Shown here: piece after piece, positions 1 to 64,000 of the stretch
Layout: each line of letters starts with the position of its first letter
How positions within the stretch are numbered: position 1 is the first letter of the stretch
DNA from: Sedimentisphaerales bacterium
Lineage (GTDB): Bacteria > Planctomycetota > Phycisphaerae > Sedimentisphaerales > Anaerobacaceae
Assembly (NCBI GenBank): GCA_016932095.1
Contig: JAFGDN010000093.1
Location: 1 to 64,000, forward strand
DNA: 64,000 nucleotides
Direction of reading: 5' to 3'
Program-made: the position numbers and the translations under genes
The notes under the pieces: generated by a model
What the model was told of the DNA's origin: nothing
What the model saw: the letters and a program-made list of their open reading frames with translations, nothing else
The model's database searches: none

Positions 1-62
1 AACGGTCCTGACACTGCACCCTTGCATCCTTACCCTCTGACTGCCCCAGCAGGCGAGCTCTG

Positions 63-154
63 TTTTTACGCTAAAAACGCAACTTGGCCTTAGTTGCCCA
101 TGTCTTTTGGATGGGCAAGTAAGGGCAACAACGATTTTTACGCTAAAAACGCAA
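63..154. repeat. Two direct copies of a 20-nt palindromic unit, each followed by a hairpin
   Basis: The 20-mer TTTTTACGCTAAAAACGCAA occurs at 63-82 and again at 135-154. Each copy is followed by a small inverted repeat: TTGCCCAT/ATGGGCAA after the first, and AAGAATTGG/CCAATTCTT overlapping and following the second. The 20-mer itself is partly self-complementary (TTTTTACG...). The arrangement looks like two units of a repeated element; no family name can be assigned. Confidence 0.6.
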
Positions 155-221
155 GAATTGGTAAGATTTGGTTGTTTTGGATATGGATGGGTATCCAATT
201 CTTACCCAGCCGAATTTTTTA

Positions 222-258
222 GCCACCGAGGACGCAGAGAACACAGAGTTTCTTTTTT
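222..258 (+). repeat. 9-nt-period repeat (xxCACAGAG type), left copy
   Basis: Three imperfect 9-nt units, GCCACCGAG, GACGCAGAG and AACACAGAG, are followed by a T-rich tail. The inverted counterpart lies at 2921-2967 on the other side of the three accessory genes. About 31 of 34 positions agree between the copies after reverse complementing. Confidence 0.75.
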
Positions 259-456
259 GACACTGGTTTACACTGTTTTTGCTCGGCTTGGCGTTCTCGA
301 CGAACCCTGCTTTTTAAGCAAGCTTAATCACAGGATTAATCATCGACCACCGAATGCCTTCGGCCTTCATATTATCCACCTTCGGCGGCTAAAAGCCGAG
401 CAAAAAACACGGATTCAAATCAACAAAACTCAAAATCCAAAACAAGAAATCCGTAG

Positions 457-474
457 GGCGGGGCTTGCCCCGCC
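457..474. repeat. GC-rich perfect hairpin
   Basis: GGCGGGGC and GCCCCGCC form an 8-bp perfect inverted repeat separated by TT. A closely similar GGGCGGGG hairpin lies at 13777-13798, so this is probably a dispersed genomic repeat. There is no U-tract that would make it a clear terminator. Confidence 0.6.
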
Positions 475-612
475 GAGATGATTATTTCACCCGTACATCG
501 GACTTTGATTTGCTTAAGCGCCCTTCATTTCCAGCCGAAATAACCTCTGTAATTGGCGAAACTGCCCCGCAGCACCCGTCACGCATCACTTCGCCGAAAG
601 GGAAAAAACTTA

Positions 613-960
613 ATGAATAAAACCATATTAGAAAAAAGAGCGCACCTTGTTCTGTGTATCATTGCCGCCATAATGTTGTTTTTGGCGTTAGCGCCTTGGC
701 CATACGGCTATTATCAACTGCTTCGATTCGTCATTTGCGGTGCATCCATATATGTAGCTTTTATGGCTTACAATTGGCATAAGATTTGGGCAACTTGGCT
801 GTTCGGTTTCATCGCCGTCCTGTTTAATCCGCTGATTCCGATTCATCTCTCGCGCGAGCTTTGGCAGCCGATAGATGTTGTTTGTGCTTTATTATTCATA
901 ATTGATGCCGTTGCGATTAAAAATCCCATACAAAGTAGTTCTGATGGTTTTGAAAAATAA
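613..960 (+). CDS. Small integral membrane protein (DUF6804-like)
   Basis: A 115-residue protein starting at the ATG at 613. The frame stays open upstream to 553, but that extension (Arg/Lys-rich) looks like untranslated leader. It has about four hydrophobic segments, with aromatic clusters near APWPYGYYQLLRF and a conserved-looking FNPLIPIHLSRELWQPID segment. This pattern recalls the small DUF6804 family of unknown function that is often found in accessory regions; the family call is from memory and tentative. The stop is three bases before the next gene, so the two are probably co-transcribed. No enzymatic role is suggested by any visible motif. Confidence 0.6.
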   Translation: MNKTILEKRAHLVLCIIAAIMLFLALAPWPYGYYQLLRFVICGASIYVAFMAYNWHKIWATWLFGFIAVLFNPLIPIHLSRELWQPIDVVCALLFIIDAVAIKNPIQSSSDGFEK

Positions 961-963
961 GGA

Positions 964-2241
964 ATGGCTATGACAAAGGAGGACTGGAAAGATTTTTGGC
1001 AATGGTTAAAAAAGAACTGGTTTAATACGGTAACATTCTTTGCTTTATGGTTAATATCTGGTCTTGGTATATACCAACTCTTATTATTTGTTCCGGACTC
1101 TACTCTACTTGGTATAGAACAAATCTTATCCTCAGAACCCTCTATGGATGGAGATGAGGTAAGATTCAAAATCTCTTTGTTGGCAAGCTGTAGCTTAAAC
1201 GCTCTGTTTTTTTATCTTTACTTCAAACAGAAGAGAAATTTACTATTACTAAAAGATGCTCTACGGATTTTATGCTATCTTAATGGAGAAAATCTCTGGT
1301 CAAAGCTGCCTCTTATTGAATTTGACAAAGATAAAAACCTTACTTTGGGTTTGGCATTAGAAGCTGAAGGTGTAGGGGAACGTTTTGATTCGAATATGCA
1401 TGAGATAACTGAAATATTAAAGAAACTTGAAAACGAATATTGGTGGCATGGAAAGCTGGAATATTTAGATCGGCTTATATTAGATAATATTGAAAACTGG
1501 ATCAAAACACATTTTACTAAGAAAGTGTACTTCATAAGACTTCGCCTCTTGGGAGATTATATTCAAGCTACAAAACAAGACAAATATCTGGCTTATGACA
1601 AAGCAGAAGGTCTTCCGAATGATAAGATTATGATTGTTAAAAGCAAAGATGAGCATTTAGTATCCGGAGAAAAATTACCAGTCGATTTTTATAAACTGAT
1701 TCTGAATGAGTTTTATAAAGGATACGAAGAATTTCAGGCTCAGCCCGTTAGTTTTGACCATCGGTTGTTTCGGAAATATTTCACAATAGAAGGTGCTGTA
1801 TGGGGTTTTCTAAGGGAAGCTTATTGCTTACTCTGGGATGCTTATGAATTTAATGTGCATCGGAAAAGCTCCCCAACCATAGGGGAACTTTTGAATAATG
1901 CGTCTCTGATAGATGAGAACAACGAACTTGCAAATACTAATGTATCATTTGTTTTATGGAACGCCCATGAAGCTCTATGTAAAGCTTGCAAAATATACGA
2001 TGACAATATAAGAGAGTCCCTCACAGATGAAAATTATGATGCTGACGAAGAATATGAGAGTTTCAAAGTTAATCTCGAAAACTATGCAGATAAAGAGCTG
2101 ACTTCAGACGCAGGAGAAAAAATTTTACCTTATCTCGTTGAGGCTGAGAAGTATCTAATAGAAGCAGAGGACTTTTTGGAAATCGAAAAAGAGGAAATGC
2201 CGAAATTTTGGGATTCGCCTGTTCCAATAATGAAAAACTGA
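964..2241 (+). CDS. Unknown membrane-anchored protein with large soluble domain
   Basis: 425 residues; I do not recognise the family. Two hydrophobic segments near the N terminus (about residues 18-42 and 66-86) suggest a membrane hairpin. They are followed by roughly 340 mostly helical, acidic, soluble residues rich in Glu, Lys, Leu and Tyr, with no nucleotide-binding or catalytic motif that I can identify. Translation probably starts at 964, or at the ATG at 970, right after the upstream membrane-protein gene. The gene is clearly more AT-rich than the nitrogen and sugar genes of the window, which with the flanking inverted repeats suggests acquisition by transfer. A defence or sensor role would be speculation. 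Confidence 0.7.
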   Translation: MAMTKEDWKDFWQWLKKNWFNTVTFFALWLISGLGIYQLLLFVPDSTLLGIEQILSSEPSMDGDEVRFKISLLASCSLNALFFYLYFKQKRNLLLLKDALRILCYLNGENLWSKLPLIEFDKDKNLTLGLALEAEGVGERFDSNMHEITEILKKLENEYWWHGKLEYLDRLILDNIENWIKTHFTKKVYFIRLRLLGDYIQATKQDKYLAYDKAEGLPNDKIMIVKSKDEHLVSGEKLPVDFYKLILNEFYKGYEEFQAQPVSFDHRLFRKYFTIEGAVWGFLREAYCLLWDAYEFNVHRKSSPTIGELLNNASLIDENNELANTNVSFVLWNAHEALCKACKIYDDNIRESLTDENYDADEEYESFKVNLENYADKELTSDAGEKILPYLVEAEKYLIEAEDFLEIEKEEMPKFWDSPVPIMKN

Positions 2242-2298
2242 GGTTAGCTATCTTTTTGGGGACGAATCCGTTAGGCGCTTATTGTGTAGTGGAGTGTT

Positions 2299-2790
2299 AT
2301 GGTTGGTCTTTGGGACAAGCCCGGTATTCCTCACAGAGGTTGGCGTTGCGTCGATGTATATGACTTGCGTGAAGATGGCTCGACGCCAGAGGAAACCAAT
2401 TATGCCACCTGTGAGATGTGTGGCCATGAACGCATTCGGTTTGTCCATGTTCTCCAACACAATGAATATGAAAACAAAATTAGAGTTGGCTGTATTTGTG
2501 CTGAAAAGCTAACTAACAACTACATAAACCCGAAGGCAAAAGAAACCAACCTCGCTAAAAAAGCTGCCAGAAAGTCCAAATGGTTATCACGACGGTGGAA
2601 GACATCGAAAAAGGGGAATCCTTACTTGAATATCGAAGGCCACAATTTGACCGTATTTCCAAATAAATTCAAGCCAGGATTTTGGAAATATCAAATCGAT
2701 GGTCAATTCAGCAAAGATTCGTATCCAACAAGTGAACAAGCCAAGATGGCGTTGTTTGAGGAATTCTGGGGAATAATTTCTGAAGAATGA
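2299..2790 (+). CDS. Unknown zinc-ribbon-like protein
   Basis: 163 residues, starting at an ATG preceded by GGAG. A Cys cluster in the first half (CEMCGHE, then about 27 residues later GCICAEKL) has the spacing of a small zinc-binding knuckle. It is followed by a basic segment (AKKAARKSKWLSRRWKTSKKG) and a C-terminal domain that ends in SEQAKMALFEEFW. Similar small zinc-ribbon hypothetical proteins occur in mobile or accessory regions, but I cannot name a family. The basic linker would fit nucleic-acid contact; this is inference. It is not close enough to the preceding gene to prove an operon (57 bp). Confidence 0.65.
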   Translation: MVGLWDKPGIPHRGWRCVDVYDLREDGSTPEETNYATCEMCGHERIRFVHVLQHNEYENKIRVGCICAEKLTNNYINPKAKETNLAKKAARKSKWLSRRWKTSKKGNPYLNIEGHNLTVFPNKFKPGFWKYQIDGQFSKDSYPTSEQAKMALFEEFWGIISEE

Positions 2791-2811
2791 GGAAGGGAAA
2801 TTACCCCCAAT

Positions 2812-2896
2812 CCACCTTTGTTAAAGTTACGGCGGACAAGTCCGTGTCTAAAATAACCCGCCGTGATCCGTCTTCGTTAAAACTACGCCGGACAGG
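2812..2896. repeat. Two copies of a 29-nt GTTAAA-TACG-CGGACA repeat
   Basis: A unit running CC..CTT.GTTAAA..TACG.CGGACA.G occurs at 2812-2840 and again at 2868-2896, with about 22 of 29 positions identical. Parts of each unit are self-complementary (ACGGCGGACA against TGTCCG-like arms), so they can fold. It lies between the last accessory gene and the 9-nt-period repeat, in a zone of stacked repeats downstream of carA. Confidence 0.6.
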
Positions 2897-2920
2897 AACG
2901 GCGGGCTAAATATTTTAATG

Positions 2921-2967
2921 AAAAACTCTGTGGTCTCTGTGTCCTCTGTGGCTCAAAATCTCTGTGG
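2921..2967 (-). repeat. 9-nt-period repeat (xxCACAGAG type), right inverted copy
   Basis: Read on the minus strand this shows GCCACAGAG, a short spacer, then GCCACAGAG, GACACAGAG and ACCACAGAG followed by a T-run. It is the inverted partner of the copy at 222-258 and abuts the 3' end of carA. Confidence 0.75.
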
Positions 2968-2974
2968 CAAGAAT

Positions 2975-4105
2975 TTATCTGCGGGACATTAAGTTTGTGA
3001 ATGTCTCGAAGAGGTATCGCGAATCGTGCGGGCCGGGGGAGGATTCGGGGTGATACTGGACGCAGAATGCGCCTAAGCGTTTGCAGCGGAAGCCCTCTAA
3101 GGTGTTATCGTTTAAATTTACGTGAGTCAGCTCGACGTTTTTGTTTTTAAGCGAGTTTATATCGACGCAGAAGCCGTGGTTCTGGGCGGTGATTTCGACC
3201 TGTCCGGTTTCGAGATTTTTAACAGGGTGATTTGCGCCTCTATGCCCAAACTTCAGCTTGAAGGTTTTACCGCCGAGAGCAAGTCCGAGAATCTGATGTC
3301 CGAGGCAGATTCCGAAAATCGGAACCTTGCCTAAAAGTTTTCGTGTGTTTTCAATGGCGTAGGTTACCGCGGCCGGGTCACCGGGGCCGTTGCTGAGAAA
3401 TATGCCGTCCGGTTTTTTTGCCAGGACCTCTTTTGCGGGCGTAAACGCGGGCACGACGTAAACGTCACAGCCAAAAGAGGTAAGCAGTCGAAGTATGTTT
3501 TGCTTGATGCCGAAGTCATAGGCAACAACCTTAAAACGTGGCTCGTGGCTCGTGGCTCGTGACTCGTGGATTGTGGGGGCAAGGACGTTTATAAAGGATT
3601 TATCCCACTTATAGGGATTTGTCGAAGTTACATCTTTTACAATGTCTCTGCCGACAAGGCCGGGGTAACGTCCGAGTTTTTTTGCCAGCGCCGGTATTTT
3701 CAATTCGGTTGAGGAGATTATGCCCCTCATTGCGCCTTCGGTTCGGATGTGCCTGACCAGTTTCCTTGTGTCTATGCCCGAAAGGCCGACCACGCCGTTT
3801 GCCTTGAGATATTCGCTGAGGGAAAGCTGGTTTCTCCAGTTACTCGGGTAGGGGCAATCCTCTTTTACGATGAAGCCCGCCGCGAAAATTTTCCGCGACT
3901 CCCAGTCGAGCCGGTTTGTGCCGTAGTTGCCGATGAGAGGATAGGTCATCGTGATAATCTGCTCATAATACGACGGGTCAGTGGTGATTTCCTGATAACC
4001 GGTCATACTCGTGTTGAAAACGACCTCGCCGCACTTCTGGCCTTTGGCGCCGAAGCTTGTTCCTTCGTAAACCGACCCGTCCTCAAGCAGTAAAATTGCC
4101 TTCAT
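2975..4105 (-). CDS. carA: Carbamoyl-phosphate synthase small (glutaminase) subunit
   Basis: 376 residues beginning at [10 protein letters not shown]. The ATG overlaps the carB stop as ATGA, which fixes the start; the open frame runs 13 codons further upstream. The subunit hydrolyses glutamine and channels ammonia to CarB for carbamoyl phosphate (arginine and pyrimidine synthesis). The N-terminal CarA domain spans about residues 1-150 and the class I glutamine amidotransferase about 192-370, with nucleophile Cys267 in GICLGHQ and the His352/Glu354 pair in QYHPES. Odd feature: residues 178-190, exactly at the interdomain linker, are encoded by a heptanucleotide repeat and read as a Ser-His-Glu-Pro-Arg-type insert. 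Order on the strand is carB then carA, the reverse of the common carAB arrangement. Confidence 0.97.
3537..3578. repeat. Heptanucleotide repeat in frame inside carA
   Basis: Six consecutive 7-nt units on the plus strand: CGTGGCT three times, then CGTGACT, CGTGGAT and a degenerate TGTGGGG. Because three units make 21 nt, the coding strand yields a heptapeptide period (ATSHEPR-like). It sits in the CarA interdomain linker, where extra residues are tolerated. Confidence 0.85.
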
Positions 4106-7100
4106 TTTTTTACTTTTTCCTTTCGGCCTTTTCCCCGATGCCAAAGTTGAATGGGTTTGACGCCGATACGTTCTTTTTGAAGCGCTTCGATTGCCCTGGA
4201 AATTGCTATCGCAGCTCTTATGGTTGTTACATAAGGAACCTGTTTGTCGAGGGCTGTTCGTCTGATTGAAAACGAGTCGCTGATTGTTTGTTTGCCGATA
4301 GTGGTATTTATAATCAGGGCGAGTTTCCCGTTGATAATCGAATCGATGATGTTGGGCCTGCCTTCACTGACTTTCAGCATAAACTCCGCGGGGACGTTAT
4401 TTTGAATCAAGGCGATGCAGGTTCCTTTTGTGGCGGCGATTTTGAAGCCCATAAGATGCAGCTTGCGCGCGATTTCGACGGCATTTTTCTTGTCGTAGTC
4501 CTTGACGCTAATCAGCACGGTTCCGCCTGTCGGCAGGGGATTGCCTGCGGCTATCTGGCTTTTGGCGTATGCGATACCCGGCTCAGGGGCTATTCCCATT
4601 ACTTCGCCTGTCGAGAGCATCTCAGGCCCTAAAATTGTGTCAACGCCGGGGAATTTCATAAACGGCAGGACCGCCTCTTTGACCGAATAATGTTTTGGCC
4701 GGACCTCTTTTGTAAACCTGAGCTCGTCGAGGGTCATCCCCGTCATCACTTTAGCCGCCATTTTTGCCAAAGGCACGCCGATGGCCTTGCTGACAAACGG
4801 GACCGTCCGTGAGGCCCGCGGGTTGACTTCGAGAACGTAAATTTTACCGTCCTTGACGGCGTATTGTATATTTATCAGGCCCCTGACCTTCAGCTCCACA
4901 GCTAACATTTTTGTCTGGCGCATAACCTCATTTATGGTTTGCCTGCTCAAAGACACAGGCGGCAGGGTGCAGGCGCTGTCGCCTGAATGAATGCCCGCCT
5001 CTTCGATGTGCTCCATTATTCCGCCGATGACCACGCGCGAGCCATCACATATTGCGTCAACGTCCAATTCTGTGGCGTCATCGATAAACTTGTCTATCAA
5101 AACAGGATGTTCGCCTGAAACCTCGATAGCCCGCTCGACGCAGCTTTTGAGGGATTGCTCATCATAAACGACTTCCATTGCCCGGCCGCCTAGGACGAAT
5201 GACGGCCGAATCAAAAGCGGGTAGCCCAGCTTATCAGCGATTTTGACCGTTTCCGGGTAAGACATAGCGGTGCCGGACGCCGGCTGGAGGAGTCGAAGTT
5301 TCTTGACAACCTTGTTGAATCGCTTGCGGTCTTCGGCTTTGTCGATACTGTCGGGGCTTGTGCCGATGATTTTGACGCCCGCCTGCTCCAGCGGCACGGC
5401 CAGCTTCAAAGGCGTTTGGCCTCCGAACTGAACTATGACGCCGTCGGGCTTTTCCTTTTCGACTATCGACATAATGTCCTCGAAGGTCAGCGGCTCAAAA
5501 TACAGCCGGTCGGAGGTATCGTAATCCGTGCTGACGGTCTCAGGGTTGCAATTGACCATAATCGACTCGATACCGATTTCCTTCAGCGCGTATGCCGCGT
5601 GAACACAGCAGTAATCGAATTCGATTCCCTGGCCGATGCGGTTAGGCCCGCCGCCCAGTATTATTACTTTTTTCCTTTTTGTCGGGTTGGCCTCACATTC
5701 GCTTTCGTATGTCGAATAGAGGTAGGGGGTCGCCGCCTCGAATTCCGCGCCGCAGGTATCGACCATTTTATAAACCGGATTGATTCCCGCCTGCTGGCGG
5801 TGCAGACGAAACTCCCGCTCAGGCATTTTGAAAATCGACGCGATGTATTTATCGCTGAACCCGTATTCTTTTGCCTGTCTCATCAGGCCGGCGTTGAATT
5901 TCCCGCGTCCAACCGTTTTTATTTTTTCTTCGAGCCGGATGATGTCCTTTATATTGTTCAAAAACCACGGGTCGATTTTGGTAAGCCCGAAAACCTCATC
6001 GACGCCGACTTTTCTTCTGAGCGCTTCGGCCACGTACCAGATTCTGTCCCACCGGGGTAAACGCAATTTGTCTTTCAACTGCAGAAGCGTCAGGTTGTTG
6101 TTGATATGCTTGTTATCCAGTGAATAGCGGTCGATTTCCAGCGAGCGGATTGCCTTCTGCATCGCCTCTTTGAAAGTCCTGCCGATGGCCATTGCCTCAC
6201 CTACTGACTTCATCTGCACCGTCAGCGTCGGGTCGGTTCCCGGAAATTTTTCAAACGTGAAGCGAGGCCATTTTACGACGCAGTAGTCAATCGTCGGCTC
6301 GAAACAGGCGGGCGTCTTTTTGGTAATGTCGTTGGGAATTTCGTCTAACGTATAACCGACCGCCAGTAACGAGGCGATTTTCGCTATGGGGAAGCCCGTC
6401 GCCTTTGAAGCCAGCGCCGAGCTTCGAGACACACGCGGGTTCATTTCGATTACATATAATTTGCCGTTTTCCGGCTTGACCGCGAACTGGATATTCGAGC
6501 CGCCCGTCTCGACGCCGATTGCCCGGATAATCTTAATCGAGGCGTCCCGCATAATCTGGTATTCCTTGTCGGTCAGCGTCTGCGCAGGCGCGACTGTTAT
6601 GCTGTCGCCCGTGTGTATTCCCATCGGGTCTAAATTTTCAATTGGGCAGACGATAACGACGTTGTCCTTGCGGTCCCTCATTACCTCAAGCTCGAATTCC
6701 TTCCAGCCGATGACTGATTCCTCGATGAGAATTTCGTGTTTGGGGCTTAAATTCAATCCCCAGTGGACGAACTTGTGGTATTCTTCCCTGTTGTAAGCGA
6801 TGTTCCCGCCCGTGCCGCCAAGTGTGTATGACGGCCTGATAATCGCGGGAAGCCCGATGTAATCGATAAGCTGTTCCGCCTGCTGCCAGCTATGAACGCA
6901 CCCGCTTTTGGGCACGTCCAGGCCGCAATCCTGTATTGTCTTTTTGAAACGGTCCCGCTCCTCGGCCCGCTTGATACTCGCTAAGTCGGCGCCTAACAGC
7001 TTGACGTTATATTTTTTCAAAACGCCGCTTTCAGCTAAAGCGACCGCGGTATTCAGTCCCGTCTGTCCGCCCAAAGTCGGCAGCAAGCTGTCCGGCCGTT

Positions 7101-7341
7101 CCTGCCGGATAATCTTTTCAACCATTTCGGGCGTTATCGGCTCGATATATGTCCGGTCGGCGAAGTCGGGGTCGGTCATTATTGTGGCGGGATTACTGTT
7201 GACTAAGACGACCTTGAATCCCTCCCGACGCAATACCTTGCATGCCTGTGCGCCGGAGTAATCGAACTCGCAGGCCTGGCCTATCACAATCGGCCCTGAG
7301 CCGATAATCATTATTTTGTGTATGTCTTTACGTTTGGGCAC
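4102..7341 (-). CDS. carB: Carbamoyl-phosphate synthase large subunit
   Basis: 1079 residues, the usual full length. It makes carbamoyl phosphate from ammonia (via CarA), bicarbonate and two ATP. The N-terminal half begins [20 protein letters not shown] and the second synthetase half repeats the pattern as [20 protein letters not shown] around residue 560, the internal duplication typical of CarB. Both ATP-grasp domains carry the glycine-rich RPS.TLGG / [14 protein letters not shown] loops and the N-P-R-(V/A)-SR motifs. The C-terminal MGS-like allosteric domain (from about residue 940) has a basic tail. It overlaps carA by four bases. A 70-bp spacer separates it from gltD upstream, so read-through from the glt genes is plausible. 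Confidence 0.98.
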
Positions 7342-7414
7342 CGCAGTTTTCCCGTCAAGTGTTTATGTAAGTGAAGGCATTGGGGCAGTTTTTTACAGCA
7401 TATATCCTGCGATG

Positions 7415-8836
7415 TCAATTGTTTCCCCTGAGCCATTGGTCGATAGCCGCGCCGGCGGCCCGGCCGCTGTCGATTGCTCGAACAACCAGTGAAGCGCCGT
7501 TTATTGTGTCGCCTGCCGCGAATACCCAGTCATGGGTCGTTTGAAAGTTCTGGACGGCCAAATCGCCCCGAGGGTTCAATTCCAGTCCCATCTCGGCAAC
7601 CAGACCCTCGTGGTTTACATGTAAAAAGCCGAGAGCCAAAAGCACGAGGTCGGCATCGAGTGTAAACTCAGTTCCCGGCAGCTCTTTAATCTTCCAGTTG
7701 TTATTTTGCTGCACCCATTCCACATTACAGCAGTGGATTTTGCTGACTCTCGTTTCGGTTCCGGTCAATTGTCTTGTCATAACGCCCCACATACGCCGGC
7801 AGCCCTCTTCGTGCGAGGTGCTTGTTCGCATTATCCGGGGCCAGTTGGGCCAGGGGGTATCGGGCGGTCTGTCTTCGGGCGGTTTGGGCAATATCTCAAG
7901 CTGAACTATGCTTTTAGCGCCCTGGCGACGTGCGGTGCCGACGCAGTCGCTGCCTGTATCGCCGCCGCCTAATACGACGACATTTTTGTCTTTGGCGTTA
8001 ACGATTCGTTCTTCAATGAGTTCTCCTGAATTTATTCGATTTTGTGCCGTTAGGTAGTCCATAGCGAATATGACGTTTTCAAAACCTCTTCCCTGAACCG
8101 GCAGGTCTCTGGGCTGGCCTGCTCCCATTGTCAGGCAGATACAATCGAATTGTTTGCGCAGGTAGTGCGCAGATACGTCTTTGCCGACGAGAATATCGGT
8201 CTGGAAACGGACGTCCTCGGCGGCCAACTGATTAAGCCGGCGGTCGATGATGGATTTGCCTAACTTGAAGTCCGGTATGCCGTATCGCAGCATGCCGCCG
8301 ATTTTCCGGTCTTTTTCAAAAACCACGACGTCGTGGCCCGCGCGAGCAAGCTGCTGCGCCGCGGCAAGACCGGCGGGGCCTGAGCCGATTATAGCGACAC
8401 GTTTGCCTGTCTTTTCATCGGCCATTTGCGGCCTAATCCAGCCCTCAGTAAAGCCACGTTCGACGATTTGGAGCTCGATGTGCCTTATGAGCACGGGCTG
8501 GTCGCTTATCGCAAGCGTGCAGGCCGACTCGCAGGGTGCGGGGCATACCCGGCCTGTAAATTCAGGAAAGTTGTTGGTCGAATGAAGCAGCTCACACGCC
8601 TCCTGCCAGTGCCCATGATAAACAAGCTCGTTTAAATCAGGTATGAAGTTTTTGAGCGGACAGCCCACCCCGTGACAAAACGGAATGCCGCAGTCCATAC
8701 AACGGGCGGTCTGGAGGACGATTTGCTCAGGCGTCAAAGGCAGGTCAAGCTCGTTGAAGTCGTGAATACGCTGCTCAACGGGCCTGTGCCCGATATCCTG
8801 ACGTTTATATTTGAGAAATCCTTTTATCTCACCCAT
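7415..8836 (-). CDS. gltD: Glutamate synthase (NADPH) small subunit
   Basis: 473 residues, normal for the beta subunit that feeds electrons from NAD(P)H through FAD and Fe-S clusters to the large subunit. The N-terminal ferredoxin-like cysteine set is complete (CMDCGIPFCHGVGCPLKN, then VCPAPCESAC). It is followed by the FAD-binding GSGPAGLAAAQQLARAGHDV motif near residue 150, a second nucleotide site GGGDTGSDCVGTARRQGA for NADPH, and the C-terminal FAAGDTINGASLVVRAI of the FAD domain. The gene follows gltB on the same strand with a 166-bp spacer that is filled by a repeat. Product works with GltB to turn glutamine plus 2-oxoglutarate into two glutamates. Confidence 0.96.
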   Translation of the reverse strand: MGEIKGFLKYKRQDIGHRPVEQRIHDFNELDLPLTPEQIVLQTARCMDCGIPFCHGVGCPLKNFIPDLNELVYHGHWQEACELLHSTNNFPEFTGRVCPAPCESACTLAISDQPVLIRHIELQIVERGFTEGWIRPQMADEKTGKRVAIIGSGPAGLAAAQQLARAGHDVVVFEKDRKIGGMLRYGIPDFKLGKSIIDRRLNQLAAEDVRFQTDILVGKDVSAHYLRKQFDCICLTMGAGQPRDLPVQGRGFENVIFAMDYLTAQNRINSGELIEERIVNAKDKNVVVLGGGDTGSDCVGTARRQGAKSIVQLEILPKPPEDRPPDTPWPNWPRIMRTSTSHEEGCRRMWGVMTRQLTGTETRVSKIHCCNVEWVQQNNNWKIKELPGTEFTLDADLVLLALGFLHVNHEGLVAEMGLELNPRGDLAVQNFQTTHDWVFAAGDTINGASLVVRAIDSGRAAGAAIDQWLRGNN

Positions 8837-8879
8837 ATATCACTTCTCGTTAAACGGCTGCGGTTGCGCAGCTCGTATC

Positions 8880-8985
8880 GTATTACGTCGTGCGGTGATG
8901 CGTATTGCGTGTTTTACTCGCACAACGCAGGACGCAATACGCACGACGAAACGGGTTGCGAAAGCGTCCAACGAACTACGCAACC
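8880..8985. repeat. Degenerate heptamer-type inverted repeat in the gltB-gltD spacer
   Basis: The arms GCGTATTGCGT (8900-8910) and ACGCAATACGC (8932-8942) are exact inverse complements. They extend outward through CGTCGTGCG and GCACGACG. A second inverted pair, GGGTTGCG and CGCAACC, follows at about 8953-8985. The arms are built of 7-nt-period units (CGTATTG, ACGCACG), like the repeat inside carA. The spacer carries no gene, and the structure could modulate gltB/gltD stoichiometry. Confidence 0.6.
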
Positions 8986-9002
8986 GGTATATTATTTGGC
9001 GT

Positions 9003-12000
9003 TTATCCATAAAAAACTTCCTCAGTGGCCGGGGTTGTTTCCGTATCGCGATGTTCAGCAGCGCGCATCTTTTCCAATGCCTTGCGGTAATCAGAAGGAA
9101 TAACCTTTACGAATTTGCCGACTGAATCCAGCCAGGAGCTTAGGATTTGATGGGCCTTTGCGCTGCCCGTCCAGTCGAAATGTTTCTGAATAAGCCCTTT
9201 GAGCAGGTTCGTATCTGCCTTTTGCCAGACGTTTTCAAGCTCGACCATATCGAGGTTGCACAGCGTATCGAAGTTGCTCGTTTCGTCGAGGACGTAAGCG
9301 ATTCCGCCGCTCATACCCGCGGCGAAGTTACAGCCGGTTTTGCCGAGGACGACGACGATTCCGCCTGTCATATATTCGCAGCAGTGGTCTCCGACGCCTT
9401 CGACGACGGCGGTTGCGCCGCTGTTTCGCACGGCGAACCGTTCGCCGGCCATTCCGTTTATGAAGACCTCGCCGCTGGTAGCTCCGTATAAAAGTGTATT
9501 GCCGGCGATAATATTGTCGTGGGCGACGAAATGGGCGTCGGGAGGCGTGATAAGAACTATTCTGCCGCCGCTTAGCCCTTTGCCGAGATAATCATTGCTG
9601 TCGCCGGTCAGTTTCAGGGTGACGCCCGGCGCCAAAAACGCGCCAAAGCTTTGTCCGGCTGAACCGGTAAACAATAGTTTTATCGTTTCGTCGGGAAGCC
9701 CCTGCGGCCCGTGTTTTGACACGATATGGTTGCTTAATATGGCACCAACGGTCCTGTTTATGTTTCGGATGGGCATCTCGATAACGGTTGGCCGGGCGTT
9801 TTCGATTGCGGTCCTGGCCTTTTCCAAAATCTGCCAGTCGAGGTGGTCGGCGAGCTTATCCGGCCGCCTGCCCGTCGCCCGAATTGCCTCACCATCCGAA
9901 GCATCCGGCCTGTGAAATACAGCCGAGAAGTCCAGCCCCTTTGCCTTCCAGTGGTCAATCGCCTTGTTGGTTCCCAGCCGGTCAACACGCCCAATCATAT
10001 CGTCGAATTTTCTGAAACCCAGTTGCGCCATAATTCGACGGGCTTCCTCAGCCACAAAGAACATATACCGCTGGAGGTATTCGGGTCTGCCCTTAAAACG
10101 TTTTCGCAGTTCCGGGTCCTGTGTCGCTATACCGAATGGGCAGGCCCCCTCGTGGCATTTGCGAATCAAAGTGCAGCCCAGTGTTACAAGGGCAGAAGTG
10201 CCGAACCCGAAACGTTCGGCGCCGAGCAGGGCGGCTATAACGATATCGCGTCCGGTCTTCATCTGGCCGTCCGCCTGCACCCTGATTCTGTTCCTCAAAC
10301 GGTTCATCACCAGAACCTGTTGTGTTTCAGCCAGCCCAAGCTCCCAGGGCGTTCCGGTGTGTTTTATCGAAGAAAGGGGGCTTGCGCCTGTTCCGCCGTC
10401 GTGGCCGCTGATTAAGACCTCATCGGCGTTGGCCTTGGCTACCCCCGCCGCGATTGTTCCGACGCCGACCTCTGAAACTAATTTCACCGAAACCCGCACG
10501 CCCGGGTTACTGCATTTTAGGTCGTAGATAAGCTGCGCCAAATCCTCAATCGAGTAAATATCGTGGTGGGGGGGCGGGCTAATCAATGTTACCCCCGGCG
10601 TCGAATAACGCAGTTTGGCGATTTCTTCCGTTACTTTATGTCCCGGCAGTTGTCCGCCTTCTCCCGGCTTTGCCCCCTGGGCTATTTTTATCTGTAATTC
10701 CTTTGCGTGCGACAAATAATTTATGGTTACGCCGAATCTTGCGCTTGCCACCTGCTTCATCGCGCAGTTTTTCGAGTCGCCGTTCGGTTCGGGCGTATAA
10801 CGCTCGGGATTTTCCCCGCCTTCGCCGGTATTGCTCATAGCGCCGATTCGATTCATCGCAATGGCGAGACATTCGTGGGCCTCTTTACTGATTGACCCGT
10901 GGCTCATAGCGCCGGTGCAGAACCTTTTTACGATATCGCCGGCCGGCTCGACTTCCTCAACCGGCACGGGGCTGCCCGGCACAAATTCGAACAATCCCCT
11001 CAGCGTGCACAGTTTCTCCGCCTGAACGTTAACCGCTTCCGCATATTCATCGTATGCCTTTTGATTATTGAATGTAACGGCCTGCTGTAAACGCGAAACC
11101 GTAATTGGATTCCAAAGGTGGTGTTCTCCTGTGTGTCTGAAATGGTATTCTCCGCCAAATTCCAATACTTTCGCCGCTGTCCCGATTTTGGGGGGCTCAA
11201 ACGCAGCTTTATGACGGGCCAGCGTCTCTTTCTCAATTTCCGCAAGACCTAACCCAGCGATTCGGGAGCTTGTGCCGGTGAAGTATGTGTCTATCAAGTC
11301 GCGGTTAAGCCCGATTGCCTCGAACAACTGGGCGTTGTGGTAGCTGCGAAGCGTTGAGATGCCCATTTTGCTCATCACTTTGAGGACGCCTTTTTTAATC
11401 GCGGCGATATAGTTGTCAGCTATCTGCGTCGGTTCCAGTTTTGCGGGCAAGCGCCCCTGTCGCTGCATCTCGAAAAGCGTATCGAACGCAAGATACGGAT
11501 TCACCGCGTTTGCGCCGTAACCGCATAACAGGGAAAAGTGCATAACCTCTCTCGGCTCGCCGGTCTCGATAATAAGTCCTGCTTCGTCTCGAAGACCCTG
11601 ATTGAGCAGTCCGTGATGAACGGCCGCGGTCGCCAGCAGCGACGGTATCGCGGCTTTATTCACAGAGATTTCCCTGTCGCTGATGATAATAAGCGACGCC
11701 CCGTTTTTTACGGCCTGTGCGGCCTGCTCAATAAGTCCGTCCAGCGCCTTGCGTAAGCCGTCAGGTATATTTATGTCAAACAGGGCAGGTATGGTCGCAA
11801 CCCTGAAGTCATCCCGCATAACCCTCCGCAGCCTTTCGATATCCTCATTTGTCAGGACAGGGTGCGGCAGCTTCAGTTGGCGGCAGTGCCGGGGGCTTTC
11901 CTCGAGAAAGTTTCTCTTCCTGCCCACAAATGACATCAAGCTCATCACAAGCCCTTCGCGCAACGGGTCAATTGCGGGATTGGTAACCTGTGCGAAAAGC

Positions 12001-13559
12001 TGCTTAAAATAATTGAATAATAGCTTTGGCTTATCCGACAGAACCGCCAGCGGCGTGTCGTTACCCATTGAGCCGACGGGCTCCTGTCCGTTGACCGCCA
12101 TAGGCGTCAGAATCATCTTCAATTCTTCGCTGGTATAGCCGAAAGCGCGCATCTTGCGAATAGTTTGTTCCGGCTCGCTGCTTACCAGCTTAGGCGAATC
12201 GAACAGGCCGCGAAGCTCAATCCGGTTTTCTTCGAGCCATCGCCTGTATGGACGCCGACGGGCGATTTTGCTCTTGATTTCGCTGTCGGTGATGATGCGG
12301 CCCTCGACAATATCGACTAAGAACATATTTCCCGGCTGCAATCGGCCTTTTTTGCTGACTTTTTCCGGTAGAAATTCGATTACTCCTGTCTCGGAGGCGA
12401 TTACGACAAGGCCGTCGGTTGTGACTAAATATCTGCACGGGCGCAAACCGTTACGGTCAAGCGTCCCGCCTATGAAGCGCCCATCGGTAAAAACCATCGC
12501 AGCAGGCCCGTCCCAGGGTTCCATTATCGAGGCGTGATATTCGTAAAACGCACGCTTGTCGGTGCTTATGTGGTATTTGAGCCCAAAGGCCTCAGGTATC
12601 ATCATCATCATAGCGTGGGGCATACTTCGCCCGGCGCGCACCAAAAGCTCGAGGCCCGCGTCAAAACATCCCGAATCGCTTGTATCAGCGGGTAAAACGG
12701 GTATCAAGTCGCATATATCATCGCCGAACGCCTCGCTTTTCATAATTGTTTCACGGGCGCGCATATAATTGCGATTGCCGTTTAGCGTGTTGATTTCGCC
12801 GTTGTGAGCTACGCAGCGAAACGGCTGAGCAAGCCGCCAGTTAGGGAACGTGTTTGTGCTATATCGCTGGTGAACAATCGCCAGGGCGCTTTTGACGCTT
12901 TTCTCGGAAAGGTCCGGGTAATACTCGAACAATTGGCGTGCCATAAACATCCCTTTGTAGCAAATCGTCTTTGCCGATAGTGTCGTAATGTAAAAATCTT
13001 CGCCTGTTTCGCCAAATTTCTCGCGCACAAGCCGTTCGGCGCGACGTCTGGCCATATAAAGCCGGCGTTCGAGTATGTCGTTTTCGTATTTCCCTCCGTG
13101 GATGAAAACCTGCCTGATTACCGGCTCCGCGGCAAGGGCTATTTCGCCCAGGCAGCTCTTAGCCGTCGGCACGTCCCGCCAGCCCAATACGCTCAATCCG
13201 TAATAGCCGATAGCTGCTTCTAAAAGTCGTTCACATTCTTCCCGCAGTTCGGCTTTTTTTGAGCCAAAGACCATACCAACGCCGTAATGCGACGGCTCAG
13301 GCAGCGTGAATCCCATTTGCTCACATTCATTTGAAAAAAACTCATGTGGTATCTGAAACATAATGCCTGCGCCATCACCGGTCAGTTCATCGGCTCCGGC
13401 TGCGCCGCGGTGATGAAGGTTAAGCAGTATCTGTTTGCCGTATTCGATTATCGAATGGTCTTTTTTACCGGAAATATTCACAACCGCCCCTATACCGCAG
13501 GCGTCGTGCTCGCGTCTCGCCTCGTAAAGGCCCTGGTTTTTTAACTTAGTATGTCTCAT
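9003..13559 (-). CDS. gltB: Glutamate synthase large subunit
   Basis: 1518 residues, full length for the alpha subunit. The N-terminal nucleophile of the type II glutaminase is Cys21 in REHDACGIGAVV; the preceding 20 residues are a propeptide removed in this family. The central and FMN-binding synthase domain includes GEGGENPERY, HDGGTGASPLSS and the 3Fe-4S cysteine motif CTLIRKCHEGACPFGIA, followed by the C-terminal beta-helix GXGXG domain (SGGIAYVLDE region). It makes glutamate from glutamine and 2-oxoglutarate together with GltD. It lies downstream of glnA on the same strand, behind a strong terminator-like hairpin, so it probably has its own promoter in 13560-13720. Confidence 0.97.
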   Translation of the reverse strand: MRHTKLKNQGLYEARREHDACGIGAVVNISGKKDHSIIEYGKQILLNLHHRGAAGADELTGDGAGIMFQIPHEFFSNECEQMGFTLPEPSHYGVGMVFGSKKAELREECERLLEAAIGYYGLSVLGWRDVPTAKSCLGEIALAAEPVIRQVFIHGGKYENDILERRLYMARRRAERLVREKFGETGEDFYITTLSAKTICYKGMFMARQLFEYYPDLSEKSVKSALAIVHQRYSTNTFPNWRLAQPFRCVAHNGEINTLNGNRNYMRARETIMKSEAFGDDICDLIPVLPADTSDSGCFDAGLELLVRAGRSMPHAMMMMIPEAFGLKYHISTDKRAFYEYHASIMEPWDGPAAMVFTDGRFIGGTLDRNGLRPCRYLVTTDGLVVIASETGVIEFLPEKVSKKGRLQPGNMFLVDIVEGRIITDSEIKSKIARRRPYRRWLEENRIELRGLFDSPKLVSSEPEQTIRKMRAFGYTSEELKMILTPMAVNGQEPVGSMGNDTPLAVLSDKPKLLFNYFKQLFAQVTNPAIDPLREGLVMSLMSFVGRKRNFLEESPRHCRQLKLPHPVLTNEDIERLRRVMRDDFRVATIPALFDINIPDGLRKALDGLIEQAAQAVKNGASLIIISDREISVNKAAIPSLLATAAVHHGLLNQGLRDEAGLIIETGEPREVMHFSLLCGYGANAVNPYLAFDTLFEMQRQGRLPAKLEPTQIADNYIAAIKKGVLKVMSKMGISTLRSYHNAQLFEAIGLNRDLIDTYFTGTSSRIAGLGLAEIEKETLARHKAAFEPPKIGTAAKVLEFGGEYHFRHTGEHHLWNPITVSRLQQAVTFNNQKAYDEYAEAVNVQAEKLCTLRGLFEFVPGSPVPVEEVEPAGDIVKRFCTGAMSHGSISKEAHECLAIAMNRIGAMSNTGEGGENPERYTPEPNGDSKNCAMKQVASARFGVTINYLSHAKELQIKIAQGAKPGEGGQLPGHKVTEEIAKLRYSTPGVTLISPPPHHDIYSIEDLAQLIYDLKCSNPGVRVSVKLVSEVGVGTIAAGVAKANADEVLISGHDGGTGASPLSSIKHTGTPWELGLAETQQVLVMNRLRNRIRVQADGQMKTGRDIVIAALLGAERFGFGTSALVTLGCTLIRKCHEGACPFGIATQDPELRKRFKGRPEYLQRYMFFVAEEARRIMAQLGFRKFDDMIGRVDRLGTNKAIDHWKAKGLDFSAVFHRPDASDGEAIRATGRRPDKLADHLDWQILEKARTAIENARPTVIEMPIRNINRTVGAILSNHIVSKHGPQGLPDETIKLLFTGSAGQSFGAFLAPGVTLKLTGDSNDYLGKGLSGGRIVLITPPDAHFVAHDNIIAGNTLLYGATSGEVFINGMAGERFAVRNSGATAVVEGVGDHCCEYMTGGIVVVLGKTGCNFAAGMSGGIAYVLDETSNFDTLCNLDMVELENVWQKADTNLLKGLIQKHFDWTGSAKAHQILSSWLDSVGKFVKVIPSDYRKALEKMRAAEHRDTETTPATEEVFYG

Positions 13560-13718
13560 ATTATCAGTGGAATTTGTTCTCGTGCGTTTTTCCTTAAGAT
13601 GTTACTGTCATTCAAATTATACGTCGTTTTGGCCGTAATTTCTTCTATAATAACGTAATAGGTTGCATAAGTATTGCTGATAGAGTAAAAAGCGTATCTA
13701 ATACTTAAAATGTCGCGT

Positions 13719-13762
13719 AAAAAACGGGGCGAGGCCCTCTCATTCCGAGCAGGCCTCGCCCG
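13719..13762 (-). terminator. Intrinsic terminator after glnA
   Basis: On the minus strand a perfect 10-bp stem (13727-13736 with 13752-13761, GGGCGAGGCC/GGCCTCGCCC) and a 15-nt loop are followed by CGTTTTTTACG. The position, about 90 bp past the glnA stop and 160 bp before the gltB start, fits termination of glnA transcripts. Confidence 0.85.
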
Positions 13763-13776
13763 CAACCCAATGCCCA

Positions 13777-13798
13777 CCCCGCCCAGCGTTGGGCGGGG
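13777..13798. repeat. GC-rich 9-bp hairpin between glnA and its terminator
   Basis: CCCCGCCCA and TGGGCGGGG pair perfectly around a 4-nt loop. It resembles the hairpin at 457-474 and probably belongs to the same dispersed repeat; it has no T-run of its own. Confidence 0.6.
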
Positions 13799-13850
13799 CT
13801 TCGCCCATTTTTAAAATCCCCGGTAATAATCCTGGGGATTATCGTAGCTA

Positions 13851-15263
13851 TTAACTGTCATAATACAGATGGAACTCGTGCGGATGCGGCCTCAGGGCAA
13901 TCTCATCAATTTCCTTTTCCCTTTTCCACTGAATCCACGTCTCGATAAGGTCTTCGCTAAAGACATCGCCATCAGTGAGGAACTTATGGTCCTTTTCGAG
14001 CGAATTCATCGCTTCTTCGAGGGTGCCGGGCGCCTGCTTGGTCTTGGACAACTCTTTAGAAGAAAGCTCGTACACGTCCACGTCCATCGGCTTGCCGGGG
14101 TCAAGCTTGCGTTTGATACCATCGTTGGCCGCCATAAGCATCGCGGCAAAAGTCAGGTAGCCGTTGCAGCTCGGGTCGGGACAGCGGAACTCAACTCGTT
14201 TTGCCTTATCACTCATTGAATACATCGGGATTCGGCAGGCGGCCGACCTGTTTCGTGCCGACATACAGAGGTTCACCGGCGCCTCAAAGCCCGGCACTAA
14301 CCTGCGATATGAGTTTGTCGTCGGCGCCGCGAAAGCGAGGATTGACGGGGCGTGATGGATTAGCCCGGCAATGGCGTGCAAAGCGAGGTCTGAAAGCCCT
14401 GCATAGCCCTTTCCGGCGAACAGGTTTTTGCCGTTCTTCCAGAGCGAGAAGTGCGTGTGCATCCCTGAGCCGTTGTCCAGGAATATCGGCTTTGGCATAA
14501 AAGTCGCCGTTTTGCCGTGGCGTTTGGCCACGTTCTTGACGATGTATTTATACCACATAAGGTTGTCGGCCTGCCTGACCAATGGGGCGTAAAGCATATC
14601 GATTTCGGCCTGGCCTCCGGTGGCCACCTCGTGATGGTGTTTCTCTACAACGATACCTACCTTTTGCATTTCCTCGACCATTTCGGTCCGGATATCCTGT
14701 TGTGTATCGGTCGGGCTAACGGGGAAATAACCGCCTTTGTAGCTGGGCTTGTATCCGAGGTTTGGCTCTTCGAAGCGGGCGGTGTTCCAGGACCCTTCCG
14801 ATGAGTCAATAGAATACATTCCGGTGTGCTGGTTCTGCTCATATCGGACTTCGTCGAAGATGAAGAATTCCGGTTCCGGGCCGTAATATGCGGTGTCGGC
14901 CAGGCCGGTCTTTTTCACAAATTCTGCGGCCATTTTGGCTATATGACGGGGGTCGCGATTATACTCTTCGCGTGTGAGCGGGTCGTAAACATCGGCAAGG
15001 ACGCTCACCGTCGGTTTGGCGAAAAACGAGTCCATTACAACGGTGCCAAGGTCCGGGACTGCCATCATATCGGACTGGTGAATCGGCTTCCAGCCGCGGA
15101 TTGAGGAACCATCGAAACCGAGACCTTCCTTAAGGTTCTTTTCGTCCAAAAACTCCACCGGGAACGTGCAGTGTTGCCAGGTGCCGAGAAGGTCAACGAA
15201 CTTCAGGTCAACCATTCCGGCCTTGTTTTTCTTCGCGAATTCGAAGAATTCTTTTGGGGTCAT
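13851..15263 (-). CDS. glnA: Glutamine synthetase, type I
   Basis: 470 residues, the normal GSI length. It condenses ammonia and glutamate to glutamine using ATP. Visible signatures are the N-terminal beta-grasp (KFVDLLGTWQHCTFP), the metal/ATP motifs GPEPEFFIFDE and NGSGMHTHFSLWKNG, the KPI-containing ATP-site region and the RNRSAACRIPMYS segment. The tyrosine that is adenylylated in enterobacterial GSI is conserved (DVYEL), but the usual Pro-Pro-Glu-Glu context reads Ser-Ser-Lys-Glu, so control by adenylylation is uncertain. Start is at the ATG behind AGAGGTGG. A sigma-54 promoter and a pair of TACA-N4-TGTA sites lie upstream and a terminator downstream, so it can be its own transcription unit. 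Confidence 0.97.
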   Translation of the reverse strand: MTPKEFFEFAKKNKAGMVDLKFVDLLGTWQHCTFPVEFLDEKNLKEGLGFDGSSIRGWKPIHQSDMMAVPDLGTVVMDSFFAKPTVSVLADVYDPLTREEYNRDPRHIAKMAAEFVKKTGLADTAYYGPEPEFFIFDEVRYEQNQHTGMYSIDSSEGSWNTARFEEPNLGYKPSYKGGYFPVSPTDTQQDIRTEMVEEMQKVGIVVEKHHHEVATGGQAEIDMLYAPLVRQADNLMWYKYIVKNVAKRHGKTATFMPKPIFLDNGSGMHTHFSLWKNGKNLFAGKGYAGLSDLALHAIAGLIHHAPSILAFAAPTTNSYRRLVPGFEAPVNLCMSARNRSAACRIPMYSMSDKAKRVEFRCPDPSCNGYLTFAAMLMAANDGIKRKLDPGKPMDVDVYELSSKELSKTKQAPGTLEEAMNSLEKDHKFLTDGDVFSEDLIETWIQWKREKEIDEIALRPHPHEFHLYYDS

Positions 15264-15338
15264 CTGTCCACCTCTTTAAAAAATTGGGTTGCTAAGTTTT
15301 GTTTTTATTTCAACATAGAGATATCGTTCTATTTAATA

Positions 15339-15354
15339 TGCAAACCTTGTGCCA
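15339..15354 (-). promoter_or_regulatory. Sigma-54 (-24/-12) promoter of glnA
   Basis: On the minus strand the sequence is TGGCAC-AAGGT-TTGCA, matching the TGGCAC-N5-TTGCA consensus at all core positions, including GG at -24 and GC at -12. Transcription would start roughly 12 bp downstream, leaving a leader of about 65 nt before glnA. Confidence 0.9.
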
Positions 15355-15442
15355 GAACGCTCAATCACAGGCAATAATTTGTAACATCCTGTAAATGCTG
15401 ATGTTATACTCAAAAGGCACAATATTGAACAGAAAGCAAAAC

Positions 15443-15484
15443 TACAATTTTGTTTATTTTTCAAGATACAGTTACATTATTGTA
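15443..15484. promoter_or_regulatory. Paired upstream activator sites for glnA (TACA-N4-TGTA)
   Basis: TACAATTTTGTT (15443-15454, one mismatch in the second arm) and TACATTATTGTA (15473-15484, perfect) are two 12-bp dyads with centres 30 bp apart. The nearer centre is about 95 bp upstream of the -24 element. The same pair with the same 30-bp spacing precedes the porin operon, which makes a sequence-specific enhancer for the sigma-54 activator at 18183-19712 the natural reading. Confidence 0.75.
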
Positions 15485-15501
15485 GTTTTAGCAATCATTT
15501 T

Positions 15502-15843
15502 CTAACCAATGGCTTCGCCGCCTCTTTCGCCTGTCCTGATACGGATACATTCGGGCAGGTCGAGGATGAAAATTTTTCCATCGCCGATTTGACCTGTTTT
15601 TGCGCCTTCGATGATTGCGGTAATGGTTCGCTCGACGAAGTTTTCGTTTACGGCGATTTCCAGCCGGACTTTCTTCAGGAGGTTAACTTCAATTCCGACG
15701 CCACGGTATGATTCGTGGTAGCCCTTTTGCTGACCGCAGCCCAGCGAGTTTGTTACCGACATTTTGTAAACCTCGGCTTTGTAGAGGGTTTGTTTTACGT
15801 CGTTGAGTTTATGCGGCTGAATGTAAGCGATTATAAGTTTCAT
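15502..15843 (-). CDS. glnK: PII nitrogen-regulatory protein
   Basis: 113 residues with the standard PII layout: [19 protein letters not shown] at the N terminus, T-loop [16 protein letters not shown], and the C-terminal signature [33 protein letters not shown] proteins bind ATP/ADP and 2-oxoglutarate and gate AmtB. Alignment by eye to E. coli GlnB puts Ile at position 51, where the uridylylated Tyr normally is, while Tyr46 is kept. Control by uridylylation is therefore unlikely and signalling may rest on nucleotides and 2-oxoglutarate alone. The gene follows amtB by 33 bp, the usual glnK-amtB coupling in reversed order. Confidence 0.95.
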
Positions 15844-15876
15844 AATTATATCTCCTTGCGTTAGATTGCCATCTTG

Positions 15877-17172
15877 TTATTCGGTAGTAAATACCTGGAA
15901 ACCGGCGTATGCCTCGTTGCCGTGTTCGCCGATATCAAGTCCGCGCAGTTCCTCTTCACGAGATACCCTGATGCCGATGACTGCTTTGAGGATTGCCCAG
16001 GTGGCCAACGCGGCGACGAAGACGAAAACCGCTACTGAAATTACCGCTGCTAATTGCGCGCCGAGCAGCTTAAAACCGCCGCCGTAGAACAGGCCGTTGC
16101 CGGTCGCGGTGCCTGTGATTTTGTCCTGTGCGAAAAGCCCGACGCATATAGTCCCAAACACGCCGTTGACTAAGTGAACCGACAACGCGCCGACGGGGTC
16201 GTCGAGTCGCAGTCGGTCGAACATCATTACCGCTAACACGACTAAAACGCCTGCAATCAAACCGATTACGAGGGAGCTGCCCACGCTTACAAAAGCACAG
16301 GGCGCTGTGATTGCCACAAGACCCGCCAGGCAGCCGTTGAGAGTCATTCCCAAATCCGGTTTTCCCAATAGAAGCCACGACACAATTGTCGCGCTCATAA
16401 TCGCCGCCGCCGCAGCGGTATTGGTGGTTACCGCGACGTGAGCGATGGCATTAGGGTCAGCGGCCATAGTTGAACCGGGATTGAAGCCGAACCAGCCGAA
16501 CCACAGGACAAACGTTCCGAGGGTCGCTAAAGACAGGTTATGGCCTGGAATGGCTTTAATGTGGCCGTTGTCGTATTTGCCGATTCGAGGCCCAAGCATA
16601 ATAACGCCCGCCAGCGCCGCCCAGCCGCCGATACTATGCACAACGGTCGAGCCGGCAAAGTCAAACATCCCCATTTTTGCGAGCCAGCCGCCGCCCCAGA
16701 CCCAGTGCCCAACAACAGGGTAAATAAACATCGCCATCACAAAGGTGAAAATTATGAATGCTATATATTTGATTCGTTCCGCTACTGCACCGGAGACAAT
16801 AGTGGCCGCTGTGCCGCAAAAAACAAGTTGGAAGAAGAATTTCGCCCACAAAGGCACGCCTGTCCAGGAAATCGCCGAATAAACGCCTTTGTATGCCTCG
16901 CCCACTGCCGGCGAATTGTCGGCCCCGCCGACGAAAAACAGCCCTTTAAGCCCGACAAGCCACGTCCCGTCCCCGAACATCAGACCCCAGCCGAGAAACA
17001 GAAATCCCAGCGATGACGCCGCGAATACGACAAAATTTTTCGACATAATATTGACGCAGTTTTTCGCGCGGGCAAAGCCCGATTCAACCGCGGCGAATCC
17101 GAGGTTCATAAAGAAGACCAGAAACGCCGTAATCAGGACCCACATTGTGTCAACAATCACTTTAGTTTCCAT
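15877..17172 (-). CDS. amtB: Ammonium transporter, Amt/MEP/Rh family
   Basis: 431 residues with about eleven membrane segments and no cleavable signal peptide. The twin pore histidines are His179 (STVVHSIGGW) and His333 (SVHLVNGVFG), and the conserved Asp of the family is at 171 (FDFAGS). It conducts ammonia/ammonium across the cytoplasmic membrane. The C-terminal cytoplasmic tail ends REEELRGLDIGEHGNEAYAGF, the conserved segment that contacts PII, in keeping with glnK downstream. It lies 12 bp after the porin gene, so porin, amtB and glnK form one operon under the sigma-54 promoter at 18014. Confidence 0.97.
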   Translation of the reverse strand: METKVIVDTMWVLITAFLVFFMNLGFAAVESGFARAKNCVNIMSKNFVVFAASSLGFLFLGWGLMFGDGTWLVGLKGLFFVGGADNSPAVGEAYKGVYSAISWTGVPLWAKFFFQLVFCGTAATIVSGAVAERIKYIAFIIFTFVMAMFIYPVVGHWVWGGGWLAKMGMFDFAGSTVVHSIGGWAALAGVIMLGPRIGKYDNGHIKAIPGHNLSLATLGTFVLWFGWFGFNPGSTMAADPNAIAHVAVTTNTAAAAAIMSATIVSWLLLGKPDLGMTLNGCLAGLVAITAPCAFVSVGSSLVIGLIAGVLVVLAVMMFDRLRLDDPVGALSVHLVNGVFGTICVGLFAQDKITGTATGNGLFYGGGFKLLGAQLAAVISVAVFVFVAALATWAILKAVIGIRVSREEELRGLDIGEHGNEAYAGFQVFTTE

Positions 17173-17184
17173 AATTGAAGTCCT

Positions 17185-17958
17185 TTAGAAAGAGGTTGAT
17201 AATCCAATGCCGAACCAAATGTTGTCACTTTTGTCCGTGGCCTGATGTATATCGTCTGCGAGCATTGTCGAGTAGTTAATGCTGGGCCGAAGCGTCGTGG
17301 AGCCGAGGCAGAAGGGCAGCCCCGCGGAAAGCGTAAGGTCGTTGAGTTTGGAGTTGTCTGCACCAAAATAGCCGTGGTTATAGCCGGCGCTGCCCCAGCC
17401 AACGCTTGTGCCCAATTGCAGGCCGCAATAACAAATGTCGCTAACTGTATAAATCTTCTCAAAAGTATGCCCGATGCCGAACTGGACATAACTGCCGTTT
17501 ATTTCATCAACGTCGTGATACAACTTGATAAACGGAGACAGAGGTGCGCTTACACTGAGTCCGCCGTAAACCTCGGTCGTCGGGTGATAAATCTGGTTTG
17601 GGAATCGATAATAAATCGTGCCTAATGAGAAATTCAGATTTTCGACCCCAGGCACAGCGGCAGTATAATCGAGCGTCCAGTCGAACTCGCTGAACTCGCC
17701 GGCGTTATCGGGAACGATTTTAGACCTGTCTGTCAGGTTCATATTACCCCAGATTGAGAAGGTTATGCCATAAGCGCTTGCTGATATTGCCGGCTGCAGG
17801 ACGCTTTTGTTGTCGAAAACCTGCCCGCGCCAGATGTACTTACTGTAGTAATCAGCCGAAATAGCGAACTTGATGACCTGCTCATCGTCGGCCATTACAC
17901 CTGTTGTAAATGTTAATAACGTTACTATGCCAATGATGCTCAACTTTTTCGATGTCAC
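17185..17958 (-). CDS. TorF-type putative outer-membrane porin
   Basis: 257 residues with a signal peptide (basic start, hydrophobic core, cut near VMA/DDEQ). The mature part is a string of amphipathic beta strands with alternating aromatic and polar residues and a C-terminal Phe (GIGLSTSF) typical of outer-membrane barrels. The opening FAISADYYSKYIWRGQVFDNK matches the TorF/Gcw_chp putative porin family, which is often encoded next to amtB-glnK. As first gene of the amtB operon it probably admits small nitrogen compounds or ions through the outer membrane; the substrate is inference. Confidence 0.85.
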   Translation of the reverse strand: MTSKKLSIIGIVTLLTFTTGVMADDEQVIKFAISADYYSKYIWRGQVFDNKSVLQPAISASAYGITFSIWGNMNLTDRSKIVPDNAGEFSEFDWTLDYTAAVPGVENLNFSLGTIYYRFPNQIYHPTTEVYGGLSVSAPLSPFIKLYHDVDEINGSYVQFGIGHTFEKIYTVSDICYCGLQLGTSVGWGSAGYNHGYFGADNSKLNDLTLSAGLPFCLGSTTLRPSINYSTMLADDIHQATDKSDNIWFGIGLSTSF

Positions 17959-18013
17959 TTTGAATCTCCAAAAAAATTTATTAAATTAGTTTGCTTTTAC
18001 TTTGTTATATATA

Positions 18014-18029
18014 TGCAATATGCGTGCCA
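18014..18029 (-). promoter_or_regulatory. Sigma-54 promoter of the porin-amtB-glnK operon
   Basis: Minus strand TGGCACG-CATA-TTGCA, a perfect match to the -24/-12 consensus. The expected start of transcription lies near 18002, about 45 nt before the porin ATG. Confidence 0.93.
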
Positions 18030-18122
18030 GTGAACATTTAAGAAATATGAAAAGATTGTAAGGTATTGATAACAAAGGGGATACCGCCGATTTTAAATGG
18101 AATTTGAAAGCCGATAAAAAGC

Positions 18123-18164
18123 TACAATATTGTAAGCACTAACGGTTATGGCTACAAATATGTA
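18123..18164. promoter_or_regulatory. Paired upstream activator sites for the porin operon (TACA-N4-TGTA)
   Basis: TACAATATTGTA (18123-18134) and TACAAATATGTA (18153-18164) are both perfect TACA-N4-TGTA dyads with all-A/T centres. Their centres are 30 bp apart and the nearer is about 100 bp upstream of the -24 element. Geometry is almost the same as at glnA. Confidence 0.8.
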
Positions 18165-18182
18165 TTCTTTTGGAGAGGAAAA

Positions 18183-19712
18183 TCAGGAAAGAAGCTTGGG
18201 ATAAATGCCGTATTTTTTAATTTTGTAGCCGAGAATCCGTTCTGTGAGGCCAAGCTCCTGTGCCGCTTTTCTTTGCCTGCCGCCGGACTTTTTCAGGGCA
18301 TCGATAATCAGCTCTTTTTCTTTGTTGGCGATTATCTCATTGAGCGATTGTCTGGCAACCTGAGCGGTCTTGCTTATCATTTGCAACGAAGGCGGCAAAT
18401 GTTCCGAGCGGATTACCTCGCCGTCGCACAAAAGCACTGCGCGTTCGATACAATTTTCTAATTCCCTGATATTGCCGGGCCAGTGGTAGCTTGTGAGCAT
18501 TTCAATGGCCGGCGTCGAAATGCGATTAATGTTCTTTTTATTCTCAGCCGCGTATTTTTCAAGGAAATGGTCCGCAAGCTGCATAATGTCATCTTTGCGT
18601 TCACGAAGAGGCGGCAGGTAGATTGGGAATACGTTTACGCGGTAATACAAGTCCTCGCGGAAAACGCCTTCTTTTATCTGTTGTTCGAGATTTTTATTGG
18701 TGGCGACGATTATTCGGACGTTTGACTTGATTGTCTCGGTTCCGCCGAGGCGTTCGAATTCCTTGAACTGAATCACCCGCAACAGTTTCACCTGAAGATT
18801 GACAGGAAAATCGCCGATTTCGTCAAGGAAAATCGTGCCGCCGTGCGCCCGTTCGAATCTTCCGGTTTTTCGTTCGGTTGCGCCGGTAAACGCGCCTTTT
18901 TCGTGCCCGAACAGTTCGCTTTCCAACAGCGTTTCGGGCAGGGCGGTGCAATTAACCTTAATAAATGGTTTGTCGGCACGCGGGCTGTTATAATGAATGG
19001 CGTGTGCGACAAGGTCTTTGCCTGTGCCGCTTTCACCCCTTATCAGGACGGTCGCGGTGCTGTCGGCCACCTGTTCAATCAGCCGATAAACCTGCTGCAT
19101 CGCGTTTGACTGGCCTATCATATTATGAATGTTGAATCGCTTCTTTAATTCCTGGCGCAGCCGGACGTTTTCATCTCGAAGCTGCCTTTGTTCGCTTTCG
19201 ACGAGTTTGTTTAATTTCACGGCCTGGGCGACCATAGTTGAAATGATATTAAGAAGGCGGATGTGACCTTCGAAATCGTTGTTCTGGTCGGTTTGCCGGT
19301 CAACGCTCAGGGCGCCGATGGTTCTGCCTTCGAGCTTTATGGGAACGCAAAAGAACGTGATGGGTTTGCCTCTGGCTGATGCCCTTGCGCCGGTTTTATG
19401 AACGAAGCGCGGGTCCTTATAGATATCAGGCACGATTATCTCTTTGCCTGTCTGCACGACGGTTCCGGTTACGCCTTCGCCCATTTTGTATATGCCCATT
19501 TTTTTTGATTTTTCGCTTATACCGTGGGCAATCTCGATATTTATGGTTTCGGTATCGGGATTAAGGAGAGTAATCGTGCCTCGCTGCAATTTCAGGTGAG
19601 TATCGAGCGATTTGAGAATGGAGCGCAGCGTCTGCTGAAGGTCGAGGGATTCGGCAAGCCCTTTGGCTATGTCGTTTAGGAGTTGAACTTCTTTTATTGG
19701 TTTTGTGCCCAT
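18183..19712 (-). CDS. GAF-AAA+-HTH sigma-54-dependent activator (NifA-like architecture)
   Basis: 509 residues. An N-terminal GAF sensor (about 25-165) replaces the receiver domain of NtrC. The AAA+ domain (about 195-430) shows Walker A GESGTGKD, the sigma-54 contact loop GAFTGA, Walker [13 protein letters not shown] and the arginine-finger region. The C-terminal helix-turn-helix is [22 protein letters not shown]. Such proteins bind enhancer sites and remodel sigma-54 RNA polymerase. It is encoded immediately upstream of the porin-amtB-glnK operon, with two sigma-54 promoters nearby, so nitrogen control is the likely job. A GAF domain binding 2-oxoglutarate, as proposed for NifA, is possible but not shown here. 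The DNA motif TACA-N4-TGTA differs from the classical NifA TGT-N10-ACA site. Confidence 0.93.
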
Positions 19713-19763
19713 TTTTTACGGCTGATGTGAGATATGGTAACAAAATTGTCCGCGACGCACAAT

Positions 19764-19793
19764 ATAATACATTTTTGTATTTTTATGGGTCAA
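19764..19793 (-). promoter_or_regulatory. Sigma-70-like promoter of the activator with an overlapping TACA-N4-TGTA dyad
   Basis: Minus strand TTGACC (-35, 19788-19793), an 18-bp spacer and TATTAT (-10, 19764-19769). The dyad TACATTTTTGTA at 19768-19779 lies in the spacer and touches the -10 box, a position where a bound activator would block RNA polymerase. A weaker half-site resemblance (AACAAAATTGTC, 19739-19750) sits 29 bp away. Confidence 0.6.
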
Positions 19794-19825
19794 TAAGATG
19801 GGCGGTTCTAAATAAGGACGGCTCC

Positions 19826-21364
19826 TTAGAAGTTGTGGATAAGCTGCATAAACAGGATTTTGTTGTCATAGAATCTGATGTGCCCCGGGCCGGCCGTTGG
19901 GCTTCCGTCGGCGTTTTCGTATCTGTAGCCCGCCTGTATCTCCCAGTCGCCGGGGCCGAAAAGAGTCAGGTCGCACTGGATTTGGTCCAATGTGGGTTTA
20001 GGTGAAGACGACAGGTTGCTTTTTTGTCTGTCGTATTGCAGGCCGAGGATTACATCGCTGGAAAGATAATGCGTCAGACGGAAGAACAGGTTTTCGGAAT
20101 CGGTTCCCATATAGTGGCCGATTATTCTGCCCATATAGGTGTAGCCCGCCTGATAAATGTGGTGAGCATAAAAGACATCTGGTTTTCCGGGAATATGGTT
20201 ATTGGCATATTCGACAACAAAGTCAGTTTTTCCCGTCCTTAAAATATCATAGAACTTTGCCCCGATTAATTTTCCGAAGTTACTGGGCATTCCTCCGGCC
20301 TCGTCTTCTCCTATAAAATCGCCATATAACTTTACGGATTTGGCGGGCATCAGCCAGTCAATCGGGAGCAGAACGGACGCATCGAAGCCGGCAAGCTCAT
20401 CGGTGTCGAACTTGCCCTCACGGTTGCCCTTCGTTGAAAATAATATGTTCAGATAGTCGCCCAAAGCAACGTCCGGTCTTCCATCGCCGCCGAATATGAT
20501 GGCGCGTGACAGGCCAAGCTCGATGGCAGGATGCGGCTTGAAGTTTACACGCAATCCGGTAAGCTTCGGCTCAGGGACTGGTCTGTCTTTCTCTAACAGT
20601 GTCAGGAACCACACTGCCTTGAAAGGCCCAAGACCTTTGAATATCCAGGGAAGCTCAACGGGCGTTGGATTTGAAATTTTGACCATTTTGAATGGCTCGG
20701 CGTTATTGCTCATCAACAGCGCCCCGTGCTGTCCCGGCCCCCACCATAATGAATCCTTGCCGACCTCGATTTCAACCTTGCCGAGCTGCAATTTGCCGTA
20801 TGCCTCTATCAGCTTGAAATCCTTGTTTGTTTCCACGGAAGACCAGCGATATTCGGGATGCAGATAAAACGCGGTAACGTCAAATAATTGTCCTCTCGAC
20901 TCGAAGCCGGCCCGCAGATTGGAATGTTCGTCAAGTTGGACGCCGCGTATATTTTCGATGTCGGGTGTGGATTCCCCATAAAGGTATTTTATGTACGGGT
21001 CTTCGACCGGCTTTACGTAATCCTTAACAGGATTACCGTCAACAGCGCCTATCGTGGCCAGCTCCGCAGCGAATTCTTTCTTGAGACGTGTCAGGATGCC
21101 ATCGATAATCTCGTTGTTTTTTCCGAGAAGACGGTATTTTTCATCGGCCTCGGCAATATGTCTTGCCATTTCGAATCGCGTTACCGGCTTTGTCGTCATC
21201 ATCGAGCCGTCTATGAGGCCTTGGCCGATAAGCTTGTCTATCGCGTCATAACTCCAGTGCCCCGGCGTCACGTTTGTTGAAACAAATCCTTTAACAACGC
21301 TTAAAACGAGAAAAAGCTGAACCTGCGAAACGAAAAACAGTAATACGAAAAGATTTTTACGCAT
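19826..21364 (-). CDS. Wzi-like capsule-assembly outer-membrane protein with SLH motif
   Basis: 512 residues from the ATG at 21364; the frame is open 12 codons further. A signal peptide is visible (KNLFVLLFFVSQVQLFLVLSVV). It is followed by an SLH-like segment (TPGHWSYDAIDKLIGQGLIDG...TRFEMARHIAEA, about residues 35-80) and a long beta-barrel region. Sequences such as IEVGKDSLWWGPGQHGALLMSNNAEPF and DVFYAHHIYQAGYTYMGRIIGHYMGTDSE are characteristic of the capsule assembly protein Wzi family. Wzi anchors capsule to the cell surface. The gene is divergent from and adjacent to the export locus at 22019-50450, which supports that role. The SLH-plus-Wzi fusion would let the barrel also touch the periplasmic wall or envelope. 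Confidence 0.85.
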   Translation of the reverse strand: MRKNLFVLLFFVSQVQLFLVLSVVKGFVSTNVTPGHWSYDAIDKLIGQGLIDGSMMTTKPVTRFEMARHIAEADEKYRLLGKNNEIIDGILTRLKKEFAAELATIGAVDGNPVKDYVKPVEDPYIKYLYGESTPDIENIRGVQLDEHSNLRAGFESRGQLFDVTAFYLHPEYRWSSVETNKDFKLIEAYGKLQLGKVEIEVGKDSLWWGPGQHGALLMSNNAEPFKMVKISNPTPVELPWIFKGLGPFKAVWFLTLLEKDRPVPEPKLTGLRVNFKPHPAIELGLSRAIIFGGDGRPDVALGDYLNILFSTKGNREGKFDTDELAGFDASVLLPIDWLMPAKSVKLYGDFIGEDEAGGMPSNFGKLIGAKFYDILRTGKTDFVVEYANNHIPGKPDVFYAHHIYQAGYTYMGRIIGHYMGTDSENLFFRLTHYLSSDVILGLQYDRQKSNLSSSPKPTLDQIQCDLTLFGPGDWEIQAGYRYENADGSPTAGPGHIRFYDNKILFMQLIHNF

Positions 21365-22018
21365 ATCATTCCGTTTTTTTCGGCTCAATATCACTGCCAT
21401 CCCGGCCGTGTTTTCAAGGGCTTGAACCCTTTATCGAATTTGTAAAAGTTACTGCGCCCCCAGATTATAGTCGGCTCATATATATGGTCAACACAAACCC
21501 CCGTAAAATCGACGAGAATCCCTGTACTGGCAACAATGGATTTATCGGCTCGTCCTATAAAAAAAGTAAAGCTCTTTAGATTATTTGGTCGAAATATAGA
21601 GTTGAATGGCTCGCTTGCGGGGGTTGTATGCGATGGCTTGTTATACGAATAAGCTGCTAAGATTTATCGGAAGCAGGCAGCCGGGTATTTGACCGCGGAG
21701 GTTAGGGTGTGGCGGTATTTGTTGATTATTGACAATTGATTCGTCAAGGGCCTTGACACAGTATGGTCGAGCCGCGATAGAAATCAAAAATAATCAATTA
21801 TCAATATCAATAAAGCAGCCGACGGGGACGGAGTATGTTTTGGCTGCAAGCTCGTTAAAATCAGGCAAAAAGTAATTGACTAATCTCGGGCGAGGTTTTA
21901 ATATTCTTTCGTGTATTTTCGGGCGTAAAGGCAGGCATCGTGGATTTTGTGTTGTGCGGGTTTTTGCAGACAATATAAGCACGCTCAAAAAAGTTTATGT
22001 TACAAAGGAGTGTGACAA
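21365..22018. other. Divergent intergenic region ahead of the polysaccharide locus
   Basis: About 650 bases with no convincing gene; a 64-codon frame on the minus strand (21794-21988) has no ribosome-binding site and no recognisable product. The region holds an inverted 7-nt-period repeat (21722-21741 with 21790-21810) and a perfect small dyad GTCAAGG-G-CCTTGAC (21743-21757). The arms GCAGCC/GGCTGC near 21815-21848 could form a hairpin in the leader. Promoters for both the Wzi-like gene and the exporter must lie here, but I cannot place them with confidence. Confidence 0.5.
21722..21810. repeat. Inverted heptamer-period AT-rich repeat
   Basis: Left arm at 21722-21741 reads as TTGATTA, TTGACAA, TTGATTC; right arm at 21790-21810 reads as TAATCAA, TTATCAA, TATCAAT. 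Each arm has a 7-nt period and the two arms are nearly inverse complements. The loop contains the dyad GTCAAGG/CCTTGAC. Confidence 0.6.
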
Positions 22019-24925
22019 ATGAGGGACGGAAAACCAGACATCGATGAACTCAATCGAGCCGCGAAAAAGCTGGATTACCCGAAAGTCAAAGGAATGTGTC
22101 AATTATCATTGTTCCTCGTGTCAAATCGGTTCTCAATTGAAATTTTCATTGTTTTTGTAGCTTTGCTTCTGGCGAGTATCTTTTCAGCCGCTAAGGCGGA
22201 ACCTTCGGCAGAAGCCTCCTCTCTCGAAAAAGACGGCGTTGACTCCGGCGTCTTATCCCCACAAAAAATTGATGATATCGTATCTTCTTTAGACGCACAA
22301 TCGTTGACTCAAAAAAAGGGAGGGGAAAAGACCGAAGCCGCCGAGGTTACTGCACAGGGCTCAGCACCAGTGGCGGCAGTTACAGCGGCGATGTCGCCCA
22401 TTGAACAGCTGCTTGCAGGGGAGCTTGCCGGCGAGGTGTCGGGCAATCTGACCCAGTTCGGCTACGATGTTTTCCAAAGGCAAGTATCAACGTTTGCGCC
22501 AGTTCAAAACGTTCCAGTCGCTGCCGATTATGTTGTCGGTCCAGGCGACGCCTTCACTGTGACCTTATGGGGTCGGGCCAATGCTCAATATATCGTAGAA
22601 ATCGACCGCAACGGACAGATTGTGCTGCCGGAAGTCGGCGTGATTAACGTCTCAGGTATGAAACTGGCCCAGATGGAAAACTACATACAGGACCAGATAT
22701 CCCGCAAGGAAACCGATTTCAAAATGGCGGTTACAATGGGCCGGCTGCGAACTATAAAGGTATTCGTCGTCGGCGAAGCCCAGACGCCGGGCAGCTATAC
22801 TATCAGTTCTCTATCGACGGTTATAAACGCCCTTTTTGCTGCGGGGGGCCCGTCAAAGAACGGCTCGATGCGCGATATTCGACTTATGCGGGGCAATCAG
22901 AAGGCCATTCATATAGACCTTTATGATTTCCTGCTCGGCGGGGACAAAAGCAATGATATCCGTCTTGCAGACGGCGATACGATATTTATACCCATTATCG
23001 GCCCCGTCGTCGGCGTAGCTGGAAACGTTAAAAGGCCCGCCATATACGAAATGGCAAAGCCGATGATACTTAGCGAGGCAATCGATTTGGCCGGCGGAGT
23101 CAACTATGCCGGCTGGCTCCAGCAGGTCCAGGTAGAGCGGGTCGAAAATCACAAAAGAAGAATCGTAGCCGATTTCAACGTCGCGGAGCAGTCAAATATG
23201 GCACACCAGGAATCCGCTGTGGCGATTCAGGATGGCGACCTCATAAAGATTTTTGCCGTTTCTCCGTTTGAGCAAAACGTTGTCCGGCTGGTTGGCCACG
23301 TTGGCAGGCCCGGAAAATACGAGTTAAAGCCGGGGATGTGGCTTCGAGACATACTCAAATCTTATGACACGTTGCAGCCACAGCCGGATCTGGAATATGG
23401 CGAAATAGAAAGACTTGTTGAGCCGGATTTCCACCCTATAGTTATTCCGTTCAACGTTGGAAAACTGCTCGATGGAGACGAGTCTGAAAACATCGAGTTG
23501 GCAAGATTTGATACAATTAGAGTCTTTCGCTGGGATGAGAGAGTCAAAAGGAGCGTTTCTGTCTCTGGCCTGGTTTTTCGGCCTGGTGACTACCGTCTTA
23601 TTCCAGGTATGAAGGTAAGCGACCTGATCGATGCAGCAGGCGGTTTTATGAGGAAAGCGTATCTGAGAAGGGCAGAGGTCAGTCGCAGACACATAAGCCA
23701 AAGTGGGATAGACACCGAAGAAAGTGGGGTGCAAACAGAAGAAATTGCCATCGACCTTGAAAAGGCACTCGCTGGAGTTCCTGAACACGATATTGCACTA
23801 CAGGATGGCGACTCTTTATTAGTCAGGCCTATAGATGAAAGGATCAAAAGAAGCGTTTCCGTCTCTGGCTTAGTTTTTGAGCCTGGTAAATATCCTCTTA
23901 CTATGGACATGAAGGTGAGCGACCTGATTGATGCGGCGGGCGGTCTTATGAAAAACGCGTATCTGAGAACCGCAGAGATTACTCGCAGACATATAAGCCA
24001 GAGTGGTATGCAAACGGAAAAGATTAACATCAATCTCGAAAAAGCCCTTGCAAAAGACACGTCACAGGACATTGAACTGCAGGATTATGACTATTTGGTT
24101 GTCAGGGCTATCCCTGAACTTGAGTTTGACCGTGCAGCAACCATATCGGGGCAGGTTCGATTCCCCGGTGTGTATCCGGTAACCAAGGGCGAGAGCTTAA
24201 GCTCGCTTATCGAGCGGGCAGGCGGTTTTACTGATAAAGCATATCTCAGGGGAGCGGTCTTCACCCGTGAAAGCGCAAAAGCAATACAGAAACAGCGGCT
24301 TGATGAGCTTATAAACGAGCTTGAAGAATCAGTCCTGACCACCGCGGAGAAGGAAACAGACGCGTCTTTGGACGAGGAAACTAACCAGGCACAGGCGGCG
24401 ACAATGAGGGCCAAAAGGGAATTACTGGTAAAACTGCGTAACGCTAAAATTGACGGCAGAGTGGTTGTCAAGCTGGCGGCAGCCGAAAAGTTCAAAGGTT
24501 CGAAATACGATTTGGAGCTGGAAAAAGGCGACTCCTTACTTGTTCCAGAAATGCCGGGAATCATTAACATTGTCGGCGACGTATATAATCCAACCTCATT
24601 GTTGTATGAAAAAGACAAGACAGTGGCATACTATCTTCAAAGGGTTGGCGGGCCTACCCGCGACGCGGACTCAAAGCATATAAGCGTCATAAAGGCCGAT
24701 GGCTCGGTTGTCAGCATCGCACAGAAAAATCCAGACAGCGTTTACTGGGATTCGGAGTCGCACCAGTGGAATTTCGGGGGTTTTATGAGTATCCGGCTTA
24801 ATCCCGGCGACACAATCGTTGTGCCGCGGAAGATGGACCAGTTCCTCTGGCTTAAAACCACCAAGGACCTTACCCAAATCCTGTTCCAGGCGGCACTGAC
24901 TGCCGGTGTGATAATCGCATTGTAG
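22019..24925 (+). CDS. Polysaccharide export protein with tandem SLBB domains (Wza-like)
   Basis: 968 residues starting behind AAAGGAG. The N terminus has an unusually long polar n-region (about 40 residues) before the hydrophobic core, with likely cleavage after AKA. A Poly_export domain (about 165-245, VGPGDAFTVTLWGRANAQYIVEIDRNG) is followed by about six SLBB/soluble-ligand repeats. Two of these (nt 23534-23833 and 23834-24109) are recent near-copies with a 100-residue period, each starting DER(V/I)KRSVSVSGLVF. The C terminus is a hydrophobic helix, as expected for the outer-membrane helical barrel of Wza. It exports the polysaccharide across the outer membrane, and heads the plus-strand locus. 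Longer than classical Wza (about 380 residues) because of the extra SLBB units. Confidence 0.92.
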   Translation: MRDGKPDIDELNRAAKKLDYPKVKGMCQLSLFLVSNRFSIEIFIVFVALLLASIFSAAKAEPSAEASSLEKDGVDSGVLSPQKIDDIVSSLDAQSLTQKKGGEKTEAAEVTAQGSAPVAAVTAAMSPIEQLLAGELAGEVSGNLTQFGYDVFQRQVSTFAPVQNVPVAADYVVGPGDAFTVTLWGRANAQYIVEIDRNGQIVLPEVGVINVSGMKLAQMENYIQDQISRKETDFKMAVTMGRLRTIKVFVVGEAQTPGSYTISSLSTVINALFAAGGPSKNGSMRDIRLMRGNQKAIHIDLYDFLLGGDKSNDIRLADGDTIFIPIIGPVVGVAGNVKRPAIYEMAKPMILSEAIDLAGGVNYAGWLQQVQVERVENHKRRIVADFNVAEQSNMAHQESAVAIQDGDLIKIFAVSPFEQNVVRLVGHVGRPGKYELKPGMWLRDILKSYDTLQPQPDLEYGEIERLVEPDFHPIVIPFNVGKLLDGDESENIELARFDTIRVFRWDERVKRSVSVSGLVFRPGDYRLIPGMKVSDLIDAAGGFMRKAYLRRAEVSRRHISQSGIDTEESGVQTEEIAIDLEKALAGVPEHDIALQDGDSLLVRPIDERIKRSVSVSGLVFEPGKYPLTMDMKVSDLIDAAGGLMKNAYLRTAEITRRHISQSGMQTEKININLEKALAKDTSQDIELQDYDYLVVRAIPELEFDRAATISGQVRFPGVYPVTKGESLSSLIERAGGFTDKAYLRGAVFTRESAKAIQKQRLDELINELEESVLTTAEKETDASLDEETNQAQAATMRAKRELLVKLRNAKIDGRVVVKLAAAEKFKGSKYDLELEKGDSLLVPEMPGIINIVGDVYNPTSLLYEKDKTVAYYLQRVGGPTRDADSKHISVIKADGSVVSIAQKNPDSVYWDSESHQWNFGGFMSIRLNPGDTIVVPRKMDQFLWLKTTKDLTQILFQAALTAGVIIAL

Positions 24926-24946
24926 CTTATTTAGGAAACCTTTGTT

Positions 24947-25873
24947 ATGGATGATATGACACGTTCGCAAAGCATCGCTGGCAGGACGGCTGTCAGTGCA
25001 CCCGTAAACGCCGATGGTTCGTCAACCCAACAGGATGCTGAGGATGAAATAAATCTCGCTGATTATCTTCGCGTAATCACGAAGCACAGGCGGATGATTT
25101 TCTGGATTTGTGCAGTAACAGTTATTATTACGGCGTTCATAAGCCTGCTTTTGCCTAAAATGTATGCCGCCAGCGTTTCAGTTGTGCCGCCGATTGACAT
25201 CCTGCAAAAAGAGTCGAGTATGGCCGGCGGCCTGGGTGCAGCGAAAAGCTCTATCTTGCGAAATGCGATGGATGTCGGCGGCATATCTGATATGTATGTT
25301 GGAATCCTGCGAAGCCGAAGCGTTGTTGATGCTATTATTGAGAGTTTTGATTTAGGTAAGGTTTACAAGGTCAAACACGGTTTTTCTGCTATCAGGCGAA
25401 TTCTGAAAAGCAGAACGTTCATTAAGGTTGGCGACGAGGGCATTGTTACCATCACGGTCGAAGACAGAGACCCTTGCCAGGCGGCGTCTATGGCCAACGC
25501 CTACGTCGAAGAATTGGACAGGCAGAACAAGCGGCTCTTTGTCGGCCAGGCCGTAAGCAAAAAGGTATTTCTCGAAAACAGACTCAGAGAAATTGAACAG
25601 GAGCTTAGCCGAATCGACAACCTTCTCAGCAGAGACGCCAAAATCAAGGAGATGCTCTTTGAGCTTCTCACTCGCGAATACGAAATCGCCAAAATCGAAG
25701 AAGCCAAGACTATGCCGACGATTCAGGTTCTTGACAAGGCCGTTGTGCCTGAGAATAAATGCAAACCCAGAAGAAAGCAGATGATAATAACAGCCGGAGC
25801 GGCGGGCTTTTTCTTTTCGGTGGCGGCGGCGTTTATAAGCGAGCGTTTCTGCCGGTCGGCCCCGCTTAAATGA
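24947..25873 (+). CDS. Wzz/GNVR-type chain-length determinant protein
   Basis: 308 residues. Two membrane helices (about 50-70 and 278-298) flank a periplasmic, helical region with a coiled-coil stretch (residues 205-245). The N-terminal LADYLRVITKHRRMIFWI and the C-terminal VLDKAVVPENKCKPRRKQMI (the Pro-rich motif before the second helix) identify the polysaccharide co-polymerase family. There is no fused or adjacent tyrosine kinase domain, so it is of the short, Wzz-like kind rather than Wzc. It probably sets chain length and couples polymerisation to the exporter just upstream (21-bp gap). It overlaps the next gene by 4 bp. Confidence 0.92.
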   Translation: MDDMTRSQSIAGRTAVSAPVNADGSSTQQDAEDEINLADYLRVITKHRRMIFWICAVTVIITAFISLLLPKMYAASVSVVPPIDILQKESSMAGGLGAAKSSILRNAMDVGGISDMYVGILRSRSVVDAIIESFDLGKVYKVKHGFSAIRRILKSRTFIKVGDEGIVTITVEDRDPCQAASMANAYVEELDRQNKRLFVGQAVSKKVFLENRLREIEQELSRIDNLLSRDAKIKEMLFELLTREYEIAKIEEAKTMPTIQVLDKAVVPENKCKPRRKQMIITAGAAGFFFSVAAAFISERFCRSAPLK

Positions 25874-26706
25874 CTACGGATATAATGCAGCTTAAGAATA
25901 AGGCAGCGGTGCTGATTGCCTCCTGCGATAAATACTCGGATTTATGGGGGCCGTTTTTTACACTGTTTCATCGTTTTTGGAGGGATTGTCCGCTCGACAT
26001 TTATTTCTTAAGCAATAAGTTCGGTGTTGATACCCAGGTAGTCAAAAATATCCTGGTGGGCGAAGATGTTTCCTGGTCGGATAACCTCCTGAAGGGGATT
26101 GGCCGGATTGAGCAGGAGTATGTGCTTTTATTTCTCGACGACTTGTTTTTATATGACTACGCGGACACAAATGGATTTCTTGAGGTCCTTGACTGGATTT
26201 TGGAATACAGGCCGGCCTGCGTCAGAATGAACCGCTACGTGGACAATTTCATCGGCTCGCAGGGGCCCGACAAATCCTTTAGTTCTCTGGTCGGTGTCAT
26301 CTCGAAGGGATTGCCTTACAGGGTTTCCAGCGTTTTAACGTTTTGGCGTGCGGATATATTGCGGGACATATTGCGCGGCGGCGAGAGTATCTGGGAATTT
26401 GAGATTTATGGCACCCAAAGGGCTGATGCCCGGGATGGTTTTTATTCGGTGTTAAGAAATTATTTCCCGGTGATTAACGGGGTAATCGGCGGCAAATGGC
26501 GGTCGGCGGCCGTTAAAAAACTTGAATGGCTCGGCGTTGAAATTGATAGGGGCAGGAGACAAAAGATGACGCCGGGCCAGACGGCGATGTTGTATCTTAA
26601 AGCAAAACGGTCGCTGCTGTTGAACTTTTTCGCACCAAAGCACAGAAGGAAAATAAAGGATTTTTTTTCGGGCGGCAGGCCGATTGCCGGCGGTCTTAAG
26701 CGATGA
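25870..26706 (+). CDS. Putative glycosyltransferase (GT-A-like)
   Basis: 278 residues, not strongly recognised. The start (AAVLIASCDKYSDLWGPFFTLFHRFW) and the segment QEYVLLFLDDLFLYD, a likely metal-binding Asp cluster, resemble glycosyltransferase-like proteins of polysaccharide loci. The protein is soluble with no membrane span. ATGA overlaps with both neighbours (Wzz-like upstream, flippase downstream) show it is translated as part of the operon. A role in adding a sugar to the lipid-linked repeat unit is inferred from family resemblance and context. Confidence 0.65.
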   Translation: MTTDIMQLKNKAAVLIASCDKYSDLWGPFFTLFHRFWRDCPLDIYFLSNKFGVDTQVVKNILVGEDVSWSDNLLKGIGRIEQEYVLLFLDDLFLYDYADTNGFLEVLDWILEYRPACVRMNRYVDNFIGSQGPDKSFSSLVGVISKGLPYRVSSVLTFWRADILRDILRGGESIWEFEIYGTQRADARDGFYSVLRNYFPVINGVIGGKWRSAAVKKLEWLGVEIDRGRRQKMTPGQTAMLYLKAKRSLLLNFFAPKHRRKIKDFFSGGRPIAGGLKR

Positions 26707-28253
26707 TTAAGGGCAATAGAGAGATAATCAAATCATCGGTATTTGTATCCCTGATTACGGCAGTCGGCCTGATTATCGGATTTTTCAGCCAGGTACTTAT
26801 CGCATATTACTTCGGGACGTCAAGGGAATTGGACAGATTCTTTGTGGCGTATGCTTTTCCTGCCATTTTCAGCGGTATGGCGGGGGCGGTTTTCAGCTCC
26901 TGTCTGATACCGGTTGTTACTCCGATTAAAAACGAGCCCGAGGCGTTAAAAAAGGCCGTCTCAATGGCGTTTTTTTTTGCGTTGGCGGTCTCGTCGTGTA
27001 TGGCGTTGTTCGGGTTTCTTGGACGCGAATTTATTCTAAAAGCCACGACGAATCTTTCCCGTCAGGATTTGGAGAAAACCGTCACGCTGGGCGGACTGGT
27101 ATGGATGATTGTAGGGATTACTATTTTGACCAGCTTTATAAGCTCCGTTTATCAGCTTACCAAAAGCTTCTGTTTACCGGCCGTGATGTTTTTGCTCCCG
27201 ACGACGGGCAGGATACTGGGCACTGTGATTTTCGCAAATAAGCTCGGCATTATGGCATTGATACTGGGAGAGATGGTTTTCAGCATTTTATCACTTTTGA
27301 TAATGCTGCCGATTATTTTTAAGTATGTGTCCTTTCCTTTTAGAATCGAATTTGGCAACATCTACACAATCCACTTTATCAAGGCAATAATTCCCGTGGG
27401 GATTTCATTGGTCCCATTTACGATTCTGCCGTCTATTGATGTTTTTTGGGCGTCCCGTCTTGCTGCGGGAAGTATATCGTATATAGGTTATTCCACGAGA
27501 ATAGTGGTCGCGCTGGGTTGTTTGGTGATAAATGGTGTTTATATGGTGATTCTGCCGTATCTGTCAGAGGATATAAGCAATAACAAAAAAGATGAATTTA
27601 TATCGAGATTAAGTGCTTCCATACAGGCGGTGTTGATCATTTTCATCCCGATAGCGATTTTTTGTTCTTTCTTCAGGTATGATTTCATCAGCGTTTTGTT
27701 CAAAAGAGGCGAGTTTACGGAAGAGTCGGTCAAATCTGTGGGTTTATTACTTCCGCTTTACTTGTTTGGATTGGTCGGAATGGGGCCGACTACTCTTATC
27801 AGCAGGGCTTACTGTGCGAAAAAGCAGTTCGCGAAATTTGGCATCATAAGTATTGTTTTTATCGTGATATACTTTGTGCTGGCTGGTATTTTATCACATT
27901 ACTTCTCGTATATAGGCATAGGATTTGCATATCTGATATATTGGTTTTCGTTGTTTGCCGTGAGCACTTTATTTCTGGAAAGCAAAATTCTATCGTCTTT
28001 TTTTTTCACAAATTTATTAAAAGTTTCCCTTTATGCAATTGTCAGCGTCACGCTAAGTTATTTTATAGTTATTCGATTGCTCTCTGGTTGTGTATTTGTC
28101 GGATTGATTGTTGGTTTTGTCGGCGCAGGCCTAACTTTTACAGCGATGTGTTATTTCTTTAAAGTGCCGCAGGTTGTCTCGCTTACTAAGTATGCCTATG
28201 ACCTGTCATTTCGGAGAATTATTTATGCTCTACGGTGTATTAGAGAATCATAA
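26703..28253 (+). CDS. MurJ/Wzx-type lipid-linked oligosaccharide flippase
   Basis: 516 residues with roughly 13-14 membrane helices and no large soluble domain. The N-terminal IIKSSVFVSLITAVGLIIGFFSQ and YYFGTSRELDRFFVAYAFP match the MviN/MurJ branch of the MOP superfamily. It sits in a polysaccharide locus between a glycosyltransferase and methyltransferases, so moving undecaprenyl-linked repeat units across the inner membrane (Wzx function) is more likely than peptidoglycan lipid II export. The last codons and stop lie inside the left arm of a long inverted repeat (28240-28345). The final helices are AT-rich. Confidence 0.9.
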   Translation: MIKGNREIIKSSVFVSLITAVGLIIGFFSQVLIAYYFGTSRELDRFFVAYAFPAIFSGMAGAVFSSCLIPVVTPIKNEPEALKKAVSMAFFFALAVSSCMALFGFLGREFILKATTNLSRQDLEKTVTLGGLVWMIVGITILTSFISSVYQLTKSFCLPAVMFLLPTTGRILGTVIFANKLGIMALILGEMVFSILSLLIMLPIIFKYVSFPFRIEFGNIYTIHFIKAIIPVGISLVPFTILPSIDVFWASRLAAGSISYIGYSTRIVVALGCLVINGVYMVILPYLSEDISNNKKDEFISRLSASIQAVLIIFIPIAIFCSFFRYDFISVLFKRGEFTEESVKSVGLLLPLYLFGLVGMGPTTLISRAYCAKKQFAKFGIISIVFIVIYFVLAGILSHYFSYIGIGFAYLIYWFSLFAVSTLFLESKILSSFFFTNLLKVSLYAIVSVTLSYFIVIRLLSGCVFVGLIVGFVGAGLTFTAMCYFFKVPQVVSLTKYAYDLSFRRIIYALRCIRES

Positions 28254-28345
28254 TTCATTAATTTACGGTTTCGGGTGTATTGCTTCGGCTTCGTCGGGGC
28301 CTTCGCCTCAGCAATACACTATTGGAAAAACGGATAATTCTCTAA
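28240..28345. repeat. Long imperfect stem-loop overlapping the flippase stop
   Basis: Outer arms TTAGAGAATCAT (28240-28251) and ATAATTCTCTAA (28334-28345) and inner arms GTGTATTGC (28275-28283) and GCAATACAC (28311-28319) are nested inverted repeats. A GC-rich core of TTCG/CGAAG elements lies between. There is no T-run, so it could be a mobile palindromic element or an mRNA-processing hairpin rather than a simple terminator. Confidence 0.6.
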
Positions 28346-28378
28346 TCGCATGTGGTACATAATTAGGGGTCAGAACAG

Positions 28379-28912
28379 ATGTCTTCGAGAAAATTAAATG
28401 TTGGTTGCGGGAAAGATATTAAAGAAGGATGGATAAATCTTGACCTAGTAGCGCTGCCGGGAGTCGACGTGGTTTGCGATATCGAGAGAACTCCCCTGCC
28501 TTTCGCGAATGAACAGTTTGATGAGATTCTTTGTAAGGATGTACTGGAACATGTAGAGTACATTCCTGTTCTCAGTGAGCTGCACAGAATACTGAAAGTA
28601 GGGGGCAGATTAAAAATCAGGGTGCCGCATTTTACATCAAGGGCAAGTTTTGCAGATCCCACTCATAAAAAGATCTTCACCTTCAGGACCTTTCAATTCT
28701 TTGTGAAAAACTCGGAAAAAGGATATTATTTTAACTACCATTTTGAGAAGATTTCTTGTATTAAAATCGCATTTCGGAAGGGTGTTCTTTGTTACAATTA
28801 TCTTGTCGAGCCTGTTGTCAACTTATGCATTAAAATGATGGCTTTCTACGAGGCCACTGCTTTTTCAAGAATATTCCCGGCTGATAATATCTATGTAGAG
28901 TTTGTGAAGTAA
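28379..28912 (+). CDS. SAM-dependent methyltransferase, class I (type 11)
   Basis: 177 residues, preceded by AGGGG. Motif I is RKLNVGCGKDIKEGWINLDL and the post-motif ILCKDVLEHVEYIPVLSELHRILKVGGRLKIRVPHF is typical of type-11 methyltransferases. It is short, with little beyond the Rossmann core. Given its place after the flippase, it may methylate a sugar or a polysaccharide precursor. The gene is more AT-rich than the surrounding sugar genes. Confidence 0.85.
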   Translation: MSSRKLNVGCGKDIKEGWINLDLVALPGVDVVCDIERTPLPFANEQFDEILCKDVLEHVEYIPVLSELHRILKVGGRLKIRVPHFTSRASFADPTHKKIFTFRTFQFFVKNSEKGYYFNYHFEKISCIKIAFRKGVLCYNYLVEPVVNLCIKMMAFYEATAFSRIFPADNIYVEFVK

Positions 28913-28956
28913 TTTATTTATGCTGTGTTTAGCCTGGCGACAGGAGTATTAGCTAA

Positions 28957-29804
28957 ATGTCTAATAATTTTCTCAGAGCCATTCTCAAACCGATACTGAG
29001 TAGGAGAGTTATTCAACCGATTTTCGAAAAAGCACATTTATTTGCTCTGGCCGCGATGAACTTTGGTATCGGAGAAGTTGATGAGAGCGGAGAATCTTTT
29101 GTGGCAGGATATGTTCGGAGAAGACTACAAAATAATCCAAGTCCCCCGTAATTTTTGACGTCGGAGCCAACGTGGGCAATTGGAGTTTGCAGTGCATCAA
29201 ACAATTTCAGAGAAGTGTTCGTTTGTACGCATTTGAGCCATCCAAACATACGTTCGACCAGCTTGCCGAAAATCTCTCGGCTGCAAATGGACACCTAATG
29301 GGTAAGGTTGTTTTTCCGTTCAATATAGGATTATCTGATGTTGCCCAGACCAAGATGTTATACTATGACAGAGAACTTTCGGGTCTTGCCTCTGTATATA
29401 AGAGGAACCTCGCTCACTTCACCAAGAGTATGGACTGTCAAGAACAGGTCTCGCTTGTTACCTTGGATGACTTCTGCCGGCAGCAGCGTATCGAAAGAAT
29501 TAACTTTTTAAAACTGGACACGGAGGGGCACGAGCTTAATATACTTAAAGGGGCCCAAAAACTCATCGAGGCCTCTGCTATTGACTTTATCCAATTCGAG
29601 TTTGGCGGTTGCAACATCGACTATAAAACTTACTTCCAGGATTTCTTCTATTGCCTGGCTCCCAAATACAAAATATACAGAGTATGCAGGGATGGCTTGC
29701 GGTACATTACTTCCTACAAGGAACAATACGAGATTTTTATCACAGTGAACTATTTGGCAGAAATTCGAGAACCTTCTGTGCCTGAACAGGCGGTTCTTGA
29801 CTAA
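28957..29804 (+). pseudogene. FkbM-family methyltransferase with a frameshift
   Basis: Two adjacent frames together encode one FkbM methyltransferase. Frame one (28957-29151) gives the N terminus ending NPSPP then stop. Frame two, which contains VIFDVGANVGNW upstream of its first ATG at 29172, continues to 29804 with KLDTEGHELNILKGA and FIQFEFGGCNIDYKT. The intact paralogue at 38920-39750 shows the same order without interruption. The break lies at a run of five C (29143-29147); one more C would restore CCC CCC GTA ATT. It may be a sequencing error in a homopolymer, a true mutation or a slippage site. Confidence 0.85.
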
Positions 29805-31302
29805 TGTTATCACTTTAAATCGTAGTATGGATAATAAAATTAGTGTAAGCGGTTCTGGCCGATACGATGCGAAGTGCTTATCACCCCAAAGTATGCTGAC
29901 GGGCAGCTTGCTTTCTCTCGCTAACTCAGTATTTATTATTTCTGTTGCTGTCAGGGCGTTGCAACCCGGAACGATATTTACTTCGTATTTCATTATTGTC
30001 TCTATGGCGGTAAGCATAGCGATTTTGTTCTTTTTGAACTACATAATCTTCAGGACATACTTCAATTTGCTGAACGTTTTTATGGCGGCGTTTTTTGTCT
30101 TTTACGCAGTTCATGCTATTACCGTAATCAACGGCACGGCGATAATGACGATATTACCCAGATGGAATTTTGATGTAATGAATTATTCACTGATTGTTTC
30201 CTATTTTGCCCTGGTCGCCGCTATGAACGGATACGTTTTCTCGTCGGGTGATTCTCTCATAAGATTTTTCCAGAGGCGTAAAGCAAGGACCATCAACCAG
30301 AAGAAGCTCAAGGTTGCGATTTTAGTGTTGATTATAACATCTATGGTGTTCTTTTATCTCTTTTCCAAATCTTTGGGCGGCATAATTAGTGCTCTTCATA
30401 ATATGGGAATGTTGCGGATATCGAAAGAGTTTTTGGGTAAAGGGCTTTATTACATTCCGATGGTTATTCTGGGGACCGTGAGCACGTTTTTAACATTTGG
30501 CTTGAAAAAGAACAGCAAAATTTGGCTTGCCGTTACGCTTTTATACGGCCTTCTGGCGACCTTCGTGTCGGCGTTTCGCTATACTATCGCAATTTTACTT
30601 TGCGGAGTTCTTGTTATTCAGCATTTACGCAGGCCGTTTAAGCTCAGGGTAAAGTATCTGCTAATGGGATTCCTGGCGTTTATTCTCATAGGCCCTTTGC
30701 CTTTTGCGTTCCGGGGTAAATACGGCCAAATAAAATTTACTTCGCTCGGCGAGCAGATTAAATACGCCGTTTCCTACGCCTCGGCTTTTCGGGTATCAAT
30801 GGTATGCGACGTGCTGTTGCACGGAAATTCCATCCTTGCGGTTATGGCCATTACGTCAAAAATGTCCGACGCGGGTCAATACCAGTATGGTTATTACTCA
30901 ATTTCGTCGCTGGCGGGTTTGATTCCGAGAGCGGTCTGGCCCGGAAGGCCTACTATCGGCGCGAAGTTGATCAATAATTATTTTTGGCCCGGCAAAATCA
31001 CGGATACCGGCTCTCCGACCGTTTCCAGTGTCGGGGAGGCATATTGGGAGGGCGGCATCGCGGGCGTGGGAATCGTGTTTTTTGCCCTCGGCGGCCTTTT
31101 CAAGTTTCTTGAACAATTCCGGGTAAAGGCCGCGTCAAATCTGTGGGTGGCCTCGGCATACGCGCTGACTCTTTGGTTTGGTTCGATTTATTCTCACGAG
31201 GCGTTTTTGGGCACTCTGGCTACGTCGCTGTTATACGGAGTTGTCTTATTTGTCGTATATAAACTGACCACCAGTCCTGTCAAGACCGTCAGGCAGCGTT
31301 AG
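29797..31302 (+). CDS. Wzy-like O-antigen/polysaccharide polymerase
   Basis: 501 residues (or 491 from the ATG at 29827; no clear ribosome-binding site decides this). About 11-12 membrane helices, with a larger periplasmic loop containing the segment IPRAVWPGRPTIGAKLINNYFWPGKITDTGSPTVSSVGEAYWEGG. This pattern, an RPxxGxK-type segment followed by a Gly-Glu-x-Tyr region, resembles oligosaccharide repeat-unit polymerases. Polymerisation of lipid-linked units in the periplasm is the probable role, together with the flippase and the Wzz-like protein. Sequence divergence of Wzy proteins makes any closer statement unsafe. Confidence 0.82.
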   Translation: MTNVITLNRSMDNKISVSGSGRYDAKCLSPQSMLTGSLLSLANSVFIISVAVRALQPGTIFTSYFIIVSMAVSIAILFFLNYIIFRTYFNLLNVFMAAFFVFYAVHAITVINGTAIMTILPRWNFDVMNYSLIVSYFALVAAMNGYVFSSGDSLIRFFQRRKARTINQKKLKVAILVLIITSMVFFYLFSKSLGGIISALHNMGMLRISKEFLGKGLYYIPMVILGTVSTFLTFGLKKNSKIWLAVTLLYGLLATFVSAFRYTIAILLCGVLVIQHLRRPFKLRVKYLLMGFLAFILIGPLPFAFRGKYGQIKFTSLGEQIKYAVSYASAFRVSMVCDVLLHGNSILAVMAITSKMSDAGQYQYGYYSISSLAGLIPRAVWPGRPTIGAKLINNYFWPGKITDTGSPTVSSVGEAYWEGGIAGVGIVFFALGGLFKFLEQFRVKAASNLWVASAYALTLWFGSIYSHEAFLGTLATSLLYGVVLFVVYKLTTSPVKTVRQR

Positions 31303-31330
31303 AAGAAATAAGCTGTAAAGGATAAATAAA

Positions 31331-31783
31331 ATGGCGGAAACGTTAGGTTCTCTGTGCGATAAACTTACCATTGTAAACCTCAAGATATGGCATAGCGACG
31401 ACGGGGCCAAACTTTCGAGTTTGTTAAAACAGTCAGCGGCGATTCAGGAAGAGCTGAATGAATACGTGGAAGATGCTCTTAAGGGCAATATCTCACAGGA
31501 CAAACTGACTTTCGCCTCAAATAAAATTTACAGCGGCAAAGACATTGAGATTGATGAAATCGAAGGGTCAATCGGCGCCATTTTTTCGAAACTTGCCGAG
31601 GTAAACTGTGAATTGTGGCACCAGCAGGAGAAGGTATTTGAATTTGAAAAAGTGCCCGTTGAGCAAAAAGACAGGGTAGTGAAAGGCCTGGCTCTTTTAA
31701 ATCTCAAAAGAACCAGATGTATCGACTTAATAGACAGGCGATTCGCCGATAAGGTCAGAGAAAAGCGCGTCCAGTTCAGTTAA
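31331..31783 (+). CDS. Small helical protein of polysaccharide loci (DUF4254-like)
   Basis: 150 residues, preceded by AAAGGA. The start ETLGSLCDKLTIVNLKIWHSDDGAKL and the internal LAEVNCELWHQQEKVFEFE repeat an N-x-x-(I/L)WH pattern, which recalls the DUF4254 family found beside glycosyltransferases. The protein is all-helical and soluble with no catalytic motif that I can defend. It sits between the polymerase and a GT9-like enzyme, so it may be a partner or adaptor of the glycosyltransferase; this is inference. Confidence 0.6.
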   Translation: MAETLGSLCDKLTIVNLKIWHSDDGAKLSSLLKQSAAIQEELNEYVEDALKGNISQDKLTFASNKIYSGKDIEIDEIEGSIGAIFSKLAEVNCELWHQQEKVFEFEKVPVEQKDRVVKGLALLNLKRTRCIDLIDRRFADKVREKRVQFS

Positions 31784-31914
31784 ATATGCAAATACGGGGA
31801 TTTGTGGCGCCCCCTGACATTGAAAATAAATTAAAAGGGCAGGGAAATGCAATCGTCTGCCATGACAATTATTAGAGGTTGCCTTGATTTTTGATTTCTG
31901 CGACAGGGGGACCG

Positions 31915-32646
31915 ATGAAGGAATTTGTGATAAGAGTCAGGTACGGCGGGCTTGGCGACCACCTGCTTTGGAGTCATTTGCCGCGAATCGCCAAAACGGT
32001 CGGGGGCTATGAGAAGGTCTATATTTCCAATTTTTCTGAATATCGCCATCCCGACTACAAAAAGCTGGTCTGGGAGCTTAATCCGCTTGTTGACGGTTTT
32101 TGTGACCGGGACGGCGAGTGTCCGGCGATAACGACTATTATGCCCGGGGCTAACTTTCTGGATATGCTGATGCTTGCGTTTGGCCTGGACGATGGCTCGC
32201 GTTTTCATGAGCCGGAGATATTTTACAGCCCGAGGATTATTACCCAGCTCCAGGACAAATGCGTATTCGACCCGAACTATGCCTCGCACACCGGCGCTAT
32301 ATCGAGCAGGAAACTTATTCGCTATCTGGATGAATCGGGGCCCGTGGACCTGCAAATGCCGACGCGTGTCAAGTCGTATGGAGCACGCAGGGACGTTCCC
32401 ATTCTTGATTCCAAAGGCGTTTTCCACTATTGTGATGTTATTGCGTCCTGCCGGAGGTTTTATTGTTTGACTTCCGGCGGAGCGACACTGGCGGCGGCGC
32501 TGCGGAAACCGTCCACGGTTTTTTACGGGTATGGGGTTAGTCGGTGCTTTCATCATTCCCCGCAGCATAAGTACGTGGATGTCTCAATGGCGTTTGCAAA
32601 ACTAATGTATCCGGCAGTTCGAATCCTGGACAAGATTCGGTGTTGA
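31915..32646 (+). CDS. GT9-like (heptosyltransferase-fold) glycosyltransferase
   Basis: 243 residues from the ATG at 31915, which follows a GGGGG ribosome-binding site; the frame extends 8 codons upstream. The N-terminal VRYGGLGDHLLWSHLPRIAK is the GDxL(L/I)-type motif of glycosyltransferase family 9. The C-terminal ASCRRFYCLTSGGATLAAALRKPSTVFYG matches the nucleotide-sugar side of that GT-B fold. Family members transfer heptose or other sugars from nucleotide donors. The locus also encodes a heptose pathway, so a heptosyl donor is possible but unproved. The stop overlaps the GTG start of the radical-SAM gene. Confidence 0.75.
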   Translation: MKEFVIRVRYGGLGDHLLWSHLPRIAKTVGGYEKVYISNFSEYRHPDYKKLVWELNPLVDGFCDRDGECPAITTIMPGANFLDMLMLAFGLDDGSRFHEPEIFYSPRIITQLQDKCVFDPNYASHTGAISSRKLIRYLDESGPVDLQMPTRVKSYGARRDVPILDSKGVFHYCDVIASCRRFYCLTSGGATLAAALRKPSTVFYGYGVSRCFHHSPQHKYVDVSMAFAKLMYPAVRILDKIRC

Positions 32647-33611
32647 TAAGGATAGTCAACGAGTACGATTGTTCGAAGGGTAATCGCGGCTCTCTTAATG
32701 CGCTGCGCGGCTCGGTGGGTCTTCGACGGATGTCTCTCGAAGTTGTCTGGCGCGCGTACCGGCTTTTGCGGACTTCTATGCCCTCGGCGATAGAAATCGA
32801 GACAATCAACCGATGCAACAACGAATGCGCCTTTTGTCCTGTAAACAGGCATAAAGACCCTCGCCGGCCGGCCAGAATGTCCGATGAGCTGCTTGAAAAA
32901 ATTGCCCGTGAGCTTCACGAAAGGCAATATAAGGGCCTATTAGCCCTTTTCAGTAATAACGAGCCGCTGATGGATAAGAGAATTGTCGATATCTGCTGGC
33001 TGTTCAGGAATGAGGTGCCGCACGCGTATATTTATATTTCTACAAACGGCATCCTGTTGACGTCCGAGATATATACCCGTCTTTTTGACGCCGGCCTGGA
33101 CCAGATGACAATCAACAATTACGACGACGGGCTGGAGCTGATCGGCCCCGTTAAGGCGATGGCGGGTTTTATGAACTCCGCCCGCGATTCGCGAATCGCC
33201 GGGTACGTCAAAAAAACAAAAATAGTGATGAGAAAGAAAAACGAGATTTTATCCAATCGCGCCGGTTGCGCGCCTAATAAAGATGAGAATTTTGACAGGT
33301 CTTACACGCGTTATTCCAGTTCTTCCTGCACACTGCCTTTTATTCAGGTTGTTATTCGTCCGTCCGGACAGGTCAGCTTGTGCTGCCAGGACGCGCTGGG
33401 CATGGTTACTTTGGGTAACGTGAATAATCAGTCAATCCGGGGTATCTGGAACTCGCAGGAGTTCAATGACGTTAGAAACCGGCTCAGCAAATATGGCAGG
33501 AAGGCCGTGCCTTTGTGCAGTGTCTGCGACGTTGCTCTTCTCTGCAAGGCGGTTACCGAGAGGCGGTTGTACGGTTTCATCGGTTTTGGAATGAGTCGTT
33601 TCGAGATTTAA
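32640..33611 (+). CDS. Radical SAM/SPASM enzyme
   Basis: 323 residues; the GTG start overlaps the previous stop, with an alternative ATG at 32730. The radical-SAM 4Fe-4S motif is CNNECAFC near residue 59, within the strand IEIETINRCNNECAFCPV. The C-terminal SPASM-like region has CTLPFIQVVIRPSGQVSLCCQD, then LCSVCDVALLCKA, for auxiliary clusters. Radical SAM/SPASM proteins in sugar loci have been linked to dehydrogenation or epimerisation of sugars and to peptide modification. The target is unknown here. Its position between the GT9-like enzyme and a methyltransferase makes carbohydrate modification the leading inference. Confidence 0.85.
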   Translation: MLIRIVNEYDCSKGNRGSLNALRGSVGLRRMSLEVVWRAYRLLRTSMPSAIEIETINRCNNECAFCPVNRHKDPRRPARMSDELLEKIARELHERQYKGLLALFSNNEPLMDKRIVDICWLFRNEVPHAYIYISTNGILLTSEIYTRLFDAGLDQMTINNYDDGLELIGPVKAMAGFMNSARDSRIAGYVKKTKIVMRKKNEILSNRAGCAPNKDENFDRSYTRYSSSSCTLPFIQVVIRPSGQVSLCCQDALGMVTLGNVNNQSIRGIWNSQEFNDVRNRLSKYGRKAVPLCSVCDVALLCKAVTERRLYGFIGFGMSRFEI

Positions 33612-33836
33612 TGTGAAAAAGCGCTTTGTGCGGAATGTACGGAGGATATGAAACAGCATCCTGATAGCATGTTTCTTTTTGCCAGCGGAGACTTAAAAGT
33701 AAACTATCCGGTGTTCATTTCAGAGCCGATTTGAGTCGAAATCGTAAGGCTGGCCAATATCGTGTCACTTGGGTATGGGTATGAATGGTCGGTAAGTGGG
33801 TAATGATGGTCCTTGGATACATATGGAGGCTAAACT

Positions 33837-34922
33837 ATGAAACTGACGTTACTCAACTACATAGCTTGTCAAAAGTGCGGTAGTGCGTTTGAATTACGAG
33901 AAGCGGCTTATGAGCACGGCGAGGTTAAACAAGGGTTTCTGGCTTGCGCCAAATGCAACTTGGAATTTCCTATAACGAATTTTATTCCTAGGTTCGCTGA
34001 AGCAGATAATTACGCTGCCGCATTTGGTCTTCAATGGAACCGATTTAGTCGCACACAAATCGACAAATATAATGGCACGACTTTGTCGAGCGACCGATTC
34101 TACAGAGAATCAGGATGGAGCCCGACAGACCTGCGAGGATCTATGGTCCTTGAGGCAGGGTGTGGTGCGGGGCGATTCACACAAGCTTGTCTCGATGCAG
34201 GCGCGGAGGTTGTTGCTTTCGATCTGAGCAACAGCGTCGACGCCTGTTTGCAGAATCACGGCTTGGTGCAAAACCTTCACATAATTCAGGCGGACATATA
34301 TAACTTACCCTTCAAAAAAAAGCTGTTCGACCGCGCATTCTGTTTCGGTGTTTTGCAGCATACACCAGACCCTGAAGGGGCGTTCGCGAGTCTCGTGCCG
34401 TACTTGCGGCCCGACGGCTTTGTTGCGGTCGATGTGTATCGAAAAGTGTTCTGGAACTGGTTATTACCAAAGTACTATTTCAGATTTGTGAGCAGGCTTG
34501 TTTCTTATCCCAAGCTGTTCGACATTGTATCAAACAAGATGGTTCCTTTACTGTTGCCGTTTTCCGACTTTATTGGGCGCATTCCACGGATTGGTCTTTA
34601 TCTACGTAGAATCCTGCCCGTTGCCAATATTAGAGGATATGCTCCGCTCAGTGAAGAAGTAATCAGAGATTGGGCTGTCCTCGATACATTTGATATGCTC
34701 GCTGCCAGATATGACCAACCGCAAACTGCGACGCAAATTCGTCGCTGGTTTGCTGATGCTGGCCTCGTAGATACTGTGGTCTGGAATCGACGAACTATCG
34801 TAATCGGTCAAGGGCATGTCCGCAGTCAAAACGCCGTCGTCAGTGCGCCGAACTGCTCTAAAGGACGGAAATGTGCTCTTAACTCCCCAACAGTTAACAT
34901 TCCTGCTCATAACGAGCGATAG
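33837..34922 (+). CDS. Methyltransferase with N-terminal zinc-ribbon (Trm112-like) domain
   Basis: 361 residues. The first 50 residues hold two CxxC pairs (Cys11/Cys14 and Cys37/Cys40) in a Trm112-like ribbon, IACQKCGSAFEL and FLACAKCNLEFPI. A class I SAM domain follows with motif I VLEAGCGAGRFTQACLDAGAEVVAFD (around 104-130) and FDRAFCFGVLQHTPDPEGAF. It resembles methyltransferases of surface-polysaccharide loci that carry this zinc domain. The preceding 225 bp (33612-33836) hold no gene or clear signal that I can see. The AT-rich, differently biased codons compared with asnB next door suggest separate acquisition. Confidence 0.85.
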   Translation: MKLTLLNYIACQKCGSAFELREAAYEHGEVKQGFLACAKCNLEFPITNFIPRFAEADNYAAAFGLQWNRFSRTQIDKYNGTTLSSDRFYRESGWSPTDLRGSMVLEAGCGAGRFTQACLDAGAEVVAFDLSNSVDACLQNHGLVQNLHIIQADIYNLPFKKKLFDRAFCFGVLQHTPDPEGAFASLVPYLRPDGFVAVDVYRKVFWNWLLPKYYFRFVSRLVSYPKLFDIVSNKMVPLLLPFSDFIGRIPRIGLYLRRILPVANIRGYAPLSEEVIRDWAVLDTFDMLAARYDQPQTATQIRRWFADAGLVDTVVWNRRTIVIGQGHVRSQNAVVSAPNCSKGRKCALNSPTVNIPAHNER

Positions 34923-34975
34923 CCCTTCCTATTCGTGATCAAAAACGTCAAGGATTAGGCTAACTTTGGATGACT

Positions 34976-36937
34976 ATGTGCGGAATATGCGGATTTGTGC
35001 GTTTTAACGGCGTCGTAACCGATGGCAGCGAGACGTTACATCGTATGACGGCGGCTCTGGGCCATCGCGGTCCCGATGATTCAGGTTATTACGTCGGCGG
35101 CTGTTACGGCAGGCCCGCGTCCGTTCTGCTCGGACACACCCGGCTGAAGGTCATAGACCTCACCGAGGCGGCAAGCCAGCCGTTGGCCAATGAGGATGAA
35201 ACCGTCTTTGTGGTGTTTAACGGCGAGATATATAACTTCTCTGATTTGCGTCGTCGGCTCGCTGCAGACGGACACCGCTTCCGGTCTGCGTCGGATACGG
35301 AGGTCATTGTCCACGCATACGAGCAGTTCGGGGATGATTTCGTTCGGCATCTCGATGGAATGTTTGCTTTTGCTCTGTGGGATACCCGACGCAACGCCTT
35401 GGTGCTCGCCCGCGACAGAACGGGCAAAAAACCGTTATACTATTCGTTCAACGGCGACGTTTTTGTCTTTGCCTCGGAAATAAAGGCGATTATGGTCTGT
35501 CCCTGGATTGAACGCAGGGTCTCGGTTGATACCTTTGCCGAGTATTTTACTTTCGGCTACGTCGGTGCGCCTCGAACGATGTATGAAGGCATAAGTCAGC
35601 TTGCGCCGGCTTCCTGTCTTGTTTTTGAAAATAATACGATTCGCGGTCCTGATACTTATTGGCGGCTTGATTTCCCGCCAGAAGGCCGTGAAGAATCGCG
35701 TCCCATTGACGCCGTAAAAAGTGAAATCAGGGAGCTTGTCGTTTCGGCCGTCCACAGGCGGCTAATCAGCGACGTTCCCTTGGGCGTATTGCTCAGCGGC
35801 GGGCTGGATTCTTCGATAGTCGTCGGCGTAATGAGAAAGTTGAGCGGGTCCGACATCAGGACTTTCAGTATAGGGTTCGAGGGCGAAACGTCGTTTGATG
35901 AAAGGCCTTATGCCGCCCGGGTCGCAAAGCACTTTGGAACGCGACACACGGAATTTGTCGTCAAAATCGAGCCGGTGGAGCTGATGGAAAAACTTCTGTG
36001 GCATTACGACCAGCCATACGGCGATTCGGCAGCCATTCCGACGTATCTGGTTAGCAAAATGGCAAGGCAGTTTGTAACGGTTGCCCTCAACGGTGACGGC
36101 GGCGATGAGGTTTTCGGCGGCTACGAAAGGTTCAGGGCCGCTTTATTTTGCGCCAATATTCCGGCCTTTGTTATGAAGGCGGGGGCTTATTTCACGGGTC
36201 TGATGCCGAGAAATTACGGATATTACAGTCCTAAAAGACGGCTCGAACGTTTCTTCAGCGGCAGCAACAACGGCACTGTTATGTCGCGATACTTGGACTG
36301 GATTTCAATCTTTAACGGCGATATGCTGCGGGAATTGATTAGCAGGGGGGGCGATATTTACGACCTGATGGAGCGGCGTTTAAAACTTTCAGAGAATGCG
36401 TCTCTTCTGAACCGTATGCTTCACTTCAATTTCATAACCTATCTGCCCGGGGACCTGAACACAAAAATGGACCGGATGAGTATGGCGCACGGGCTGGAAA
36501 CAAGGTCGCCGTTTCTCGACACCGGACTTATCGAATACGTCGCTCGGATTGGTCCGCGTCTTAAAATAAAGGGTGGCTGCACAAAGCGCATACTTCGTCT
36601 TGCCTTCAAAGATATGCTGCCGGCGGGGATAATCAAAAGAAAAAAGCACGGCTTTGGTATGCCGCTGGGATTGTGGTTCAAAGACGGCTTGGGCGATTGT
36701 TTCTCGCAGTTGCTTCTCAGCGACGCCTGCAGGGCAAAACAGTTCCTCAACCCGGATTATATCGGCCGGATTTTCCGGGAGCATCAGCAGGGCAGCCACG
36801 ACCACGGTTATCGCCTGTGGACGCTGCTTCAGTTTGAGATGTGGCTGCGAATGCTGGAAAAGCCCCCGACCTGGCGGCCGGGAGAGGCAATTGAACGGCC
36901 GACTGAAAAGCGGCTGGTTCAAACGGGGAAATTATGA
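34976..36937 (+). CDS. asnB: Asparagine synthase-like glutamine amidotransferase
   Basis: 653 residues from the ATG directly followed by TGC. The start is chosen because the type II glutaminase needs Cys at position 2 (MCGICGFVRF); the frame stays open two codons further. The N-terminal amidotransferase (about 1-220) shows RGPDDSGY and VFNGEIYNF. The C-terminal synthase domain carries the ATP-pyrophosphatase loop LLSGGLDSSIVVG and NGDGGDEVFGGY. In polysaccharide loci such enzymes often amidate uronic acids or other sugar acids rather than make free asparagine. It overlaps the next glycosyltransferase by 4 bp (ATGA). Confidence 0.92.
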   Translation: MCGICGFVRFNGVVTDGSETLHRMTAALGHRGPDDSGYYVGGCYGRPASVLLGHTRLKVIDLTEAASQPLANEDETVFVVFNGEIYNFSDLRRRLAADGHRFRSASDTEVIVHAYEQFGDDFVRHLDGMFAFALWDTRRNALVLARDRTGKKPLYYSFNGDVFVFASEIKAIMVCPWIERRVSVDTFAEYFTFGYVGAPRTMYEGISQLAPASCLVFENNTIRGPDTYWRLDFPPEGREESRPIDAVKSEIRELVVSAVHRRLISDVPLGVLLSGGLDSSIVVGVMRKLSGSDIRTFSIGFEGETSFDERPYAARVAKHFGTRHTEFVVKIEPVELMEKLLWHYDQPYGDSAAIPTYLVSKMARQFVTVALNGDGGDEVFGGYERFRAALFCANIPAFVMKAGAYFTGLMPRNYGYYSPKRRLERFFSGSNNGTVMSRYLDWISIFNGDMLRELISRGGDIYDLMERRLKLSENASLLNRMLHFNFITYLPGDLNTKMDRMSMAHGLETRSPFLDTGLIEYVARIGPRLKIKGGCTKRILRLAFKDMLPAGIIKRKKHGFGMPLGLWFKDGLGDCFSQLLLSDACRAKQFLNPDYIGRIFREHQQGSHDHGYRLWTLLQFEMWLRMLEKPPTWRPGEAIERPTEKRLVQTGKL

Positions 36938-37809
36938 GCGCGCCGGTAACGGTTATAATTCCTGCCTATAACGAGCAGGTCAATTTGTCCGCGGCGATAA
37001 AAAGCGTCGCCGGCTGGGCCGAGCAGGTTATCGTCGTTGATTCTTTCAGCAAAGACGCCACTGTTGAAATCGCAGACACCCTCGGTGCCGAGATTTATCG
37101 GCATAAATACGAGAGTATCGCAGCCCAGAGGACGTGGGCGATGAACCTACCGGCAGTCAGAAACCGGTGGATTTTTAACCTTGACGCCGATGAACGTCTT
37201 ACCGATGAGCTTAAAGATGAGCTGAATTACCGGCTGCACAATATCCCCGATGAGGTCGGCGCCTTTGCAATACGCAGAAAACACATCTTTATGGGAAGAT
37301 GGATGCGGCACGGCGGCGACTACATCTGGCTCATCCGGCTTGTCAGAAAAGGCCGATGCAGAATCATAAAAACACCTTACCTCAATGAGCATACCATAGT
37401 AAATGGGCGCGTTGAGAAACTTGAAGCCGATTTTATTCATCTGACCGAAAAAACCTTCACTGAATGGGTCGAGCGACAGGCACGCGGCTCGCTGAAATAC
37501 ACCCTCGCTATGCTGAATAATACCACCGACGACCCCCGGCCGGATCCCGAAAAAGGAGAATCCATTGAAGGCCCTGTTCGCACTTGGCTGAATCACCGGC
37601 TCTTTTATAAAACGCCTTTTTTCATCAGGCCTTTTATAAGATTTTTCGTGAATTATTTTTTGCGGGGCGGCTTTCTCGACGGCTGGCAGGGTTACGTTTA
37701 TCACACCGTCAACGATTTTCTATATCCGTTTTTTGTTTACGCAAACCGAAGGGAAATCAGGCAGTCCGCCGACGCGAGAGAATTCGCCGAGAAGTCCCTA
37801 TGGCGTTAG
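36934..37809 (+). CDS. Family 2 glycosyltransferase (WaaE/KdtX-like)
   Basis: 291 residues. The GT-A fold begins VTVIIPAYNEQVNLSAAIKSV and carries the Asp-rich donor site FNLDADERL around residue 83. The segment IRRKHIFMGRWMRHGGDYIWLIRLVRKG and the C-terminal FFVNYFLRGGFLDGWQGYVY are typical of WaaE/KdtX-like glucosyltransferases acting on lipopolysaccharide-type acceptors. It is membrane-associated at most, through the C-terminal amphipathic region. Start overlaps asnB by 4 bp; the next gene starts within its last ten bases, so the three are tightly coupled. Confidence 0.9.
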   Translation: MSAPVTVIIPAYNEQVNLSAAIKSVAGWAEQVIVVDSFSKDATVEIADTLGAEIYRHKYESIAAQRTWAMNLPAVRNRWIFNLDADERLTDELKDELNYRLHNIPDEVGAFAIRRKHIFMGRWMRHGGDYIWLIRLVRKGRCRIIKTPYLNEHTIVNGRVEKLEADFIHLTEKTFTEWVERQARGSLKYTLAMLNNTTDDPRPDPEKGESIEGPVRTWLNHRLFYKTPFFIRPFIRFFVNYFLRGGFLDGWQGYVYHTVNDFLYPFFVYANRREIRQSADAREFAEKSLWR

Positions 37810-38876
37810 GTGGACAGGTCGGTAAAGATTCGAGTATGCAGACGTTTCCGGAAATCTCCGTAATTGTTCCGATGAAAGATGAGGCGGGCTACGCGGCTGG
37901 GTGTATCGAGCGGTTGTTTTGCCAGACGTATCCGAAGGACAGGACCGAGATTCTTGTCGTTGACGGTCGCAGCCGGGATGAAACAAAAAGCATTGTTTCA
38001 TCCGTCGCGGCCCGCAACGGCAGCGGGCCGATTCTCCGGCTTCTCGATAATCCGAAAAGCCAGAGGGCCTCCGCAATGAACATCGGCATCAGAAATGCCA
38101 AAAGCGACGTTATCATTCGTATAGACGCCAGGACTGAAATAAATCCCGATTATATTGAAAAATGCGTCGAGACGCTTCTTAAAACGGGGGCCGACAACGT
38201 CGGGGGAATGCAGGCGCCTAGGGTCTGGCGCAACGGTGACCCCGACAAGGAATTGACTCAGCGGGCCATTGGTCTGGCTCTGTCGCATCCTTTTGGTATC
38301 GGCAACGCACAGTTTCGACTCGGCAGGCAAAGCGGTTACGTCGATACGGTATATCTGGGGTGCTTCAATAAAAACGTTTTCAGCAGGGTAGGTCTGTTCG
38401 ATGAGGATTCGCCCGTTATCAGCGAGGACTCTGATATGAATTACCGGATTCGCGAATCCGGGGGCAGGGTCTATTTTAACAAGGATATTGTCGCCTATTA
38501 CTATCCGCGGGATAATTTCAAAGAGCTGGCGCGGCTGTATTTTCGCTACGGTGGTGCAAAGGCGGGCAATTTTCTTAAAATAAAAAAGTTCACCGCCTGG
38601 CGCCAGCTTGTCCCGCCGGCGTTTTTGGCCTTGATTGTTGTTCTGGGTTTCGGCTCGTTATTTTCGCTTTGGGCGGCAATTGCCTTTGCCTTTGTTTTAG
38701 GTGTCTATGTGCTTGCGGGTTTGCTGGTCAGCGCGAAACTTGCTGGAAAGGAAAGGCGAGTTTCGTTATTTGGCCGGCTTTTAGTGGTTTTCCCCGTTCT
38801 TCATTTTTCCTGGGCGACGGGTTTCTTCGTCCGATTGATGCAAAGGCCCGAACCCGGCCGATACTGGGGTTATTGA
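37800..38876 (+). CDS. Family 2 glycosyltransferase, ExoA-like, membrane-anchored
   Basis: 358 residues (346 if started at the ATG at 37836, which better matches the family start). The GT-A core runs from ISVIVPMKDEAGYAAGCIERL through VIIRIDARTEI, with SEDSDMNYRIRESGG near residue 205 as the acceptor/base region. Two or three C-terminal membrane helices (about 265-310) anchor it. This layout matches ExoA-like succinoglycan glycosyltransferases that build lipid-linked repeat units on the cytoplasmic face. Overlap with the upstream gene indicates translational coupling. Confidence 0.88.
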   Translation: MALGGQVGKDSSMQTFPEISVIVPMKDEAGYAAGCIERLFCQTYPKDRTEILVVDGRSRDETKSIVSSVAARNGSGPILRLLDNPKSQRASAMNIGIRNAKSDVIIRIDARTEINPDYIEKCVETLLKTGADNVGGMQAPRVWRNGDPDKELTQRAIGLALSHPFGIGNAQFRLGRQSGYVDTVYLGCFNKNVFSRVGLFDEDSPVISEDSDMNYRIRESGGRVYFNKDIVAYYYPRDNFKELARLYFRYGGAKAGNFLKIKKFTAWRQLVPPAFLALIVVLGFGSLFSLWAAIAFAFVLGVYVLAGLLVSAKLAGKERRVSLFGRLLVVFPVLHFSWATGFFVRLMQRPEPGRYWGY

Positions 38877-38919
38877 GCCGGGTGTTTTATTGCGGCAATT
38901 TCATAGAGGGAGCTTAAGA

Positions 38920-39750
38920 TTGGCTCATAGTTTCAGCAAATTTATTTTATCCCCGGTTCTCGGGCGCAAGTGTCTTCAGCCGGTTTACGAAAAACTTCAT
39001 TTTCTGTCTTTGGCGGGGATGAATTACGGTTTCAGTGAAGTCGAGATAAGCGGGGAGCTGAAAACAATCGGTTTTGCGGCCAGGAAGCTGAAAGCCATTT
39101 ATGGGCCGGTGCCTTTGGTTTGTTTTGACGTTGGCGCCAACGTCGGTGACTGGTCGAGGGCCTGCCTGGGATTTTTCGGCGGCAATTTGAACCTGTATCT
39201 TTTTGAGCCGTTGCAAAATACGTATGAAATCCTGCACCGTAAGATGCAAAAGGACTTTTCCGGCCTGATAGGCAGCAGGGTTCGTTTGTTTAATCTTGGT
39301 TTCTCAGACAAAAAGGAAACGGCCGACGTTTTTTATGACGTCGGCGGGTCGGGGCTTGCGTCGCTTTATCAAAGAAAAATGGACCATTTTAACAGGCGGC
39401 TCGATAAGACCTCGAAGGTTGCGTTGACGACCGTTGATGAATTTTGCCGGGACAATAATGTTGAAAAAATTCATTTTATGAAGCTCGATATCGAAGGGCA
39501 CGAGCTGGCGGCGCTGAAGGGGGCTTCCGGATTGATAAACAAGGGCGGCATCGATTTTATACAATTTGAGTTTGGCGGCGCGAATATCGATTCCAAAACG
39601 TTTTTTCAGGATTTCTTCTACTTGCTTGGTCCTTACTACGATATTTACAGAATCTGCAGGAACGGATTAAGAAAAATATCGGCCTACTCGGAACAATACG
39701 AGGTCTTCATCACAATAAACTATCTGGCGGTGCGAAAGCGGCTTTATTAA
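38920..39750 (+). CDS. FkbM-family methyltransferase
   Basis: 276 residues. Start chosen at the TTG at 38920 because AGGGAG lies at the right distance; a TTG further up at 38890 is possible. Motif I is VCFDVGANVGDWSRA, and the FkbM hallmark is FMKLDIEGHELAALKGA with FIQFEFGGANIDSKTFFQDF following. It is a clear paralogue of the broken copy at 28957-29804, similar over nearly the whole length. FkbM enzymes O-methylate sugars or polyketides; here a sugar of the polymer is the likely target. Confidence 0.9.
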   Translation: MAHSFSKFILSPVLGRKCLQPVYEKLHFLSLAGMNYGFSEVEISGELKTIGFAARKLKAIYGPVPLVCFDVGANVGDWSRACLGFFGGNLNLYLFEPLQNTYEILHRKMQKDFSGLIGSRVRLFNLGFSDKKETADVFYDVGGSGLASLYQRKMDHFNRRLDKTSKVALTTVDEFCRDNNVEKIHFMKLDIEGHELAALKGASGLINKGGIDFIQFEFGGANIDSKTFFQDFFYLLGPYYDIYRICRNGLRKISAYSEQYEVFITINYLAVRKRLY

Positions 39751-39778
39751 TTCAAGACCTCTTTAACGGGAGTGATTT

Positions 39779-40723
39779 TTGCAAAAGGCAAACGTTTTAA
39801 TCACTGGTGTAGCGGGTTTCATCGGCAGTAACCTCGCAGACCGGCTGTGTTCGCTGGATGGTTATAAGGTAACAGGCATAGATAATCTGGCATACGGCGT
39901 AAGAGAGCAGGTGCCTGACGCCGTTGAGTTTCACAAGGTTGATATTCGCTCCAAGGCGATATATCCGCTTTTTGAAAACGTCGATTATGTTTTTCACCTT
40001 GCCGCGAAAAACTGTATCAGCGACTGCCAGGCCGACCCCGTCGAGACGGCCGACGTCAACGTTACCGGGACGGTAAATGTTTTCGAGGCCGCAAGACGGG
40101 CGGGAGTTAAAAAGGTCATTTACGCCGAATCATCAGCTTTATACGAGGCCAGCACTGTTTTCCCGACGCCCGAGGCGCAGGTCAAACCGGAGAGCTTTTA
40201 CGCCGCAAGCAAAGTCGCCTCGATGTATTTTGCGGACTCGTTCGGGCGCTTTTCGGATTTGCGTTTTACGGCGCTACGTTACTTTTGCGTGTATGGCCCC
40301 CGCCAGGATTACAGAAGGAACATCCCGCCCGTAATGAGCGCGTTTATTATAAAGTTGCTGAAAGGCGAGAACCCGGTCATATACGGCACGGGCGACAAGA
40401 GACGGGATTTTGTTTACGTTGACGACGTTAATGATTTTCATTTGCTCTGTATGAACAAAGGCGTTACCGACGGCCGGGCGTTCAATATCGGCTCAGGTGA
40501 AAATTATTCCGTCAATGAGATTTATCAAATGATAGCCGAATTGCTGAATGTTCGGGTAAGTCCCCTTCATAGGCCTGATTTGCCGGGCGAGGCGGTACAG
40601 ACGCTGGCCGACGTTACAAACGCCCGACGGCTGGGATGGTCGCCTAAAACGGCCATAAAAGACGGGCTTAAAGATATGATTGATTTCATCAGGCGTGAAT
40701 TTCAAAAGGGGAATATAAAATAG
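39779..40723 (+). CDS. NAD-dependent nucleotide-sugar epimerase/dehydratase (extended SDR)
   Basis: 314 residues with a TTG start behind GGGAG. Rossmann motif ITGVAGFIGSNLADRL, the Asp for NAD ribose (GIDNLAYG), the active-site Tyr-Lys pair in FYAASKVAS, and the C-terminal RRDFVYVDDVNDFHLLCMN are typical of GalE-like extended SDRs. The catalytic Ser is in AESSALYEAS. Placed directly before the guanylyltransferase and kinase of the heptose module, it might epimerise or dehydrate a GDP-linked product, but UDP-sugars are equally possible from sequence alone. Confidence 0.88.
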   Translation: MQKANVLITGVAGFIGSNLADRLCSLDGYKVTGIDNLAYGVREQVPDAVEFHKVDIRSKAIYPLFENVDYVFHLAAKNCISDCQADPVETADVNVTGTVNVFEAARRAGVKKVIYAESSALYEASTVFPTPEAQVKPESFYAASKVASMYFADSFGRFSDLRFTALRYFCVYGPRQDYRRNIPPVMSAFIIKLLKGENPVIYGTGDKRRDFVYVDDVNDFHLLCMNKGVTDGRAFNIGSGENYSVNEIYQMIAELLNVRVSPLHRPDLPGEAVQTLADVTNARRLGWSPKTAIKDGLKDMIDFIRREFQKGNIK

Positions 40724-40725
40724 CG

Positions 40726-41448
40726 ATGAAAGCCATACTTCTTGCTGCCGGAAAAGCAGAACGCCTCAAGGGCGTCCTCGATTGTTTGCCGAAGCCGATG
40801 GTGCAAATTGCCGGAAAACCCATCCTTGAGCATAATATCGAATGGCTCAGAAGTTACGGCGTAACCGATGTTTATATCAATCTGCATCATTTGCCCGAGG
40901 TCATAAAGCGTTATTTCAGCAACGGCATCGACCGGGGCGTTAAAATAACTTATTCGTATGAACCGGCGCTGCTTGGCACCGCCGGCGCAGTAAAAAAAAT
41001 CGCGCACGATTGCTGGAATGATAATCCTTTCGAACCGTTTATCGTTGTTTACGGCGATAATCTCGTCTCGGATTTCAACCTCAATCGCATAATACAGTTT
41101 CATAAAAGAAAAAAGGGCATCGCGACTATATGCCTGTATCACAGGCCCGAGGAGGTCTCAAAAAGCGGAGTCGCCGTGCTCGACGAAGACCACCGAATTA
41201 TCGCCTTTGTTGAGAAACCATCGGCCGGCCAAATTGCCGGCGACCTTGTTAACACGGGAATTTACATCCTCGAAGCGAATATCCTCCAATACATACCCGC
41301 CGGCTGCTGCGATTTCGGCAAAGACGTTTTCGGCAGAGTCCTCGACTCAGGTGAGTCGCTTTATGGAATCGTTCTAAACGCCAATCTCGTTGCAATTGAC
41401 ACCCCGCAGCTTTACGAAAGAGTCGTCGACTCGGGGGTCTTAAAATGA
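40726..41448 (+). CDS. hddC: Sugar-1-phosphate nucleotidyltransferase (HddC-like)
   Basis: 240 residues. The nucleotidyltransferase signature is KAILLAAGKAERLKGVLDCLPKPMVQIAGKP; the metal-binding Asp lies in FIVVYGDNLVSDF and the product-side Glu-Lys in AFVEKPSAG. It is shorter than RmlA and lacks the C-terminal left-handed helix of bifunctional ManC. Location next to an HddA-like kinase, with GmhA and GmhB homologues nearby, makes D-glycero-D-manno-heptose 1-phosphate guanylyltransferase the best functional guess. GTP specificity is inferred from this context, not from sequence. It overlaps the kinase by 4 bp. Confidence 0.78.
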   Translation: MKAILLAAGKAERLKGVLDCLPKPMVQIAGKPILEHNIEWLRSYGVTDVYINLHHLPEVIKRYFSNGIDRGVKITYSYEPALLGTAGAVKKIAHDCWNDNPFEPFIVVYGDNLVSDFNLNRIIQFHKRKKGIATICLYHRPEEVSKSGVAVLDEDHRIIAFVEKPSAGQIAGDLVNTGIYILEANILQYIPAGCCDFGKDVFGRVLDSGESLYGIVLNANLVAIDTPQLYERVVDSGVLK

Positions 41449-42563
41449 TTATAATCCGCACTCCTTTCAGGTTCACATTAGGCGGGGGAGGCACCGACCT
41501 TCCCGCCTATTATTCAAGATTTGGCGGCTTTATTTTTGCCGCCGGTATTAACAAATATATGTTCATCAATCTCAACAGGCCCGTTGTTGATGACCTTATC
41601 AGGATTAAATATACAAAATCGGAGACCGTCGAAAGCCGCGACGATATTCAGCACGAAATCGCAAGGGCTGCTATGGAAATGACCGGCGTCGAGAACTCGC
41701 TCGAAATCGTCTCAATGGCCGACGTCCCCGCGGGAACGGGGCTTGGCTCGTCGAGCTGCTACGCTGTCGGGCTGCTCAACGCCATACACACGATGAAAAG
41801 GGAGCATATCCCTCTGGAGCGCTTGGCAGAAGAGGCCTGCCGGCTTGAAATCGACGTTTTGAAAAAACCGATCGGAATACAGGACCAGTATATGGCCGCC
41901 TTCGGCGGCCTTACGGTCCTCGATATCGACAAAGACGGCCGGGTCGGTATCAGGCCGGCAAACGTCTCCGAAGAAACAATCGATGATTTGAACAAAAACC
42001 TCCTGATGTTCTATACCAGCACGCAGCGCGACGCCAATAAAATCCTTGCCGAGCAGAGCAAAGGCGCCGACTCCAATAAAAAAAACGTCGTCGAAAATAT
42101 GCATTACATAAAGGACATCGGCCTAAAAATCCTTGCCGCCGTCGAGTCGGGCAACATCACCGACGTGGGATTGCTTTTCGACAAGCACTGGGAATACAAA
42201 AAGAAAATCTCGAATAAAATGTCGAGCCCGAGGTTCGACGAAATTTATTCAATCGCCAGACAAAACGGGGCGCTGGGCGGCAAAATTTCGGGCGCGGGCG
42301 GCGGCGGCTTTTTCGTCTTCTACGTCGAAAATAACCACAGCAGGTTCAGAGAAGTTATGAAAATGCAGGGCCTGCGCGAAATGCGGTACAGGTTCGATTT
42401 CGAGGGCACTAAGGTCCTGGTGAATTTTATGGACGGCGTTAGGTATATCGAGGAGCGTCTTGATAACGAATCAAATAAAAATAGGCGTAGTCGGCTTGTG
42501 GCATTTAGGTTGCGTAATAAGCGCCGCCTGGTCCAAACTAGGCATTCCCGTTGTCGGTTTTGA
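41445..42563 (+). CDS. hddA: GHMP-family heptose 7-phosphate kinase (HddA-like)
   Basis: 372 residues. The N-terminal RTPFRFTLGGGGTDLPAYY, ATP loop VPAGTGLGSSSCYAVGLLNAI and C-terminal GKISGAGGGGFFVFYV are the three GHMP motifs, and the overall pattern is that of D-glycero-alpha-D-manno-heptose 7-phosphate kinase. It makes the 1,7-bisphosphate. Family members end about 30 residues earlier; the last 35 residues here (Arg-rich) are encoded inside the first 104 bp of the next gene in another frame, so the original stop may have been lost by a frameshift or mutation. The core enzyme looks intact. Confidence 0.88.
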   Translation: MIIIRTPFRFTLGGGGTDLPAYYSRFGGFIFAAGINKYMFINLNRPVVDDLIRIKYTKSETVESRDDIQHEIARAAMEMTGVENSLEIVSMADVPAGTGLGSSSCYAVGLLNAIHTMKREHIPLERLAEEACRLEIDVLKKPIGIQDQYMAAFGGLTVLDIDKDGRVGIRPANVSEETIDDLNKNLLMFYTSTQRDANKILAEQSKGADSNKKNVVENMHYIKDIGLKILAAVESGNITDVGLLFDKHWEYKKKISNKMSSPRFDEIYSIARQNGALGGKISGAGGGGFFVFYVENNHSRFREVMKMQGLREMRYRFDFEGTKVLVNFMDGVRYIEERLDNESNKNRRSRLVAFRLRNKRRLVQTRHSRCRF

Positions 42564-43788
42564 CTATTCGCGGGCTTTGATAGATAACCTTAATTTGCAC
42601 AAGCAGCCCATTTTCGAGCCGAATCTTCAGGAGACAGTTGCTGCCTCAATCACCGCGGCCCGGCTGCGGTTTACAGACCGGCTTGAGATGTTGAAGGACT
42701 GCGATTTTGTATTTTTGGCATACGATACCCCCGTCCTCGACGACGATTCCTCCGATTTAAGCCCCTTGAAACGGGCTATCGATGATTTGGCCGACGTTAT
42801 GAAAAATGATGGTGTTGTTATTGTAAGCTCCCAAACGCCCGTTGGAACCTGTAGTGTTTTCAGGGCTTCGCTTCAAAAACGCAATCCCTCGGTCGAGCTT
42901 GTGTATTCGCCGGAAAATCTGCGGCTTGGCGAGGCGATAGAGTGCTATCTGAAACCCGGCCGGGTCATCGTGGGGGCCGATTCGCAAAAAGCCGCGTCGA
43001 AAGCCGCACAATTATTCGGTCTGCTGGACACTGAAATTATTACGATGGGTCTAGCAAGCGCGGAAATGGTAAAGCACGCCATAAACGCCTTTCTTGCCGA
43101 TTCGATTGTTTTTGCCAATCACTTGGCCGACCTGTGCGAAGCCAGCGGTGCGAACATACTCGACGTTGTCAAAGGGGTCAAATCGGATGAACGTATCGGC
43201 AAAAGAGCGTATTTGTCCGCCGGAATCGGTTTTTCAGGCGGTACCCTCGGACGTGATTTGCAGGTTTTGGCAAAACTGAATAAATCCGCCGGTCGAAAGT
43301 CCTTTCTTTATGAATCGATACACCGCTTCAACGGCGAGCGGAAAAATATAATCGTTGATAAAATTGCAGGTATCATCGGTTCGTCGCTGAATAATAAAAC
43401 AATTTCTCTTCTTGGTCTTACTTACAAACCAGGCACCAGCACCCTCAGGAGGAGCTTGCCTGTCGAAATCGCCGGGCTTCTTGCGCAAAAAGGCGCGAAA
43501 TTGAAGGTCTATGACCCGCAGGCCGATTTCGACGAGATTAAGGGAGAGCTTCCTTTTGAGATATGTTCTTCAATTGACGACGCTCTGCTCGACAGCGTCC
43601 TGGCGGTTATTTTAACGGAATGGAAAGAATTCAAAAAATATCCCTGGGAAAAGGCGGCTGAGAAAATGAATCAAAGAAGGGTTTTTGACCCGAAAAATTT
43701 CCTTTATGATTTACGGCTCAAAGACGCTGGCTTCGATTATTACGGAACTGGTTTCACGAATACGGGGGATTCTTATGGGATTGCTTGA
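42460..43788 (+). CDS. Nucleotide-sugar dehydrogenase-family protein lacking the catalytic Cys
   Basis: 442 residues from a TTG preceded by AGGAG. The N-terminal NAD domain IGVVGLWHLGCVISAAW, the central helix with AEMVKHAINAFLAD, and the C-terminal domain with LGLTYKPGTSTLRRS identify the UDP-glucose/GDP-mannose dehydrogenase superfamily. At the active site, where oxidising members read GG-x-C-F-P-K-D, this protein has SGGTLGRD: Thr262 replaces the thiohemiacetal-forming Cys, and Lys is Arg. It therefore should not complete the two-step oxidation to a uronic acid by the usual mechanism. Place in the heptose module suggests a modified-heptose step. The start overlaps hddA by 104 bp. Confidence 0.88.
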   Translation: MITNQIKIGVVGLWHLGCVISAAWSKLGIPVVGFDYSRALIDNLNLHKQPIFEPNLQETVAASITAARLRFTDRLEMLKDCDFVFLAYDTPVLDDDSSDLSPLKRAIDDLADVMKNDGVVIVSSQTPVGTCSVFRASLQKRNPSVELVYSPENLRLGEAIECYLKPGRVIVGADSQKAASKAAQLFGLLDTEIITMGLASAEMVKHAINAFLADSIVFANHLADLCEASGANILDVVKGVKSDERIGKRAYLSAGIGFSGGTLGRDLQVLAKLNKSAGRKSFLYESIHRFNGERKNIIVDKIAGIIGSSLNNKTISLLGLTYKPGTSTLRRSLPVEIAGLLAQKGAKLKVYDPQADFDEIKGELPFEICSSIDDALLDSVLAVILTEWKEFKKYPWEKAAEKMNQRRVFDPKNFLYDLRLKDAGFDYYGTGFTNTGDSYGIA

Positions 43789-44638
43789 AAATAAAACAAT
43801 CGTAGTAACCGGCGGCAGTATGGGAATCGGGCTGGCCGTGGCTCAACAGTGCGCAAAGGAAGGGGCTTTGTTAATTCTCATCTCTCGTCATCGCGGCGAC
43901 CTCGAAAAAGCCCTCAGTACTCTCGATAACGGCCGAATGCACGGCTGTTTCGCACTCGATGTCGGGTCACTTGCCGAAGTTTCAAAAACCGCTCGGATTA
44001 TCGCTAAAGAACGCGGTCTCATAGACGGGCTGGTCAATTGTGCCGGCGTCTATGGCCCCATAGGCGCGGTGGACGAGGTCAATCCGGCGGAATTTGCGGA
44101 CGCTATAAGGATAAATCTGCTTGGCACGTTTTATATGTGCCATTATTTTGTTCCTCTTTTGAAAAGGGCAAAGCGAGGGAAAATCGTAAATTATTCCGGC
44201 GGGGGGGCTGCAGGGCCTTTCCCCCGCTTTTCCGCGTATGCGGCAGGCAAGGCCGCGATAGTCCGGCTGACCGAAAACACGGCTTTGGAGCTCAGGCAGG
44301 ACAATATCGACGTTAATGCGGTTGCCCCCGGCTTTGTTGTTACCCGTCTTCACCAACAGACGCTCGAGGCAGGCGACAAAGCAGGGCGGGATTTTCTGCA
44401 GAAGACCAATGAGCAAATCGCCAAAGGGGGAGTTCCGCCGACGGTTGCCGCCGAATTAACCGCTTTTCTTTTGTCTCCGGCTGCCGATGGGATAACCGGA
44501 AAATTTATAAGCGCACCCTGGGACCTGTGGCAAAAGCAGGAATTTATCGATAAGCTCAAAGCCGACCCGGATTTTACCGCCTTGCGGCGAATAGACGATA
44601 AGACGTTTTTCAAAGTCAGTAATCCCGCCGTCAAATGA
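43775..44638 (+). CDS. Short-chain dehydrogenase/reductase
   Basis: 287 residues from the ATG at 43775, which has a GGGGG site in front; the frame is open 30 codons upstream inside the dehydrogenase gene. The cofactor motif is VVTGGSMGIGLAVAQ, followed by LVNCAGVYGPIG and the catalytic YAAGK (in FSAYAAGKAAIVRL). The C-terminal half contains an extra tail after the usual SDR end (KFISAPWDLWQKQEF onward). It belongs to the NAD(P)-dependent classical SDR family, and here acts probably on the same modified sugar as its neighbours. ATGA overlap with the Gfo/Idh gene. Confidence 0.88.
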   Translation: MGLLENKTIVVTGGSMGIGLAVAQQCAKEGALLILISRHRGDLEKALSTLDNGRMHGCFALDVGSLAEVSKTARIIAKERGLIDGLVNCAGVYGPIGAVDEVNPAEFADAIRINLLGTFYMCHYFVPLLKRAKRGKIVNYSGGGAAGPFPRFSAYAAGKAAIVRLTENTALELRQDNIDVNAVAPGFVVTRLHQQTLEAGDKAGRDFLQKTNEQIAKGGVPPTVAAELTAFLLSPAADGITGKFISAPWDLWQKQEFIDKLKADPDFTALRRIDDKTFFKVSNPAVK

Positions 44639-45639
44639 GTCATAACGTTGCCATAATCGGCGCCGGCCTTATCGGCACAAAAAGGGCAGTCGCCCTTGGT
44701 GCTTTTGGCGATTGTCGGCTTAAAATGGTCGTTGATATCAATCAAACCGCCGCCGAAGAGCTTGCCGGTCGGTTCGGGGCCGAAGCCGCGACCAACTGGA
44801 GAAAGGCGGTTGAAAGTCCCGATGTTGATTTGGTTGTGGCTTCAACCTGCAATAATGTCCTGGCGCCGATTAGTATCGCCGCGCTGAAAAATAAAAAGCA
44901 CGTTCTTTGCGAAAAGCCCCTGGGCAGGAACGTAGGTGAGTCGCGTTCGATTCTCGAAAACGCGCAAAACGGCATCGTTCTCAAAACCGGCTTTAATCAT
45001 CGCCATCACCCCGCCATATCGAAGGCAAAACAACTCGCCGATAAGGGTGAAATAGGAAGAATCATGTTCCTCAGGTGCCGATACGGCCATGGCGGCAGAC
45101 CAGGCTACGAAAAAGAATGGCGGGCCGACAAAGACCTGTGTGGCGGCGGCGAACTGCTCGACCAGGGCGTTCACGTCGTTGACCTGTTCCGGTGGTTCGC
45201 GGGCGATTTTCACGAGGCATTCGGCTACACCCAGACCAGCTTTTGGGATATGCGGGTCGAGGACAACGCCTTTGTGATGTTCAAAAGCAAGGCCGGCGTC
45301 GTCGCTACGATGCACACAAGCTGGACGCAATGGAAAAACCTGTTCTCACTTGAAGTTTTCGGCGACCTGGGCTATCTGCTTATCGAGGGGCTTGGCGGCA
45401 GTTACGGTATTGAAACGCTGAAATTCGGAAGACGAAATCCAAAAGGCGGCCCCCCCGAAGAGCAAATCGAACAGTTCCCCGGCCCGGACTTTTCCTGGCG
45501 GCTTGAATGGGAAGAATTCACGCTCGCCATACGTGAAAAAAGAGAGCCCCTCGGCAGCGGCAACGACGGCTGGCAGGCAAACAGGATGATTGAGGCCGTG
45601 CAAGAATCAGTGCGGCTTAAACGAGTGGTCGAAATATGA
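44635..45639 (+). CDS. Gfo/Idh/MocA-family oxidoreductase
   Basis: 334 residues. The N-terminal NAD-binding fold has AIIGAGLIGTKRAVAL, and the family's catalytic Lys lies in CEKPLGRNVGE (about residue 95). The C-terminal domain includes GELLDQGVHVVDLFRWF, with His of the active site. Such enzymes reversibly oxidise a sugar hydroxyl, often at C3 of a nucleotide sugar. Four-bp overlaps with both neighbours (SDR and phosphatase) tie it to the heptose operon. Together with the Cys-less dehydrogenase and SDR it makes three consecutive sugar oxidoreductases. Confidence 0.9.
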   Translation: MSHNVAIIGAGLIGTKRAVALGAFGDCRLKMVVDINQTAAEELAGRFGAEAATNWRKAVESPDVDLVVASTCNNVLAPISIAALKNKKHVLCEKPLGRNVGESRSILENAQNGIVLKTGFNHRHHPAISKAKQLADKGEIGRIMFLRCRYGHGGRPGYEKEWRADKDLCGGGELLDQGVHVVDLFRWFAGDFHEAFGYTQTSFWDMRVEDNAFVMFKSKAGVVATMHTSWTQWKNLFSLEVFGDLGYLLIEGLGGSYGIETLKFGRRNPKGGPPEEQIEQFPGPDFSWRLEWEEFTLAIREKREPLGSGNDGWQANRMIEAVQESVRLKRVVEI

Positions 45640-46151
45640 GCCGGGCGGTCTTCTTGGACAGGGATGGCGTAATCAATCGGGTCATTGTCAGGGATGGCTT
45701 GCCATTTTCGCCTGCGACGCTCGATGAATTCATTTTATGCGACGGCGTTGAAGCGTTCCTTGCAGGGTCGAAAAAGGCGGGCTTTCTCAATATCGTAATC
45801 ACCAATCAGCCCGATATTGCCCGGGGCCTTGTTGATACCAAAACGATTCAGTCGATGCACGAGTCCCTCAGGCGAAATCTACCGGTCGATGACGTGTTTT
45901 TGTGCCCTCACGACGACGCGGACAATTGCAATTGCCGCAAGCCCAAAGCCGGTATGCTGACCGCCGCCGCCGAAAAATGGGATATCGACCTGGCGAGTTC
46001 GTTTATCATAGGCGACCAGTGGAAAGACGCACAGGCGGGCAAGTCCGCCGGCTGTGTAACGATACTGCTCGATTGTCCCTACAATAAAGACGTTGACTGC
46101 GATTATAGGGCGCTGACTCTGCGGTCGGCTCTAAAGTTTATCACGCGTTAA
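45636..46151 (+). CDS. gmhB: D-glycero-D-manno-heptose-1,7-bisphosphate phosphatase (HAD)
   Basis: 171 residues. The HAD nucleophile motif is VFLDRDGVINR, followed by IVITNQPDIARGL and the zinc-binding loop CPHDDADNCNCRKPKAGM, whose Cys/His set is characteristic of GmhB and histidinol phosphatases. The C-terminal FIIGDQWKDAQAGKSAG completes the HAD core. It removes the C7 phosphate to give heptose 1-phosphate for the guanylyltransferase. Start by ATGA overlap. Confidence 0.9.
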   Translation: MSRAVFLDRDGVINRVIVRDGLPFSPATLDEFILCDGVEAFLAGSKKAGFLNIVITNQPDIARGLVDTKTIQSMHESLRRNLPVDDVFLCPHDDADNCNCRKPKAGMLTAAAEKWDIDLASSFIIGDQWKDAQAGKSAGCVTILLDCPYNKDVDCDYRALTLRSALKFITR

Positions 46152-46165
46152 AAATGGGGGTTGTT

Positions 46166-46765
46166 ATGGATGACTACGTTAAAAAGTTTCTTGTGGAAAT
46201 TGTTCAGATTGCCCGCGGCATAGACGCCGCGGGCGTCGAGCAAATGCTTGACTGCCTTGTCAGTATCAGGGAAAGGGCGGGAAGGTTGTTTTTCCTCGGC
46301 GTCGGCGGCGGCGCAGGAAACGCCTCGCACGCCGTCAATGACTTCAGAAAAATCGCCGGTATCGAATCATACGCACCGACCGATAACGTTTCGGAGCTTA
46401 CCGCCAGGGCAAACGACGCCGGCTGGAATTCCATTTTTGCCGACTGGCTGCGGGTAAGCCGGCTAAGCGCAAATGATGGCGTATTTATCTTTTCCGTCGG
46501 CGGCGGAAGCAAGGAAAAAAACATCAGCGTAAATTTGGTCGAGGCGCTCGAATACGCATCGGAAGTCGGCGCTACAATCCTCGGCGTCGTCGGCAGGGAC
46601 GGCGGCTTTACTGCAAAAGTCGCTGACGCCTGCGTGATTGTTCCGACCGTCTCGCAGGATACCATAACGGCTCATACCGAGTCGTTTCAGGCGGTCGTGT
46701 GGCATCTAATCGTTTCAAATCCTCGAATCAAAGTAGCGCAAATGAAATGGGAGTCCGTCAGATAA
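46166..46765 (+). CDS. gmhA: Sedoheptulose-7-phosphate isomerase (GmhA-like, SIS domain)
   Basis: 199 residues, starting at the ATG at 46166 with GGGGG at 46156-46160; an in-frame ATG at 46154 is less well placed. The SIS-domain pattern is FFLGVGGGAGNASHAVNDFRKIAG, then VFIFSVGGGSKEKNISVNLVEAL and the Asp/Gln-rich C-terminal AHTESFQAVVWHLIV. It matches GmhA-like isomerases that convert sedoheptulose 7-phosphate to D-glycero-D-manno-heptose 7-phosphate. It lies 14 bp behind gmhB and 15 bp before the transaldolase. Confidence 0.86.
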   Translation: MDDYVKKFLVEIVQIARGIDAAGVEQMLDCLVSIRERAGRLFFLGVGGGAGNASHAVNDFRKIAGIESYAPTDNVSELTARANDAGWNSIFADWLRVSRLSANDGVFIFSVGGGSKEKNISVNLVEALEYASEVGATILGVVGRDGGFTAKVADACVIVPTVSQDTITAHTESFQAVVWHLIVSNPRIKVAQMKWESVR

Positions 46766-46780
46766 AAAAGGAGATCTGTT

Positions 46781-47548
46781 ATGGCAATATTTGTTGACTC
46801 ATCGGATATGGTTGAAATCCGCAAGTTTATGAAAATGGGCGTCCTACGCGGTGTTACAACCAACCCAACAATTTTGCTCAAGGACGGCCTCACCGGCGGC
46901 GTAGCCGAGATAAAAAAACGCACACTCGAAATCGCAGAGACCATTTACCCCTATCCGCTTTCCGTAGAGGTTACAACCAACGACAGGGACAAAATGCTCG
47001 AACAGGCGCAACAGCTCGCCGCATGGGCCGACAATATAGTCGTTAAAATAACCATTCACGGCCCGCAGGGCGAGTTGCATAATCTCGAGGTCATTCACCT
47101 CCTCGCGCACAAGCATAATGTCCGCGTCAACGTTACCGCGATTATGAGCGCCCAGCAGTGCCTGCTTGCCGCTATGGCCGGAGCTGCTTACGTGTCTTTA
47201 TTCTGCGGCAGGGTAAATAACATGGGTTACAACTGCATCGAGGAGCTCAAAAAAACCAGAAAACTCCTCGACCAACTCAATCTCAAGGCCAAAATTATCG
47301 CCGCCTCAACGAGAGAGATTGTGAACATTGTTGAATGGCTTGAAGCCGGTGCTCATATCGTGACCGTCGTCCCGAAACTGCTCGAAGGAATGCTGGTCCA
47401 TCCATACACAAAGGAGACCGTAAGCCAGTTCCTCGAAGATGCACTCAGGTCGGAACAATTGGCGCAACATCCTGCAATTCACACTCTTGCGGAGAAGGTA
47501 TCGCCGGCAAAAAGCAAGAAAAATGATGTAGTTTCAACAACTTTTTGA
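46781..47548 (+). CDS. Transaldolase / fructose-6-phosphate aldolase-like
   Basis: 255 residues, starting behind AAGGAG. A TIM-barrel aldolase with FVDSSDMVEIRKFMKMGVLRGVTTNPTILL at the start, the Schiff-base Lys in NIVVKITIHGP (about residue 89), NVTAIMSAQQCLLAA and SLFCGRVNNMG. It resembles the short TalC/FSA type, extended by about 35 C-terminal residues (AEKVSPAKSKK...). Short transaldolases exchange three-carbon units and can make sedoheptulose 7-phosphate from fructose 6-phosphate and erythrose 4-phosphate. Sitting immediately after gmhA in a heptose locus, it likely supplies the precursor; FSA activity cannot be ruled out by eye. Confidence 0.85.
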   Translation: MAIFVDSSDMVEIRKFMKMGVLRGVTTNPTILLKDGLTGGVAEIKKRTLEIAETIYPYPLSVEVTTNDRDKMLEQAQQLAAWADNIVVKITIHGPQGELHNLEVIHLLAHKHNVRVNVTAIMSAQQCLLAAMAGAAYVSLFCGRVNNMGYNCIEELKKTRKLLDQLNLKAKIIAASTREIVNIVEWLEAGAHIVTVVPKLLEGMLVHPYTKETVSQFLEDALRSEQLAQHPAIHTLAEKVSPAKSKKNDVVSTTF

Positions 47549-47624
47549 CCGATATACACAATAATCGGGCAATTGTTTTTTTGATTTGTAAGCGTTCTTC
47601 ATGGATGTTCGTGGGGGGCACGCT

Positions 47625-48362
47625 ATGGGACAGGATGTCGAATTTGTTCAGCCCACTGTGAAAAGCGGGGCGGTGTCGGTCGGCAATGTATCGGCGTTGA
47701 ATAGGCCTTCTCCTGTTGTCTCGGAAAAGTTGGTTCAAAGCGATAGTTGTGCTCTTGAGCCAATTGAAATCACCAAACCGATCGAGATATCTCAGTTTTC
47801 CGAGATGCTTATAAGGGCGGTTGATGTTACAGGTTCGCTCTTTTTATTCCTGCTCATGACGCCTGTGATACTTTTTACCGTTCTACTTGTAAAACTCACT
47901 TCTTACGGCCCTGTTCTTTACAGGCAGCAAAGGGTCGGAAAAGCCGGTAAAATTTTTGTGCTCTACAAATTCAGAACAATGGTTGACGGAGCGGAAAAGC
48001 ATACGGGACCGGTCCTTGCAGCAAAGGATGATGGGCGAGTAACTCCCGTCGGCAGAATTCTCAGGTGCACACGCATCGATGAGCTTCCTCAACTGTTCAA
48101 TGTTATCAGGGGCGATATGAGCTTGGTTGGCCCAAGACCTGAACGCCCCTTTTTTGTCAGCCGACATACCGCCCTGCGGGGCGTTCGTCTCACCGTCAAA
48201 CCCGGTATCACTGGATTGGCGCAAATCAGGGCGTTTTACGACCTCAAGCCCGAACATAAGCTCAAATACGATTCTCTTTATATCCAGAACCGTTCCTTGC
48301 TGCTTAACCTCTTAATCCTCCTTCAAACCATTCCGGTTATCTTTCTCAAAAAGGGTTGGTAA
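47625..48362 (+). CDS. Undecaprenyl-phosphate sugar phosphotransferase (ExoY/WcaJ type)
   Basis: 245 residues from the ATG at 47625 (GGGGGG in front); the frame extends 8 codons up. A variable N-terminal tail of about 60 residues precedes one membrane segment (LFLFLLMTPVILFTVLL). The bacterial sugar-transferase domain follows: YRQQRVGKAGKIFVLYKFRTMV, RCTRIDELPQLFNVIRGDMSLVGPRPERPFF and KPGITGLAQIRA. It transfers a sugar 1-phosphate from a nucleotide sugar to undecaprenyl phosphate and so starts the repeat unit. It is of the short ExoY type without the N-terminal membrane domain of WcaJ/WbaP. Confidence 0.93.
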   Translation: MGQDVEFVQPTVKSGAVSVGNVSALNRPSPVVSEKLVQSDSCALEPIEITKPIEISQFSEMLIRAVDVTGSLFLFLLMTPVILFTVLLVKLTSYGPVLYRQQRVGKAGKIFVLYKFRTMVDGAEKHTGPVLAAKDDGRVTPVGRILRCTRIDELPQLFNVIRGDMSLVGPRPERPFFVSRHTALRGVRLTVKPGITGLAQIRAFYDLKPEHKLKYDSLYIQNRSLLLNLLILLQTIPVIFLKKGW

Positions 48363-48495
48363 CAGAAAGCTGGTTTTTATGCTTATACCGGTCGTTCTGC
48401 TTTAATCCCTTGCTTATTTTTCTATGAAGATTATTATATCCCACGACGCAGGTTTTGTTTTTACATATTATTAAGCATTTGTGAGGGTATATAAC

Positions 48496-49500
48496 GTGAG
48501 AAAGGCGCTTGTAACGGGAATAACCGGTCAGGACGGCTCATATCTGACTGAACTATTGCTCAAAAAGGGCTATGAGGTCTGGGGTATAATCCGCAGAAGC
48601 TCTTCTTTTCACACCGGCAGAATCGACCATCTCTATAAAGACCCGCACGAAAAACCGCGATTGCGCCTGATTTACGGAGACCTCACCGACGGCGGCAACC
48701 TCTCGTCAATCGTAAGTGAAATCCAGCCCGACGAAATCTACAATCTCGCCGCTCAAAGCCACGTCAAAGTCAGTTTCCAGATGCCCATTTATACCGTTAA
48801 TACCGATGCCCTCGGCACGCTGCGGCTGCTGGAGGCGCTGCGCTCGATGAAAAGACCGGCAAAATTCTACCAGGCGTCCAGCAGCGAGATGTACGGCAAA
48901 GTAGTCGAAATACCCCAGACAGAAAAGACCCCGTTTTACCCCCGCAGCCCATACGCCGCCGCCAAGGCATACAGCTTCTGGCAGACGGTCAATTACCGCG
49001 AGGCATACGGTATTTTCGCCAGCAACGGCATCCTCTTCAATCACGAATCGCCTCGCCGGGGCGAAACCTTCGTTACCCGAAAAATCACCCGCGCCGCGAC
49101 CCGAATAAAGCTCGGCCTGCAGGAAAAGCTCTTCCTCGGCAACCTCGACGCCAGGCGCGACTGGGGTTACGCCGGCGATTACGTCGAGGCGATTTGGCTG
49201 GTTCTCCAGCACGATAAATCCGATGATTTTGTGATAGCAACAAATGAAAGCCATTCGGTCCGTGAATTTCTCGATGAGGTCTTCGGGTATCTGGAACTCG
49301 ACTGGAAGAAATACGTCGAGGTTGACGAGAAGTATTTCAGACCCACCGAAGTTGATTTTCTTCAGGGCGACGCGGGCAAGGCGGAGAAATTGCTCGGCTG
49401 GAAATCAAAAGTGACCTTCAAAGAGCTTGCCAGGATGATGACCGACGCTGATATGAAAATTGCCGAAAACGAAAAAATTCTCGCCGACCACGGAAGATAA
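48496..49500 (+). CDS. gmd: GDP-mannose 4,6-dehydratase (or GDP-heptose 4,6-dehydratase)
   Basis: 334 residues from the GTG at 48496 with GAGGG in front; the GTG at 48481 has no such site. The start [21 protein letters not shown], the [10 protein letters not shown] region, [11 protein letters not shown], the Tyr-Lys pair in [12 protein letters not shown] and [20 protein letters not shown] are the Gmd hallmarks, including the RR segment for NADP. It forms the 4-keto-6-deoxy sugar. Because the locus makes GDP-heptose, a DmhA-like role on GDP-heptose is also possible; sequence does not decide. Confidence 0.93.
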
Positions 49501-49502
49501 CT

Positions 49503-50450
49503 GTGAGTGATTTCTTCAAAGATAGACGTATAGTAATTACCGGCGGCGCGGGATTCTTAGGCGGTTATGTTATCGACGGCCTTAAAAAACGCGACTGTAG
49601 AAACATCCTTGTTCCCAAGATAGATGACTATAACCTCATCAACGACGCCGATATTGTCAGGATGTATGACGATATGAGGCCGGATATCGTCATTCATTTA
49701 GCTGCCGTCGTAGGCGGTATCGGCGCAAACCTGCGGCACCCGGGCAGATTTTTCTACGAAAACCTTATGATGGGCGTCCAGCTTATCGAACAGGGGCGGC
49801 TTAGAAATATCGAAAAATTTGTTGCCATCGGCACCATTTGCGCTTACCCGAAGTTCACCCCCGTTCCCTTCAAGGAAGATGACCTCTGGAATGGCTACCC
49901 CGAGGAGACAAACGCCCCTTACGGTCTGGCGAAAAAAATGCTTCTCATCCAGTCACAGGCGTATCGCGCCGAATACGGATTCAACTCCATATTTTTACTT
50001 CCCGTCAATCTATACGGCCCCGGTGATAACTTCAATCCTGAAAGCTCCCACGTGATACCCGCCTTGATAAAAAAATGCTTTGATGCGCTCGACGCCGGAG
50101 ACGACCACATCGTATGCTGGGGAACAGGCAGGGTATCGCGAGAATTTATTTACGTCACGGATGCCGCCGAAGGTATTCTCCTGGCGACCGAGCGCTACAA
50201 CGGCCCGGAACCTGTAAATATTGGCGCCGGCTTTGAAATAACCGTTAAAGACCTCGCTGAAAAAATCGCGAATCTTACCGGCTTCAAAGGCGAAATTCGC
50301 TGGGACCCCTCAAAACCCGACGGCCAGCCCAGACGCCGCCTCGACGTCTCACGTGCGAAAAAACTCTTCGGTTTTGAGGCCAAAATGCCCTTCGACGAGG
50401 GCCTCAAACGCATCGTTGGCTGGTATCAGGAAAACAGAGTTAAGTCGTAA
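49503..50450 (+). CDS. fcl: GDP-L-fucose synthase-like epimerase/reductase
   Basis: 315 residues from a GTG three bases after gmd. Motifs: [83 protein letters not shown] with catalytic Tyr-Lys, and [21 protein letters not shown]. These are specific to GDP-4-keto-6-deoxymannose epimerase/reductases (Fcl/WcaG). With gmd it gives GDP-fucose, or a 6-deoxyheptose if the dehydratase uses GDP-heptose. Last gene of the plus-strand polysaccharide run. Confidence 0.94.
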
Positions 50451-50540
50451 CATCAATGAAATTAAAGCATTATGTCATAGCTTATTAACCTTGAGCCGAA
50501 ATCATCTTGTTTTTTACCTCAGAAGGTGTATAATAGTTAT

Positions 50541-51173
50541 ATGATGAAAACCTCGATATTCAGCTTAATTTTAACGGTTGTAATATGCGGGCCGGCCTTG
50601 TCGGCACCTGAGCCGGCTATTGTGCCGAAACCCGGCGACTGGACGCTCGAGGTGCGATTTGAGCAACCCCAGCAGATGGTTTTGAAGGGAGACAAAACTC
50701 AGCAGCGATTCTGGTATATCATATTGAACCTGACCAATAAATCGGATAAAGACGTCGATTTCTTCCCGAGGTGTGAGCTTGTTACAGACACTCTCCAGGT
50801 CCTGCCCGCCGTCGAGGGCGCCTCTGACGTTCTCTTTGAAAAGATTAAAAAACGCCATCAAGGCAAATATCCATTCCTGCAGCTTCTCGAAAACGCCGGA
50901 AACAGGATGCTTCAGGGGCAGGACAACGCCCTCGATATCGCGGTTATCTTCCCTGATTTCGACCCTAACGCCAAGACAGCAGCTATTTTCATTTCGGGTC
51001 TCTCTAATGAAACCGTCGCAGTTGACCATCCGACAGAAAAAGACCAGGATGGCAGCCCGGTCAAAATCTATCTGCGGAAAACCCTGCAGCTTACTTATTC
51101 GCTTGCCGGGGACCCTGTTTTTCGCTCAGAGCAGAAGCTCAGATTTGTCGATAAACGCTGGGTAATGCGTTAA
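50541..51173 (+). CDS. Exported protein of unknown function
   Basis: 210 residues from the ATG at 50541. A signal peptide with the core SIFSLILTVVICGPALSA ends near ALSA/PEPA. The mature protein looks like beta-rich, with a region resembling a small Ig-like or CARDB-like segment (WYIILNLTNKSDKDVDFFPRCELVTDT) that handles interactions outside the membrane. I do not recognise a family. It stands between the sugar locus and the oppositely oriented gene at 51227, in its own short transcription unit. Confidence 0.7.
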   Translation: MMKTSIFSLILTVVICGPALSAPEPAIVPKPGDWTLEVRFEQPQQMVLKGDKTQQRFWYIILNLTNKSDKDVDFFPRCELVTDTLQVLPAVEGASDVLFEKIKKRHQGKYPFLQLLENAGNRMLQGQDNALDIAVIFPDFDPNAKTAAIFISGLSNETVAVDHPTEKDQDGSPVKIYLRKTLQLTYSLAGDPVFRSEQKLRFVDKRWVMR

Positions 51174-51226
51174 TCACGAAGAGACAAAGGGGCATTCTAC
51201 ATTTCGCCGATTTGATTACGTGTTTC

Positions 51227-52024
51227 TTATGTCTGGCTTGCCGCCTTTTGCATCAGCTCGTGCACCCAGTCCTCGAAAAAGAGGGGGTAAATGTTCAGCC
51301 GTTCACTGGCGAGCTGTAAGCCATCCTTCGACAAAAGCTCCCTGAGGCGGTCTTTTTGCTCAGGGAATTGCCGCGAAATCCTTTTCAGAAACAGTGCCGC
51401 CAGCACCTTGACCCGCTGTTTTCTCACGCCTTCATTCTCCTCTGCCCCGCGGAAGTATCTTCGAACCGAATCCACCGTTACGCCCGGCTCGGGGAAATAT
51501 GACTCCAGCCGCTGCGGAAGATTTACGGGCAAGGTTAATTCACCGTCTATCGTTACCTCCAGCTCATCCGGCTCATAGTGAATAAACGGGTCATAGAAGA
51601 ACGCCGCCGGGTTATAGTCAGTCCGGTGTTTTGCCAGGTAAGGCACGAAAACGTCTATCGACTTACCAGCCGTGAAAAGATTCAGGGGGCCGTCTCCCAC
51701 AAGGACCGTAAAACAGTATTTATTCAGGTCTTTGCGGTTATATCCTGTGATTTTATTGAATCCCTGGTGTAGGGCGGCAAGCGTCGTTTTACGCACGTCC
51801 AGTATGAACATTCTTGCCGCAGTGGTTTTTTCCGCCGACTCCTCAATCTCGGCGATGCGTTCCTTGAGACGGAACTTCTTCGGTGTTATAAGCTCATAGT
51901 ATCTGGTCCGCACATTTCCTCTAAGCCGCTCGTAAATGTCGTCTGCCAGGACGCGGTCCAAAGTAAGGATGTGAATCCTCGGCTTTCGCTGCTGATAGCT
52001 TAATACGTCAAATTCGCCTTCCAT
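51227..52024 (-). CDS. Conserved-looking cytoplasmic protein, unknown
   Basis: 265 residues, no signal peptide or membrane helix. It is charged, with Arg/Lys and Glu-rich helical C terminus (VRKQRVKVLAALFLKRISRQFPEQKDRLRELL). The N-terminal RKPRIHILTLDRVLADDIYERLRGNVRTRYYELITPKKF reads like a soluble alpha/beta domain. I cannot assign a family or catalytic motif. Neighbouring genes do not suggest a pathway. The frame is long, has normal codon use for the region and no better overlapping frame, so it is a real gene. Confidence 0.7.
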   Translation of the reverse strand: MEGEFDVLSYQQRKPRIHILTLDRVLADDIYERLRGNVRTRYYELITPKKFRLKERIAEIEESAEKTTAARMFILDVRKTTLAALHQGFNKITGYNRKDLNKYCFTVLVGDGPLNLFTAGKSIDVFVPYLAKHRTDYNPAAFFYDPFIHYEPDELEVTIDGELTLPVNLPQRLESYFPEPGVTVDSVRRYFRGAEENEGVRKQRVKVLAALFLKRISRQFPEQKDRLRELLSKDGLQLASERLNIYPLFFEDWVHELMQKAASQT

Positions 52025-52165
52025 AAGTTTCTATTATAATACTATATTTATCGTTAAATTTCAAGGTTTTCTGTCGTTAATTTGGTTTGACACGGCCGAT
52101 TTTTACTGATAACTTTTAGCTGTGTTTAGCGAAATTTGTGATACAGCATTTTATGGAGTAGAAGG

Positions 52166-52897
52166 ATGAAAGTTTCAAGAGCAATTATTGTGATTGCTTT
52201 AGTTTGTAGTATGGGCCGGGTTTACGCAGAGGCGCCGGCCGACCCGAACGGAAAGGAGAAAACTATGGCTGTTACAATACAATGGTTTGGACACGCCAGC
52301 TTCAAAATCACCGATGCGAAAACAGTAGTTTATATCGACCCCTGGAAGCTGAAAGACGCAAGTCACGACGCAACTATAGCGCTGGTCAGTCACAGCCACT
52401 ATGACCATTTGTCGGCAGCGGACATAGAGAAGGTTTCTGACCCCAATACCCGGCTTATTGCCACCGGCGACGTGGTGAAACAGCTTAAAAAAGGCGATGT
52501 TCTAAAGCCCGGCCAGGCGATTGCCGTCGGCGACGTCAATATAACGGGCGTTCCCGCTTATAACACAGCCAAAAAGTTTCATCCTAAATCCAACGACTGG
52601 CTGGGATTTATCATCGAAGTAGGGGGCAAGCGAATTTACTACGCCGGCGATACCGACGTTACCGAAGAAATGAAGGCGCTCGAAAATATTGACATAGCGC
52701 TGCTGCCGGTGGGGGGAACTTATACGATGGATAGCTCAGAGGCCGCCGATGCAGTGAAGTTTTTCAAGCCCAAAACGGCGATACCCTATCACTGGGGCGA
52801 CATTGTAGGCAAACAATCCGACGCGGAGGATTTTGCTAAAAAGGCCGCCTGCACCGTGCTTGTTATGCAGCCGGGCGATGCGATTACCCTAAATTGA
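52166..52897 (+). CDS. Secreted metallo-beta-lactamase-fold hydrolase (UPF0173/UlaG-like)
   Basis: 243 residues with an N-terminal signal peptide (VSRAIIVIALVCSMGRVYA). The metal-binding motif is SHSHYDHLSAADI, with a further Asp in YYAGDTDVTEEM and a His in IPYHWGDIVG. The start IQWFGHASFKITDAKTVVYIDPW is typical of the UPF0173 metal-dependent hydrolases. Those are usually cytoplasmic, so the signal peptide is a small peculiarity shared by planctomycete relatives. Its substrate is unknown. Confidence 0.88.
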   Translation: MKVSRAIIVIALVCSMGRVYAEAPADPNGKEKTMAVTIQWFGHASFKITDAKTVVYIDPWKLKDASHDATIALVSHSHYDHLSAADIEKVSDPNTRLIATGDVVKQLKKGDVLKPGQAIAVGDVNITGVPAYNTAKKFHPKSNDWLGFIIEVGGKRIYYAGDTDVTEEMKALENIDIALLPVGGTYTMDSSEAADAVKFFKPKTAIPYHWGDIVGKQSDAEDFAKKAACTVLVMQPGDAITLN

Positions 52898-53138
52898 TCA
52901 ACTTATCAGGTGAAGACAATTCTTTATCTGAAGCCATTTGTTTTGTCGGCATGTAGTAATGATAGCGGAAAAACCGGAAGTCCTATGTGAAAGTCGGATT
53001 ATATCGACGTCCGGCTTTTTATTACAACCGTCATGCAGTCCGGCGGCTTTTTTTCTTGCCTCGTAGCCCGTAAATCAGTAACATTGGAAGCCATGTTGTT
53101 TACAGGAATATTATTGCTTTAACAGGAAAGGACGGCTT
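52898..53138. other. Intergenic region with weak hairpins
   Basis: About 240 bases without an open frame of note. Imperfect GC-rich arms (GTCGGA and GTCCGGC, followed by TTTTTATTA near 53018-53025) might act as a terminator for the hydrolase, but the stem is short and I would not rely on it. Confidence 0.35.
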
Positions 53139-53246
53139 ATGTCTAAAAGTCGTGACGTTAGAAAAGAAGCGAAAAAGAAACCGCAAAGAACGTTAAAAGA
53201 GAAACGCCTTGCCAAAAAAGCCAAAAAAGAGGGTCTTCATTTCTAA
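53139..53246 (+). CDS. Small very basic protein (35 residues)
   Basis: A 35-residue protein, about 40 percent Lys plus Arg, starting MSKSRDVRKEAKKKPQRTL and ending KKEGLHF. The start has an AGGAAAGGA ribosome-binding site seven bases upstream, which is strong support for such a short gene. Short basic proteins with the same opening (SKSRDVKKEAKKKP-like) are annotated in many bacteria as hypothetical. Its 3' end overlaps the last bases of the opposing protease gene by four bases. Nucleic-acid binding is a possible but unproved role. Confidence 0.7.
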   Translation: MSKSRDVRKEAKKKPQRTLKEKRLAKKAKKEGLHF

Positions 53247-54478
53247 CTATTTGTCGTTGCTGGTCTTTTCAGCTCCAGTGTCCTTTGACAACGGGGACAT
53301 ACGACTTGTTCGCCCTTGAAATTAGGCGGTATTTTCAGCGTTACACCGCACTGGCAGGGTATGAATATAAATCCGTTCACCTTGCGCATAATATCGCCGA
53401 CTTCCCGCACTTGTCCTGTAATACGTTCGCTTTTCGCCTCCTCGCTGGCTTGTCGTAAGGCAATATCCTCTTTTGTTAACGCGGTCGCTGGCACAACTGT
53501 CCTGCTCTTCGTAACCTTCTCGAACGCATCAGAATAATTCTTAAACGACACTCCCTGCGCGATACTTCGCAAAATCTTTATTCTTTCCGAAATCGGCGGA
53601 TGTGTGCTTGTCAGGTTGGATAGCGACAATTGACCGGTCTTTTTCAGGGGGTTTATTATAAACATCGGTGCGGTTACATTGTTGGCCGTCGCAAGCCGGG
53701 GAGCCGAGTCGTTGGCGATTTTTTCCAGCGCGCTTGCCAGTCCCTCCGGGTATCGCGTCAGTCGCGCCGCACCGGCGTCGGCAAGGTATTCCCTTCTTCT
53801 CGACAACGCAAAATAAAGCAATTGGGTCATAATCGGCGCCAATATCGCGGCTATAATCGCGATTAACATCATAACTGCCATAGCCCTGCCTGCTCCTTTA
53901 CTCCCGCTTGAATACCTCTTTCTCGAACCCATCCCGCCGTAGCGTAAACTTCGCAAATATACCTGTGAAAGAAGCGCCACCGACCCTAACATAGTTGCCG
54001 CCGCCGTAACGAACAGAATATCGCGGTGCAGTATGTGGCTCATCTCGTGTGCGACAACACCCTGAAGCTCGTCGCGGTTTAGTTTTCCCAACAGCCCGGC
54101 TGTTACTGCCATCGAGGCCGATTTTGGACTTCGGCCGGTCGCGAAGGCGTTGGGGGCGGGGTCGTTTATGATATAAACCTTCGGAACAGGCAATCCCGAC
54201 GCAATCGACATTTCTTCAACGATATTGAACAGCCGGGGGTGGACTTCGTGCGTAACTGGTATGGCGTTGCTGGCCTTTAGCAATATCTCATCTCCCGCTG
54301 AAAAACTGATAAGCGTCAGAACCAGCCAGATTACCGTTGCCGCCAGAATGCCAAGCAACAAGCCGTTTTGCCCGGCAATTGTAATCCCTATAATTGCTCC
54401 CAGCGCCACAAGGCATAACGCCATTGTTATCAGCAGTAGAATCGAATTCCTCTTGTTTATCCTTATTAGTTCCCACAT
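53243..54478 (-). CDS. HtpX-like M48 membrane metalloprotease with C-terminal zinc ribbon
   Basis: 411 residues. Two N-terminal membrane helices (about 12-33 and 40-62), a zinc-protease motif HEMSH at residues 144-148, a further membrane hairpin (around 155-235) and the Glu ligand in RRREYLADAGAARLTRYP. These are the M48/HtpX layout for membrane-protein quality control. Beyond about residue 360 it has an additional CQCGVTLKIPPNFKGEQVVCPRCQ zinc ribbon that HtpX of E. coli lacks. It is convergent with the small basic gene. Confidence 0.92.
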   Translation of the reverse strand: MWELIRINKRNSILLLITMALCLVALGAIIGITIAGQNGLLLGILAATVIWLVLTLISFSAGDEILLKASNAIPVTHEVHPRLFNIVEEMSIASGLPVPKVYIINDPAPNAFATGRSPKSASMAVTAGLLGKLNRDELQGVVAHEMSHILHRDILFVTAAATMLGSVALLSQVYLRSLRYGGMGSRKRYSSGSKGAGRAMAVMMLIAIIAAILAPIMTQLLYFALSRRREYLADAGAARLTRYPEGLASALEKIANDSAPRLATANNVTAPMFIINPLKKTGQLSLSNLTSTHPPISERIKILRSIAQGVSFKNYSDAFEKVTKSRTVVPATALTKEDIALRQASEEAKSERITGQVREVGDIMRKVNGFIFIPCQCGVTLKIPPNFKGEQVVCPRCQRTLELKRPATTNS

Positions 54479-54582
54479 AAGCGGAACATACTACCAAGAA
54501 ATCGGCTTCGGCTCAAGAAATGAAAATCTTTCAAAAGTCCTCTTGCTTTATTCACACCCAAAAGATAGATTCAGAAATTTAT

Positions 54583-55497
54583 ATGCTGCGAATGCTTAAC
54601 ATAGTTGAAGGTCGGCTCATTGAAAGCCAGAATGGCTCGGGTTCGGTCTATGTTTATATCTCCCCTGATGAGAACGAACGGAAATTTCTCGTCGAACAGC
54701 TTAAAATCGACGAGCACACGCTCAATTCGTCCCTCGACCCGGATGAGCCCAGCCGACTCGAATTTGAGCCGGAGCACGTGGCGATGATTTTCAAAAGACC
54801 AAAGCGGTATGACGCCCAGGATAAATTCCTCTTTAAAGCATCTTCAACAGGCGCTTTTATGTTCAAGGACAGTCTTGTTATAATTGTGGCTGAAGATGTT
54901 CCTCTCTTTGAGGGCAGGTCTTTTACAAAAATCCAGTCGATCCAGGATGTGTTTCTTCGCCTTGTAAACAGGAGTATTTCACACTTCGTCGAGCACATCA
55001 GGGGCATCAATGCCATGTCAAGCGAGCTTGAGGAGCAGATTTATGTATCTATGGAAAATAAGCACCTCGTTCACCTCTTTACGCTCGAAAAATCGCTTGT
55101 GTATTACCTCAACGCCATCAACTCCAACGGCGCCCTGATTGAAAAACTCAAAAACAACACCGCCAAAATCGGCTTTTCGCCCGAAAACATCGAATTCCTC
55201 GACGATATTATGATTGAAAACAACCAGTGCCGTATGCAAACCGAGATTTATTCGCAGGTCCTGGCCTCCATGATGGACGCCCGCGCCTCAATCGTCAGCA
55301 ACAATCTCAATATTCGAATCAAGGCGCTCACCATTATTACTATCGTCATTATGCTGCCTACTCTGATTGTTAGTTTATTCTCTATGAATGTCAGAATCCC
55401 CCTCTCCACGCATCATCATGCCTTCTGGATTATTTTTACACTTTGCGCTATATCTGCCGCAATCGTCGGCTTCCTCTGGTGGCGAAAGAAGTGGTAA
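54583..55497 (+). CDS. CorA-family divalent cation transporter, GMN-variant
   Basis: 304 residues from the ATG at 54583 (ATG at 54592 is possible; the 54520 frame start is upstream of the family's usual start). A soluble N-terminal CorA domain (EGRLIESQNG...DEHTLNSSLDPDEPSRLEFE) leads into a long helix and two C-terminal membrane helices. Position of the first helix end reads SLFSMNVRIPL where CorA has the near-invariant Gly-Met-Asn. Magnesium or other cation transport is the family function, but the Gly-to-Ser change is unusual. Confidence 0.9.
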   Translation: MLRMLNIVEGRLIESQNGSGSVYVYISPDENERKFLVEQLKIDEHTLNSSLDPDEPSRLEFEPEHVAMIFKRPKRYDAQDKFLFKASSTGAFMFKDSLVIIVAEDVPLFEGRSFTKIQSIQDVFLRLVNRSISHFVEHIRGINAMSSELEEQIYVSMENKHLVHLFTLEKSLVYYLNAINSNGALIEKLKNNTAKIGFSPENIEFLDDIMIENNQCRMQTEIYSQVLASMMDARASIVSNNLNIRIKALTIITIVIMLPTLIVSLFSMNVRIPLSTHHHAFWIIFTLCAISAAIVGFLWWRKKW

Positions 55498-55518
55498 GCC
55501 GCTGCCTTTCGTCTTCTG

Positions 55519-55920
55519 TTATCTGTCTTCTGTTTCCTGGCCGAACATATCCGCCAATAGCTGTTTGATTTTATTGCCCTCGTCAAGCGATGCCTTTTCG
55601 ATAATATTATGTAGCTCGCCTTTATCGAACCACAGGCCGTCGCCGTTGACGCACCTGTCCAGCATCGGCCCCGCTTCAATCTCGCTGGCGACTATCTTCT
55701 CCATATTCTTGTCGCATATCGGGCATTTTCTCTGTCCTTCGCCTGTTTGGGGCGCTTTATGAAACGACCTTATAAAGTCCTTTGATTTTCCCCCGTTACC
55801 CAGGAGTATTTCCATTTCTCCTTCATCGAGCCAGATACCGTTACAGCCGGTGCAGTAGTCAATTTCCACATCAGCCAGTTCCATTGTTATCATCGGGTTT
55901 TTGCATACCGGGCAATCCAT
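55519..55920 (-). CDS. Protein with two zf-TFIIB-type zinc ribbons
   Basis: 133 residues. Two similar halves each hold paired CxxC-type knuckles: MDCPVCKNPM with DYCTGCNGIWLDEGEME, and RKCPICDKNM with DRCVNGDGLWFDKGELH. The sequence CxGCxGIWLDxGE is the zf-TFIIB (PF13453-type) hallmark. In the second half the second Cys of the last pair is replaced (CVNGDGLW), so zinc binding there may be weaker. Function unknown; such proteins occur widely next to membrane or protease genes. Confidence 0.88.
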   Translation of the reverse strand: MDCPVCKNPMITMELADVEIDYCTGCNGIWLDEGEMEILLGNGGKSKDFIRSFHKAPQTGEGQRKCPICDKNMEKIVASEIEAGPMLDRCVNGDGLWFDKGELHNIIEKASLDEGNKIKQLLADMFGQETEDR

Positions 55921-56050
55921 ACTTTTCTCCAGCCGTTATTACATCCAGAGTGTAAATGTTAAACCATCAGGTATCGGTCATCAATGAAAAATCCTGGAAA
56001 GGGGGATATGATTTTTTCGATGGATTGAAAAATCTGCAACCCGGAAATCT

Positions 56051-57310
56051 TCAATTCGCGGCGGCTGAATCCACTACGTTCGGGACGGCGTTTTGAAAAA
56101 TATGCCCGATGGAGACCGGGGCCGGCTGGGGGTATTTTGAGATGCGATTATGCAGGTTGCCTAATATGTTCATAAAATTGATATAGGAGTCGTAAGGCGA
56201 GTCATAGGGATTGAAATATTTATGGACATCGCCGTCAGAAAACCACTTGGTGCACATATAATAGAAGTGGTCCGAGGTTTGCAGCTTGCGCCAGTCGCTT
56301 ATAAGATTTTCGTCGCCGGTACTTTTGATTTGTTTTTCGAGCCGGTACAGCTCGTGTATGGCATTGGACTGCATCGCGTTTCCCAGCCATGCCGAGAGGT
56401 CTCTTTCGATATCCGCCCAGCTTATCAGGTGAGGCACGTCGACAATGCCCATTGGAGGATACGCCTCAATGACCTCGCTGGGCGTCTTGAAATCGTTATC
56501 CGGGTGTTTGAATACCTCTTCGGGCAGTTGTTTCAGGAAATCGAAGATGCCCGTTTCCTTCCACTGGTGCTCGCCGAAGGTTTCGTAATCCATAAAGAGA
56601 TTGACGACGAAGCCGTTGCCGTTGACTTTGCTTATCCAGTGCCCGAACTTGTCCGCCGTCAATGGCCATTGGTTCCAGTCGTGGTTGGAGAACCGAAAGG
56701 CGATGTCGTCGCTGAGCGTGTAATTCTTCAATAACAGCCGGATGTCTTTGCACCCCTTGGGGCTATAGACAAAATTGGGGCTTCGATAGCCGAGAATGTG
56801 GTCGGCGCCCTCGCTGAGAATAGCGTCGAAGCAGCCCATCGACTCAATAAGCGAGGCCAGCTCATTATTGTATATAAGCTCGGTGTTTCTGAAGATTCTG
56901 GGGGTCTGGCCGAAGAGGTTTTTTATTGTCTGCATTTGTTTGCTTATCTGGCTGACAAATTCGCGACGGGAATAGAGGAAACTTAAGCTGTGATAATACG
57001 TCTCGGCCAGAAACTCCACGCAGCCGGTGCGAGCCAGGGCTTCAAAAGTGCTAATAACCTCAGGGCAATAACTAAAAAGCTGCTCAATAAGGACGCCCGT
57101 AATGCTGTATGCGACCTTGAACCGGCCGTCGTATTTTCGTATCAGGTCGAGAATCAGCCGGTTAGCCGGCAGGTAGCACTTGTTGGCGACCTTCCTGCAG
57201 ATTTCGGCGTTTTTATGGTCGTCGAAATAATACTGGTTGTGGTCAAATACGGTGTAATGTCTTAATCTCTGGGGCTGATGCACCTGAAAGTAAAAACAAA
57301 CTGAAGCCAT
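56051..57310 (-). CDS. GH57 alpha-amylase-type glycoside hydrolase
   Basis: 419 residues, soluble. The family's five conserved regions can be traced: FQVHQPQRL at the start, catalytic nucleophile Glu144 in RNTELIYNNE, and the acid/base Asp241 in LFMDYETFGEHQW. It acts on alpha-1,4-glucans (amylase or 4-alpha-glucanotransferase activity). The gene lies beside a GT4 glycogen synthase-like gene on the same strand (37-bp gap) and near a debranching enzyme, which supports a storage-glucan role. Confidence 0.92.
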   Translation of the reverse strand: MASVCFYFQVHQPQRLRHYTVFDHNQYYFDDHKNAEICRKVANKCYLPANRLILDLIRKYDGRFKVAYSITGVLIEQLFSYCPEVISTFEALARTGCVEFLAETYYHSLSFLYSRREFVSQISKQMQTIKNLFGQTPRIFRNTELIYNNELASLIESMGCFDAILSEGADHILGYRSPNFVYSPKGCKDIRLLLKNYTLSDDIAFRFSNHDWNQWPLTADKFGHWISKVNGNGFVVNLFMDYETFGEHQWKETGIFDFLKQLPEEVFKHPDNDFKTPSEVIEAYPPMGIVDVPHLISWADIERDLSAWLGNAMQSNAIHELYRLEKQIKSTGDENLISDWRKLQTSDHFYYMCTKWFSDGDVHKYFNPYDSPYDSYINFMNILGNLHNRISKYPQPAPVSIGHIFQNAVPNVVDSAAAN

Positions 57311-57347
57311 TCCGTGGTTCCCGTAGAAAGTGTTTATGAAAACAGAA

Positions 57348-58646
57348 TTAACCCGTTTCTGCCCCTACAAGAAGTTCCTCGTAAATTTGTGAGCATTTCA
57401 CGGCGGAGTCCGACCATTTTAGTTTTCCCACCTCATAATTGCCGTGGTTTCGCAGCGTAACGCCGAGGGCCGGATGCTGCAGAACGGCAATTATTTTGTT
57501 CGCAATCTCATCGACGTCCCAGAAATCTACCTTGAGCGCGTGCTTTAAGACCTCCGCTACGCCGCTTTGCTTGCTGATGATAACGGGGACGTCATTGTCA
57601 AGCGCCTCTAAAGGAGCGATTCCAAACGGTTCCGATACCGAAGGCATTACATAAAGGTCCGCCATTTTATAAATTTTCTGGACGTCCGCGCCCTGCAGGA
57701 ATCCCGTGAAGAGGACCTTGCTTCCTATGCCTAATTCTGCGGCCATTTCGACTGCCCTGTGCATAAGGTCGCCCGAGCCGACCATTACGAACTTGACATT
57801 GTTCATTTTTTCCAAAACTTTTTTCGCGGCCCTGAGGAAGTAATCAGGGCCTTTTTGCATCGTTATTCTGCCGAGGAACAGAACCACTTTTTCGTCTTTC
57901 GATATGCCCGTTCTGGCGGCAGTGCCGTTGCCATTGCCGTTGCCGTTTCTTTCAACGCCGTTATATACGACCTCAACCTTGCTGCCGCTGACGCCGTATC
58001 GGCCGATTATGATGTTTCGGGTAAGGAAACTGACTGCTATAATCTTGTCGGCTGCGTGCATACCCATTCGTTCGATGTCGTAAACCATCTGGTTGACATG
58101 CTCGCCGCTGCGGTCGAATTCGGTCGAGTGAACGTGGACAACGAGGGGCTTACCTGTTGCCCTGGCGACTGCGATGCCGGCGGGGTAGGTCATCCAGTCG
58201 TGCGCGTGAACGACATCAAATTCCTCTTCGGCGGCCAGCTTGACCGCAAGGTCGGCATAACGATGGACTTCCTTGTACATATCGCCGTGATAATGAATGC
58301 CCCGGCTGCTCGGCGTTGCCCTGCCGTGAGCGGCCCTGATACGTTGCAGGGATTCTTCCATTCTCTGCTGATAATTGTCCGGCCTTTCGTATGGTTGCAG
58401 CGGCGATTTGATGGTCTTGAATTTCACGTTCTTAAGCGTGCGGCGCCTTGTAGTTGCCTGCGGTATTTTCATTCCCGGCATAACAAGCTTGACATGAGTC
58501 GCATAGCTGGTCTGTACCAGGGTAGGAAGGACAAATGTAATCTCCACACCAAGCTGGTCGAGGGCTTTCGTAAGCCCGTAGCACGCCGTTCCCAGTCCTC
58601 CACTGATAAACGGCGGAAACTCCCAACCAAGCATAAAAACTCTCAT
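57348..58646 (-). CDS. GT4 glycogen/starch synthase-like glycosyltransferase
   Basis: 432 residues, GT-B fold. The N-terminal FMLGWEFPPFISGGLGTACYGL, with its Gly-Gly-Leu-Gly loop, is the glycogen synthase-type donor loop. The C-terminal domain has LFLGRITMQKGPDYFLRAAKKVL and MPSVSEPFGIAPLEALDNDVPVI with the Glu-x7-Glu retaining motif. Inside, residues 233-240 form an Asn-Gly repeat, encoded by a short hexamer-like run near 57928-57956, in a linker between domains. It lies upstream of the GH57 gene on the same strand and its GAGGG site is well placed. ADP-glucose is the likely donor. Confidence 0.9.
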   Translation of the reverse strand: MRVFMLGWEFPPFISGGLGTACYGLTKALDQLGVEITFVLPTLVQTSYATHVKLVMPGMKIPQATTRRRTLKNVKFKTIKSPLQPYERPDNYQQRMEESLQRIRAAHGRATPSSRGIHYHGDMYKEVHRYADLAVKLAAEEEFDVVHAHDWMTYPAGIAVARATGKPLVVHVHSTEFDRSGEHVNQMVYDIERMGMHAADKIIAVSFLTRNIIIGRYGVSGSKVEVVYNGVERNGNGNGNGTAARTGISKDEKVVLFLGRITMQKGPDYFLRAAKKVLEKMNNVKFVMVGSGDLMHRAVEMAAELGIGSKVLFTGFLQGADVQKIYKMADLYVMPSVSEPFGIAPLEALDNDVPVIISKQSGVAEVLKHALKVDFWDVDEIANKIIAVLQHPALGVTLRNHGNYEVGKLKWSDSAVKCSQIYEELLVGAETG

Positions 58647-59083
58647 TTCGGCCCTCGTTGCCTGAATGTTATAACCATTAAATTGTCAATGACTAACGGT
58701 CAAACGCCCTGATAAAGACAAACATCCCCTTAAGGCGGTTGGCATCGTAAAGTATCATCATTATCGACGGCGATATAGACCGCCTTAATCACATATAGAT
58801 ACAAAAACTTCCCAAATGCACTACCTTGATATAATAATCGGGATTTTAACCCCCATTGATTAAACAATTTTTGCGAAATGTCCCGATTAAAGCAGCGTCC
58901 TGCCTGATTTTACCGGCCTGACCCTTCAAAGGAGCTGCAATACGGTGATTTAAGGAATTTTTGTAAATTTAGGCAATTTGTTGAGCAAAATACCAGCCGG
59001 CGCCAACTTAGGACTGATAACATAGTGAAACCCCATAGTATTGGATATATCAGCTAAGGGATTCCCTTGTTGAACAATAAAAT
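58647..59083. other. Intergenic region ahead of the GT4 gene
   Basis: About 440 bases with no open frame of note. It holds the perfect 10-bp inverted repeat listed at 58730-58788 and looser AT-rich arms (AATCGGGA and TCCCGATT, about 58838-58890). It must contain the promoter of the GT4-GH57 pair; no strong -35/-10 pair stood out. Confidence 0.4.
58730..58788. repeat. 10-bp perfect inverted repeat with 39-nt loop
   Basis: TTAAGGCGGT (58730-58739) and ACCGCCTTAA (58779-58788) are exact inverse complements. The loop itself contains CATCG and CGATA arms. It lies about 85-140 bp upstream of the GT4 start on the minus strand, where it could be part of a structured leader or a protein-binding dyad. 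Confidence 0.55.
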
Positions 59084-59115
59084 AGCCCTCCCACCCAGCA
59101 CTGAATGGAAGGGCT
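59084..59115 (-). terminator. Intrinsic terminator downstream of the histone gene
   Basis: On the minus strand AGCCCTTCCA (59106-59115) pairs with TGGGAGGGCT (59084-59093), one mismatch, and is followed by ATTTTATTGTTC. It is about 65 bp past the histone stop. A second GC-rich stem (GCCCCG/CGGGGC, about 59131-59161) lies between it and the gene. Confidence 0.75.
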
Positions 59116-59178
59116 CAAATCAAGGTATTTGCCCCGCTGGTAAAACCGAGGTTTTTCGGGGCTTGTGTTGAGGACCAG

Positions 59179-59364
59179 TTATAGATCCTGAGCTTTAATG
59201 GTGCTGCGACGGTTGGCCTTGGCTCTATTGGCAGCATTGTCGAGCATAGAATAAACGGCGTTACTAATAGCGCCGATTGCTTCCGATGAGGTCATCATCT
59301 TTTTGCTCTTAATATAAGCCCTTACCTTGCTGGCTACAACCAAAACTTCTCTTTCCTTTGCCAT
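59179..59364 (-). CDS. Bacterial histone (single histone-fold, HBb-like)
   Basis: 61 residues, start preceded by GGAGG. The sequence LVVASKVRAYIKSKKMMTSS forms a first helix and loop, residues 25-51 a long central helix, and RRSTIKAQDL the loop and start of a short third helix. The end matches the archaeal histone pattern R-x-T-I-K-A-E-D-I, with the third helix cut short as in the 61-residue bacterial histones such as the Bdellovibrio protein. Arg53 and Thr55 occupy the conserved DNA-contact pair of histone folds. Such proteins dimerise and bind or bend DNA. A well-formed terminator and leader hairpin suggest a highly expressed monocistronic gene. Confidence 0.9.
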   Translation of the reverse strand: MAKEREVLVVASKVRAYIKSKKMMTSSEAIGAISNAVYSMLDNAANRAKANRRSTIKAQDL

Positions 59365-59409
59365 TCTAAAATGCCTCCATAATTCAGTTTAAAACTAAAG
59401 TTCAAACGA

Positions 59410-59433
59410 GCCGACACACACTACTGTGTCGGC
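59410..59433. repeat. 9-bp hairpin in the histone leader
   Basis: GCCGACACA and TGTGTCGGC pair perfectly around the loop CACTAC. It lies 46-69 bp upstream of the histone start codon. There is no T-run, so a role in mRNA stability or as a repressor dyad is as likely as termination. Confidence 0.55.
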
Positions 59434-59661
59434 AGATTAGATGACTGTTATGGCGGATAAACGAGTTATTTGCAACAAAAAAAACACCTTAAAAAACAAA
59501 TTTTTATAGCCCCTGTCTTAAGGCCTGCCATAAATTCGATTGTGAAAAAGCGGCTTTTTTAATGTTCTGCTTAAGTTCCTGATAATCCCTGCCGAACAAT
59601 CTGATGAATATATTTGTAAACGGTTTTAGCAAATTTATAAACGATATATGGGAGCTGCCAA

Positions 59662-59979
59662 ATGACGAAGCGGAGCAGGAAAGCCCAGAGGTCCCGTTCG
59701 GGCACGCAGGAGCTTGTCATCATCTCAAGCACAGATACTATGGATGAGGCAAGGGATTATGAAACGCTGCTGAAAAACAATGATATTCCCGCCATTGTGA
59801 AAAGGCATCAGGATGAGCTGACAGGCGTAAAGCGTTTCGTCGTTATGGTGCCTGAGGAAATGGTTGATGAGGCGCACGTTATAATCGAGAGCCAGGATTC
59901 ATACGATGACTTCTATGATTCCGAGCTTGACGACGAAATAAGCGAAGAAGATTTGGAAGGCGATATTTTCGATGACTGA
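59662..59979 (+). CDS. Small acidic protein, DUF2007-like signal-transduction domain
   Basis: 105 residues. A basic N-terminal 16 residues is followed by QELVIISSTDTMDEARDYETLLKNNDIPAIVKRHQDELTGVKRFVVMVPEEMVDEAHVIIESQDSY, a compact alpha/beta fold like the DUF2007 putative signal-transducing domain. The tail is almost entirely Asp/Glu (DDFYDSELDDEISEEDLEGDIFDD). No catalytic residue. It lies 88 bp upstream of the gene at 60067. Confidence 0.75.
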   Translation: MTKRSRKAQRSRSGTQELVIISSTDTMDEARDYETLLKNNDIPAIVKRHQDELTGVKRFVVMVPEEMVDEAHVIIESQDSYDDFYDSELDDEISEEDLEGDIFDD

Positions 59980-60066
59980 AAATCAGCCGTCCGGCGTTGT
60001 CGGCGGTCTGGGCTGAATTGCAGCGGGCGCCAAGGCCAATAAACCGCGGGGCAAGAGAGGGAAAAA

Positions 60067-60465
60067 ATGGAAACGGACAACCAGCAATTCGATGATTCGG
60101 CTAAACCCGACCAACAATCCTCACAGCAGTTCAAAGAACGCAGAAGCGGAGTTGAGCGGAGGAAAGGAACCGGCCAATGGAACGGGGTTGAACGCAGGCA
60201 AAACGTTGTTGACAGGCGTCTGGGCCTTGACCGCCAACGCGGTCCCGGCCGTCGGCGAGGCGATGACCGGAAAGCCGCCGAAGAAGGGTGTATGTCGGAT
60301 GAGCAGTTTGAGTTTTTGATGGCGATTGATGAGTACAAGAAGCAAAACGCCAGGCCATTCCCTTCCTGGACAGAAGTCCTCGAGGTAATAAAAGCCCTCG
60401 GTTACCGCAAGGTAGCTGAGCCCGCTCCTCTTGCTGAATGTAGCGAGCAAGCCGGGAAGAAATAA
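60067..60465 (+). CDS. Small protein with (x)ERR(x)GVERR repeats, unknown
   Basis: 132 residues. A Gln/Asp-rich N terminus is followed by a repeat region in which the motif (E/D)RR recurs about every 8-13 residues ([32 protein letters not shown]), then a short helical domain ([40 protein letters not shown]). The helical part resembles those seen in planctomycete and deltaproteobacterial proteins of unknown function; I give no role. Start follows a GAGAGGGAAAA site. Arginine-rich repeats would bind nucleic acid or membranes; inference. Confidence 0.72.
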
Positions 60466-60808
60466 AAAAAGACGCCCGGTTTGACCAATCCGGCTTTGCC
60501 GGGACAAAAGAAAACGAATCAAAAAATAATGAAGCTCACCTCGCACAGACCCGCCTAATCGCATTATCCTGAAATCGAGGTTTTCGTGGTCTAAGTACGA
60601 AAAAAGGGTTCGCCTCTTGCTATTGAGAAAAACTATGTCTATGATAATGTAGGCGGTATGATGTAATATCTCAAAGCAAAGACGTTCGATTCGGCGGCGT
60701 GGGTGGGGTTTTTGAAATATTAAACCGCACACGCCGGGCGTCGGTACCGTAAGTTTGATACATTTTTCGACGCAGGAATTTGGCCGGAGATTCGGGCAGG
60801 GCGATAAC
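60466..60808. other. Intergenic region before the debranching enzyme
   Basis: About 340 bases. It has a short hairpin (CCGGC-TTT-GCCGG near 60490-60502) without a T-run and no other gene-like frame. The promoter of the debranching gene should be here; I see no clear consensus. Confidence 0.4.
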
Positions 60809-62830
60809 ATGTTGAATCTTAAAAGACCAAGTGAGAAGACAGGTATCCAGATGTTGACGGCCCATATACCTGTCGAACAATTGCTTGAAAAAGAGTGGCT
60901 GCTGACAAATGGCGGGGGGGGTTACGCTTCATCAACCGTTGTCGGCTGCAATACAAGGAGTTATCACGGTCTGCTTGTCGGCTCTTTCGATAGGCCCGCC
61001 AACAGGATATTGGCGTTATCCAACTGCCTTGAAACAGTGTACTGGGGTTCGGGCAAATTTGAGCTTTCCACCTTCGAGTTCCCCGGCGGTATCCTGCCAG
61101 CAGGTTACCTTCGCTTAAAACAATTCAGTTGGGACGTCGGCACTCACTTTCATTACGAAATTGGGGACCTTCGCCTGATAAAGTCCGTTTATCTTCTTCG
61201 CGACCGCAATACCGCCGCGATAGTGTACGAATTCACCGACGTTGAACAGCCCGTTGAGTTTGTGATTCGGCCTTTTGTCGCGCTCAGGGACTTTCATCAG
61301 CTTCAGAAATCGTCCGCGCGTCTCGAATCGAGGCCGGTTGCCGGGGGCGCTCATATCTGGCACCCTTTGCCTGAACTGGGGCATCTGTTGCTCAATTGCA
61401 GGGGAGCGCTTTTTGAAAACGAACCCCAGTGGTGGTTCAATTTCGTTTACCGGCTGTCGAAGGAGAGAGGGCAGCAATTTGCAGAAGACCTTTTCAGCCC
61501 CGGGTTTTTCAAGTGTCTCATAGATTCGCCGCGAACGCTGGTTCTCTGGGCCGATTTTGATAAAGTGTATAAGCCGGGGCATTTTATCGCGCCGGACGTT
61601 GAATACGCCGTTGGAGAGCTTATTGAGCGTCGAAACAGCGTTTTGGCGCCGGCAAATGATGACCGGATTTTGGGCAAACTCTATCAGGCAGGCGACCAGT
61701 TTATCGTAACAAGCCCTAATCAGGGGGGGAATCGCACGACGATTTTTGCCGGCTACCCCTGGTTTGCCGACTGGGGCAGAGACGCCTTCATATCTCTGCC
61801 GGGATTACTTCTTGCGACGCGCCGGCTCGATGATGCCAAATCGGTATTGCTTACCTTTGCCCAGGTCGCCGGCCAGGGCGTCATTCCTAATCGCTTCGAT
61901 GATTACACCAATACCGCCCATTTTAACAGCGTCGATGCCTCGTTGTGGTTCATCAACGCCGCTTTCGCCTGGCTTGCTGTATCAGGCGATATACGGACTT
62001 TTCAAAGCCGGCTTTTGCCGACGATAATTTCAATCATAGATTCATATCAGCACGGCGCCGTCCAGGGAATACATGCCGACAAGGATGGTCTTATTACCGC
62101 CGGCGACCCCGATACCCAGCTTACGTGGATGGACGCCAAATACGACGGTGTTGCCTTTACACCAAGATACGGTAAACCCGTCGAGGTCAACGCCCTGTGG
62201 TATAACGCCATTATGCTGCTCGTGGATTTTCTGACCGCCAACGGCGGCGATTTTGCCCGCCTGCTTGATGTTATGAGAGCCAGGGGTGATACGGTCCGGA
62301 AAAGCTTTAACGGCTTGTTCTGGAATGAAAAATGGGGCTGGCTGAACGATTGCATTTTTCCCGACGGCACGGCAGACGCGACGCTTAGGCCAAACCAGGT
62401 ATTCGCCGTATCTTTACCCTTCTCACCGCTGGACCATACCAGACAGAAAGCCGTTGTGGACGTTATTGAGAAAAAGCTCCTTACGCCATACGGCCTGAGA
62501 ACGCTCTCTCCGGACGACCATAGATACCACGGCGTTTATACCGGCCCACAGGCGAGCCGCGACAGCGCTTATCATCAGGGTACTGTTTGGCCATATCTCA
62601 TCGGGCCTTTTGTCGAGGCATACCTGAAGGTCCACGGGGGGGCTGAAAAAAGCAAAAAGAAGGCAATGGCCTTTATTGAGCCGCTTTTGAAACACCTGAC
62701 GGACGACGGCTGTATCGGTTCGGTCAGCGAGATATTTGACGCAGACAGCCCCCATAAGCCGAAGGGCTGCTTCGCACAGGCCTGGAGCGTAGCTGAGCTT
62801 ATCAGGGCTTACCTGATGGTCAAAAGATAG
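60809..62830 (+). CDS. Glycogen debranching enzyme (amylo-alpha-1,6-glucosidase, GH133-like)
   Basis: 673 residues from the ATG at 60809 (a TTG at 60755 would add 18). The N-terminal GDE_N domain (LLTNGGGGYASSTVVGCNTRSYHGLLVG) is followed by an (alpha/alpha)6 GDE_C domain with FAGYPWFADWGRDAFISLPGLLL, DASLWFINAAF, LTWMDAK and the C-terminal SRDSAYHQGTVWPYLIGPF. This is the bacterial/archaeal type debranching enzyme that removes alpha-1,6 branches from glycogen-like glucan. With the GH57 and GT4 genes at 56-58.6 kb it forms a storage-polysaccharide set. Confidence 0.94.
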   Translation: MLNLKRPSEKTGIQMLTAHIPVEQLLEKEWLLTNGGGGYASSTVVGCNTRSYHGLLVGSFDRPANRILALSNCLETVYWGSGKFELSTFEFPGGILPAGYLRLKQFSWDVGTHFHYEIGDLRLIKSVYLLRDRNTAAIVYEFTDVEQPVEFVIRPFVALRDFHQLQKSSARLESRPVAGGAHIWHPLPELGHLLLNCRGALFENEPQWWFNFVYRLSKERGQQFAEDLFSPGFFKCLIDSPRTLVLWADFDKVYKPGHFIAPDVEYAVGELIERRNSVLAPANDDRILGKLYQAGDQFIVTSPNQGGNRTTIFAGYPWFADWGRDAFISLPGLLLATRRLDDAKSVLLTFAQVAGQGVIPNRFDDYTNTAHFNSVDASLWFINAAFAWLAVSGDIRTFQSRLLPTIISIIDSYQHGAVQGIHADKDGLITAGDPDTQLTWMDAKYDGVAFTPRYGKPVEVNALWYNAIMLLVDFLTANGGDFARLLDVMRARGDTVRKSFNGLFWNEKWGWLNDCIFPDGTADATLRPNQVFAVSLPFSPLDHTRQKAVVDVIEKKLLTPYGLRTLSPDDHRYHGVYTGPQASRDSAYHQGTVWPYLIGPFVEAYLKVHGGAEKSKKKAMAFIEPLLKHLTDDGCIGSVSEIFDADSPHKPKGCFAQAWSVAELIRAYLMVKR

Positions 62831-62880
62831 CTGCTAACCATCAGGCAGGTCAGACATTATGAAATTTGGAGGTTATAAAA

Positions 62881-63705
62881 ATGACGCGAATTAATGTTAT
62901 CAGGGCAGTGGTAATAACACTCTTGATATTCACGGTATGTCTTGCCGTCGAGGTCAATGAGCCAAATGAGAGTGTCATCCCCGTCGTTAAACAACCCAGG
63001 CCGAAAGTCGAAACCGTCACAATGGTCGAATTCTATCTGCGCGACGGCAACGCCATATCAGGAAAGCTGCTCAGCGAGGACAAAAATCAGGTCGTTGTTG
63101 AGCTGCCCGACGAAAGCAAAATTGTCGTGAGGTCATATACTAAAAAAGAGATAGATTCCCGCACTCTCACAACACGTCCTCTTATCGGGTGGAGATACTA
63201 CGTTCGGCTCGGCGATTATTTCGCGGCCAGAACGTGGGATTTTGTCGATGACCCCGATGATTTCATCGAGGCAATACGCTGTTACGAAAAGGCCAAACAA
63301 TCGCTCTTGTCTCAGGGCGGCGACAGTGAAAGAACAGCCGAAATCGACGCCTTAATTGAAAAAACCAGACAAGACAAGGAGGTCTGGACAAGCCAGGTCG
63401 AGACACGCGCCAAGCTCAAACAGCTCGAATATCAGGCCGAGGCCGAGAACCGGCTTAAAAAACTCGAAAAGCAAATCGTTGAAAGCGGCGCTAAACTCAA
63501 CGAGAGTATCAAAGCCCTCGATAAAACCGCTTCAGGCATACAGGACGATTATAAGCGTCTCGAAAAAGCAATGACCGCAATGAACAAGGATTTTGTCGAA
63601 CAAATTAGAATCCTGCAGATACAGATTAATGATAATCGGGTGTTAATTAACGACCTCTGGAACAGGATTAATTTTTTATCGATAAAACCGCCTGCCGGGG
63701 GTTGA
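62881..63705 (+). CDS. Exported coiled-coil protein, unknown
   Basis: 274 residues from the ATG at 62881, with GGAGG at 62868-62872. A signal peptide (NVIRAVVITLLIFTVCLA/VE) is followed by an SH3-like beta region (MVEFYLRDGNAISGKLLSEDKNQVVVELPDESKIVV) and by about 150 residues of heptad-rich coiled coil (LKKLEKQIVESGAKLNESIKAL...). The beta motif, a small domain seen in several planctomycete exported proteins, might bind a partner in the periplasm. No enzyme motif is visible. It is 50 bp downstream of the debranching gene on the same strand. Confidence 0.75.
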   Translation: MTRINVIRAVVITLLIFTVCLAVEVNEPNESVIPVVKQPRPKVETVTMVEFYLRDGNAISGKLLSEDKNQVVVELPDESKIVVRSYTKKEIDSRTLTTRPLIGWRYYVRLGDYFAARTWDFVDDPDDFIEAIRCYEKAKQSLLSQGGDSERTAEIDALIEKTRQDKEVWTSQVETRAKLKQLEYQAEAENRLKKLEKQIVESGAKLNESIKALDKTASGIQDDYKRLEKAMTAMNKDFVEQIRILQIQINDNRVLINDLWNRINFLSIKPPAGG

Positions 63706-63753
63706 TAATTGCTGCAATATGGCAGCTCTTTTGGCGACAACGTGTTCGTAATG

Positions 63754-64000
63754 TTAAAATTTCCCGGCCATCTGCCTGGCTTTTTCGATTGCGGCGTCGC
63801 GTCTTTGCCGGGCGACCTCTGAGCCGGCCGCCAGCGTCGGTTCAACGACCAAAGAACGAACGTCCGTCAAACCCATAAAGCCGAGTATCAGCTCGATGTA
63901 TTTTTTCTGCATATCGAACGCTTCGCCGGGCGTGCCCGCCGGATATTCCCCGCCGCGGGCGTATGCGACGAAAACGGGTTTGTCCGTAATCAATCCCTTG
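63754..64000 (-). CDS. FMN-dependent NADH-azoreductase-like flavoprotein, 3' part only
   Basis: Only about 82 C-terminal residues are in the window; the gene runs past the right edge. The sequence PVFVAYARGGEYPAGTPGEAFDMQKKYIELILGFMGLTDVRSLVVEPT matches the C-terminal part of AzoR/NQO-like flavodoxin-fold reductases, including the GF(M/I)G segment before the last strand. It would reduce quinones or azo compounds with NAD(P)H. N-terminal half and start are outside the window. Confidence 0.8.
   Translation of the reverse strand, partial: KGLITDKPVFVAYARGGEYPAGTPGEAFDMQKKYIELILGFMGLTDVRSLVVEPTLAAGSEVARQRRDAAIEKARQMAGKF

Follow-up and report, generated by a model that had tools for sequence, protein, structure and literature searches.

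A predicted face-to-face histone of Sedimentisphaerales is kept beside canonical HU and is rarely found together with a lysine-tailed HU paralogue

Which native proteins bacterial histones replace, and why few bacteria use them, is an open question, and the pictures obtained so far are opposite: HU is absent from the histone carriers of Leptospira (PMC12701072), while Bdellovibrio keeps it. HLp of Leptospira perolatii is a face-to-face (FtF) histone tetramer that wraps about 60 bp of DNA (PDB 9QT0-9QT2; PMC12701072), and its residues R49, N53 and R55 make the dimer-dimer contact (PMC12701072). HBb (Bd0055) of Bdellovibrio bacteriovorus (PDB 8CMP, 8FVX) is basic, α3-truncated and equipped with the RxTxxxxD motif, like the histone described here, and also coexists with HU, but the R and N on which the face-to-face tetramer depends are absent from it, and it stays a dimer (PMC10627809, PMC11317129). 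HTkC of Thermococcus kodakarensis (PDB 9F2C; PMC11390915) shares the fold class and the predicted tetramer with our histone, although it is archaeal and distant in sequence. The profile of FtF histones carries the signature K16, R48, N52, R54, T56 and D61 (PMC11390915). Planctomycetota are already named as FtF histone carriers with phylogenetically persistent histones in PMC11390915, PMC12701072 and PMC10627809, and the histone of this study belongs to the planctomycete histones surveyed in PMC10627809 and PMC11390915; as far as the available parts of these two surveys go, they do not give order-wide retention, co-presence with HU or exclusion of HU2, a divergent second HU. What is new here is the joint distribution of histone and HU2, and FtF histones in Planctomycetota were known before; a search of open-licence full texts found no report of exclusion between a histone and an HU paralogue or of Sedimentisphaerales histones.

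The window (the whole stretch of 64,000 nucleotides that was analysed) corresponds to contig C31 of a Sedimentisphaerales assembly (class Phycisphaerae, phylum Planctomycetota) with a size of 2.95 Mb and a completeness of 96%. The histone gene lies on its minus strand at 59179-59364, exactly where an earlier note made from the sequence had placed it, with an ATG start at 59364 and a TAG stop at 59181-59179, and encodes 61 residues (MAKEREVLVVASKVRAYIKSKKMMTSSEAIGAISNAVYSMLDNAANRAKANRRSTIKAQDL) with a computed pI of 10.3 and a net charge of about +6.5. The gene is real and under strong purifying selection. The open reading frame is not a chance one, because the same protein occurs in 54 of 61 relatives (32 of the 33 of good quality), so that the absence from related genomes which the earlier note had named as a point against its reading was not found; substitutions relative to the nearest genome number 7, 3 and 31 by codon position, mostly at third positions, and the median dN/dS between genomes is 0.10, which together with the presence in relatives rules out a chance frame or a sequencing artefact. 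Named relatives from the public collection are bins of Sedimentisphaerales, Phycisphaerales and Planctomycetota, mostly at 69-85% identity, and the first matches outside the planctomycetes there come from Heimdall- and Kariarchaeota (45-50% identity). The histone is near-universal in the order Sedimentisphaerales. A search of the whole assembly showed a single copy, the second match being noise (E 0.64); some members of the order carry two histone genes (G015, G031, G036, G038, G350, G541 and G547).

HLp ranks first among solved structures (9QT0, E 1.4e-13, ungapped over 57 residues), followed in single-sequence comparison by HBb (E 1e-6) and then HTkC (E 0.012), and the family profile returned the three in the same order at 8e-27, 2e-14 and 5e-11. 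The α3-truncated class is defined by a single histone fold with a shortened α2 and an α3 of 3-4 residues, and the protein falls into it by the ungapped HLp alignment and by helices predicted at residues 2-20, 26-53 and 57-59 in a single-chain AlphaFold2 model (pLDDT 82, pTM 0.43), which fit the expected layout of a long α1 and α2 and a one-turn α3 (about 57-60). The chain ends at residue 61, one residue past the aspartate of RxTxxxxD. The single histone fold, the R-x-T loop and the shortened third helix that had been proposed from the sequence are therefore all borne out, the first of them by homology to a solved protein. Foldseek with the same single-chain model (pTM 0.43) gave no significant structure match, and neither Pfam nor NCBIfam gave a match above cut-off; the predicted fold is assigned by homology to HLp, not by the AlphaFold2 model. 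Two other classes were rejected: a nucleosomal archaeal histone such as HMf has a longer α2 and an α3 of about 10 residues, whereas this protein stops at residue 61, and a DUF1931 doublet consists of two fused folds over about 138 positions, against 61 residues here and a DUF1931 score of 15.4 bits where the cut-off is 21.8.

Unlike Leptospira, the organism keeps HU. Canonical HU1 is encoded in the same genome (contig C7, 8121-8387), and HU (PF00216) was found in 58 of 61 relatives, 197 of 198 genomes of the class and all 282 good genomes of the phylum, so the histone coexists with canonical HU rather than substituting for it. The number of HU genes is nevertheless smaller in carriers: in the 198-genome class sample, 36 of the 50 histone carriers have at most one HU gene, against 5 of 148 non-carriers, and phylum-wide the same comparison is a weak trend only (25/129 vs 18/199, p 0.011). 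The gene missing from the carriers is mostly HU2, a divergent HU paralogue of 105-118 residues with a lysine-rich N-tail and the sequence RGPG...KPATKARKGINPFTGEEMMFKAKPARKVVK, whose profile leaves a clean gap between true members (at least 80 bits) and other HU proteins (below 62 bits). In side observations, the lysine-rich tails of HU2 resemble the N-tails of histones in sister families of the order; the same histone carries there long lysine/alanine/threonine repeats (L129 in G058, L125 in G039, L124 in G040), H1-like and up to about 50 residues, while the histones of the window's family have only MAKxxE.

In these draft genomes, with many of the carriers being metagenome bins, HU2 occurs in 9 of 50 histone carriers and in 95 of the 148 others of the class sample. 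Outside the organism's own order the class gives none of 7 carriers and 94 of 146 non-carriers (p 0.001). The contrast is sharpest in family f99, sampled with 40 genomes at 85% completeness or more, in which HU2 is missing from all 5 carriers, belonging to five genera, and present in 34 of 35 others (p 9e-6); the one exception there, G567, has neither gene and shares its genus with a carrier. When stratified over families, the contrast has an exact p of 1e-5, and a hand-chosen panel outside the class gave 1 of 35 carriers vs 11 of 21 others (p 2e-5). The exclusion is near-complete, not absolute: 9 of 43 carriers in the organism's order, including one from its genus, also hold HU2, and because these keep both genes, HU2 seems to be dispensable rather than incompatible with the histone. 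Histone and HU2 are both absent from some lineages, most of which have extra HU copies. The window's genome is without HU2, and its loss looks recent, since G002 of the same genus keeps it beside the histone; G001, also of this genus, encodes a second HU that scores in the same class. We also considered that the histone sits at the old HU2 locus and rejected this, as no shared neighbours were seen.

We put it at even chances that, in Planctomycetota, the FtF histone repeatedly displaced HU2 while canonical HU was retained. The main competing reading concerns this displacement step only and attributes the exclusion to shared ancestry or lifestyle, not to functional replacement; we judge it a serious contender, somewhat short of even. 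Clearly independent lineages are few, the HU1 tree built for independent contrasts leaves the pairs unresolved and does not establish that HU2 was lost independently, many of the carriers come from metagenome bins, and the distribution of HU2 inside the organism's order is patchy. However, the contrast holds across the five histone-bearing genera of f99 and again in the panel outside the class, and in the tree the histones of f99 are separate from the ones found in the organism's order.

The earlier note had described a good ribosome-binding site, a leader hairpin and a terminator, and had taken the gene for its own transcription unit. All three elements are present, the first and the last conserved among relatives and the hairpin within the genus. 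A putative Shine-Dalgarno sequence, TGGAGG, lies at 59374-59379 (minus strand), separated from the ATG by 9 nt; relatives retain either ATGGAGG or a sequence close to it. A candidate intrinsic terminator (AGCCCTTCCATTCAGTGCTGGGTGGGAGGGCT-ATTTTATT) lies at 59084-59115 (minus strand), about 64 nt past the stop codon, with -22 kcal/mol; under one permissive rule allowing up to 200 nt past the stop, a terminator was counted in 26 of 28 related loci vs 4 of 112 shuffles. This conserved terminator, together with the gaps to the next conserved gene (mostly about 250-550 bp in related loci), supports a transcription unit of its own; HLp, too, is encoded by a gene of its own. A scan of the upstream region for sigma-70 promoters stayed at chance level. 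The leader element at 59410-59433 (minus strand), GCCGACACA-GTAGTG-TGTGTCGGC, would form a perfect 9-bp stem. Leaders of the genus retain it in that position, with G.U pairs and one two-sided change (A-U to U.G), a pattern that, from three distinct sequences, is more in keeping with a hairpin in the RNA than with a palindrome in the DNA. We claim the hairpin for the genus only, because RNAalifold found no alignment-wide leader structure in the wider family; Rfam gave no match for the leader. In the wider family the hairpin's place is taken by CCGG-centred repeats around AAGGA, and we observed a leader motif of two such repeats spaced by about 17 nt and located 45-70 nt ahead of the start codon (L007, L011, L031, L034, L134, L135 and L139), which could be a regulatory site.

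The neighbours differ from the SMC/MAP genes found in Leptospira and are of glycogen type. The conserved next gene encodes a glycogen-synthase-like GT4/GT5 glycosyltransferase (57348-58646, minus strand, 532 bp from the histone gene) and is followed in conserved synteny by a GH57 glycoside hydrolase (56051-57310, minus strand), and a glycogen debranching enzyme with GDE_N and GDE_C domains lies on the other side (60755-62830, plus strand), unlike in most relatives, where it comes after GH57. A DUF2007-like gene, scoring below the Pfam cut-off, diverges upstream of the histone (59662-59979, plus strand). The histone gene is thereby enclosed in a cluster spanning 56051-62830 of the window. Of 20 loci in the order, 17 have the glycosyltransferase and GH57 genes near the histone, usually just downstream, mostly with the debranching gene next and in many cases with the DUF2007-like gene diverging upstream. 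A gene for a TFIIB-type zinc ribbon protein (PF13453) was also noticed nearby (55519-55920, minus strand). We considered and dropped the idea that the histone and glycogen genes were transferred together from Asgard archaea, as two Asgard genomes checked have no debranching enzyme gene. The kept position upstream of these genes might indicate a histone-fold protein with a non-architectural role, such as a regulator or a subunit of a complex, possibly connected with the glycogen genes; however, the own terminator and the gaps argue against this, the neighbourhood is a different one in families f4 and f5 and in carriers from other orders, the predicted DNA-binding residues are conserved and the protein has no extra domain, and we regard such a role as unlikely. 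The arrangement appears to be retained synteny rather than an operon.

A second question is whether the protein stays a dimer that bends or coats DNA, like HBb, with which the earlier note had compared it in length. HBb is the second-best solved relative and has the same α3 truncation and a similar length. However, K13, R47, N51, R53, T55 and D60, the counterparts of the FtF signature, are all invariant in 18-19 diverse rows of the family alignment, and HBb has S and D where the family has R47 and N51. In a tree of 68 sequences over 55 columns, with few firm forks, the planctomycete histones group with HLp, apart from HBb. HLp is therefore the better model, because of these two residues, the closest E-values and the tree; it also shares the R/N/R tetramer residues and the short N-tail. 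The HBb class was rejected for this protein, and a histone that remains a dimer is quite improbable here. Histones of another type were seen on two IMG/VR contigs of about 44 kb, which encode single-domain proteins at L142:3001-3186 and L143:3001-3165. Their RxT motif is present and the FtF R and N are absent, as in the dimer type, and the gene of L142 lies near those for ThyX, an AAA ATPase and a metallophosphoesterase. To our knowledge, described phage histones lack RxTxxxD, and the two viral histones differ from them in having the RxT motif. The weakest reading, that the histone has taken over the part of main chromatin protein from HU, which has been proposed for Leptospira, can be dismissed as extremely improbable in view of HU1 in the same genome and HU in practically all relatives.

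We consider it probable that the protein is an FtF chromatin protein which shares the nucleoid with HU and occupies the slot of HU2. By analogy with HLp, two chains would pair head to tail through α2, and two dimers would join to form a closed ring, a torus, by way of R47, N51 and R53 and the C-terminal end of α3; the residues are present here, and the interaction would be that of HLp and HTkC. About 60 bp of DNA may wrap the ring on a basic belt of K13, K19 and their neighbours and the loop R53-T55. Made from a monocistronic transcript, as the conserved terminator suggests, the histone would act as a general nucleoid protein alongside canonical HU, not in its stead. It may stand in for a second architectural protein, whose role is held by HU2 or an extra HU in most histone-less relatives; the distribution is observed, and displacement is what we infer from it.

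These results bear on the question of which native proteins bacterial histones replace. Across an entire order a predicted FtF histone is retained beside HU, with strong purifying selection acting on it, and its near-exclusion of HU2 in the rest of the class singles out a protein whose function the histone may have assumed. Close relatives with the histone, HU2 or both offer material for direct tests of displacement.
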